From positions 12,960 through 48,139 of the forward strand of contig JAHDEJ010000037.1 of the NCBI GenBank assembly GCA_020628865.1: a stretch of DNA of 35,180 bases. Reading direction: 5' to 3'. The stretch's first letter is position 1. Every line of letters begins with the position of its first letter. The notes below the pieces were generated by a model. That model did no database searches. It was given only the letters and a program-made list of their open reading frames with translations, and was not told the origin of the DNA. A program made the position numbers and the translations under genes. Origin of the DNA: Acidimicrobiales bacterium. Its GTDB lineage: Bacteria > Actinomycetota > Acidimicrobiia > Acidimicrobiales > SHLQ01. Shown here in pieces: positions 1-35,180 of the stretch.

Positions 1-2
1 CG

Positions 3-2429
3 TGGACCACCACGCCGTGGACGCTGCCGTCGAACCTTGGGCTCATCGTCGGGCCCGACCTCGACTATGCGGTGATGGAGGGTCCCGATGGCGACTTCTG
101 GGTGCTCGGTGCCGCGACGGTGCCGGCCTACGAGAAGCAGCTCGAGGGCTTCACGCAGCACGGCACGGTGAAGGGTTCGGATCTGGTCGAGCGCACCTAC
201 GCGCCACTGTTCCCCTACTTCGCCGACCGGGACGACCTCAACGCCTTCCGGGTGATGGCCGGCGACTTCGTCGAGACCGAGGAAGGCACGGGCGTGGTGC
301 ACACCGCGCCCGGCTTCGGTGAGGACGATCAGCGCATCGCCGAGGAAAACGGCATGGGCATGGTGGTACCGGTCAACGACCAGGGCCGGTTCACCGCCGA
401 GGTCAGCGACTTCGAGGGCCAGAACGTGCTCGAGGCGAACACCGAGATCATCCGCCACCTGCGGGAGATGGGCCGTCTCGTCCGCCACGACAGCTATGAG
501 CACAACTATCCGCATTGCTGGCGCACGGACACGCCGATCATCTACCGCGCCCTGCCCAGCTGGTACGTGAAGGTCACCGACTTCCGTGACCGGCTCGTCG
601 AGCTCAACCAGGAGATCAACTGGGTGCCGCACAACGTGCGTGACGGCCGGTTCGGCAAGTGGCTCGAAGGCGCCCGCGATTGGTCGATCAGCCGCAACCG
701 CTTCTGGGGTTCCCCGATCCCGGTGTGGCGCAGCGACGACCCCAACTACCCGCGCATCGACGTCTACGGAAGCCTCGATGAGCTCGAGGCCGATTTCGGC
801 GTGCGCCCGACCAACCTGCATCGCCCGTACATCGACGAGTTGGTGCGTCCGAACCCGGACGATCCCACCGGCAAGTCGATGATGCGACGAGTGCCCGAGG
901 TGTTCGACTGCTGGTTCGAGTCGGGCTCGATGCCGTTCGCCCAGGTCCACTACCCGTTCGAGAACAAGGAGTGGTTCGAGGAGCATTACCCGGCGGACTT
1001 CATCGTCGAGTACATCAACCAGACCCGCGGCTGGTTCTACACGCTGCATGTCCTGGCCGGAGCGCTCTTCGATCGCCCGTCGTTCCAGAACGTGATCTGC
1101 CACGGCATCCTCCTGGCCGACGACGGGAACAAGCTGTCCAAGAAGCTCCGCAATTACACGGAACCCAGCGAGATCTTCGACAAGCAGGGCTCCGACGCGC
1201 TCCGCTGGTACTTCATGAGTTCGAACATCGTTCGCGGCGGCGACGCACGAATCTCCGACCACGGCATCGCCGAGGTGACCCGGCAGGTCCTGCTGCCGAT
1301 CTGGAATGCTTATTCGTTCTTCACGCTGTATGCGAACATCGACGGCCACCGGGCGCAGTTCCGCACCGACTCGACCGACGAGCTGGACCGCTACATCCTC
1401 GCCAAGATGCGTTCGGTCATCGAAGCGACGACCGAGCGCATGGACGACTACGACCTCGCCGGCGCAACGGTCGAGATCGCTTCGTTCATCGATGCGTTGA
1501 ACAACTGGTACATCCGCCGGTCCCGGAACCGGTTCTGGGGCCCGGACATGACGGAGGACAAGGTTGCCGCGTACGACACGCTGTACACCGTTCTCGTGTC
1601 GTTCCTGCGGCTCGCCGCGCCGTTCCTGCCGATGATCACCGAGGAGATCCACACCGCGCTGACGGGCGAAGCCTCCGTTCACCTGACCGACTGGCCGGAT
1701 CCCAACGACTTCCCGTCCGACCCGGAACTGGTGGCCAACATGGATCGGGTGCGCACGGTCGTCTCGGCTGCGCTTCGACTGCGGGAGGACAACGGCCTTC
1801 GGGTACGGCTTCCGCTGCAGTCCCTCACCCTTGCGGGCGCGGACGCCGATGCGATCTCGTCCCTCCAGCATCTCGTTGCCGACGAAGTGAACGTCAAGAG
1901 CGTCGCCTTCTCCGACGACCTGTCCACGTTCGCCGAGTTCTCGCTTCAGCCGAACGGCAAGGTCCTCGGACCGCGCCTCGGTGGCGACGTGCAGAAGGTG
2001 TTCGGCGCAGCAAAGCAGGGCGCCTGGACGCAGAACGACGACGGAAGCATCGAGATCGCCGGCCACACACTGGCCGCCGAGGAGTTCGACCTGAACGTGA
2101 AGCCGGCCGACGGCGTCACCGCCGCCGCACTCCCGAGCAACGACGCCGTGGTCGTGCTCGACACCGAACTCACGCCCGAGCTCGAGGCCGAAGGCGTCGC
2201 TCGAGACATCGTCCGAGCGGTGCAGGAAGCCCGCAAGGTCGAGGATCTCGTGGTCACCGATCGGATCGCGCTCACGCTCGACCTCACGCCCGAAGCGGCC
2301 GCAGCCGTCCAATCGATGGAGTCGTGGGTCGGCGAGCAGACGCTCGCCACCACGATCACCTACGGCGCGGTCGATGGCGGGCATGACGCCGCCGGTGCCG
2401 GATCGCTCAGCTTCGCCGTGGCGAGCTGA
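3..2429 (+). CDS. ileS: Isoleucyl-tRNA synthetase, 3' part (5' end outside window)
   Basis: Charges tRNA-Ile with isoleucine in the cytoplasm. The frame is open from base 3, so the N-terminal catalytic start (HIGH motif, roughly the first 200-250 residues) lies upstream of the window; 808 residues are visible. The visible part opens in the editing (CP1) domain with the Thr-rich peptide WTTTPWTLPSN. The KMSKS-type loop reads NKLSKKLRNYTEP (about 1129-1165). The anticodon-binding domain follows, and the C-terminal region (ELTPELEAEGVARDIVRAVQEARK) resembles the tail of large actinobacterial and eukaryote-like IleS. The KLSKKLRNY form suits the second IleS class better than the E. coli KMSKS form; that subclass call is from memory of the family. 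The TGA is followed 5 bp later by the methyltransferase start. Confidence 0.96.
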   Translation, partial: WTTTPWTLPSNLGLIVGPDLDYAVMEGPDGDFWVLGAATVPAYEKQLEGFTQHGTVKGSDLVERTYAPLFPYFADRDDLNAFRVMAGDFVETEEGTGVVHTAPGFGEDDQRIAEENGMGMVVPVNDQGRFTAEVSDFEGQNVLEANTEIIRHLREMGRLVRHDSYEHNYPHCWRTDTPIIYRALPSWYVKVTDFRDRLVELNQEINWVPHNVRDGRFGKWLEGARDWSISRNRFWGSPIPVWRSDDPNYPRIDVYGSLDELEADFGVRPTNLHRPYIDELVRPNPDDPTGKSMMRRVPEVFDCWFESGSMPFAQVHYPFENKEWFEEHYPADFIVEYINQTRGWFYTLHVLAGALFDRPSFQNVICHGILLADDGNKLSKKLRNYTEPSEIFDKQGSDALRWYFMSSNIVRGGDARISDHGIAEVTRQVLLPIWNAYSFFTLYANIDGHRAQFRTDSTDELDRYILAKMRSVIEATTERMDDYDLAGATVEIASFIDALNNWYIRRSRNRFWGPDMTEDKVAAYDTLYTVLVSFLRLAAPFLPMITEEIHTALTGEASVHLTDWPDPNDFPSDPELVANMDRVRTVVSAALRLREDNGLRVRLPLQSLTLAGADADAISSLQHLVADEVNVKSVAFSDDLSTFAEFSLQPNGKVLGPRLGGDVQKVFGAAKQGAWTQNDDGSIEIAGHTLAAEEFDLNVKPADGVTAAALPSNDAVVVLDTELTPELEAEGVARDIVRAVQEARKVEDLVVTDRIALTLDLTPEAAAAVQSMESWVGEQTLATTITYGAVDGGHDAAGAGSLSFAVAS

Positions 2430-2434
2430 GCGCC

Positions 2435-3184
2435 GTGTCGCCGCGCGACTCCTTTCTCACCGTGATGGGCCGCAAGCCCGTCATCGAGGCGCTGCACGAC
2501 GACACGCTCCAGTTCGACAAAATCCTCGTTTCGTCGAACGCGCACGGAGCGGAGATCGACACGATCAACGGCATGGCGGCCAGCCGTCGCATCACCGTCG
2601 ACCGCGTGTCCGAACAGAGGGTCACGGCGGTGGCTCGCTCCAGCCGCCATCACCAGGGAGTTGTCGCCGACGTCGTGGCCCCGGCCATGCAGCACCTCGG
2701 CGACTTCTGTGAGCAACGCCGTCGGGGCAAGGATTGGGCGTGCACGGTGCTGGTGCTCGACCACGTGCACAACCCGTCGAACGTCGGGATGATCCTTCGA
2801 TCCGCCACCGCTGCGGGCGTCGACGGTGTCGTCGTTCCGCACCGCGGGACGGCCGACATCGGCCCGGTCGCCATCAAGGCGTCGGCCGGCGTGGCGTTCC
2901 GCGCTCCGATCCTTCGAGTGGAGTCGACGGACGAAGCCGTCCAGATCCTGGCCGACCACCGATTCGAATTGGTCGGCGTCGACATGGGCGGCGACGATCT
3001 TTTCACGGCCGACCTGCCGGACCGGGCGGCGTTCATCATCGGCAACGAGAGCGACGGACTCAGCCCCGCGGCCGCCGACGCAACGACACGCACCGTGTCG
3101 ATCCCGCTTGCCAACGGCGTCGAGTCGCTCAACGCGGCCGTGGCCGCATCGTTGCTGGCCTACGAACGGCGAAGACGTTTGTGA
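2435..3184 (+). CDS. SpoU/TrmH-family RNA 2'-O-methyltransferase
   Basis: Predicted S-adenosylmethionine-dependent methyltransferase acting on ribose 2'-OH of tRNA or 23S rRNA. It has 249 aa. All three SPOUT knot motifs are present: motif 1 LDHVHNPSNVGMILRSA (residues about 109-125, with Asn116 and Arg122), motif 2 IIGNESDGLS (201-210) and motif 3 IPLANGVESLNAAVAAS (223-239). An N-terminal substrate-binding region (residues 1-90) resembles the RlmB/TsnR L30e-like domain. The start is GTG, 5 bp after the ileS stop, so co-transcription with ileS is likely. The stop overlaps the next start as GTGA. RlmB-type activity (23S G2251) is possible, but the target cannot be read from sequence alone. Confidence 0.9.
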   Translation: MSPRDSFLTVMGRKPVIEALHDDTLQFDKILVSSNAHGAEIDTINGMAASRRITVDRVSEQRVTAVARSSRHHQGVVADVVAPAMQHLGDFCEQRRRGKDWACTVLVLDHVHNPSNVGMILRSATAAGVDGVVVPHRGTADIGPVAIKASAGVAFRAPILRVESTDEAVQILADHRFELVGVDMGGDDLFTADLPDRAAFIIGNESDGLSPAAADATTRTVSIPLANGVESLNAAVAASLLAYERRRRL

Positions 3185-4491
3185 ACGATCGGAGCGAACC
3201 AGGGGAAAGCGGTCTCGTTTGGGGCCGGCGGGTCTTCACCGGCTGGAAGGTCGTGGCGGCCAGCGCGTCGCTCTGGGCGCTCCAATCCATGTTGTGGATG
3301 CAGGGCTTCGGCAATCTCGCCGTGGAGTTGCGGAGCGAATTCGGCTGGTCGAAGACACTGTTCTCCGTGGCGTTCGTCGCCACCCGCGCCGGCAGCGCAC
3401 TGATCAGCCCGGCCCAGGGTTCGGCACTGCGCCGCTGGGGAACCAAGCGGGTCATGCGGTTCGGATCCGTGTTCGTGCTCGGCGGCTACATCGGTCTTGC
3501 GTTCGTCGAGACGAAACTGCAGTTCTTCGTCGCCATGTTCATCGCCGCGTTCGGCATGGCGCTGGCCGGCTTCCTCACAATCACCTCTGCGCTTGTGCCG
3601 TGGTTCGAGCGCAAGCGGGCGCGGGCCCTTTCGATTCAGACGATGGGCTTTGCGCTGGGTGGCTTTGCCGGCCCGGTGCTCGTGCTCGGATTCGATCAGT
3701 TCGGTTGGCGGGCATCGCTGGTGGGCGCTGGAGCAATTCTGACGGTCGCGATCTTCTTCGCCTCGATCATCATCAGCCGGACCCGGGCCGAGACCGGCGA
3801 GCCCGTCGATGGCATCCCCGCCGACCGGCTCACCGATGAACCCCGAGCGGAGGGCGTGAGCGACGACCACTTCACGGCGCGTCGAGCGATGCGAACACGA
3901 TCGTTCTGGATGATCTCGCTCGGGCACGGATCGGCGCTGATCGTCGTGAGCGCCACGATTGCGCACATCGCCCTGTACCTCACGGAGGACCGGGGCTACA
4001 CCGCCCAGCGGGCGGCGCTGATCGCAGGTCTCATTCCCATCTTCCAGCTGCTGGGCACGGCGTTGGGTGGCTACCTCGGTGATCGGGTCAACAAGCGGCT
4101 GATCGTCGCCGTCGCGATGTGCGCGCACGCGGTGGGTCTGCTCGTCATGACCTGGATCGGCGGCCCTGCCGCCATTGGCGTGTTCGTGGTCCTGCACGGC
4201 CTTGCGTGGGGTGCCCGCGGCCCGCTCATGCAGGCGATCCGGGCCGACTACTTCGGGGCGACCTACTTCGCCCAGATCATGGGCTGGTCCGCGATCATCG
4301 TCACGCTCGGAACGGTCGCCGGGCCGCTCCTCGCGGGCATGTTGGCCGACGCCACCGGCGACTACCAGCTCGGTTTCACGATCATTGCGTTCCTGGCATT
4401 GTTCGGAAACGTGTTCTGGTTCCTGGCGACTCCACCCAAGCCGCTGGATGGGTCAGGTGCCGCGACGACCGAGCATCCACTCGCGGGCTGA
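3181..4491 (+). CDS. MFS transporter
   Basis: Integral membrane protein of 436 aa with about 12 hydrophobic segments in two halves, the normal size and layout of the major facilitator superfamily. A basic/acidic cytoplasmic loop of about 45 residues separates the halves (after residue about 200, rich in R, E, D). The short basic loop GTKRVMRFG between helices 2 and 3 fits the MFS A-motif position. The resemblance is closest to monocarboxylate or oxalate/formate-type members, but the substrate is unknown. The chosen GTG start overlaps the methyltransferase stop (GTGA, 4 bp), suggesting translational coupling. An in-frame extension further upstream is only the shadow of the methyltransferase gene. 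The 3' end overlaps the convergent coiled-coil gene by 39 bp. Confidence 0.85.
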   Translation: MNDRSEPGESGLVWGRRVFTGWKVVAASASLWALQSMLWMQGFGNLAVELRSEFGWSKTLFSVAFVATRAGSALISPAQGSALRRWGTKRVMRFGSVFVLGGYIGLAFVETKLQFFVAMFIAAFGMALAGFLTITSALVPWFERKRARALSIQTMGFALGGFAGPVLVLGFDQFGWRASLVGAGAILTVAIFFASIIISRTRAETGEPVDGIPADRLTDEPRAEGVSDDHFTARRAMRTRSFWMISLGHGSALIVVSATIAHIALYLTEDRGYTAQRAALIAGLIPIFQLLGTALGGYLGDRVNKRLIVAVAMCAHAVGLLVMTWIGGPAAIGVFVVLHGLAWGARGPLMQAIRADYFGATYFAQIMGWSAIIVTLGTVAGPLLAGMLADATGDYQLGFTIIAFLALFGNVFWFLATPPKPLDGSGAATTEHPLAG

Positions 4492-5199
4492 ATCGTCGTT
4501 CAGCTCCATTGCGAAGTACTTCTCGAACCGATCGTCGAGTTCGTCGACCGCATCGTCGTTGAGCCAGATCGTGTCGCCGTCGACGGACACCGCCGGCTTC
4601 GGCTCGACGGTGACTCGCTCGGCGGCCTGATGCATCGCCTCGTTCGCGGCGATCCACCGGTGACGGGCATCGCTGTACACGTGTTCCGCCTCGAGCCGGA
4701 GCCTGCGAGCCTCCTGCACCTCTGCTGCGGCGGCCGAACGGAGCACCTCGGCATCGTTTGCGGCGACGGTGCGAATCGCATCGGCCTCACGCTGGGCGCG
4801 GCGCTCGAGTTCCTCGGCTGCCTCACGGGCCCGGCGGACGATCCGGACGGCCTCATCCTTGGCCTGGTGGCGCATGGTTGCAGCAGCGGAACGAAGGCTT
4901 GCTGCCGCGAGCTGGGCCAGCAACAGTGTCTGCGACGCCTGGTCGTGTTCACGACGAGCGGCGATCAACCGATCCTCGGTCGCCGTACGAATCCGGATGA
5001 GCGATGCTGCCCGGTCGAGTCGGCTCTGCGCCGTCTCTCCATCCACGGTCTGCTCGCGGAGTTTGCGTTCAGCCTCGTCACGTGCGGCACGAATGTGCGA
5101 AAGCTCGCGCCGCATTCGTTCCAGCCGTCGCGAGTCGTCAAGCTCTGCCATGGCATGCCCATCGGCTGTGTCCGCCCACTCCTGAGCCCAGTCCACCAT
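4453..5199 (-). CDS. Coiled-coil protein of unknown function
   Basis: I do not recognise a named family. The 248-aa product has no signal peptide or membrane segment. After a short N-terminal stretch (MVDWAQEWADTADGHAMAEL) the region from about residue 20 to 195 is almost pure Ala/Glu/Arg heptad-like helix (for example EAAEELERRAQREADAIR), typical of a long coiled coil. A small acidic C-terminal module then contains a DTIWLNDDAVDELDDRFEKYF stretch, given here by its key residues W, N and paired D. It may be a cytoskeletal, DivIVA-like or scaffold protein, which is inference from composition only. The ATG at 5199 was chosen because upstream sequence in this frame loses coding character. It is divergent from the kinase operon, and a CRP-like palindrome lies 45 bp upstream of its start. 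Confidence 0.75.
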   Translation of the reverse strand: MVDWAQEWADTADGHAMAELDDSRRLERMRRELSHIRAARDEAERKLREQTVDGETAQSRLDRAASLIRIRTATEDRLIAARREHDQASQTLLLAQLAAASLRSAAATMRHQAKDEAVRIVRRAREAAEELERRAQREADAIRTVAANDAEVLRSAAAAEVQEARRLRLEAEHVYSDARHRWIAANEAMHQAAERVTVEPKPAVSVDGDTIWLNDDAVDELDDRFEKYFAMELNDDSAREWMLGRRGT

Positions 5200-5243
5200 G
5201 GCCCCAGCGTAGAGCCCGCGGCACCTTGCGTGGCCATTGGCCG

Positions 5244-5259
5244 CGTGATGCTCATCACA
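5244..5259. promoter_or_regulatory. CRP/FNR-family-like palindromic operator
   Basis: The sequence CGTGATGCTCATCACA has the form (T/C)GTGA-N6-TCACA, close to the CRP/FNR-family half-site pattern; its core GTGATG-CT-CATCAC is perfectly symmetric. It lies in the divergent region, 45 bp upstream of the coiled-coil gene start and 157 bp upstream of the kinase start, so it could act on either. No regulator of this family is encoded in the window. Confidence 0.4.
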
Positions 5260-5340
5260 CCAGTCACCGACTGTCCGATACGCCAGAGCGTTCTCACGGT
5301 GCGCGCCGACACCTGATCTTCTCCGCGCTGTTGGCGCGAC

Positions 5341-5367
5341 TAAAGCGCTCGGCTCTGAGGCCGACCT
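5341..5367 (+). promoter_or_regulatory. Candidate sigma-28 (FliA/WhiG)-type promoter
   Basis: TAAA, a 15-nt spacer, then GCCGACCT. The sigma-28/WhiG consensus is TAAA-N15/16-GCCGATAA, so the -35 box is complete and five of the eight -10 positions match at the preferred spacing. The predicted transcript would start near 5375, about 40 nt ahead of the kinase ATG. The match is by eye and needs a genome-wide motif scan. Confidence 0.35.
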
Positions 5368-5415
5368 TTCTTGTATCAACGCGATCGAGCGTCGCGAGCG
5401 GAACGAGGCGGGAAC

Positions 5416-6783
5416 ATGGCGGAGGCGGAAGCCGTCGAACGGGAATCGGGCGTTGCCCAACAGCCGGAGGATCTCCAGGCGGTCATCGACGCGCAGGAGA
5501 AGGACCTCCAGAAGCTTCGTCGTCGGCTCGCCCGAGCGCGCCAGACCAACCAGATTCTCGAGGACACGGTCGAGGATCAGATTCGCTCGGTGTACATCGC
5601 CAAGCAGGAGGTTGACCGGGCCAACTCGCACATGGAGAGCGTGCTGCGGTGCGTGAGTGCCGCGATCATCATCACGGACACCGATGGCTCGATCACCTCG
5701 GTGCGGGGCAGCACCGGCCGACTGTCGAAGCGCTCGCCAGACACCCTCATCGGCTGCCATGTCGATGATCTGCTCCTCGGCGCGTCGGAAGCGAGCGACG
5801 AACTCTTCGGCGTGGGCGAGAGTCAACTCGTCATGGCGGATGGCACGAAGATTCCAGTGCTGCTCACGACGTCGCAGCTGTTGAACGAGGCGAACGACAC
5901 CGTGGGAACCGTGCATGTTGCCAGCGATCTCCGTCGACAGAAGAAGCTGGAGATGCGTCTCGCCGAGGTTCGAAAGCTGGAGTCGATCGGCCAGCTGGCG
6001 GCGGGCGTGGCTCACGAGATGAACACGCCGATCCAGTACGTCGGCGACAGCGCCCACTTCCTCGATGAGGTGGTCGAGGAGCTGCTGTCCCTGCAGGGTG
6101 TGTACGCCGAACTCGTCGCTGCGGTCAGAAACGAGCCTGCGATCGCCGAGCTGATCGGCCGCATCGACGCCGCCGAAACAGAGGCGGATGTCGACTTCCT
6201 GCGGGAGGAAGCGCCTGGTTCTGTCGCCCGAATTCACGAAGGGGTGAACCGGGTGACCGAGATCGTCCGGGCGATGAAGCAGTTCTCCAACCAGAGCGAG
6301 GAGTTCCTGTCCACGGACATCAATGCGCTCATCGAATCGACGCTCACCGTTGCAAACAACGAGTTCAAATACGTGGCGGATGTCGAGCGACACCTCGCTC
6401 CCCTGCCCACGGTGCTCTGCAGTGCCGGCGGGATCGGTCAGGTGATCCTGAACCTGGTGGTCAACGCCGCGCATGCGATCGCCGACCGCAACGAACAAAC
6501 GTCGATCCGCGGTCAGATCACGATCTCCACCCGCGTGGACGAAGCAGATCGGATGGTCTGCATCGACATCGCCGACACGGGCGGAGGAATCCCGGACGAC
6601 ATCGCCACTCGCGTCTTCGATCCGTTCTTCACCACGAAGGAGGTCGGCAAGGGAACGGGCCAGGGCCTCGCGATCTCGCACAACATCGTCGTCGAACGCC
6701 ACCGTGGCAGCCTCACCTTCACGAGCGAACCGGACGTCGGCACCACCTTTCACATCGTCCTGCCGATCGGAGGCCCGTCGTGA
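5416..6783 (+). CDS. PAS-domain sensor histidine kinase
   Basis: Cytoplasmic sensor kinase of 455 aa with no membrane segment. Order of parts: N-terminal coiled coil (about 18-75), PAS-like sensor (about 73-172), HisKA with the phospho-acceptor in GVAHEMNTP (His200), an elongated helical insertion (about 210-290), then the HATPase domain with N-box [18 protein letters not shown]1 [11 protein letters not shown]-box FDPFFTTK and G2 GTGQGLAIS. All catalytic motifs are intact. I chose ATG 5416 because GAGGCGGGAA lies just before it; an in-frame TTG at 5371 would add 15 residues with poor coding character. The stop overlaps the next start as GTGA, so it is coupled to the HDOD regulator, its probable phosphotransfer partner. 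The signal sensed is unknown. Confidence 0.93.
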
Positions 6784-7952
6784 CCGCGACCGCCACACCC
6801 ACACACGTGCTCTTCGTCGATGATCAGCCCGATGTCCTCGCCGGCCTGCGCACGTCGCTGCACCGGGAACGCCGCCACTTCGTGAGCCACTTCGCTCTTG
6901 ACGCCAACGAGGCACGAGCGGTCCTGGCCGAACATCCGATCGCCGTGCTCGTGACCGATCTGCAGATGCCGACCATCAGCGGCATCGACGTCCTCGACCA
7001 AACCGCCCGGGACCATCCAGACGTGGTGCGATACGTGCTCACCGGCGACGGCAAGGACATGATCATCGAGGCGCTGCCGAAGGCCCACCGATGCCTCACC
7101 AAGCCGTGCAACCGGGAGCAGCTGCTCGGAGCACTGCACGAGGCGGTTCGGTTTCGCATGCTCGTCTCCGACCCTGCGGTGCAGCAGGCGGTCACCCGAC
7201 TCGGTTCCCTCCCGTCGACCCCCGCGATGTACGGCCGCATCATGGACCTGTGCGCCGACGACAATGCATCGTCCGAAGACATCGCCGAGCTCATCTCCGA
7301 CGACACGGCGCTCACGGCAAAGATCCTCCAATGGGGGAACTCCGCGTTCGGAGGCGGAAGTCGGGTTCGAAGTGTTGCCGACGCCATCACCCGCGTCGGC
7401 CTGCGTTCGCTGTGCCAGCTCGTGGTGGCGCTCGAGATCGAAGGCGCCTTCGAGGCGACGCCGACGCCGCCCGGAATCGGGACAACCTCCACCCTGGATT
7501 TCGCCCGCTCGATCGGCGTGACCGCCGCCAGTGCCGCTCCGGCGATGGAGCGAACCGCGGCACGGGTTGCCGGTGTGCTGTCGATCTCCGGGCTGTTGCT
7601 CGAATCCTCATCGTTTCCCGAACGCCTCGCCAACGACCATGCACAGGCGATCGAACAGGGCCGCCGCCTCGTCGACGTACAACGGGAGCTGCACGGCGTT
7701 TCGCACGCCGAGCTCTGCGGACACCTTCTGGCGATGTGGGGTCTTCCCGCCGACGTGGTCACGGCCGCCGCCGGTGCCTGGTACTCACCCAACCTCCAAT
7801 CCGGCACGGGCAGGGACCTCGCCACCGCCGTCCAACTCGGGCGAATCGCCACGACGGAGCGGTTCGAAGCAACGACGCATCGAGACACCGAAATCGACGA
7901 GGCTACCGGTCGCCTGATCGACGAGCTGATCGGCGGGGAGCAGGCCGCGTGA
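6780..7952 (+). CDS. Response regulator with HDOD output domain
   Basis: A 390-aa two-domain protein. The receiver domain (about 8-125) has the acidic pair Asp14/Asp15, phospho-acceptor Asp60 in VTDLQMP, Thr88 and Lys108 in LTKPC. The rest (about 137-335) is an HDOD domain: SLPSTPAMYGRI, then ISDDTALTAKILQWGNSAFGG and VADAITRVGLRSLCQLVVAL, the typical start of this family. HDOD domains are HD-related but normally lack metal-dependent phosphodiesterase residues and act as signalling or scaffold modules. The final section has HAELCGHLLAMWGLPADVV, also typical of HDOD proteins. GTG start, coupled to the kinase and to the next regulator by 4-bp overlaps on both sides. The direct target is not evident, and no DNA-binding domain is present. 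Confidence 0.92.
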   Translation: MTATATPTHVLFVDDQPDVLAGLRTSLHRERRHFVSHFALDANEARAVLAEHPIAVLVTDLQMPTISGIDVLDQTARDHPDVVRYVLTGDGKDMIIEALPKAHRCLTKPCNREQLLGALHEAVRFRMLVSDPAVQQAVTRLGSLPSTPAMYGRIMDLCADDNASSEDIAELISDDTALTAKILQWGNSAFGGGSRVRSVADAITRVGLRSLCQLVVALEIEGAFEATPTPPGIGTTSTLDFARSIGVTAASAAPAMERTAARVAGVLSISGLLLESSSFPERLANDHAQAIEQGRRLVDVQRELHGVSHAELCGHLLAMWGLPADVVTAAAGAWYSPNLQSGTGRDLATAVQLGRIATTERFEATTHRDTEIDEATGRLIDELIGGEQAA

Positions 7953-9091
7953 ACAAGCCACGAATCCTCTGTGTCGACGACGAACCCGAGCTGCTGCGGA
8001 GCCTTCGCCTGAACCTGCGCAAGCAGTTCGACGTGACGATCGCCGAGTCGGGACGCGCCGGAATCGCGGCCGTCGAAGCAGCGATCGCCGAAGGACACGA
8101 CCCGGCGTTCGACGTGATCGTGTCCGACATGCGCATGCCGGAGATGTCCGGCGCACAATTCCTTTCCGAGATGTACTCCCGTCACCCGGAGATTCCGCGT
8201 CTGTTGTTGAGCGGCCAGTCGGACCTCGAGTCGACCATCGCTGCGATCAACGACGCAAAGATCCTGCGCTTTCTCACGAAGCCGTGCAGCCCGCAGCTCC
8301 TCATCGAGACACTCGACGACTGCCTCGAAACGAGCCGGCTTCGGGCAGCGGAGAAGAACCTGTTGGAGTTGACGCTCAAGGGCACCGTGACGGTGCTGAG
8401 CGAAATCCTTGGTCTCGTCAGCGCGGCCGCCTACACCCGCACCCTTCGGATCGACGAACGGGTCCGTGGCGCCTGCGTCGCCCTGGACCGGCCGATGAGT
8501 TGGGAGCTCGGGATCGCCACACTGCTGTCGCAGATCGGCTGCGTCGTCGTGCTCGATCAGGAGAAGGATGCTGTCAGCGGTCGAAGTCACGTCGAGATCG
8601 CGGCCGAACTTCTGCAGAACGTGCCTCGGCTCGACCGGGTGGCCGACCTCGTTCGTCATCAGCTCGACGAGGCACCGGCCCAGCAGGTCGACGCCGCCGA
8701 TGCGACCGACCAGACTGCGTTCGAGTTGGAGCTGCTGCGGTGCGCCGCCCACTTCGAAGCGAAGCTCGACACTGGGTTGAGTCGGAAGGACGCAAGCACT
8801 GTGCTCCGCGACCTGGCAACGCCACCGCCGCGGTGGATTCTCGACGCCGTCGCGAGCGTCGTCCCGGGCACCGAGGCACTGGTGGAAGTCGAGGTGTCCA
8901 TCGACCAGCTCGCCCCGGGCATGCAACTGACGAGCGATCTGTACCTTCCGCAGGGACCGAAGCTGGCGACCGAGGGGACACCGTTGACCACGACGTTGAT
9001 CAAGCGGTTGGCCGCCTTCTCCGATTCGGCAGGACCGCTCGGGGACATCACGGTGCTGGCGCCGGCAGCCGTCGCCCGTCTCGCCGCCTGA
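7949..9091 (+). CDS. Response regulator with degenerate HD-type output domain (RpfG-like)
   Basis: A 380-aa protein with an N-terminal receiver domain: Asp10/Asp11, phospho-acceptor Asp60 in VSDMRMP, Ser88, Lys111 in LTKPC. The segment from about 128 resembles RpfG-like regulators usually named as HD-domain phosphohydrolases (KGTVTVLSEILGLVSAAA, then ATLLSQIGCVVV, then LLQNVPRLDRVADLV). I find no HD dyad and no GYP motif, so catalytic c-di-GMP hydrolysis is unlikely; that is inference from missing residues. The C-terminal region (LAPGMQLTSDLYLPQGPKLA) resembles the segment that closes several HD-type regulators. The GTG start overlaps the HDOD gene stop by 4 bp, so kinase and both regulators form one operon. 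It is the last gene before a 100-bp gap. Confidence 0.87.
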   Translation: MNKPRILCVDDEPELLRSLRLNLRKQFDVTIAESGRAGIAAVEAAIAEGHDPAFDVIVSDMRMPEMSGAQFLSEMYSRHPEIPRLLLSGQSDLESTIAAINDAKILRFLTKPCSPQLLIETLDDCLETSRLRAAEKNLLELTLKGTVTVLSEILGLVSAAAYTRTLRIDERVRGACVALDRPMSWELGIATLLSQIGCVVVLDQEKDAVSGRSHVEIAAELLQNVPRLDRVADLVRHQLDEAPAQQVDAADATDQTAFELELLRCAAHFEAKLDTGLSRKDASTVLRDLATPPPRWILDAVASVVPGTEALVEVEVSIDQLAPGMQLTSDLYLPQGPKLATEGTPLTTTLIKRLAAFSDSAGPLGDITVLAPAAVARLAA

Positions 9092-9193
9092 CGCTCACGG
9101 AGCGCGGCAAAATCGGTTGCGCACCACCACGGATTCGCCGTAGCGTCGCACTCGACGGGGCGGGTGCCACCGTCGAATTGAAGGGTGGGATAG

Positions 9194-10342
9194 ATGCGAC
9201 GCGTGGCAATACTTGCGGTCATTGGGCTGTTTTCCGGAGTGGTGGCGTTGGTCGCCGCTCCCGCAGGAGCGCAAGACACGCCGACGTGCGGTGGCCGAAC
9301 GGCCACGATCGTTGGCGACGACGGCAACAACCGGATCATCGGGACGCCGGGACCGGACGTGATCTACGGCGGGGCCGGCCGAGACCGGATCTTCGGCGGC
9401 GGCGGTGCCGACGTGATTTGTGGCGGCCCCGGTGCCGACCTGATCAAGGGCCAGAAGGGCAAGGACATCATCTTCGGCGATGACGGCAAGGACCGGCTCG
9501 TCGGTGGTCAGGGTGCCGACATCATCGACGGCGGCCGCGGCAACGACAAGGTCCGCGGAGGCTTCGGTGACGACGATCTGGCGACGGGTGCCGGTGACGA
9601 CACGGTCTCCGGGTCGTCCGGAGTCGACGTCTGCGACTTCGATCGCAACGACATCTACGACACCTGCGAGTCGGGCGATGTGGCCGGCCAGCACGGGTTC
9701 GGAAGTCCGACCTTCGCAGTCAATGTGCCCGAGAGTTTTGCGTTCACCACGTTCGACCTGAATGACGTCGAGGGGTTCGGTGGTCCTCCCGCCGCCCTCC
9801 AGGCGCAACAGCCGGTGTCCGGATACGTTCTCGACGTCGCCATCGGCACGCAGGACGACGTCGTCCGCGAGCTCACGGTCACGGTCCTGGACCGGTTCGG
9901 CAACGCGATCTTCTCCGACACGATCGTCGGGTCGTCGTATGTGGAGATGTTCGTGGTGATCGGCGAACCGGCAACGGTCGTCCTGTCGGGCCTCGGCCCG
10001 GACGATTTCTACGACGTCTCGTTCCGAACCCATCAGAACCTTCCTCGAATCGGGCTCGAAGAGTCCCTCGGAGGGTTCGGCAATCTCGTGTTCAAGTGGA
10101 AGTCGCCGGTTCCCGCCGACACCGTGCTCGGCTTCGCCGCCCAGTCACTGTTCACCGATTTCCCGGCCGACCCATTCGTCGTGGGTTACGCCCAGGGCCA
10201 GGCCCCGACCCTTCTCGTCGAACTCGTGAACGTCGATACGACGGTGCAGGAGGTGTTCGCACCGGCTTCGGCTGGCGAGGTCGTGTACTACATCTACGGC
10301 CTCGGAGCGTCGTGGGGAGTCGCGCTCTCTGAGGCGGGCTGA
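9194..10342 (+). CDS. Secreted RTX-type calcium-binding repeat protein
   Basis: Predicted exported protein of 382 aa. A clear Sec signal peptide covers residues 1-26 (basic MRR, hydrophobic core, APAGA cleavage site before Gln27). Residues about 40-140 contain consecutive glycine/aspartate nonapeptide-like repeats of the hemolysin-type Ca-binding family (GGAGRDRIFGGGGADVI, GGRGNDKV, TGAGDDTVSG), which bind calcium in a parallel beta-roll. The rest (about 165-382) is an unrecognised beta-rich domain without transmembrane segments or a sorting signal. A GGGTGGGA ribosome site precedes the ATG by about 5 nt. Unlike classical RTX toxins it carries an N-terminal Sec signal and there is no type I secretion system nearby. 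An extracellular structural or adhesive role is possible, but the enzyme activity, if any, is unknown. Confidence 0.88.
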   Translation: MRRVAILAVIGLFSGVVALVAAPAGAQDTPTCGGRTATIVGDDGNNRIIGTPGPDVIYGGAGRDRIFGGGGADVICGGPGADLIKGQKGKDIIFGDDGKDRLVGGQGADIIDGGRGNDKVRGGFGDDDLATGAGDDTVSGSSGVDVCDFDRNDIYDTCESGDVAGQHGFGSPTFAVNVPESFAFTTFDLNDVEGFGGPPAALQAQQPVSGYVLDVAIGTQDDVVRELTVTVLDRFGNAIFSDTIVGSSYVEMFVVIGEPATVVLSGLGPDDFYDVSFRTHQNLPRIGLEESLGGFGNLVFKWKSPVPADTVLGFAAQSLFTDFPADPFVVGYAQGQAPTLLVELVNVDTTVQEVFAPASAGEVVYYIYGLGASWGVALSEAG

Positions 10343-10379
10343 TCCAGCGCAGTCAGATGGAGTGCGGCGGCGGTGCGTC

Positions 10380-10706
10380 TCAGCGCGGCCGCCGCAACTC
10401 GATCTCGTGGCGTTCGTCGGTGACCGGGTGCTGGAACCACACGGTCCGGCCCTTCAGTTCCCGTCGCGTCGCATGCGCGATCTTGAAGCCCTGACCGACG
10501 AACTCCTCCATGATCTCGGGATCGGAGATCGCACCGCCCACGTCGTCCCAGAAGATCGTCCAATCCTCCATTGCGGTGAGAACCCGCTGCGAGAGCGGCA
10601 ACGAGTCCGGCACGATGTTGTCGCCGTGCGGCGTCCACAGGGGAAACGCCCCGACTTCAGCGCGTAGGATGAGTTCTCGAGCGGATGACTCGTCGGCCAT
10701 CTGCAT
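10380..10706 (-). CDS. Hypothetical protein, about 108 aa
   Basis: I do not recognise a family. The product is small and soluble, with no signal peptide, membrane segment or repeat. The start was set at ATG 10706 (MQMADESSAREL); an alternative ATG lies two codons later at 10700. Upstream in-frame sequence (to 10817) overlaps the divergent flavoprotein gene and is basic and low in coding character, so it was left out. Middle and C-terminal parts show ordinary protein character (SQRVLTAMEDWTIFWDDVGG and GRTVWFQHPVTDERHEIEL), which supports a real gene. Divergent from the nitronate monooxygenase gene, with a 58-bp shared gap. Function unknown. Confidence 0.6.
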   Translation of the reverse strand: MQMADESSARELILRAEVGAFPLWTPHGDNIVPDSLPLSQRVLTAMEDWTIFWDDVGGAISDPEIMEEFVGQGFKIAHATRRELKGRTVWFQHPVTDERHEIELRRPR

Positions 10707-10764
10707 GACCGTAGCGGCTCGCCGCCGGTTCGAACTCCCCGTGATCCATCGGTACCGTGGCCAC

Positions 10765-11700
10765 ATGGCCGACCCGATCCACACCGCATCAGCCGAGCTC
10801 GGACGGCGTCTCGGCATTCAGCGGCCGGTGCTGCTGGCGCCCATGGCCAAGATCGCCGGTGGACGCCTCGCCGCTGCGGTGAGCCAGGCCGGCGGGCTCG
10901 GGTTCGTCGGCGGCGGCTACGGCGACCAGGGCTGGATTGCCGAGCAGATGCAACATTGTGTCGACCGACCGGTCGGGATCGGGCTGATCACCTGGAACAT
11001 GAACCAGGGGGCGGTCACGGCGGCGCTCGAACACGAGCCCGTGGCCGTCTGGTTGTCGTTCGGCGATCCCACGCCCCACATCGCCGAAATTCACGAGGCG
11101 GGTGCAGCCGCCGTCTGCCAGGTGGGAACGGTGGCCGAAGCGGTCGCCGCCGCCGACGCAGGCGCCGATGTGATCGTGGCGCAAGGCAGCGAGGCCGGAG
11201 GGCACGGGCGGACGAATCGAACGCTGTTCGGCCTGCTCCCCGCCATCTCCGCCGCGTGTCCCGACGTGCCGCTCGTCGCGGCAGGCGGCATCAACAACGC
11301 AGCCGGCCTTCGAGCGGCGCAAAGCCTCGGTGCGGCCGGCGTCGCCCTGGGAACGGCGTTGTACGCGACGGTCGAAGCGAACGACGTCGATGCCGCCAAG
11401 CAACGGCTGGTCGAGTCGACGGGTGACGACACGGTGCACAGCGTCGTCTACGACCTGATCCGGGGTCCGGAGTGGCCGGCCGAGTACTCAGGTCGATCGT
11501 TGCGAACCACACTCACCGACGAGTGGGCGGGCCGGGAGGACGAGCTGCGACCGGTCGTCGCTCCGCTGGTCGAAGACCACACGCGGGCCGCGGCCGAGGC
11601 CGACATGTCTGTACGTGTGGTGTGGGCGGGTGAGGGTGTCGGCGCGATCGAGGTCGTCGCAACAGCCGCGGAGGTCGTGGAGCGGTTCCCGCCGATCTGA
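10765..11700 (+). CDS. Nitronate monooxygenase-like FMN enzyme
   Basis: Predicted flavin-dependent TIM-barrel enzyme of the nitronate monooxygenase (2-nitropropane dioxygenase) family, 311 aa. Features: the N-terminal RRLGIQRPVLLAPMAKIAGG strand-loop, the family signature QGSEAGGHG (residues about 140-148, His147 at the usual catalytic position), the FMN-phosphate region VPLVAAGGINNAAGLRAA (168-185) and LGAAGVALGTAL (188-199). It would oxidise alkyl nitronates such as propionate-3-nitronate; related enoyl-reductase-like members share this fold, so the substrate is uncertain. The ATG at 10765 was chosen because family similarity begins there; an in-frame extension to 10510 is antisense to the neighbouring small gene. 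It converges on the YunG-like gene with a 14-bp gap. Confidence 0.88.
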   Translation: MADPIHTASAELGRRLGIQRPVLLAPMAKIAGGRLAAAVSQAGGLGFVGGGYGDQGWIAEQMQHCVDRPVGIGLITWNMNQGAVTAALEHEPVAVWLSFGDPTPHIAEIHEAGAAAVCQVGTVAEAVAAADAGADVIVAQGSEAGGHGRTNRTLFGLLPAISAACPDVPLVAAGGINNAAGLRAAQSLGAAGVALGTALYATVEANDVDAAKQRLVESTGDDTVHSVVYDLIRGPEWPAEYSGRSLRTTLTDEWAGREDELRPVVAPLVEDHTRAAAEADMSVRVVWAGEGVGAIEVVATAAEVVERFPPI

Positions 11701-11714
11701 GGACTGGTGGTTCT

Positions 11715-12113
11715 TCAGCGAGTTTGGGACAGTCGCTTGGCCACTTCGGACTCGAGGAGCTCGATTCGGGCAGCGAGCTCCTCGTGGATGTCTGGGCGCT
11801 TCACCCGCACGGCATCGGCGTTCATCGCCATCACTTCGTCGATCCGGTGTTCCGCGCCGAACTGCTCGTTGGTGAGGTCGAGATCGACCCCATCGAGCCG
11901 GTTCCAATAGTGATGCTCCTGGAATTCGTCGTTGCGGAACACCTTGCCCAGCACCAGCGATCCGCCGAGGTGTGTCCAGGCGACGAAGCTGCTGACCTCG
12001 CACTGACCCTGGGCCGGGAGTTCGGGATTCCACTGGCCGCGTGCGCAGGTTGCCTCGGACCAGCAAGCCGCGATGGCATCGGTGATTCGTTGGATTTCAG
12101 TGTCTGTCGCCAT
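11715..12113 (-). CDS. YunG-like conserved protein of unknown function
   Basis: A 132-aa soluble protein. Its core resembles the YunG-type family as I remember it: GQCEVSSFVAWTHLGGSLVLG, followed by a short acidic loop, then HHYWNRLDGVDLDLTNEQFG. These conserved Cys, Trp, His, Tyr and Asn positions look like a small conserved fold with a possible active centre, but no reaction is assigned to the family that I can name. Residues about 100-132 form a helical tail (DIHEELAARIELLESEVAKRL). ATG start; no clear Shine-Dalgarno. Its 3' end faces the flavoprotein gene. Family assignment rests on remembered pattern, not on a search. Confidence 0.65.
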   Translation of the reverse strand: MATDTEIQRITDAIAACWSEATCARGQWNPELPAQGQCEVSSFVAWTHLGGSLVLGKVFRNDEFQEHHYWNRLDGVDLDLTNEQFGAEHRIDEVMAMNADAVRVKRPDIHEELAARIELLESEVAKRLSQTR

Positions 12114-12159
12114 GACGCGACCCTAGTCAGGCCGTACGACAGGCCGCATCGGCGTTTCG

Positions 12160-12711
12160 CTAGGCGTCTTCGACTGCGGGTCGCTGATCGACCGGCAGAG
12201 CGCGGTAGCGCCGCCATGCCGCCCGACACTCGGCCGCAGTCGAGGAGGGATGGACCCGATGCCATTCCTTGGTGAAGGCGTTGAACTCGAGGCTCGATGA
12301 TTGTTGGGGCAGCGGGCGGCCGCGTGTCTCGTGCCAGTGCGCGATTGCGTCGCCGAGAGTTGCGCCATCCGAACTCTTGAGAAATGCGCGCATGTGACCG
12401 TCGAACCGGAAGGTCGTCCCGAGCTCGGATTCGAAGAACTCGCGGAGATGACGGGTCGACTTCTGGCCAGCCGGGATCACGGTCTCACGGTCGAGCGGCC
12501 CCGACAGCTGCGGCGTGGGTCGTGGCCGGGGCGGAACCGTCGGCGGTTCGCTGCCGGCGAGGTGTGCGGTGATCCGGGCGGCCAGATCAGGCTTGAGCCC
12601 AGTCGCCCGAATTCCGACCGAACGTGCGAAGGCCTGCAACTCGGCCAGCGTCCAGTACCACCGGCCGAACTCGGCTGCGGTGAGCTCCTGAGAGAGTGCC
12701 GGTCGTTCCAT
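12160..12711 (-). CDS. SAP/DUF6434-like domain protein
   Basis: A 183-aa soluble protein. Its N-terminal part (about 15-55: YWTLAELQAFARSVGIRATG followed by KPDLAARITAHL) has the spacing of a SAP-type helix-extension-helix motif, a fold that binds nucleic acids in many proteins. A Pro-rich linker follows (PPTVPPRPRPTPQ). The C-terminal half (about 80-183) matches the DUF6434 pattern as I recall it: TRHLREFFESELG, then FRFDGHMRAFLKSS and TLGDAIAHWHE. The ATG at 12711 was preferred over an in-frame start at 12891 because the extension runs into the kinase-like gene region and loses coding character. Function unknown; nucleic-acid binding is inference from the SAP-like motif. Confidence 0.65.
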   Translation of the reverse strand: MERPALSQELTAAEFGRWYWTLAELQAFARSVGIRATGLKPDLAARITAHLAGSEPPTVPPRPRPTPQLSGPLDRETVIPAGQKSTRHLREFFESELGTTFRFDGHMRAFLKSSDGATLGDAIAHWHETRGRPLPQQSSSLEFNAFTKEWHRVHPSSTAAECRAAWRRYRALPVDQRPAVEDA

Positions 12712-12827
12712 GAGCGGATCGTAGGAGTTCGGCGATCTCGATGACGGCCCGTCACCGGTGGTGTCGGTCGTGGGCCAACCTGCGAACCGCGTCGTAGCGA
12801 CAACCGGATTGTCGCTGTGACGCGGTC

Positions 12828-13691
12828 TCAGTCGATGCTGCCCCAGGCCGCCGGGTCGGTCTCGGCGTAGCGGCGCAGTCGGCGACGCCACTCGGGTGAC
12901 GATCGGGCGATCCCAACCGGTGCCCGCTCCGGGTCGTCGAGCCAGCGCCCAAGGGCTCGACGGCGAACGTCAAGACCCAGCTCGATGTCGTCCGAACCGA
13001 TCGACGACCCCGACTCGTCGGCATACGCAGCAACGAAGACCTCGGCGAATCGATCAGCGTCGGCCAACCGGCCGTCGAGGGCAGCCGAGAACCGTTCGAT
13101 GAAGATCGTGTTCGCCACATCGAGTGCAGCGGTGCCGAATCCGAGCTCCCCGAAGTCGAGGATGCGCAGACCGTCGCTCGACACAATGAGGTTGCTCGTT
13201 CCGAAGTCGGCATGGATGAGCTGCCGCTCGCCAGCAAGATCGACGTCGTCCGCATCGAGCGCCCGCATCGCGGAAACGTCGGGAAGACCGGATCCGTCGA
13301 GCGACCGGAGCGTCGCATGCAGTCGGGCGAGCGAACGACCCATCTCCTCAACCTGTGTCGGATCGGTGATGCCCGGTGGCGGACCGGCCACGAACGGATG
13401 CAGCACGTACCTCCGGTCGGCCAGGGCATGCACAAACGCACCGTCGAGCTCCAGCGGCGGAACCACCTGCGGGTTGGCTCGCGCTGCGGCCGCCACCGCC
13501 GTCATGCGCGCATCGATCCATGGGTCGGGCTCGAGCTCGGCCTTGACCACGACGTCTGCACCCTTCCAACGGGCAGCATGCACGACGGACTGGGACCCGC
13601 CGTGAAGCCGCTCCCCCACCTCGATCCCGGCGCGACCGAGCGCCGGGTCGCCAAACAGCTCAGCTGACGAAGAAGCCACGGTGCCGCGCAA
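12828..13691 (-). CDS. Aminoglycoside phosphotransferase (APH)-family kinase
   Basis: A 287-aa protein with the APH/choline-kinase fold signature. Catalytic loop LIHADFGTSNLIV (His160, Asp162, Asn167) and metal-binding ILDFGELGFG (Asp179) are intact, and a candidate ATP-binding Lys50 lies in DVVVKAEL. It would phosphorylate a small hydroxylated molecule; family members also include non-resistance metabolic kinases, so antibiotic resistance should not be assumed. The start shown is a TTG at 13691; a GTG at 13679, four codons in, is equally possible and neither has a clear ribosome site. It lies 41 bp after the nrdB stop on the same strand, separated by a GC-rich hairpin. Confidence 0.8.
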   Translation of the reverse strand: MRGTVASSSAELFGDPALGRAGIEVGERLHGGSQSVVHAARWKGADVVVKAELEPDPWIDARMTAVAAAARANPQVVPPLELDGAFVHALADRRYVLHPFVAGPPPGITDPTQVEEMGRSLARLHATLRSLDGSGLPDVSAMRALDADDVDLAGERQLIHADFGTSNLIVSSDGLRILDFGELGFGTAALDVANTIFIERFSAALDGRLADADRFAEVFVAAYADESGSSIGSDDIELGLDVRRRALGRWLDDPERAPVGIARSSPEWRRRLRRYAETDPAAWGSID

Positions 13692-13693
13692 GT

Positions 13694-13719
13694 CGAGGCC
13701 GGCCGCCGGCCGGACCTCG
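13694..13719 (-). terminator. GC-rich hairpin between nrdB and the APH-family gene
   Basis: GGCCGG and CCGGCC pair around a 3-nt loop (13697-13711), with an outer CGA/TCG pairing. There is no T tract on either side, so it may be a weak terminator, an attenuator or simply GC-rich sequence. It lies 14 bp downstream of the nrdB stop. Confidence 0.25.
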
Positions 13720-13732
13720 CCCGCGGTGAGGA

Positions 13733-14818
13733 CTAGAAGTCCTCGTCGAAGCCGACTTCACCTTCGACACCGACCTGGTAAGCCGAGACGGTGCGCTCGA
13801 AGAAGTTGGTGAGTTCCTGGACGTCCTGGAGCTCCATGAAGTCGAACGGGTTCTTCACGCCGTAGACCGGGCTGATGCCGAGCTGCGCGAGACGCTGATC
13901 GGCCACGAACTGCAGGTAGACCTTGGTGTCGGCGAGGCTCATGCCCTGTACGCCCTCGGCGAGAACGTCGGCAGCGAACTGGTACTCGCACTCGACGGCT
14001 TCGTCGAGCATGTCCTTGATCTGGGCCTCGAGATCGGCGTCGAAGAGTTCGGGCTGCTCGGCGCGAACCGTGTTGACGACCTCGAATGCGAAGTTCATGT
14101 GACAGCTCTCGTCGCGGAACACCCAGTTGGTGCCGGCGGCGAGGCCGTTGAGCAGGCCCTTGCTGCGCAGGAAGTAGACGTAGGCGAAGGCAGCGAAGAA
14201 GAAGAGGCCTTCGATGCAGGCGGCGAAGCAGATGAGGTTCAGCAGGAACTGCTTGCGCTGCTCGGGCGTCTCGATGCGGTCGATGTCGCCGAGCGAGTCG
14301 ATCCACTTGAAACAGAACTCGGCCTTCTTCCGGATCGACGGAATGTTCTCGACTGCAGCGAAGGCCTCGGCCCGCTCGTCGTGATCGGGAATGTAGTTGT
14401 CGAGCAGCGTCAGGTAGAACTGGACGTGCAACGCCTCTTCGTACAGCTGGCGGGACAGGTACATCCGGGCTTCGGGAGCGTTGATGTGCTGGTACAGGTT
14501 GAGCACCAGGTTGTTGGCCACGATCGAGTCGCCGGTCGCAAAGAAGGCCACGAGGCGCTCAATGAGATGACGCTCGGCCGGCATCAGCTTGCGCTCGAGG
14601 TCGACCAGGTCGTCGGAGAAGTCGATCTCGTCGACGGTCCAGGTGTTCTTGATGGCGTCCTGGTACATCCCGTAGAAGACCGGGTAGCGCATCGGACGGA
14701 GCGTCAGATCGAACCCCGGATCGAGGATGTTCTTCGGCCGTTCGGTGCTGAGCGGAGCCGACTGCGGCTGGTTCGAGCCTTCATCAAACGCGTGGAGAGC
14801 GTCGTCAACGAGTGCCAT
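13733..14818 (-). CDS. nrdB: Class Ia ribonucleotide reductase, small (R2) subunit
   Basis: Houses the diiron-tyrosyl radical cofactor that drives ribonucleotide reduction. It has 361 aa, the usual R2 length. The metal ligands follow the standard spacing: Asp97, then Glu128 and His131 in EALHVQFY, Glu203 in CIEGLFFF, Glu237 and His240 in RDESCHMNF. The radical tyrosine is present as Tyr135, four residues after His131, so this is a tyrosyl-radical (not Phe, class Ic) type. The C-terminal tail ends in VGEVGFDEDF-like acidic sequence that would bind NrdA. Located 53 bp downstream of nrdA on the same strand; an AAGGA lies about 10 nt before the ATG. Cytoplasmic partner of the alpha subunit. Confidence 0.96.
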   Translation of the reverse strand: MALVDDALHAFDEGSNQPQSAPLSTERPKNILDPGFDLTLRPMRYPVFYGMYQDAIKNTWTVDEIDFSDDLVDLERKLMPAERHLIERLVAFFATGDSIVANNLVLNLYQHINAPEARMYLSRQLYEEALHVQFYLTLLDNYIPDHDERAEAFAAVENIPSIRKKAEFCFKWIDSLGDIDRIETPEQRKQFLLNLICFAACIEGLFFFAAFAYVYFLRSKGLLNGLAAGTNWVFRDESCHMNFAFEVVNTVRAEQPELFDADLEAQIKDMLDEAVECEYQFAADVLAEGVQGMSLADTKVYLQFVADQRLAQLGISPVYGVKNPFDFMELQDVQELTNFFERTVSAYQVGVEGEVGFDEDF

Positions 14819-14871
14819 GGAGGGGAAGTCCTTGTCTTTTCAGTGTCTGGTGTCGTGGGTGATGCCGAGGC

Positions 14872-17328
14872 CTAGTTGCAGGCTTCGCAGGATTCGGGGT
14901 TCTCGAGAGAACACGCCAGAGCCTCGGCGTCGGTGAATGCCTTCGGCTCGCCTCCGTTGTTCGGGGGCGGCGTCGGCGTCGACGTGGTGGTCGTCGTCGT
15001 CTTGTTGATGCGCGTGGCCGGGCGGGACCGCAGGTAGTACGTGGTCTTCAGGCCCTTCTTCCATGCGTACATGTACATCGAGGAGAGCTTGCCGATGCTC
15101 GGCGACTCCATGAAGAGGTTGAGCGACTGGCTCTGATCGATGAAGGCGCCACGGTCGGCGGCCATGTCGATGAGCGAGCGGCCGGGGATCTCCCACGCCG
15201 TGCGGTAGACCTCACGCAGGTCCTCGGGGATGCGTTCGATGTGCTGGACCGAACCCTCGGAGGCCTTGAGATCGTTGATCATCTCGGCGTCCCACAGGTT
15301 GCGCTCCTGCAGTTCCTTCACGAGGTAGCGGTTGATCTGGAGGAACTCACCGGAGAGCGTCTCGCGCTTGAACAGGTTGGACACCTGCGGCTCGATGCAC
15401 TCGTAGCAGCCGGAGATCGAGGCAATGGTCGCGGTCGGGGCGATGGCGATCATCAGCGAGTTGCGCAGGCCGTGCTTGGCGACGCGGTCGCGGACGGTCT
15501 GCCAGCGATCGGTGTCGGACGGGGTGACGTCCCACAGGTCGAACTGGAGATCGCCGGCGGCGGCCCGGGTGCGGGCGAACGTCTCGTGCGGTCCGAACTC
15601 CTCGGCCAGCTTCGTGGACGCCATGAGGGCGTTGAAGTAGATCTCCTCGGAGATCCTGGCGGACAGTTCGCGGGCTTCGGGCGAGTCGAAGGCGATGCCC
15701 TTCTTGAAGAAGACGTCCTGGAGGCCCATGAGACCGAGGCCCACCGGACGCCACTTGCTGTTGGAGTGGCCGGCTTCGTCGGTCGGGTAGAAGTTGATGT
15801 CGATGACCCGGTCGAGGAACGGCACGACGTGCTGCACCGTTTCGGCGAGGCGATCGAAGTCGAATTCCTTGGTGTCGGCGGCGACGAACTCGCCGAGGTT
15901 CAGCGAACCGAGGTTGCAGACTGCAGTCTCGTCCTGGTTGGTGACCTCGATGATCTCGGTGCACAGGTTCGACAGGTGCACGACGTGGGCGGTGCCGTCC
16001 TCGGACGGCTGACCGGTCTGGTTGCACTTCTCGTTGGAGGAGTCCTTGAAGGTCATCCAGCCGTTGCCGGTCTGGGCGAGGGAGCGCATCATGCGGCTGT
16101 AGAGGTCACGAGCCTTGATCTGGCGCTCGTAGAGGCCTTGGGACTCGGCCTCTTCGTAGGCGGCGCGGAAGTCGTCGCCGTAGAGGTCGGTGAGGTGCGG
16201 CACCTTCTTCGGGTCGAACAGCGACCACTGCCAGTCCTTGTCCACCCGCTCCATGAAGAGGTCGGGTACCCAGTTGGCGAGGTTGAGGGAGTGGGCACGA
16301 CGCATGTGGTCGCCCGTGTTCTCCTTCAGGTCGAGGAAGTCCTCGATGTCGGCGTGCCAGGACTCGAGGTAGATGCAGGCTGCACCCTTGCGGCGTCCAC
16401 CCTGGTTGACCGCAGCGACGGAGCTGTCGAGGGTCTTGAGCCACGGGACAATGCCGTTGGAGAGGCCGTTGGTGCCCTGGATGAGGGAGCCCTTGGCCCG
16501 AACCCGGTGCCAGGCGACGCCGATGCCGCCGGCGAACTTCGAGAGGCGGGCGATGTCGGTGTAGCGCTTGTAGATGCCCTCGAGGGAGTCCTCGGGCGAG
16601 TCGAGCAGGTAGCACGACGACATCTGGGCGTGTCGGGTGCCCGAGTTGAACAGCGTGGGGCTCGACGGCAGGTAGGCCAGCGAGGACATGAGGTCGTAGA
16701 AGCGGACGGCTTCGTCGGCGGTGGTGGAGAGGCCGCAGGCGACACGCAGGAAGAAGTACTGCGGGGTCTCGGTGACTTCGCGGGTCTCGGGGTGACGGAG
16801 CAGGTAGCGGTCGTAGACGGTGCGCAGACCGAAGAACTCGAACTTGCGGTCGCGGTCGGTGTTGATGGCGGCGTTGAGCGTGGGAGCGTTCGCCTCGACG
16901 AACTCGGCGACGTCGTCACCGACGAGACCGACGGCGTGTCCAGCCCGGACCGACTCGGAGAACCACGGGATGTTCTGGTTCCGGACTTCCTTGTCGATGT
17001 ACTCGGCCAGCTGGCGAGCGGCCAGCTTCGAGTAGTTCGGCTCTTCGACGATGAACCCCGCAGCCGTGCGGATCGACAGTTCGTCGAGCTCACGGGTCGT
17101 TGCGCCGTCGGCGAGTGCCGAGATGGTGCGGGTGGCGACGCGCATGGCGTCGACGTTCATCAGACCCTCAGCGCATCGGGCGATCGCGTTGACGATCTTG
17201 TTCAAATCGACCGGTTCGAGCGAGCCGTTGCGCTTTCGCACACGCATACCCGTGGGTACGGCTGCCTCCGCTGCAGAGTTGTCGGTTGCAGCGAGGAGTG
17301 TCGCCCCGCGGTCTTCTGTCATCGTCAT
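14872..17328 (-). CDS. nrdA: Class Ia ribonucleotide reductase, large (R1) subunit
   Basis: Reduces ribonucleoside diphosphates to deoxyribonucleotides in complex with NrdB. It has 818 aa from ATG 17328, which has AGGTGG 7 nt upstream; an in-frame ATG at 17382 would add 18 poorly coding residues. An N-terminal ATP-cone is visible (MRVRKRNGSLEPVDLNKIVNAI, residues about 28-50), implying dATP/ATP control. Active-site residues are Asn454, Cys456 and Glu458 (NLCTE), with the redox pair Cys239 (SSCYLLDS) and Cys471 (AVCNLGSLNL). The radical-transfer tyrosines are Tyr764/Tyr765 (TTYYLRSRPA). The tail ends in CEACN with redox cysteines 814/817. An unusual Thr/Pro/Asn/Gly-rich linker (about residues 775-793) joins the barrel to that tail. 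Confidence 0.97.
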   Translation of the reverse strand: MTMTEDRGATLLAATDNSAAEAAVPTGMRVRKRNGSLEPVDLNKIVNAIARCAEGLMNVDAMRVATRTISALADGATTRELDELSIRTAAGFIVEEPNYSKLAARQLAEYIDKEVRNQNIPWFSESVRAGHAVGLVGDDVAEFVEANAPTLNAAINTDRDRKFEFFGLRTVYDRYLLRHPETREVTETPQYFFLRVACGLSTTADEAVRFYDLMSSLAYLPSSPTLFNSGTRHAQMSSCYLLDSPEDSLEGIYKRYTDIARLSKFAGGIGVAWHRVRAKGSLIQGTNGLSNGIVPWLKTLDSSVAAVNQGGRRKGAACIYLESWHADIEDFLDLKENTGDHMRRAHSLNLANWVPDLFMERVDKDWQWSLFDPKKVPHLTDLYGDDFRAAYEEAESQGLYERQIKARDLYSRMMRSLAQTGNGWMTFKDSSNEKCNQTGQPSEDGTAHVVHLSNLCTEIIEVTNQDETAVCNLGSLNLGEFVAADTKEFDFDRLAETVQHVVPFLDRVIDINFYPTDEAGHSNSKWRPVGLGLMGLQDVFFKKGIAFDSPEARELSARISEEIYFNALMASTKLAEEFGPHETFARTRAAAGDLQFDLWDVTPSDTDRWQTVRDRVAKHGLRNSLMIAIAPTATIASISGCYECIEPQVSNLFKRETLSGEFLQINRYLVKELQERNLWDAEMINDLKASEGSVQHIERIPEDLREVYRTAWEIPGRSLIDMAADRGAFIDQSQSLNLFMESPSIGKLSSMYMYAWKKGLKTTYYLRSRPATRINKTTTTTTSTPTPPPNNGGEPKAFTDAEALACSLENPESCEACN

Positions 17329-17454
17329 GTTTGCGCCACCTGCGTGCCTGTGCCAGCCAATGTGAAATTGGGTCCGTCCCAACCCTCTTGCGACGAGTGC
17401 CCGTAGCGCCGTGATGGCCGCTACCCCTTCGGTTCGTCCTGGGATGGAAAGACG

Positions 17455-17484
17455 AGGTTACAAGCTTGTAATTACAGGCTTCAA
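17455..17484 (-). promoter_or_regulatory. Candidate nrdA promoter with embedded palindromic operator
   Basis: On the minus strand TTGAAG (17484-17479) and TAACCT (17460-17455) are separated by 18 bp, a plausible -35/-10 pair about 127-156 bp upstream of the nrdA start. The perfect palindrome TTACAAGCTTGTAA (17458-17471) lies across the spacer and -10. A related but imperfect copy, TTACAGGCTTCAAG, follows directly at 17472-17485 (10 of 14 positions shared). The layout suits repression, possibly by NrdR, whose boxes also contain ACA/TGT half-sites; that identity is inference. Confidence 0.4.
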
Positions 17485-17573
17485 GCTTTGCGCTGATCCC
17501 ATTTTGGCTGAACGCCCTTCGCGTTTGGTCGCGCGCTGGGTCGCGCCAATGAACTCACTACCGGAGGGGCGAT

Positions 17574-17810
17574 TTGCTCACGGAGGGTGAGTATTACGAT
17601 TTGATGACGGCCCGTGATGTGGTGTTCGTCACACCGAAACACAACGCACCGCGGTCGACTGTGGAAACTCCAGCAACATCGACAACACCATCCCCACCAG
17701 CCACACCGGTCTCAGGGGGAACTTACGCAGACTTCACGAACTCCATCACAGAGCGTGCGGCCCTCCGGCCGGACTGCAATGCACCATTGATCGACGGGTT
17801 CTGGCGATGA
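17574..17810 (+). CDS. Possible small protein, TTG start, doubtful
   Basis: A 78-codon frame with a strong ribosome site: GGAGGGG at 17563-17569, 4 nt before TTG. The product (MLTEGEYYDLMTARDVVFVTP at its start, then a Thr/Pro-rich middle and a C-terminal NAPLIDGFWR) matches no family I know. Against it: third-position GC is well below that of surrounding genes, and its last 88 bases overlap the convergent flavoprotein gene. The stretch 17329-17722 otherwise holds only the nrdA leader and control region, with nothing else I can identify; it is noticeably less GC-rich than its surroundings from about 17580 to 17700. Confidence 0.3.
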   Translation: MLTEGEYYDLMTARDVVFVTPKHNAPRSTVETPATSTTPSPPATPVSGGTYADFTNSITERAALRPDCNAPLIDGFWR

Positions 17811-18952
17811 TCCCCCGCCACGAACACCTCGGACTCCAGCTTCGCCTTGGCAGGCAACGCCTCGCCGGGGAGCTGGCGGGGCTGGGCCCGTTCGATCACA
17901 TCGGTCCGAATGGTCTCCCACTCGGACACGACCCCACCGAACCACTCGGTGAGCTGGGCACGAACCGCGGCCTCGTCGCCGTCGACGGTCGCCGCTCCCG
18001 GCGCCGACACTCCGATCAGATGCCGGCCGGCCGGCGCGTAATGCGGCGACACGCTCGACATCACGGCCACGTTGTTCACCGGTCCGCTGCCGGTTCCGTT
18101 CAGCAACAGGAGCGGCTCGGCGTATGGCGGCGCCTCGCTCGAGAACCACCGGGTGGTGACGGAGTTCCAACCAAGATCGGGCGTGTCGACCAGTTCGGCC
18201 GCCGCCGACATGTCCGTCGCCACGATGACGGCATCGACGTCCATCCGTTCGCCGTCGAGCCCCACGTGGGTGGGCCCGACCTCACGAACCGGGCTGTCCA
18301 GGCGGATGCTTCCGTCGGGCAACCGCAGCGCCAGCTGCTTGCCCAGCTCTCCCATGCCGCGGGACGGCACCGCCCCGTAGCCTTCGGCCAGCATGCGGAA
18401 CACGAACTCGGTGAACCTGCTGGTCACCTCGAGCTTCGGGTCCAGCGTGATGCCGGCGAAGAGCGGACGCAGGAAGGTGTCCACGAACTCGTCGGAGAAC
18501 TTGAGATCCGAGAACCGGGCCGACGTCGTGCACTCGCCCTTCGACCACAGCTCATCGACCGACCCCCGCATGAGCGTGCGGCGCCAGTTGAGCAGCCGGG
18601 CCTTGTCGACCGGCGTGCCGATCGGTGCCTTCACCGTCTCCATCAGATCGCCGGGACGTCGGAGCGGATCACCAACCAGCACGCGCTCGCCATTGAGCTG
18701 AACGAGTGAACCCGCCTGGAACCGACGCAGGTCGAGTGCGGCCATGTCGAGCACGCGCTGCGCCACCGGGTAGGCCGTGAGCAGGATCTGGAAGCCGCGG
18801 TCGAGGAGATAGCCATCGACGACGTCGGTGCGCACTCGGCCCCCGACACCGTTGGACGCCTCGAACACGACCACGTCGTGGTCCCGGTCCGTCAACGTGA
18901 CTGCGGCGGCAAGACCGGCGAGACCGGCTCCGACGATTCCAACCGTGGCCAT
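17723..18952 (-). CDS. FAD-dependent amine oxidase/phytoene desaturase-like enzyme
   Basis: A 409-aa flavoprotein. The N-terminus carries a dinucleotide-binding Rossmann motif GAGLAGLAAAV (residues 8-18) and the following VFEASNGVGGRVRTD, the typical second FAD contact of amine oxidases, protoporphyrinogen oxidases and carotenoid desaturases. The C-terminal FAD contact is plausible in VFVAGDHRQNPSINGALQSGRRAA. No membrane segments or signal peptide. The substrate is unknown; family members oxidise amines, carotenoids or porphyrinogens. ATG start chosen just after the aroQ stop (1-bp gap), so it is probably co-transcribed with aroQ. An upstream in-frame extension is a shadow of aroQ. Confidence 0.85.
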   Translation of the reverse strand: MATVGIVGAGLAGLAAAVTLTDRDHDVVVFEASNGVGGRVRTDVVDGYLLDRGFQILLTAYPVAQRVLDMAALDLRRFQAGSLVQLNGERVLVGDPLRRPGDLMETVKAPIGTPVDKARLLNWRRTLMRGSVDELWSKGECTTSARFSDLKFSDEFVDTFLRPLFAGITLDPKLEVTSRFTEFVFRMLAEGYGAVPSRGMGELGKQLALRLPDGSIRLDSPVREVGPTHVGLDGERMDVDAVIVATDMSAAAELVDTPDLGWNSVTTRWFSSEAPPYAEPLLLLNGTGSGPVNNVAVMSSVSPHYAPAGRHLIGVSAPGAATVDGDEAAVRAQLTEWFGGVVSEWETIRTDVIERAQPRQLPGEALPAKAKLESEVFVAGDHRQNPSINGALQSGRRAARSVMEFVKSA

Positions 18953-18953
18953 G

Positions 18954-19394
18954 TCACTCGCCTCCGCGTAGATGGTGGGAAAGCCCGTGGTACGCCGCCT
19001 CGTAGCTGGCGATGCCGAAACCGGCCACCGTGCCGATGCACACCGGCGCCACGAACGAATGGTGACGGAAGTCTTCGCGTGCGGCCGGGTTCGAAAGGTG
19101 CACCTCGACCACGGGACAGGGGATCGCCGCGATCGCATCCCGAATCGCCACCGAGGTGTGGGTGTAGGCGGCCGGGTTGCACAGCACACCGTCGGCCCAG
19201 CCGGCCGCATCCTGCAACGCATCCACAAGCGCACCTTCGGAGTTCGACTGCACCGCGGTGACCTCGTCGCCGTGTTCGGCGGCGATGTGCTGAACGCGAG
19301 CCTCGATGTCGGCCAGCGTCGCCGCCCCGTAAATCTCGGGTTCACGGATCCCCAACAGATTCAGGTTGGGACCGTTGAGGAGCAGAATGCGCAC
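18954..19394 (-). CDS. aroQ: 3-dehydroquinate dehydratase, type II
   Basis: Converts 3-dehydroquinate to 3-dehydroshikimate, the third step of the shikimate pathway. It has 146 aa, the standard type II length. Family landmarks: start MRILLLNGPNLNLLGIREPE, flexible-loop Arg17 and catalytic Tyr22 (EIYG), QSNSEG (49-54), NPAAYTHTSVAIRDAI (73-88) with the conserved His79, and VEVHLSNPAAREDFR (96-110) with His99. All expected active-site residues are visible, so the enzyme should be active as the usual dodecamer. It is the first gene of a leftward pair with the flavoprotein; no other shikimate genes lie in the window. Confidence 0.95.
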   Translation of the reverse strand: MRILLLNGPNLNLLGIREPEIYGAATLADIEARVQHIAAEHGDEVTAVQSNSEGALVDALQDAAGWADGVLCNPAAYTHTSVAIRDAIAAIPCPVVEVHLSNPAAREDFRHHSFVAPVCIGTVAGFGIASYEAAYHGLSHHLRGGE

Positions 19395-19469
19395 CCGTCG
19401 ATGCTACCGCTGCGCCATCGGCGGACGGGGACTCTGGGTCGTTCGAACCATGGCTGGGGGCCGGAGGAC

Positions 19470-19497
19470 TCAATGCGATGGTGGATTTTGCCGATGG
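19470..19497 (+). promoter_or_regulatory. Weak sigma-28-like promoter candidate before the GGDEF-EAL gene
   Basis: TCAA, then a 16-nt spacer, then GCCGATGG: a good -10 (GCCGAT) with a partial -35. It ends 6 bp before the GTG start used here, which would make the transcript leaderless. The GGGGCGGG between them could equally be a ribosome site, so this is a weak call. Confidence 0.2.
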
Positions 19498-19503
19498 GGC
19501 GGG

Positions 19504-21408
19504 GTGAGGCGGGACAAGAACGCACTTCTTCGCGAGCGTTTCGAACTCGGGAGCACCGAAGCTCTCGTCTTTTCGTATGTCCTGATCCTCGCTGCACAAC
19601 TTCTGCTCTGGGGCCACGTACCGAGGCTCAACTTCCTGGTGTGGGCGGCCGCTCTGGCGCTGACTGCGCCGCTGCCGAAGATCGTTCAGTCCCTCGACGT
19701 TCCCTTCCGGCGATGGTTCGCGCTCGAACTCGCGGTCGAGGGGATCGTTGGCGTGGCGTGGGGGCTTGCGGCCTTCCTGGTTCTGCCGGACGATCCGGTT
19801 CGCCAGGCACTGCTCTGCGCGATGTTGATCGGCGTGATGGTGGCGTCCACCACGTCGGCGAGCCAGTTCATGCGACTTCATCTCGCCTTCCTCATCCCGT
19901 TCGGGGGCCTCACCATCGCCGGCTACCTGCTCGCCCCTGGAGGACTTCGGGGTGCGGCAGCGATGCTCGCCGTCGCCTTCGTCTTCAGCGTCGTCATGGC
20001 CCACGAGCATCGTGCTGTTCATCACAACCTCGTCGACCTGATCGGGGAGAACGACCAACTGGTGGACGACCTCGCCGAGGAACGCGATGCGCTCGAGTCC
20101 GCCAACCGCCAGCTGGACGTACAGGCGTGGTCCGACGCACTCACCGGCCTCGCGAACCGAGCCGCCTTCCGACGCGACCTCGCTGAAGCGCTTCGATCGC
20201 TTTCCCCGGCATCGAACCGGCCGGTGACCGTCGCCGCCCTGGACCTCGACGGTTTCAAGCAGATCAACGACTCCTGGGGCCATCACGCCGGCGACCTCGT
20301 CCTCATCGCCGTCGCCGACGCGCTCCGAGCCGTCGTGCATGAGCACGAAGGGGAACGTGTCTTTCGGCTCGGCGGCGATGAACTGACGGTGCTCAGCCGT
20401 ACCGACGACCTCAACGGCTTCGGCCGACGGCTCGCCGCGGCCTTCCGAGCGCCCTTCACGATCGAGGGGCGCCGCCTGCAGTTGAGGGCGGGAGTCGGCA
20501 TTGCGAGCACGACCGAGTCGGTGTCTCGTGATGCGCTGATGCGGGACGCCGATCGGGCCCTCTACCGCCACAAACGCAACGCCGACGGGCGCACGAGCCA
20601 CCAGGTCTTCGACGAGGCCATGCGCACGGAGGCCGCCCGAACCGCAACACTCGAAGCCGAGGTCACCGACGCGTTCGAGTCCGGCCGGATCCGCCCGTGG
20701 CTCCAACCGATCGTCGACCTCCGCACGGGCGAGATCATCGGCGCCGAGGCGCTGGCTCGATGGGAACACGACGATGGCGTCCGCTCCGCCGCATCCTTCA
20801 TCGACGTCATGACCGACCGTGGACTGCTGCAACAGCTGACGGACCGAACGCTCCGCCACGTCCGGGACTTCCACTCGTCGCTCCTCACCTCCGGGCTCGA
20901 CCCCCTGCCCATCAGTGTGAACATCGCTCCGGCGCAGCTCGAACAGGTGCTGCAGGACGCGGATCCCGGCGACCTCCAATCGCTGTGCATCGAGATCACC
21001 GAAGAAAGCGCCGTACCCAACCCTGCGCGAGCGTCCGAACTCCTCACCCGCGCTCGAGCGGAAGGCTGCCGAGTCCTCATCGACGACTTCGGCGTCGGCT
21101 ATTCCTCGCTGGCGCTCGCCACCTCGCTGCCGATCGACGGGTTGAAGATCGATCGCTCCTTCGTTGCGACGCTCACGACGAGCGAAGCATCACTCGCCGT
21201 CGTCTCAGCGATCGTCGACCTGGCCGCGCGGCTCGGACTCGACGTGATCGCCGAAGGTGTCGAATCACCCGCCCAGGTGGCATTGCTTCGAGAATTCGGT
21301 GTCCATCGTGTGCAGGGATTCCTCTTTGCTCCCGCAGTGCCAATGGAACAGGTCCACACCTGGCTCGAGCAGCGGCATCGATTCACCGTGGCGACCACGG
21401 CGGCCTGA
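19504..21408 (+). CDS. Membrane GGDEF-EAL protein (c-di-GMP turnover)
   Basis: A 634-aa protein. Residues about 20-165 contain five or six hydrophobic segments, a membrane sensor domain. A short coiled coil (about 178-206) leads into a GGDEF domain (about 207-360) with signature RLGGDEL (290-294: GGDEL in place of GGDEF) and no RxxD inhibitory site at the usual position. The EAL domain (about 385-625) keeps EAL (415-417), Asn473 in SVNIAPAQL, Glu497, DDFG (527-530), Lys548, Glu584 and Gln604, so phosphodiesterase activity is plausible, and cyclase activity less sure. GTG 19504 was chosen for its GGGGCGGG lead; ATG 19450 is an alternative. Ends 3 bp from the convergent wzt-like gene. Confidence 0.92.
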   Translation: MRRDKNALLRERFELGSTEALVFSYVLILAAQLLLWGHVPRLNFLVWAAALALTAPLPKIVQSLDVPFRRWFALELAVEGIVGVAWGLAAFLVLPDDPVRQALLCAMLIGVMVASTTSASQFMRLHLAFLIPFGGLTIAGYLLAPGGLRGAAAMLAVAFVFSVVMAHEHRAVHHNLVDLIGENDQLVDDLAEERDALESANRQLDVQAWSDALTGLANRAAFRRDLAEALRSLSPASNRPVTVAALDLDGFKQINDSWGHHAGDLVLIAVADALRAVVHEHEGERVFRLGGDELTVLSRTDDLNGFGRRLAAAFRAPFTIEGRRLQLRAGVGIASTTESVSRDALMRDADRALYRHKRNADGRTSHQVFDEAMRTEAARTATLEAEVTDAFESGRIRPWLQPIVDLRTGEIIGAEALARWEHDDGVRSAASFIDVMTDRGLLQQLTDRTLRHVRDFHSSLLTSGLDPLPISVNIAPAQLEQVLQDADPGDLQSLCIEITEESAVPNPARASELLTRARAEGCRVLIDDFGVGYSSLALATSLPIDGLKIDRSFVATLTTSEASLAVVSAIVDLAARLGLDVIAEGVESPAQVALLREFGVHRVQGFLFAPAVPMEQVHTWLEQRHRFTVATTAA

Positions 21409-21411
21409 CGG

Positions 21412-22614
21412 TCAGCCGATCTGCCACTCGGCATCGATCGCCACCACGTCGCGGGGACCGTCGAGCGAGGGCTTGAAGACCTCGAGCGGGATCCGGCGCA
21501 CCGCCACCGGCGTGTCGCCGTCCAGAACCTCGACGATCATGCGGTATCGGGCATTCAGCAGCGGAAGCTTCGGAATCTCGCAGGCGGCGACCACGGTGCC
21601 CGAGACGTTGCGGCCCAGGTCGCCCACCGCCGTTCCGAGGCCCAACGGCACGCCGTTCGGGCGGGAGAAGCGGATGCGGACACCGGCTTCGGCGACGGGT
21701 TCGGGGAGCTGCAGGCCGATGGTGAGGTGCATCGGTCGGCCGGGCGACACCTGCACCCGACCCGCTTCCGGAGCGACATCGACGCGGGTGATCCAGTCGG
21801 GGTGGAGCGCCTCGTCCGAATCGTCCACCGGCATGCCGGCCTGGGAGGCGGCGTGGGCCATGTACTCCTCGACGACCTCGACCGGATCGCCAAGCGCCAT
21901 CATCTCGCCCTGATGGAGCCAGAGGATCCGATCGCACGTGTCTCTGAGCATGGAGAGGTTGTGCGACACCTGGACGATGGTGGCGCCGTGCTCCCGCAAC
22001 CGCTGCATCCGTCGGGCGCCATGCTCCTTGAACGTGATGTCGCCGACGGCCGTGATCTCGTCAGCCAGCAGGATCTCCGGCCGCAGTTGGATCGTCACGG
22101 CGAATCCCAGTCGGGCGCGCATGCCGCTCGAGTAGGTCTCGATCGGGGCCTCAATGAACGAGCCGATGTCGGCGATCTCGATGATCTCGTCCATGACGCT
22201 GTCCATGTACTCGCGGGACAGGCCGACGACCGCACCGTTCATGTACACGTTCTCCCGGCCGCTGATCTCCGGGTGGAATCCGGCCCCGAGTTCGAGCAGC
22301 GCCGTCACGCGGCCGCGCGTCCGAACCTCGCCCGTGGTCGGCCGGTAGATGCCGCACAGCGTGCGAAGGAAGGTGGACTTCCCCGAGCCGTTGCGTCCGA
22401 TGACGCCGAGCATCGTGCCCCGCTCGACCTGGAGGCTCACGTCCTTCACCGCCCAGAAGTCGGACTCGAGAGACGCGTCGTTGGTCGTGGTCAGCCGATC
22501 GCGCAGACTCTTCGATCGGGCCCCCAGAACGAAGCGTTTGGAGACGTTGGAGACCTCGATCGCCGGGGGCGAGGTCGACGTGGTCGGCGCCGGGGCCGTT
22601 TCGAGGTCGGTCAC
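21412..22614 (-). CDS. ABC transporter ATPase for surface polysaccharide export (Wzt/TagH-like)
   Basis: Energises glycan export across the inner membrane. It has 400 aa: an ABC domain (about 20-240) plus a C-terminal domain (about 265-400) resembling the sugar-binding tail of Wzt proteins. Walker A GRNGSGKS (73-80), signature YSSGMRARLGFAV (161-173), Walker B ILLADEITAVGD with Asp185/Glu186 and the H-loop VSHNLSML (His218) are complete. LLELGAGFHPEISGREN and the SSGM signature are characteristic of the polysaccharide/teichoic-acid export subgroup. The GTG start overlaps the permease stop by 4 bp (GTGA). The substrate-binding role of the tail is inference from family knowledge. Confidence 0.92.
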   Translation of the reverse strand: MTDLETAPAPTTSTSPPAIEVSNVSKRFVLGARSKSLRDRLTTTNDASLESDFWAVKDVSLQVERGTMLGVIGRNGSGKSTFLRTLCGIYRPTTGEVRTRGRVTALLELGAGFHPEISGRENVYMNGAVVGLSREYMDSVMDEIIEIADIGSFIEAPIETYSSGMRARLGFAVTIQLRPEILLADEITAVGDITFKEHGARRMQRLREHGATIVQVSHNLSMLRDTCDRILWLHQGEMMALGDPVEVVEEYMAHAASQAGMPVDDSDEALHPDWITRVDVAPEAGRVQVSPGRPMHLTIGLQLPEPVAEAGVRIRFSRPNGVPLGLGTAVGDLGRNVSGTVVAACEIPKLPLLNARYRMIVEVLDGDTPVAVRRIPLEVFKPSLDGPRDVVAIDAEWQIG

Positions 22615-23519
22615 GTGCTTCCTTCCGCCACGTCGGCCGACGACCGTGCGAACACCGTCCATCCCACGAGGAGCAGCCCGATCGACCATCCGCCCACCCA
22701 CAACCAATCGGCGAGCGGCGACCACTCGTGCAGGTAGGTGCCGTCCCGGCTGATCTCGATCATCTTCGCAAAGGGGTTCCAGCGGACGATCGGCAGCAGC
22801 CAGTCGACGCCGATGCGTTCCTCGGCGAACTCGATCGACCAGATGATGGGGATCAGATAGAAGAAAAGCCGGAGGAAGATGCTGTAGAGGTAGCCGACAT
22901 CGCGGTATCGGCTGTTTGCGACGGACAGGAGCAGGCCGACGCCGAGCCCGGCGAGCGCCGCCATGATCGCCAGAGGGACGAGCACGATCATCTTCACGGA
23001 GACGTGACCCCACGCGAGGTAGAAGAGGATCAGTGCACCGATCTCGAGCGAGTTCTGGATCAAGACCGTGAGCGTCTGCGAAATCGCCGGTGCAACCGGC
23101 GGGAAGTAGAGCTTGCGCCGCAGCTTCACGGTCGAGGTGAAGCTGTTCAGGACCTTGGATGACGTCGCCCGGTAGAAGTTCCAGATGACCATCCCGGAGA
23201 TCAGATAGTGCGGGAAGGACTCGAACCCGTCCGGGGCCAGCGGCAGGCTCCGGTTGACGGCCAGGATCACGCCGAAGACAAGGCTGTAGATGGCGATCTC
23301 GGCGATCGGGTTGATCAGCGACCAGACCCACCCGAGGTAACTGCGCAGATAGGTGGTGCGAAGATCCCGCTTGGTGAGGTAGGCGATGAAGGATCGGTAC
23401 TTCCATGCGTCCTGGGCCGAGGACACGATGGTTTGTTGGCCGCTTTCCGCCGAGAAGACGGCGACTTCGAGCTCATCGATGTCGTCGAATCCTGCCGGTC
23501 CGTCCTCGAAGGTCGTCAC
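22611..23519 (-). CDS. ABC-2 type permease for surface polysaccharide export (Wzm/TagG-like)
   Basis: Membrane partner of the downstream ATPase. It has 302 aa: a cytoplasmic N-terminal segment (about 1-65), then six hydrophobic segments in the ABC-2 arrangement. Family landmarks: the amphipathic start ...AYLTKRDLRTTYLRSYLGWVWSLINPI and VKLRRKLYFPPVAPAISQTL between helices 2 and 3. Starts at GTG 23519, overlapping the asparaginase stop by 4 bp (GTGA), and its own stop overlaps the ATPase start. No glycosyltransferase or polymerase genes are visible nearby, so the exported glycan cannot be named. Earlier in-frame codons are antisense to asparaginase and were left out. Confidence 0.9.
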   Translation of the reverse strand: MTTFEDGPAGFDDIDELEVAVFSAESGQQTIVSSAQDAWKYRSFIAYLTKRDLRTTYLRSYLGWVWSLINPIAEIAIYSLVFGVILAVNRSLPLAPDGFESFPHYLISGMVIWNFYRATSSKVLNSFTSTVKLRRKLYFPPVAPAISQTLTVLIQNSLEIGALILFYLAWGHVSVKMIVLVPLAIMAALAGLGVGLLLSVANSRYRDVGYLYSIFLRLFFYLIPIIWSIEFAEERIGVDWLLPIVRWNPFAKMIEISRDGTYLHEWSPLADWLWVGGWSIGLLLVGWTVFARSSADVAEGST

Positions 23520-24496
23520 GACGCAACGCCCCGAATCTCGCCGACCACGGTGCCGGCCTTGTTCGTGATGGGGTCGACGGCGATCGCTGCCGGGAGCACG
23601 TCGAGGTTTGCGAGCACGGCCGCCATCGCCTGGTCGGCAGCCCGGTGGGCGCCGTCGCGGGCCTTCAGCGCGATGCCGATCCCACGCTCCGGCAAGGCCG
23701 CCATGAACACGCCCTCGGCACCACCCTTGGACACGAGCGGCTCCGACGCCACCTCTGCGAACTCGTCCTCGGCCCGGTCGGTACCCGACATCCACCAGGC
23801 ATGCTCGCTCATCGATCGCACAACGCGGTCAGCGGCAGCGGCGGTCACGTCATCCAGCGCCGCCGGTGTCACGAGCCGGGCCATCGCATGGGCGAGTCGG
23901 TGCGCCGGGAAGGTGAACGTCGGAATGCCGCATCCATCGGCGCCGTTGGTTGCGTCCGAGAGGTCGACCTCGGTGAACTCCTCGATCGCCGCGGTCACAA
24001 GCTCCTGGATCGGATGCGCTCGTTCGATGTACCCGGCAGGGTCGAAGCCCAGGTGCCGGCAGACGGTCAGGAAGCCGGCGTGCTTGCCCGAGCAGCAGTT
24101 GTGAATCGGCGCAAAGGGGATTCCGGTCGCCAACAGGTCGTCGGCTGAGGGCACGTGGATCGGCCGATCCGGACCGCACTCGAGCACACCCGAGCTGTAA
24201 CCGATCCGTTCGAGCCAGGCCGCCACCGCCTTCACATGATCTGGCTGTCCGCTGTGGCTCGCTGCGCCGAGGCTCACCTCGATGTCGCTCACACCGAAGG
24301 CCTCCGCCGCACCGGTACGAAGGAGCGGGAGGACCTGGATCGGCTTGATCGCCGAGCGCGGAATGATGGGCGCGGACGCGTCGCCCCAGACGGTCACCGG
24401 TCCGTCGACGGTCGCCACGACGGCGTCGACGAGGTGAACGCTTTCGACGACATCGCGCGTGAGTTCGACGGCAATAGGAGCTCTTGTGTCGGACAT
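23516..24496 (-). CDS. Bacterial-type asparaginase II family protein
   Basis: Predicted asparaginase (bacterial family PF06089-type), hydrolysing L-asparagine to aspartate and ammonia. It has 326 aa. Family landmarks: PRSAIKPIQVLPLL (46-59), GAASHSGQPDHVKAV, HNCCSGKHAGFL and a final domain with GDPITNKAG-like sequence. I have no reaction evidence beyond this pattern. The chosen ATG at 24496 sits directly after GAAGGA, closer than the usual ribosome-site spacing; an in-frame GTG at 24520 is an alternative. No signal peptide. It leads the operon asparaginase, permease, ATPase, each joined by a GTGA overlap, which is an odd combination. Confidence 0.82.
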   Translation of the reverse strand: MSDTRAPIAVELTRDVVESVHLVDAVVATVDGPVTVWGDASAPIIPRSAIKPIQVLPLLRTGAAEAFGVSDIEVSLGAASHSGQPDHVKAVAAWLERIGYSSGVLECGPDRPIHVPSADDLLATGIPFAPIHNCCSGKHAGFLTVCRHLGFDPAGYIERAHPIQELVTAAIEEFTEVDLSDATNGADGCGIPTFTFPAHRLAHAMARLVTPAALDDVTAAAADRVVRSMSEHAWWMSGTDRAEDEFAEVASEPLVSKGGAEGVFMAALPERGIGIALKARDGAHRAADQAMAAVLANLDVLPAAIAVDPITNKAGTVVGEIRGVAS

Positions 24497-24567
24497 TCCT
24501 TCAAGTCTGGATGAAATCACGACGAATCGGCGTTCATTCAGGGAAGAAGCAGTCGGACCCGATGCAG

Positions 24568-24573
24568 TAGAAT
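24568..24573 (+). promoter_or_regulatory. Candidate -10 box of the Bax inhibitor-like gene
   Basis: TAGAAT matches the TATAAT consensus at five of six positions and would place the transcript start near 24580, about 22 nt ahead of the GTG. No convincing -35 is visible at 16-18 bp spacing. The 106-bp gap is shared with the divergent asparaginase gene. Confidence 0.3.
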
Positions 24574-24602
24574 CGGAGTCGTCCGCCAGAAAGGAACCCC
24601 CT

Positions 24603-25310
24603 GTGAGTTCATACGACACCTTGAACACGCCCGTCATCAACCTCCCCGAGGTCGATCGCGCCACGTTCGTCGTCAACGTCTACAAGCACGTGGCCGCCGC
24701 CCTTGCGGCGTTCGTCGCCTTTGAAGTCCTCCTGTTTGCAACCGGCATCGCCGATCGCATGCGTGACTTCTTCTTCGGCGGCAGCGGCGGAACCTGGCTG
24801 CTGCTCATGGGCGGCGTGATGGTGGTGCAGTGGTTTGCCGCCAACGCTGCGGCCGACCTGGCCAACCCACCCCGCCAGTACATCGGGCTCTTCGGCTCCG
24901 CCTTCGGGCAGGCGCTGATCTTCGCTCCGTTCCTCTCCTACGTCTTCGACTACGGCGGCGGCGGAGCCACGGTGGCGGAAGCAGCCGTGATCACCGGCAT
25001 CGGCTTCGTCATCCTGACGGCCATTGGCCTGTTCACCCGCAAGGACCTCTCGTTCCTCCGCCCGATCGTGATGTGGGGCTTCGGCCTTGCGCTTATCGCA
25101 ATCATCGGCGGCGTGATCTTCGGGTTCGGCCTCGGCACCTGGTTCTCGGTTGCCATGATCGGCCTCGCCGGCGCCTCGATCCTCTGGCAGACCCAGAGCG
25201 TCGTTCGCCGCTACCCGGTGCAGGCCCACGTGGCCGCTGCCATCGCACTCTTCAGCTCGCTGATGACGATGTTCTGGTACGTGCTGCGCCTGGTGATGAG
25301 CCGGGACTAA
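24603..25310 (+). CDS. Bax inhibitor-1 / YccA-family membrane protein
   Basis: Integral membrane protein of 235 aa with a short cytoplasmic N-terminus and about seven hydrophobic segments, the size and layout of the BI-1/YccA family. The pattern includes the first-helix region TFVVNVYKHVAAALAAFVAF, QYIGLFGSAFGQALIFAPFLS and the last-helix end TMFWYVLRLVMSRD. Bacterial members have been linked to calcium leak and to FtsH-related quality control; the role here is unknown. GTG start, with AAAGGA 7 nt upstream. An in-frame ATG at 24459 would add 48 residues of low coding character lying across the promoter, so it was rejected. Followed by a strong terminator at 25344-25374. Confidence 0.88.
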   Translation: MSSYDTLNTPVINLPEVDRATFVVNVYKHVAAALAAFVAFEVLLFATGIADRMRDFFFGGSGGTWLLLMGGVMVVQWFAANAAADLANPPRQYIGLFGSAFGQALIFAPFLSYVFDYGGGGATVAEAAVITGIGFVILTAIGLFTRKDLSFLRPIVMWGFGLALIAIIGGVIFGFGLGTWFSVAMIGLAGASILWQTQSVVRRYPVQAHVAAAIALFSSLMTMFWYVLRLVMSRD

Positions 25311-25343
25311 CGCTTCGGCCTTCGGCAAAACGCAAGAACGAAG

Positions 25344-25374
25344 GAAACGCCCGGCCCGAGCGGCCGGGCGTTTC
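25344..25374. terminator. Bidirectional hairpin terminator
   Basis: A perfect 13-bp stem, GAAACGCCCGGCC and GGCCGGGCGTTTC, encloses a 5-nt loop. The A-rich left flank and T-rich right edge let it work for both the Bax-inhibitor-like gene (rightward) and the aminotransferase (leftward). It sits 33 bp after one stop and 67 bp after the other. Confidence 0.85.
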
Positions 25375-25441
25375 CCGTTCAGCGTGACTTGTCGAAGCGA
25401 GGTTCCGTCGTGAAGCCGACGCTGGCTGAGCGAGCCTGGTG

Positions 25442-26599
25442 TCAGGCGTTGACCGTCGCCGCGATCCGGTCGACCGCTTCAGCGACGATGTGGCGCGAAG
25501 TCGCGAGGTTCATGCGAACGAAACCCCGGCCCTGGCTGCCGTACTCGGGCCCGACGCCGAGCGCGAGCCGAGCCCGGTCGAACAGGACCTCGGCCGGGTT
25601 GTCGCCGAGTCCGCACTCGGTGAGATCGACCCACGCCAGATACGTTGCCTCGGGCATCGCATGCCGGCTCTGAGGAACCTGCTCCGCCAGCGACGCGGCG
25701 AAGAACCGGCGGTTGCCATCGACGTAGGCGAGCATCTCGTCGAACCAGATCTGACTCTCGGGGTCGGTCCACGCCGCCATGGTGGCAACGTGCCCCATGA
25801 TCGAGACCTCGCCGACCATTCGGTGGGTCATCGCCTCCAGCTTGGCCCGGAGCTCCGGCGACCCGAAGTGCACCAGTGCGCACCGGTTGCCGGCCAGGTT
25901 GAACGCTTTGCTCGCAGCGGTGAGCGTGATGGTGCGAGCTGCCACAGCGGGAGCCACCCGGGCGAACACGTGGTGCACGTGATCGTCGTGCAACAGGTCC
26001 TGGTGGATCTCGTCGGCGATCACGAGCAGGTCGTGGCGTTCCGCGACCTCGGCGATGGCCGTCAGTTCGTCGACGGTGAAGACTCGTCCGGTGGGGTTGT
26101 GCGGGTTGCACAACATGAGCACGGTGGTCGTCTCGTCGATCGCGGCCTCGAGCACGTCGGCGTCGACCACGTAGCGATCGCCATCACGACCCAACGGCGC
26201 TTCGACCCGGCGGCGACCGAGCTGGTCGATGGCGTTCAGGAATGGCGTGTAGATCGGCATCTGCACCACCACACCGTCGCCGGGCTGCGAGCCGATCGTC
26301 AGCGCGAAGTGCAGCCCCTGCACCACCGTGGTGAGCAGCCAGGTGTCGTCGAGTTCGATGTGCCAGTCGTAGCGGGCCGCCATCCGATCCACGAACGCCT
26401 GCCGCACGGCGTCCCGCAGGTCATACCCGGGATATCCCAGATCATCGATATCGAGCACGTTCTGCATCGCAGCCTTGATGGGCGGCGCGATCGGGAAGTC
26501 CATGTCGGCGACCCACGCGGCAAGCACGTCGTCGGGGTCCCGAGACCACTTCACGCTCAGCTTCTTTGCCAGGACCTCGAATTCCAGATCGTCGAACAT
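25442..26599 (-). CDS. MalY/PatB-family PLP aminotransferase/cystathionine beta-lyase
   Basis: Fold-type I PLP enzyme of the MalY/PatB subgroup, 385 aa. Members act as C-S beta-lyases on cystathionine or as aminotransferases. Visible residues: CNPHNPTGR (164-172), VIADEIHQD (Asp196 holds the pyridine nitrogen), the PLP Schiff-base lysine Lys231 in AASKAFNLAGNRCALV and the carboxylate-binding Arg in GRGFVRMNLATSR near the C-terminus. The N-terminal pattern WVADMDFPIAPPIKAAM and YPGYDLRDAVRQAF also fits MalY/PatB. The ATG at 26599 was chosen; a GTG at 26617 would add six residues. It lies downstream of the palindromic repeat pair and converges on the BI-1 gene through a terminator. Confidence 0.9.
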   Translation of the reverse strand: MFDDLEFEVLAKKLSVKWSRDPDDVLAAWVADMDFPIAPPIKAAMQNVLDIDDLGYPGYDLRDAVRQAFVDRMAARYDWHIELDDTWLLTTVVQGLHFALTIGSQPGDGVVVQMPIYTPFLNAIDQLGRRRVEAPLGRDGDRYVVDADVLEAAIDETTTVLMLCNPHNPTGRVFTVDELTAIAEVAERHDLLVIADEIHQDLLHDDHVHHVFARVAPAVAARTITLTAASKAFNLAGNRCALVHFGSPELRAKLEAMTHRMVGEVSIMGHVATMAAWTDPESQIWFDEMLAYVDGNRRFFAASLAEQVPQSRHAMPEATYLAWVDLTECGLGDNPAEVLFDRARLALGVGPEYGSQGRGFVRMNLATSRHIVAEAVDRIAATVNA

Positions 26600-26623
26600 G
26601 CCCCGAGTATTGCGCACTCCCCG

Positions 26624-26730
26624 ATCTGTGCAGCGCTGGATGCCACATCGACACCTGACGCTTCACAGAACATCACCTTCGGAATCTGTGCAGCGCTGGA
26701 TGCCACAGTGGCACCTGACGCTTCACAGAA
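26624..26730. repeat. Tandem pair of 47-bp imperfect palindromes (60-bp period)
   Basis: Two copies (26624-26670 and 26684-26730), separated by 13 bp, agree at 44 of 47 positions; the three differences cluster at 26648, 26649 and 26651. Each copy is an imperfect inverted repeat: the outer arms TCTGTG and CACAGA are perfect, then AGCG and CGCT, and the second copy also has the inner arms TGCCAC and GTGGCA. It lies between the pyc stop and the aminotransferase start. Its size and symmetry recall dispersed palindromic elements; neither copy encodes a convincing protein. The direction of transcription from pyc would give a hairpin RNA. Confidence 0.9.
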
Positions 26731-26739
26731 TGGGTGGGA

Positions 26740-29700
26740 TCAGTTCTCGATGTCGGTTTCGGGGCTGCCGCTGAGGCCGCTGGGGCGAATCTCGAGGATG
26801 AGGTCGCCGCCTTCGAGGCTGGCGCCGCTGGCGCAGGCAATCCGTTCGATGGTCCCGTCGATCATCGCAGAGATGGAGGACTCCATTTTCATGGCCTCGA
26901 TCACCGCAACGGTGTCACCGGCGGCAACCTCGTCGCCGACCGCAACCGCCACGTTGACGACGCCACGGAACGGTGCACCGACGTGCCCGGGGCGGGTCGA
27001 ATCGGCCCGTTCGGCCTCGGGACGATCGGAGGCCACGGAGCGGTCCCGCGTCTCGATGGGACGCCCCTGACCGTTGACCCGGAACATGACGGATCGCATG
27101 CCCTCGGCGTCGGCATCGCTGATCGCATCCGCGCCGACGAGCAGGCGGACGCCGCGGCCGAGGCCGATGGCGGAATCCTCCCCCTTGGTGTCGACGCCGT
27201 ACCAGAACAGCGGAGACGGCAGCACCGACAGATCGCCGTAGCGGTCGGCCTGCTCGAGCCGTTGGGCCGACGGCCCCGGAAAGAGCAGCCGGTTCAGCGT
27301 GGCCCGACGATCGGTATCGAGCCCCTCCTGATCGGCCGGAAGCAGATCTTCGGTGTGGGGTTCCCAGGCCCGACCCTCAACAGCCTTCGATCGGAACGGC
27401 TCCGGGAATCCGCCGGGCGGATCGCCGAGCTCGCCGTGGAGGAACCCGACGACGCTGTCCGGCAGGTCGACGCTGGCGGGGTCCTCGAGCAATTGCTCCG
27501 GGGTGACGCCGGATGCGACGAGGTGGAGGGCAAGGTCGCCGACCACCTTCGACGATGGAGTGACTTTGATCGGTCGGCCCAGCAGCTGGTTGCAGGCGGC
27601 GTAGAGCTCCTCGACCTCCTCGAACCGGTCGCCGAGCCCGAGCGCCGTCGCCTGCGAGCGCAGGTTGGACAGCTGGCCGCCCGGGATCTCGTGTCGGTAG
27701 ACGGTGCCGGTCGGCGACTGGAGGCCGGCCTCGAACGGCTTGTAGACGCGACGCACCGCCTCCCAGTAGGGCTCGAGATCGCCGATTGCGTCGAGGCTGA
27801 TACCGGTCTCGCGTTCGGAGTTGTCGGTCATCGAGACGAGCGCAGCGATGGACGGCTGCGACGTCATCCCCGACAGCGGCGGTGCGGCCGCATCGACCGC
27901 GTCGACACCGGCGTCGATCGCCGCCATGTACGTGGCGAGCTGGCCGCCTGATGTGTCGTGGCTGTGCAAGTGGACGGGCTGATCGAAGCGCTCGCGGAGC
28001 GCGGTCACCAGCGTGCGGGCAGCACTGGCGCGGAGGAGTCCGGCCATGTCCTTGATGCAGAGGATGTGCACACCGGCGTCGACCAGGTCCTCGGCGACGC
28101 CGAGGTAGTAGTCGAGCGTGTAGAGCGACTCGTTCGGATCGGAGAGATTGCCCGAGTAGCAGATGGTCCCCTCGGCGACCTTTCCTGCATCGAGGACCGC
28201 TTCGATCGCCGGCCGCATCTGGCCGATGTCGTTGAACGCATCGAACACCCGGAAGATGTCCATGCCCGACTCCGCGGCCTCGGCGACGAACGCCTTCGCG
28301 ACGGTGTCCGGGTACGGCGAGTAGCCGACCGTGTTCCGACCCCGCAGCAGCATCTGGGTGCAGATGTTGGGCGCCGCTTCACGGAGCCGCTCGAGCCGTT
28401 CCCACGGATCCTCGTGGAGGAAGCGGAGGGCCACGTCGAACGTGGCGCCACCCCAACACTCGAGGCTCAGCAGCCCTGGCATGGTGTGGGCGATCTGCCG
28501 CGCGCCGGCCACGAGGTCGATCGTGCGAACGCGGGTCGCCAGAATCGACTGGTGTGCGTCGCGAAGCGTCGTGTCGGTGACGCCGACGTCACTCGACGCT
28601 CGCAGCTCCGCCGCGAACTTCTCCGGACCAAGTTCCAGCAGACGCTGCCGGGAGCCGGCGGGAGGCTCGACTTCGGGACGAGGAGCGAGCTTCGACGCCG
28701 GATCGACCCGTGTGGGTGCCGGGCCGTGAGGCTGATTGACGGTGACATCCGCGAGATAGCGGAGGAGACGCGTCGCCCGGTTGGCGCCGACCGCAGCCGA
28801 CGTGAGCTCCGGTCGCTGCTCGATGAAGTTCGTCGTGACCGCGCCGGAGATGAACTGCTCGTCGCTCAGGATCGCCCGGAGGAACGGCAGGTTCGTGGCG
28901 ACGCCCCGGATCCGGAACTCGGCGAGTGCACGCTGCATCCGTCGAACGACGGTGTCGAACTCGTTGCCTCGGCACGTCAGCTTCTCGATCAGCGAGTCGA
29001 AGAACGGCGTGACGACCGCACCCTGATACCCGCCGCCGTCGAGGCGAACGCCACCGCCGCCTGGCGCTCGGTACGCGACGATGCGACCCGTGTCGGGCCG
29101 GAAGTCGTTCCCCGGATCCTCGGCCGTGACGCGGCACTGCATGGCGAAGCCCCGCAGTTGGATCGTGTCCTGCGCGATGCCGAGGTCGGGCAAGGTTGCG
29201 CCTGCAGCGATGCGGAGCTGCGACTCGACGAGGTCCACGTCGGTGACTTCCTCGGTGACCGTGTGCTCGACCTGGATGCGCGGGTTCATCTCGATGAAGA
29301 CATGGCGGCCGGTCGAGTCCACGAGGAACTCGACGGTGCCGGCGTTCTTGTACTCGATCGATTCGGCGAAGCGAACAGCGTCGTCCAGCAGCTGGTCCCG
29401 TATCGCAGGGTCGAGGTTCGGCGCCGGTGCGAGTTCGACAACCTTCTGGAAGCGGCGCTGCACCGAGCAGTCGCGTTCGAAGAGGTGGACGACATTTCCG
29501 GCGCCGTCGGCGAGGATCTGCGCCTCGATGTGGCGCACGTCGGTCATCGCCTCTTCGAGAAACACCGTTGGATCACCGAAGGCGCTGGCACCCTCCCGGC
29601 TCGCCGCGTCGACGGCATCGACGAGGTCCGCCGGGTCCTCGATCCGACGCATGCCTCGACCGCCTCCGCCGGCAGCGGCCTTCACGAAGATGGGGAAGCC

Positions 29701-30150
29701 GATCTCCTCCGCGTATGCGACGGCGTCTTCCGGGTTCTCGATGGGCGGCGACTGCTGCAGCACGGGGAGACCGGCGGCCTCGGCCGCAGCGCGGGCCCGC
29801 ATCTTGTTGCCCGTGAGTTCGAGGACGTGGGCGGACGGGCCGACGAAGGTGATGCCGGCCGCTTCGCATGCCTCGGCGAGGTCCGGGCTCTCGGAGAGGA
29901 ACCCGTACCCCGGATAGATGGCGTCGGCGCCGGCCTTCCGTGCCGTCTCGACGATGAGCTCGTGGTCGAGATACGCACGCAGCGGATGGCCCCGCTCACC
30001 GATCTCGTAGGACTCGTCCGCCTTGATCCGGTGGAGGGAGCCATTGTCCTCCCAGGTGTGGATCGCAACCGTCTTGATCCCGAGCTGCGTTGCCGCTCGG
30101 AAAGCCCGAATGGCGATCTCACCCCTGTTCGCAACCAGCACCTTCTGCAT
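26740..30150 (-). CDS. pyc: Pyruvate carboxylase (single-chain, biotin-dependent)
   Basis: Carboxylates pyruvate to oxaloacetate using ATP and biotin, the main anaplerotic step. It has 1136 aa, the expected single-chain length. Order of domains: biotin carboxylase (about 1-450, start KVLVANRGEIAIRAFRAA, ATP-grasp AAAGGGGRGMRR), carboxyltransferase (about 525-800, DTTLRDAHQSILATRVRT and LHSHDTSGGQLATY), a PYC-tetramerisation-type region (about 830-1020) and biotinyl domain (about 1055-1125). The biotin site is Lys1088 in EAMKMESSI. In the biotinyl domain the usual APMPG is GAPFRG, a small oddity. ATG start has AGGAGGGG 5 nt upstream (30156-30163). Shares a 213-bp divergent gap with the quinone oxidoreductase gene; no unusual site is visible in that gap. 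Confidence 0.96.
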   Translation of the reverse strand: MQKVLVANRGEIAIRAFRAATQLGIKTVAIHTWEDNGSLHRIKADESYEIGERGHPLRAYLDHELIVETARKAGADAIYPGYGFLSESPDLAEACEAAGITFVGPSAHVLELTGNKMRARAAAEAAGLPVLQQSPPIENPEDAVAYAEEIGFPIFVKAAAGGGGRGMRRIEDPADLVDAVDAASREGASAFGDPTVFLEEAMTDVRHIEAQILADGAGNVVHLFERDCSVQRRFQKVVELAPAPNLDPAIRDQLLDDAVRFAESIEYKNAGTVEFLVDSTGRHVFIEMNPRIQVEHTVTEEVTDVDLVESQLRIAAGATLPDLGIAQDTIQLRGFAMQCRVTAEDPGNDFRPDTGRIVAYRAPGGGGVRLDGGGYQGAVVTPFFDSLIEKLTCRGNEFDTVVRRMQRALAEFRIRGVATNLPFLRAILSDEQFISGAVTTNFIEQRPELTSAAVGANRATRLLRYLADVTVNQPHGPAPTRVDPASKLAPRPEVEPPAGSRQRLLELGPEKFAAELRASSDVGVTDTTLRDAHQSILATRVRTIDLVAGARQIAHTMPGLLSLECWGGATFDVALRFLHEDPWERLERLREAAPNICTQMLLRGRNTVGYSPYPDTVAKAFVAEAAESGMDIFRVFDAFNDIGQMRPAIEAVLDAGKVAEGTICYSGNLSDPNESLYTLDYYLGVAEDLVDAGVHILCIKDMAGLLRASAARTLVTALRERFDQPVHLHSHDTSGGQLATYMAAIDAGVDAVDAAAPPLSGMTSQPSIAALVSMTDNSERETGISLDAIGDLEPYWEAVRRVYKPFEAGLQSPTGTVYRHEIPGGQLSNLRSQATALGLGDRFEEVEELYAACNQLLGRPIKVTPSSKVVGDLALHLVASGVTPEQLLEDPASVDLPDSVVGFLHGELGDPPGGFPEPFRSKAVEGRAWEPHTEDLLPADQEGLDTDRRATLNRLLFPGPSAQRLEQADRYGDLSVLPSPLFWYGVDTKGEDSAIGLGRGVRLLVGADAISDADAEGMRSVMFRVNGQGRPIETRDRSVASDRPEAERADSTRPGHVGAPFRGVVNVAVAVGDEVAAGDTVAVIEAMKMESSISAMIDGTIERIACASGASLEGGDLILEIRPSGLSGSPETDIEN

Positions 30151-30363
30151 GGCTTCCCCTCCTGCACCGAATTGTTGGGCGGTTCCGTTCCCATCGGCAC
30201 CGTAGCCGAGCGGGCTGAGCGGCTGAGGCGACCTGCGGCGAAGGGACGGTGAGCGGTCTGCGATGGGCGACGAGCGTGCGCCCCGCCGTCACCATCGGAG
30301 AATCCGACACCCACGCCACGGACCGGGTTGCCCGGGTGGGGCCCGACGGCAAGACTCGCCACC

Positions 30364-31335
30364 ATGCGTGCAATCCACATCACCGAGACGGGCGGCCCCG
30401 ACGTCCTGAACATCGCCGAGATCGATCGGCCGAGCCCGGGCGCCGGCGAGATCCTGATCGAGGTCGCAGCCGCCGGCGTCAATTTCATCGACACGTACCA
30501 GCGTGGCGGCCTCTACCCAATGGAGCTTCCCTTCACCCCGGGGCTCGAATGCGCCGGGACCGTTGTCGAGGCGGGCGACGGTGTGGACGGCTTCGCCATC
30601 GGCGACCGGGTTGCGGCCAGCGCCGGCGGGGGCAGCTATGCCGAGTTCCGCACCGTCTCGGTGGAGACAGCGATTCCGGTACCGGATGCCGTCGAACTCG
30701 AGACCGCCGCAGCCGTCCTGCTCCAGGGCATGACCGCCCACTACCTGGCCGTCGACACCTATCCGCTCGCGGCCGGCGATCACTGTCTCGTGCATGCGGC
30801 GGCCGGAGGCACGGGCCGGCTCCTGGTACAGATGGCGAAGATGGCCGGAGCGACCGTGTGGGCAACGGTCGGCACCGAGGAGAAGGCCGAGCTCGCCCGT
30901 TCCGCCGGCGCCGATCACGCGATCCTCTATCGAGAGGTGGACTTCGCCGACGAGATCCGACGGATCAGCGGCGAGGAGAAGCTGCTCGACGTCGTGTACG
31001 ACGGCGTCGGTGCCGCGGTGTTCGACGCAAGCCTCGGGCTGCTGCGCAAGCGTGGCCTCATGGCAACGTTCGGCAACGCATCGGGTCCGGTCGATCCGAT
31101 CTCGCCGTTGGCGCTGAGTGCCGGCGGTTCCCTGTTCCTCACCCGACCGACGCTCTTCGACTACATCGCGACCCGTGAGGAACTGCTTGCCCGAGCCGGC
31201 GCCGTATTCGCCATGATCGCCGACGGGTCACTCGACGTTCGTATCGACACCACCTACCCGCTCGAAGCCGCCGCCGACGCTCACCGTCATCTCGAGGAGC
31301 GCCGCAGCACCGGCAAGATTCTGCTCACGCCCTGA
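30364..31335 (+). CDS. NADPH:quinone oxidoreductase, zeta-crystallin-like (MDR family)
   Basis: A 323-aa medium-chain dehydrogenase/reductase without structural or catalytic zinc ligands. Predicted to reduce quinones with NADPH. Key motifs: GroES-like N-terminal MRAIHITETGGPDVLNIAE, VNFIDTYQRGGLYPMELPFTPGLE, and the NADPH-binding HAAAGGTGRLLVQMAKMAGATV (AAGGTG at about 145-151). The tail LEERRSTGKILLTP is typical of quinone oxidoreductases. ATG 30364 chosen; the family start (MRAI) coincides with it, although a clear ribosome site is lacking. It stands alone, with a convergent SDR gene 8 bp beyond its stop. Confidence 0.92.
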   Translation: MRAIHITETGGPDVLNIAEIDRPSPGAGEILIEVAAAGVNFIDTYQRGGLYPMELPFTPGLECAGTVVEAGDGVDGFAIGDRVAASAGGGSYAEFRTVSVETAIPVPDAVELETAAAVLLQGMTAHYLAVDTYPLAAGDHCLVHAAAGGTGRLLVQMAKMAGATVWATVGTEEKAELARSAGADHAILYREVDFADEIRRISGEEKLLDVVYDGVGAAVFDASLGLLRKRGLMATFGNASGPVDPISPLALSAGGSLFLTRPTLFDYIATREELLARAGAVFAMIADGSLDVRIDTTYPLEAAADAHRHLEERRSTGKILLTP

Positions 31336-31343
31336 GCGGACGA

Positions 31344-32090
31344 TCAGCGCCCGCCAGACACGTCGATCAGCGCACCGTTCACGTAACTCGCCTCGTCCGA
31401 GGCAAGCCAGAGGATGAGACGGGCGACCTCGTCGGGGGTGCCACCCCGACCCTGCGGGATGTTCCCCTTCAGCCGGTCCACGCGCCCGGGTTCACCGCCG
31501 GACGCATGAATGTCGGTCTCGATGAGACCCGGCCGCACCGCGTTCACGCGCACGCCGGCCGCACCCAGCTCCTTGCTGAGTCCGATCGTCAGCGTGTCGA
31601 CGGCGCCTTTGGAAGCGGCATAGTCGACGAACTCGAACGCGCTGCCGAGGGTCGACGCCCGGGAGGACACGTTGATGATAGACCCGCCCGAACCGCCCCG
31701 CTCCGTGCTCATCCGGCGGGCCGCTTCCCGTGCACACAGGAACGCGCCGACCACATTCACGTCCATGATGCGCTGAATCCGCTCGGCCGAGAAGTCGACC
31801 AACGAGCCCATGGTCGAGAGAATGCCCGCGTTGTTGACCAGAACCGTCGCCACGCCCAGCGCCGCGTCGCACCGCTCGAACAGATGCAGCACATCACGTT
31901 CCTGGGAAACGTCGGCTCTGACCGTCAGGACCTTCACCCCGTGGGCCTCGCATCGGGCCTTCACCACGTCGGCAGCGCCGGTATTCGACTGATACGAGAA
32001 GCACACGTTGTATCCGGCCGCAGCTGCGAGCTCCGCTGTGGCCGCTCCGATTCCCCGTGAACCGCCAGTGATGAGCATCGTCGGAGCCAT
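31344..32090 (-). CDS. Short-chain dehydrogenase/reductase (SDR)
   Basis: Classical SDR of 248 aa, NAD(P)-dependent. Coenzyme motif TGGSRGIG (8-15; Arg12 suits NADPH), NNAG (86-89), Asn112 and the catalytic Ser142/143-Tyr157-Lys161 set (YAASK). The serine-to-tyrosine spacing is one residue longer than in the common type. The substrate is unknown; FabG-like activity on acyl or sugar substrates is possible but unproven. Ends GALIDVSGGR, the common SDR C-terminus. ATG start at 32090; 22 bp lie between it and the stop of the TSUP-type exporter gene, so it could be the last gene of the LysR-TSUP-SDR unit. Confidence 0.9.
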   Translation of the reverse strand: MAPTMLITGGSRGIGAATAELAAAAGYNVCFSYQSNTGAADVVKARCEAHGVKVLTVRADVSQERDVLHLFERCDAALGVATVLVNNAGILSTMGSLVDFSAERIQRIMDVNVVGAFLCAREAARRMSTERGGSGGSIINVSSRASTLGSAFEFVDYAASKGAVDTLTIGLSKELGAAGVRVNAVRPGLIETDIHASGGEPGRVDRLKGNIPQGRGGTPDEVARLILWLASDEASYVNGALIDVSGGR

Positions 32091-32112
32091 GGTCCGACTC
32101 TAGCCCTGCGGC

Positions 32113-32853
32113 TCAGAGCACTCGGACGAAGAGCGAGACCGCGGACAGAATCAGCAGCCCGACGACGATGCGCTCGAACGTCTCGACGTCGAGACGGCTG
32201 CGCAGGCGCACTCCCAACGGGAACAGAACGATCACCAGAACGGTCAGCCCGACCGCCAACGCGAGAATCTCCAGCGTGAACTGGCCCTGCGCGCCGAGCA
32301 CGGCGATCTGCGCGGCACCAGAAAGCGCGAACGCAGCACCGACCGAGAGGAGGTAGATCTCGCGGGCCGACCGTTGCGCGAGAAACCAGGGAACGACGAT
32401 GGGTCCGGAGATGCCGGCGGCGCCCTGGAACGCACCGGAGACCACGCCGACGGCCGGCCCCCAGCGCCGTGCAGTGACCGGGTCGATGGTCCACTCCGGC
32501 GACCGGCGCCGGTTGATCACGAAGACGATGATGACGGCCACGAGTGCGAGCCGAAGAAACCGATCGGGAAGGATCGGCAAAAGGAGCGCGCCGGTGACAC
32601 CGCCGACGACCGAGGCGACAAGGAAGCGGACGACATCGCCCGACGTGTCGGCCCATGCGGACCTGGATTGCCAGATGAGCGATGCATTCAGCCACAGGTT
32701 CGGCAGCGCGACCAGGACGACGGCATCGGCGACATCGCCGAAGAGCGCGAGGACCGGGATCAGCACGAGCGGATAGCCGGTGCCGGTGACGCTCTTGACC
32801 AATGCTGCAAACGCAGCGGCGATCAGGACGATCGCAATCTCGATGCCGCTCAC
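32113..32853 (-). CDS. TSUP-family (TauE/SafE) membrane exporter
   Basis: A 246-aa integral membrane protein with about seven or eight hydrophobic segments in two related halves. Landmarks are the repeated membrane motif in each half: GTGYPLVLIPVLALFG near the N-terminus and SGAFQGAAGISGPIVVPWFL in the second half. Family members export sulfite, sulfoacetate and similar organosulfur compounds, but the substrate here is undetermined. GTG start overlaps the LysR stop by 4 bp (GTGA), suggesting the regulator controls and is coupled to the transporter. No sulfur gene is visible next to it. Confidence 0.85.
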   Translation of the reverse strand: MSGIEIAIVLIAAAFAALVKSVTGTGYPLVLIPVLALFGDVADAVVLVALPNLWLNASLIWQSRSAWADTSGDVVRFLVASVVGGVTGALLLPILPDRFLRLALVAVIIVFVINRRRSPEWTIDPVTARRWGPAVGVVSGAFQGAAGISGPIVVPWFLAQRSAREIYLLSVGAAFALSGAAQIAVLGAQGQFTLEILALAVGLTVLVIVLFPLGVRLRSRLDVETFERIVVGLLILSAVSLFVRVL

Positions 32854-33737
32854 CCACCGACCCTATCGGGAGGGCCCGATGGCAGGAGCACCTCGATCAG
32901 CCGTTCCAAGGCCGCCGCCGGTTGCCGGTCGGATCGGCGGCACAACGCGAGCACGCGTTCGGCCACCGGCGCCTCGACGACGCGTCGCAACGCATGCGGT
33001 TCACGCTCGGCATCGACGGCTGCAAGCACCGTCCATCCCATTCCCAGCTGCACCATCTCGCGAAGCACCGCGGGCTGCGAGCTCTCGGCCACGACATTGA
33101 ACGCGATTCCCCGCGGCCGGAGGGAGCGGCCGACAAGCGCACGGGTCCTGGAGTCCGAGGGGAAGGAGACCCATGGCCCCCACGTGGCCGGCGGACCCGC
33201 AGCGACACCTGGGGGCGCATAGACGTGGAGGGCCTCGGTCAGCAGCGGCACGATCTGCAGCTTCGGGGATGGATCAGGCTGCACACAGACCACGGCGTCG
33301 ACCTCACCCGCGTGCAGCCGTTCGAGCAACGACGCCGATGGCTGAACCAGGAGGCGCAGGGCAACGTCAGGATGGACGCTGCGAAAGGCCATGAGCGCAT
33401 CACCGAAGTGATGCACGGCGGCGGTGTCGATCATCCCGATCGTGAGCTGCCCCACTCCGCCTTCCCGCGTCTCCTCGGCCCAGCGGGCAAGGCTGCGGTG
33501 CTCGGCCAGGATCCGGGTGGCGTGCTCGGCGGCCACGGTCGCTTCCGGGCGGGCCGTTCGTTGCCGGCCCTGCCGGTCGAACAGCGTGACTCCGAGTCGC
33601 CGTTCCAGCTCGGCGATGCCCTGGGAGAACGCCGATGCGCTGACGCCGACTGCAGCGGCCGCGTCCTTCCATGTGGCGTGCTCGAGGGCGGCATCGAGGT
33701 ACTCGAGCTGCGAAACCGAGACGTTGGCCAGTTTCAC
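32850..33737 (-). CDS. LysR-family transcriptional regulator
   Basis: A 295-aa DNA-binding regulator. The N-terminal winged helix-turn-helix (about 6-65: SVSQLEYLDAALEHATW, AAVGVSASAFSQGIAELERRLG, LFDRQG) is followed by a coiled linker helix and an effector-binding domain (about 92-295) with QLTIGMIDT as the usual first strand. The effector is unknown. Starts at GTG 33737 with no clear ribosome site. The stop is coupled to the TSUP gene by GTGA. Divergent from ino1, with candidate operator palindromes in the shared 45-73 bp gap, so it probably regulates itself and either the transporter or ino1; which one is inference. Confidence 0.9.
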   Translation of the reverse strand: MKLANVSVSQLEYLDAALEHATWKDAAAAVGVSASAFSQGIAELERRLGVTLFDRQGRQRTARPEATVAAEHATRILAEHRSLARWAEETREGGVGQLTIGMIDTAAVHHFGDALMAFRSVHPDVALRLLVQPSASLLERLHAGEVDAVVCVQPDPSPKLQIVPLLTEALHVYAPPGVAAGPPATWGPWVSFPSDSRTRALVGRSLRPRGIAFNVVAESSQPAVLREMVQLGMGWTVLAAVDAEREPHALRRVVEAPVAERVLALCRRSDRQPAAALERLIEVLLPSGPPDRVGG

Positions 33738-33749
33738 AAGGCTGTCCGA

Positions 33750-33799
33750 AAGTGAAGCACTTCTTCATCATACGGGACTTCAATGAAGGTTATCCGTAT
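33750..33799. promoter_or_regulatory. Nested inverted repeats between lysR-type gene and ino1
   Basis: Three symmetric elements lie here: AAGTG-aag-CACTT (33750-33762), CTTCAT and ATGAAG (33763-33768 with 33783-33788, 14-bp spacer) and ATACGG and CCGTAT (33770-33775 with 33794-33799, 18-bp spacer). The regulator gene is divergent here, so they are plausible LysR-type sites. The second one covers the ATG at 33783, favouring the later ino1 start. Confidence 0.4.
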
Positions 33800-33809
33800 C
33801 GTCCAGTCC

Positions 33810-35111
33810 ATGACTGACGCACGCACCATCGCCCCCGCCTCCGGCCGTCTCGGCATTCTCATGCCCGGCCTCGGCGCCGTCGCCTCCACGCTCATCGCCG
33901 GCGTGATGAAGGCCCGCTCCGACGGCTCCGACCCCATCGGCTCCGTGAGCCAGATGGCGCACATCCGCCTCGGCACACGCGAAGAGAACCGCAACCCGCT
34001 GATCCGCGAGTTCGTCCCCCTCGCCGACCTGAACGACCTCGTCTTCGGCGGATGGGATCCCCTCTCCCCCAACGCACTCGAGGCCGCCCGCACCTCCGGC
34101 GTCATGAGCGACGCCGACCTTGCTCCGCTCTCCGGTGAGCTCGAAGGCGTCGTCGCCATGGACGCCGTGTTCGAACAGCGCTGGGTGTCTCGCATCGACG
34201 GCGTCCGCGTCAAGGAAGAGACCAACAAGTTCGAGCAGGCCGAAGCCCTCATGGCCGACATCGAGCGGTTCCGCGAAGAGAACCAGTGCGACCGTCTCGT
34301 CATGGTCTGGTGCGCGTCCACCGAGGCCTACCAGGAAGCGTCCGACGTCCACCGCAGCATCGACTCCTTCGAAGCCGGCCTCAAGGACAACGACGACAAC
34401 ATCTCCCCCAGCCAGATCTACGCCTACGCCGCACTGATGAGCGGCGTGCCGTTCGCCAACGGTGCACCGAACCTCACGGTCGACCTCCCCTGCATCGAGG
34501 AGCTCGCCAAGCGTGAAGGTGTCCCGATCGCCGGCAAGGACTTCAAGACCGGTCAGACCCTGATGAAGACCCTCATCAGCCCCGGACTCAAGAGCCGCAT
34601 GCTCGGCGTGCGCGGCTGGTACTCGACGAACATCCTCGGCAACCGCGACGGCGAGGTCCTCGACGCCCCGGAGAACTTCCTCACCAAGGAGACCTCGAAG
34701 CTCGGCGTGCTGGACACGATCCTGCAGCCCGAGACCTACCCGAGCCTGTACGGCGACATCGAACACAAGGTTCGCATCGACTACTACCCGCCCCGCGGCG
34801 ACGACAAGGAGGGCTGGGACAACATCGACATCTTCGGTTGGCTCGGCTACCCGATGCAGATCAAGATCAACTTCCTCTGCCGGGACTCCATCCTCGCTGC
34901 ACCGATCGTTCTCGATCTCGCGCTGTTCATGGACCTCGCGAACCGCGCCGGCGAGTCCGGCATCCAGGAGTGGCTCAGCTTCTACTTCAAGGCACCGCAG
35001 GCCGGCCCCGCCGGACCGGAGCACGACATCTTCATCCAGCAGACCAAGCTGAAGAACACGCTCCGCGAATGGATGGGCGAGCAGCCGGTCACCCACTCCG
35101 AAGCCGGCTGA
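33810..35111 (+). CDS. ino1: Inositol-3-phosphate synthase (about 430-aa type)
   Basis: NAD-dependent enzyme that makes L-myo-inositol 1-phosphate from glucose 6-phosphate, the first step to inositol, phosphatidylinositol and mycothiol. It has 433 aa. Landmarks: an N-terminal NAD-binding region LGILMPGLGAVASTLIAGV, RLGTREENRNPLIREFVPLADLNDLVFGGWD, NKFEQAEALMADIERF, DRLVMVWCASTEA, VPIAGKDFKTGQTLMKTLI and SPGLKSRMLGVRGWYSTNILGNRDG with the conserved active-site lysines. ATG 33810 was chosen because the upstream in-frame ATG 33783 falls inside an inverted repeat; neither has a clear ribosome site. It is longer than the mycobacterial form and closer to the 430-440 aa type known in Bacteroidetes and deltaproteobacteria. 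Codon use is strongly C-ending, suggesting high expression. Confidence 0.93.
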   Translation: MTDARTIAPASGRLGILMPGLGAVASTLIAGVMKARSDGSDPIGSVSQMAHIRLGTREENRNPLIREFVPLADLNDLVFGGWDPLSPNALEAARTSGVMSDADLAPLSGELEGVVAMDAVFEQRWVSRIDGVRVKEETNKFEQAEALMADIERFREENQCDRLVMVWCASTEAYQEASDVHRSIDSFEAGLKDNDDNISPSQIYAYAALMSGVPFANGAPNLTVDLPCIEELAKREGVPIAGKDFKTGQTLMKTLISPGLKSRMLGVRGWYSTNILGNRDGEVLDAPENFLTKETSKLGVLDTILQPETYPSLYGDIEHKVRIDYYPPRGDDKEGWDNIDIFGWLGYPMQIKINFLCRDSILAAPIVLDLALFMDLANRAGESGIQEWLSFYFKAPQAGPAGPEHDIFIQQTKLKNTLREWMGEQPVTHSEAG

Positions 35112-35150
35112 CCGGCGTTCGTCGGCCTAGCGGCCTCCTCACTTCCGACC

Positions 35151-35172
35151 TTTCGGCCCTGGGGGGCCGAAA
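35151..35172 (+). terminator. Terminator-like hairpin after ino1
   Basis: TTTCGGCCC and GGGCCGAAA pair as a perfect 9-bp stem with a 4-nt TGGG loop, 39 bp after the ino1 stop. No T tract follows on the plus strand within the window. Confidence 0.55.
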
Positions 35173-35180
35173 CGTCCTGC

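Follow-up and report, generated by a model that had tools for sequence, protein, structure and literature searches.

Dispersed 45-bp palindromes of an Acidimicrobiales genus and their probable partner, a predicted AbiEi-type nuclease

The RAYT/REP pattern consists of a stable single nuclease and a gene-less repeat family (see PMC8266576 and PMC3733652), and published REPs show a preference for gene 3' ends (PMC3733652). A second point of comparison is the AbiEi antitoxins, which bind two 23-bp inverted repeats set 3 bp apart, a site of about 49 bp (PMC7319586). Here I describe a pair of palindromes next to pyc in an Acidimicrobiales-type draft genome (G000; 5.36 Mb, 113 contigs). The pair in the window (the whole stretch of 35,180 nucleotides analysed) is probably a non-autonomous representative of a 45-bp recognition element, served in trans, in a REP/RAYT-like manner, by an AbiEi-wHTH/Vsr-type nuclease as its partner. 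The features of the locus are as follows:

25442-26599, minus strand: aminotransferase class I/II gene (Pfam), context downstream of the pair
26625-26669, no strand assigned: palindromic unit, copy 1, 45 bp, TCTGTGCAG...CTTCACAGA
26670-26684, no strand assigned: spacer between both units, 15 bp, giving the 60-bp period
26685-26729, no strand assigned: palindromic unit, copy 2, 45 bp, TCTGTGCAG...CTTCACAGA
26740-30150, minus strand: pyc (pyruvate carboxylase; Pfam), context outside the element; the pair follows its 3' end

The first-pass annotation, made from the letters of this DNA, reported two 47-bp copies (26624-26670 and 26684-26730; 44/47 identical, or 94%) starting 60 bp apart in a non-coding gap, with pyc on one side and the aminotransferase gene on the other. 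The copies, their spacing and the gap are real, but the exact unit is 45 bp, and the family extends beyond the gap to other sites in the genome. Each copy is indeed an inverted repeat, and its hairpin is more stable than those of dinucleotide shuffles (z -2.4 to -5.0), the effect being greater on the minus strand, that of the pyc transcript. All three differences between the copies fall at the loop and loop edge, as had been noticed. Copy 2 (26685-26729) and the stop codon of pyc are 10 bp apart. No match at the Rfam gathering score was found in the window. The aminotransferase gene has a close orthologue in G008 only. At the pyc site of G008 (L090:1760-1864), compared with window positions 26625-26729, both copies share the centre GTGTYGATGTGG (minus strand), which is present in just one of the two G000 copies; conversion between neighbouring copies at this site is possible.

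A BLAST search of the region against its own genome returned 25 places, and a covariance model search identified 40 hairpins. These occupy 27 sites, of which 14 hold a single copy and 13 a tandem pair, with a period of exactly 60 bp in 13/13 pairs. The best-strand E values run from 1e-16 to 1e-10, and up to E = 1 there were no weaker matches except opposite strands of the same copies. The unit has a fixed length: it is a 45-bp palindrome of the form TCTGTG-N33-CACAGA, with the consensus TCTGTG-M-AG...TGYC-N5-GRCA...CT-K-CACAGA, and thus a multicopy intergenic palindrome within the 20-50 nt of REPs. The first-pass annotation had named a case against itself, in which only these two copies existed, with no stem-preserving substitutions and no counterpart in relatives, and the copies found here and in related species are at odds with it. 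Thus a local duplication without function, to which the 94% identity of the window copies might point, is refuted by the 40 copies genome-wide and by conservation across species, and has practically no chance of being correct. The sites look unevenly spread over the contigs, with 7/27 on C44 (418 kb) and 4/27 on C76 (121 kb), and regional clustering on the chromosome is possible.

Among 40 genomes searched with the covariance model, matches were confined to this genus. Counts of WTCTGTG-N33-CACAGAW in the 11 genus genomes, in the order listed, were 36, 30, 22, 32, 2, 11, 18, 8, 29, 8 and 2, set against 0 matches to the reversed pattern as a control; the family's other genera have at most one match. 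Copy numbers are 8-36 in the eight genomes whose nuclease is of the TCTGTG palindrome type (see below); G004 and G006 carry 2 copies each, and their nuclease homologues carry other palindromes. An exact-pattern scan of a species-genome collection found two Acidimicrobiales MAGs and one probable chance match; this last, in Robiginitomaculum (L141), looks like chance because palindromic arms are absent and the DNA is unrelated. A different genus (G014, L245) has a single near-perfect palindrome of equal length, TCTGTGAACC...GGTTCACAGA.

The arms are lineage-specific, CAG/CTG in G000, G002 and G008, GAG/CTC in G001, G007 and G010, and GAC/GTC in G003, left and right being altered together. In G002 the period is mostly 59 and one triple is present. 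Most dispersed sites are not in common between G000, G001 and G002. Where sites are orthologous (L085/L095/L221 and L214/L099), the arms have altered in concert (AAG/CTT, CAG/CTG, GAG/CTC); alternatively, the elements at these positions may stem from separate insertions. At one orthologous site (L085:2378-2422 versus L095:978-1022), the G000 interior resembles the reverse complement of the G002 interior, which would fit an inversion in place or a separate insertion.

With genes called by a purpose-made codon-usage gene caller, the median distance from a copy to the nearest gene 3' end is about 10 bp (10.5 over all sites), usually with the copy after the stop codon, and 0/26 scorable G000 sites lie in divergent gaps versus 23/87 background gaps. 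The arms are kept while the interior drifts: in 20 orthologous copies of G000 and G008 (restricted to copies recognisable in both, a bias partly offset by the covariance search, which showed no tail of decayed copies) the outer 9+9 positions had 1/360 changes and the interior variable positions 45/420. Such near-invariant arms, under persistent selection in dispersed copies, are more than is expected of inert transposon debris, which weighs against the reading preferred here.

These data bear on the idea that the palindromes are host-domesticated 3'-end RNA hairpins (terminators or exonuclease barriers), with arms kept by selection and only a historical link to a nuclease. Position and stable folding agree with it, as do the different hairpins that follow pyc in G003 and some other species and the sense-strand excess of G.U over A.C mismatches in G000 (52:23; 50:28 in G002). 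However, there is no U-tract after the hairpin of the kind found in canonical intrinsic terminators (T fraction 0.19 in the following 8 nt), about 5/26 G001 copies do lie in divergent gaps, and it is the arm sequence that is conserved, not pairing alone, at a length of exactly 45 bp and with arms that track nuclease type. Covariation within the genome did not rise above shuffles and was rejected as proof of RNA structure. I thus consider 3'-end hairpins an unlikely explanation. A structured RNA read from the pyc transcript, as first suggested, is weakly indicated by the G.U excess in G000 and, less so, G002, but G001 has none (14:21) and there is no covariation.

The first-pass annotation also proposed an uncharacterised REP/BIME-like family. 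The kind was right, as the elements are dispersed, intergenic, near 3' ends and arranged as singles, pairs and one triple, but membership among RAYT-linked REPs did not hold. An ordinary REP family mobilised by a RAYT has in its favour a distribution like that of published REPs (PMC3733652), four Y1_Tnp/RAYT genes in G000 and RAYTs in 11/11 genus genomes. However, the TCTGTG palindrome is absent as a RAYT flank at loci L021-L024 and L104-L130 and lies within 1.5 kb of only one examined RAYT gene (L112, about 0.9 kb), and GTAG, as in RAYT-associated REPs, lies close to an end (8 nt or less) in 3/101 copies. Because the resident RAYTs carry other palindromes and GTAG is absent from the ends, the family is not a RAYT-linked REP, and mobilisation by a RAYT is very improbable. 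Each of the four G000 RAYTs (L021, L022, L023, L024) is bracketed by a different palindrome family, e.g. AGGTGCCTGGCACCT, GGGGTCTGACCCCT and GGGTGAARGTGAGACGCGACCCC. The consensus end TCTGTG also contains no CGTC, the tetranucleotide of the CGTC-tagged REPs, which have no known transposase.

A putative partner gene came to light between neighbouring element clusters: several cluster pairs spaced by about 1 kb enclose one and the same gene, with homologues in three species. A common function for all cluster-enclosed genes was rejected, as several clusters enclose ordinary ones (SH3 domain, RlaP, luciferase-like); the informative cluster pairs enclose a nuclease gene. In G000 this gene (C44:237462-238370) adjoins sucD and sits between two pairs of the TCTGTG palindrome. 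Its product combines an AbiEi_4 wHTH domain with a REase_MTES_1575 domain (PF18741), the latter matched below the Pfam cut-off. The AbiEi domain is supported by PF13338, PADLOC AbiEi and fold 6y8q. Given the sub-threshold Pfam match, the nuclease domain was assigned from structure and profile: in an AlphaFold model of the fused protein (pLDDT 87.6, with low confidence around 249-259), Foldseek related the N-terminal part to AbiEi antitoxin and Rv2827c folds and the C-terminal part to the homing endonuclease I-Bth0305I and Vsr, and a profile search of PDB sequences agreed (I-Bth0305I, E 3.6e-6). D235, E246, H253 and D262 are invariant in 19/19 divergent members, so that both the catalytic fold and the conserved acidic and histidine residues of the Vsr/EDxHD type are present. 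The protein is thus predicted to join an AbiEi-type DNA-binding domain to a Vsr/I-Bth0305I-like nuclease (EDxHD, PD-(D/E)XK superfamily).

The TCTGTG-type nuclease adjoins sucD in six species (G000, G001, G002, G003, G005 and G010). The gene is therefore stable, while palindromes and dispersed copies differ between species, and it looks vertically inherited. No adjacent AbiEii toxin gene lies beside it in the loci checked, where the neighbours scanned were sucD, an amidohydrolase, thioredoxin, an oxidoreductase and a biotin-synthase-type gene. In G008 the palindromes are present and the nuclease was not detected in a draft that is 67% complete. Viral carriage was rejected, as viral contigs contained no exact pattern match and phage records no nuclease homologue; plasmids gave two weak DUF559 matches.

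Gene and palindrome go together. TCTGTG-type palindromes lie on both sides of the gene in G000, G001, G002, G003, G005, G007, G009 and G010, and nearly all homologues in the genus have a palindrome of about 45-50 bp on either side, each protein subgroup having its own (TCTGTG types, AATTTGAACCG, AATTTGAAGAG, AATTTGTGCAC, AATTTCGTGG, TTTGTGAAGG, TTTGTACAG and others). In a flank alignment test, for which the four G000 RAYT genes with their own different palindromes served as positive controls, 26/27 full-length genes of the genus scored >19, versus 21/285 mismatched pairs, a set that includes some pairs with a common palindrome type. Protein and palindrome co-diverge (Mantel rho 0.52, 0/5000 permutations). 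The dispersed copies follow suit: 20/24 in G001 matched their own flank type outright and 3 tied, and 6/6 of those tested matched in G003; G000 and G002 share one flank type and are indistinguishable in this test.

The pairing recurs across the phylum. Homologues at E <= 1e-12 were present in 131/396 sampled Actinomycetota genomes, often several per genome, and in 20 of the best 29 loci the match between the flanks exceeded the 99th percentile for mismatched pairs. Of a further 60 Actinomycetota homologues, picked blind to their flanks, 34/60 had matching flanks, some of them not clean palindromes, versus 7/71 neighbouring genes used as controls (Fisher 6e-9; threshold, the 99th percentile of mismatched flanks). 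In the other 26/60 the alignment test found no matching flanks, and palindromes may be absent or may have been missed by the test. Five loci (L346, L358, L361, L373 and L375) are flanked by long repeats resembling arrays of several palindrome copies, not single copies.

Could the palindromes be operators only, through which the AbiEi-nuclease regulates its own gene and a dispersed regulon with no mobility? AbiEi antitoxins do autoregulate through inverted repeats of such size (PMC7319586), the nuclease gene has palindromes upstream of it, and selection on the arms is strong. However, the G000 copies are at 3' ends, not promoters, and also just after the nuclease gene, most sites are not common between species, and the nuclease residues are conserved; I regard this explanation as decidedly unlikely.

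For a recognition element served in trans, the size of the AbiEi operator is close to that of the 45-51 bp palindromes, and I therefore propose two-protomer binding with nuclease action. Two protomers would bind the two palindrome arms, and the nuclease would nick or cut the palindrome or its close surroundings, perhaps while the palindrome is in an extruded or single-stranded state. Repair or strand transfer might then occasionally leave a copy elsewhere, with insertions surviving mainly just after stop codons. The analysis establishes an association of gene and palindrome; binding, cutting, mobilisation and the cause of selection on the copies I infer. As to movement, target-site duplications of at least 3 nt, as left by MITEs and insertion sequences, flank 1/75 copies (shuffled mean 0.2), no clean empty site and no filled/empty site pair was found, and all of the 20 copies in G008 have orthologues in G000, with no direct sign of movement. 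These results weigh against the proposal, as do the G008 draft without a detected nuclease, the apparent vertical inheritance of the gene and the 26/60 homologues for which no matching flanks were found.

More broadly, I lean towards a phylum-wide selfish or domesticated system of AbiEi-wHTH/Vsr nucleases. Each would lie between copies of its own palindrome, of about 45 bp, would co-evolve with it and would spread or maintain it as a dispersed gene-end element; RAYT/REP would be a convergent case with an unrelated enzyme. Such nucleases are currently annotated as antitoxins or DUF559 proteins, and in full-text searches of an open-access library I found no paper linking them with palindromic repeats, a provisional result. 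The pairing with cognate palindromes would give a concrete role to AbiEi/nuclease proteins without a known one and cautions that toxin-antitoxin or defence may be too simple a label for these genes. If true, REP-like families have had more than one origin, on the basis of unrelated nucleases, and a source of gene-end hairpins in high-GC genomes is explained.

Of the known systems, TIR-flanked TIRtrons and MITEs share a gene between repeats and gene-less copies, but here there is no target duplication, each end has a complete palindrome and the unit is fixed at 45 bp. EDxHD/Vsr homing endonucleases (I-Bth0305I) share the catalytic fold, by profile and structure comparison, and offer a selfish-gene analogy, whereas here the gene is free-standing between palindromes and was not seen in an intron or intein. 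The AbiE type IV toxin-antitoxin system (AbiEi, Rv2827c) has the same N-terminal wHTH and AbiEi fold and a target of paired inverted repeats spanning about 49 bp; unlike it, the present genes have no adjacent AbiEii in the loci checked, a nuclease fusion and genome-dispersed repeats. Finally, the REP/BIME/REPIN and RAYT systems (REPtrons) have short dispersed intergenic palindromes near 3' ends, as singles and dimers, which also bracket a single cognate nuclease gene; the partners are specific to their repeats, and the nuclease is apparently inherited vertically. They differ in using an HUH tyrosine transposase (TnpA-REP) where an AbiEi-wHTH and Vsr/EDxHD nuclease is found here, and the unit here lacks GTAG and is near-symmetric, 45 bp long and conserved in its arms at both ends. 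What seems new, then, is that an enzyme of this type is paired with palindromes of its own; the working mode seems to resemble RAYT/REP and, on a stricter view, might be called a variant of it.
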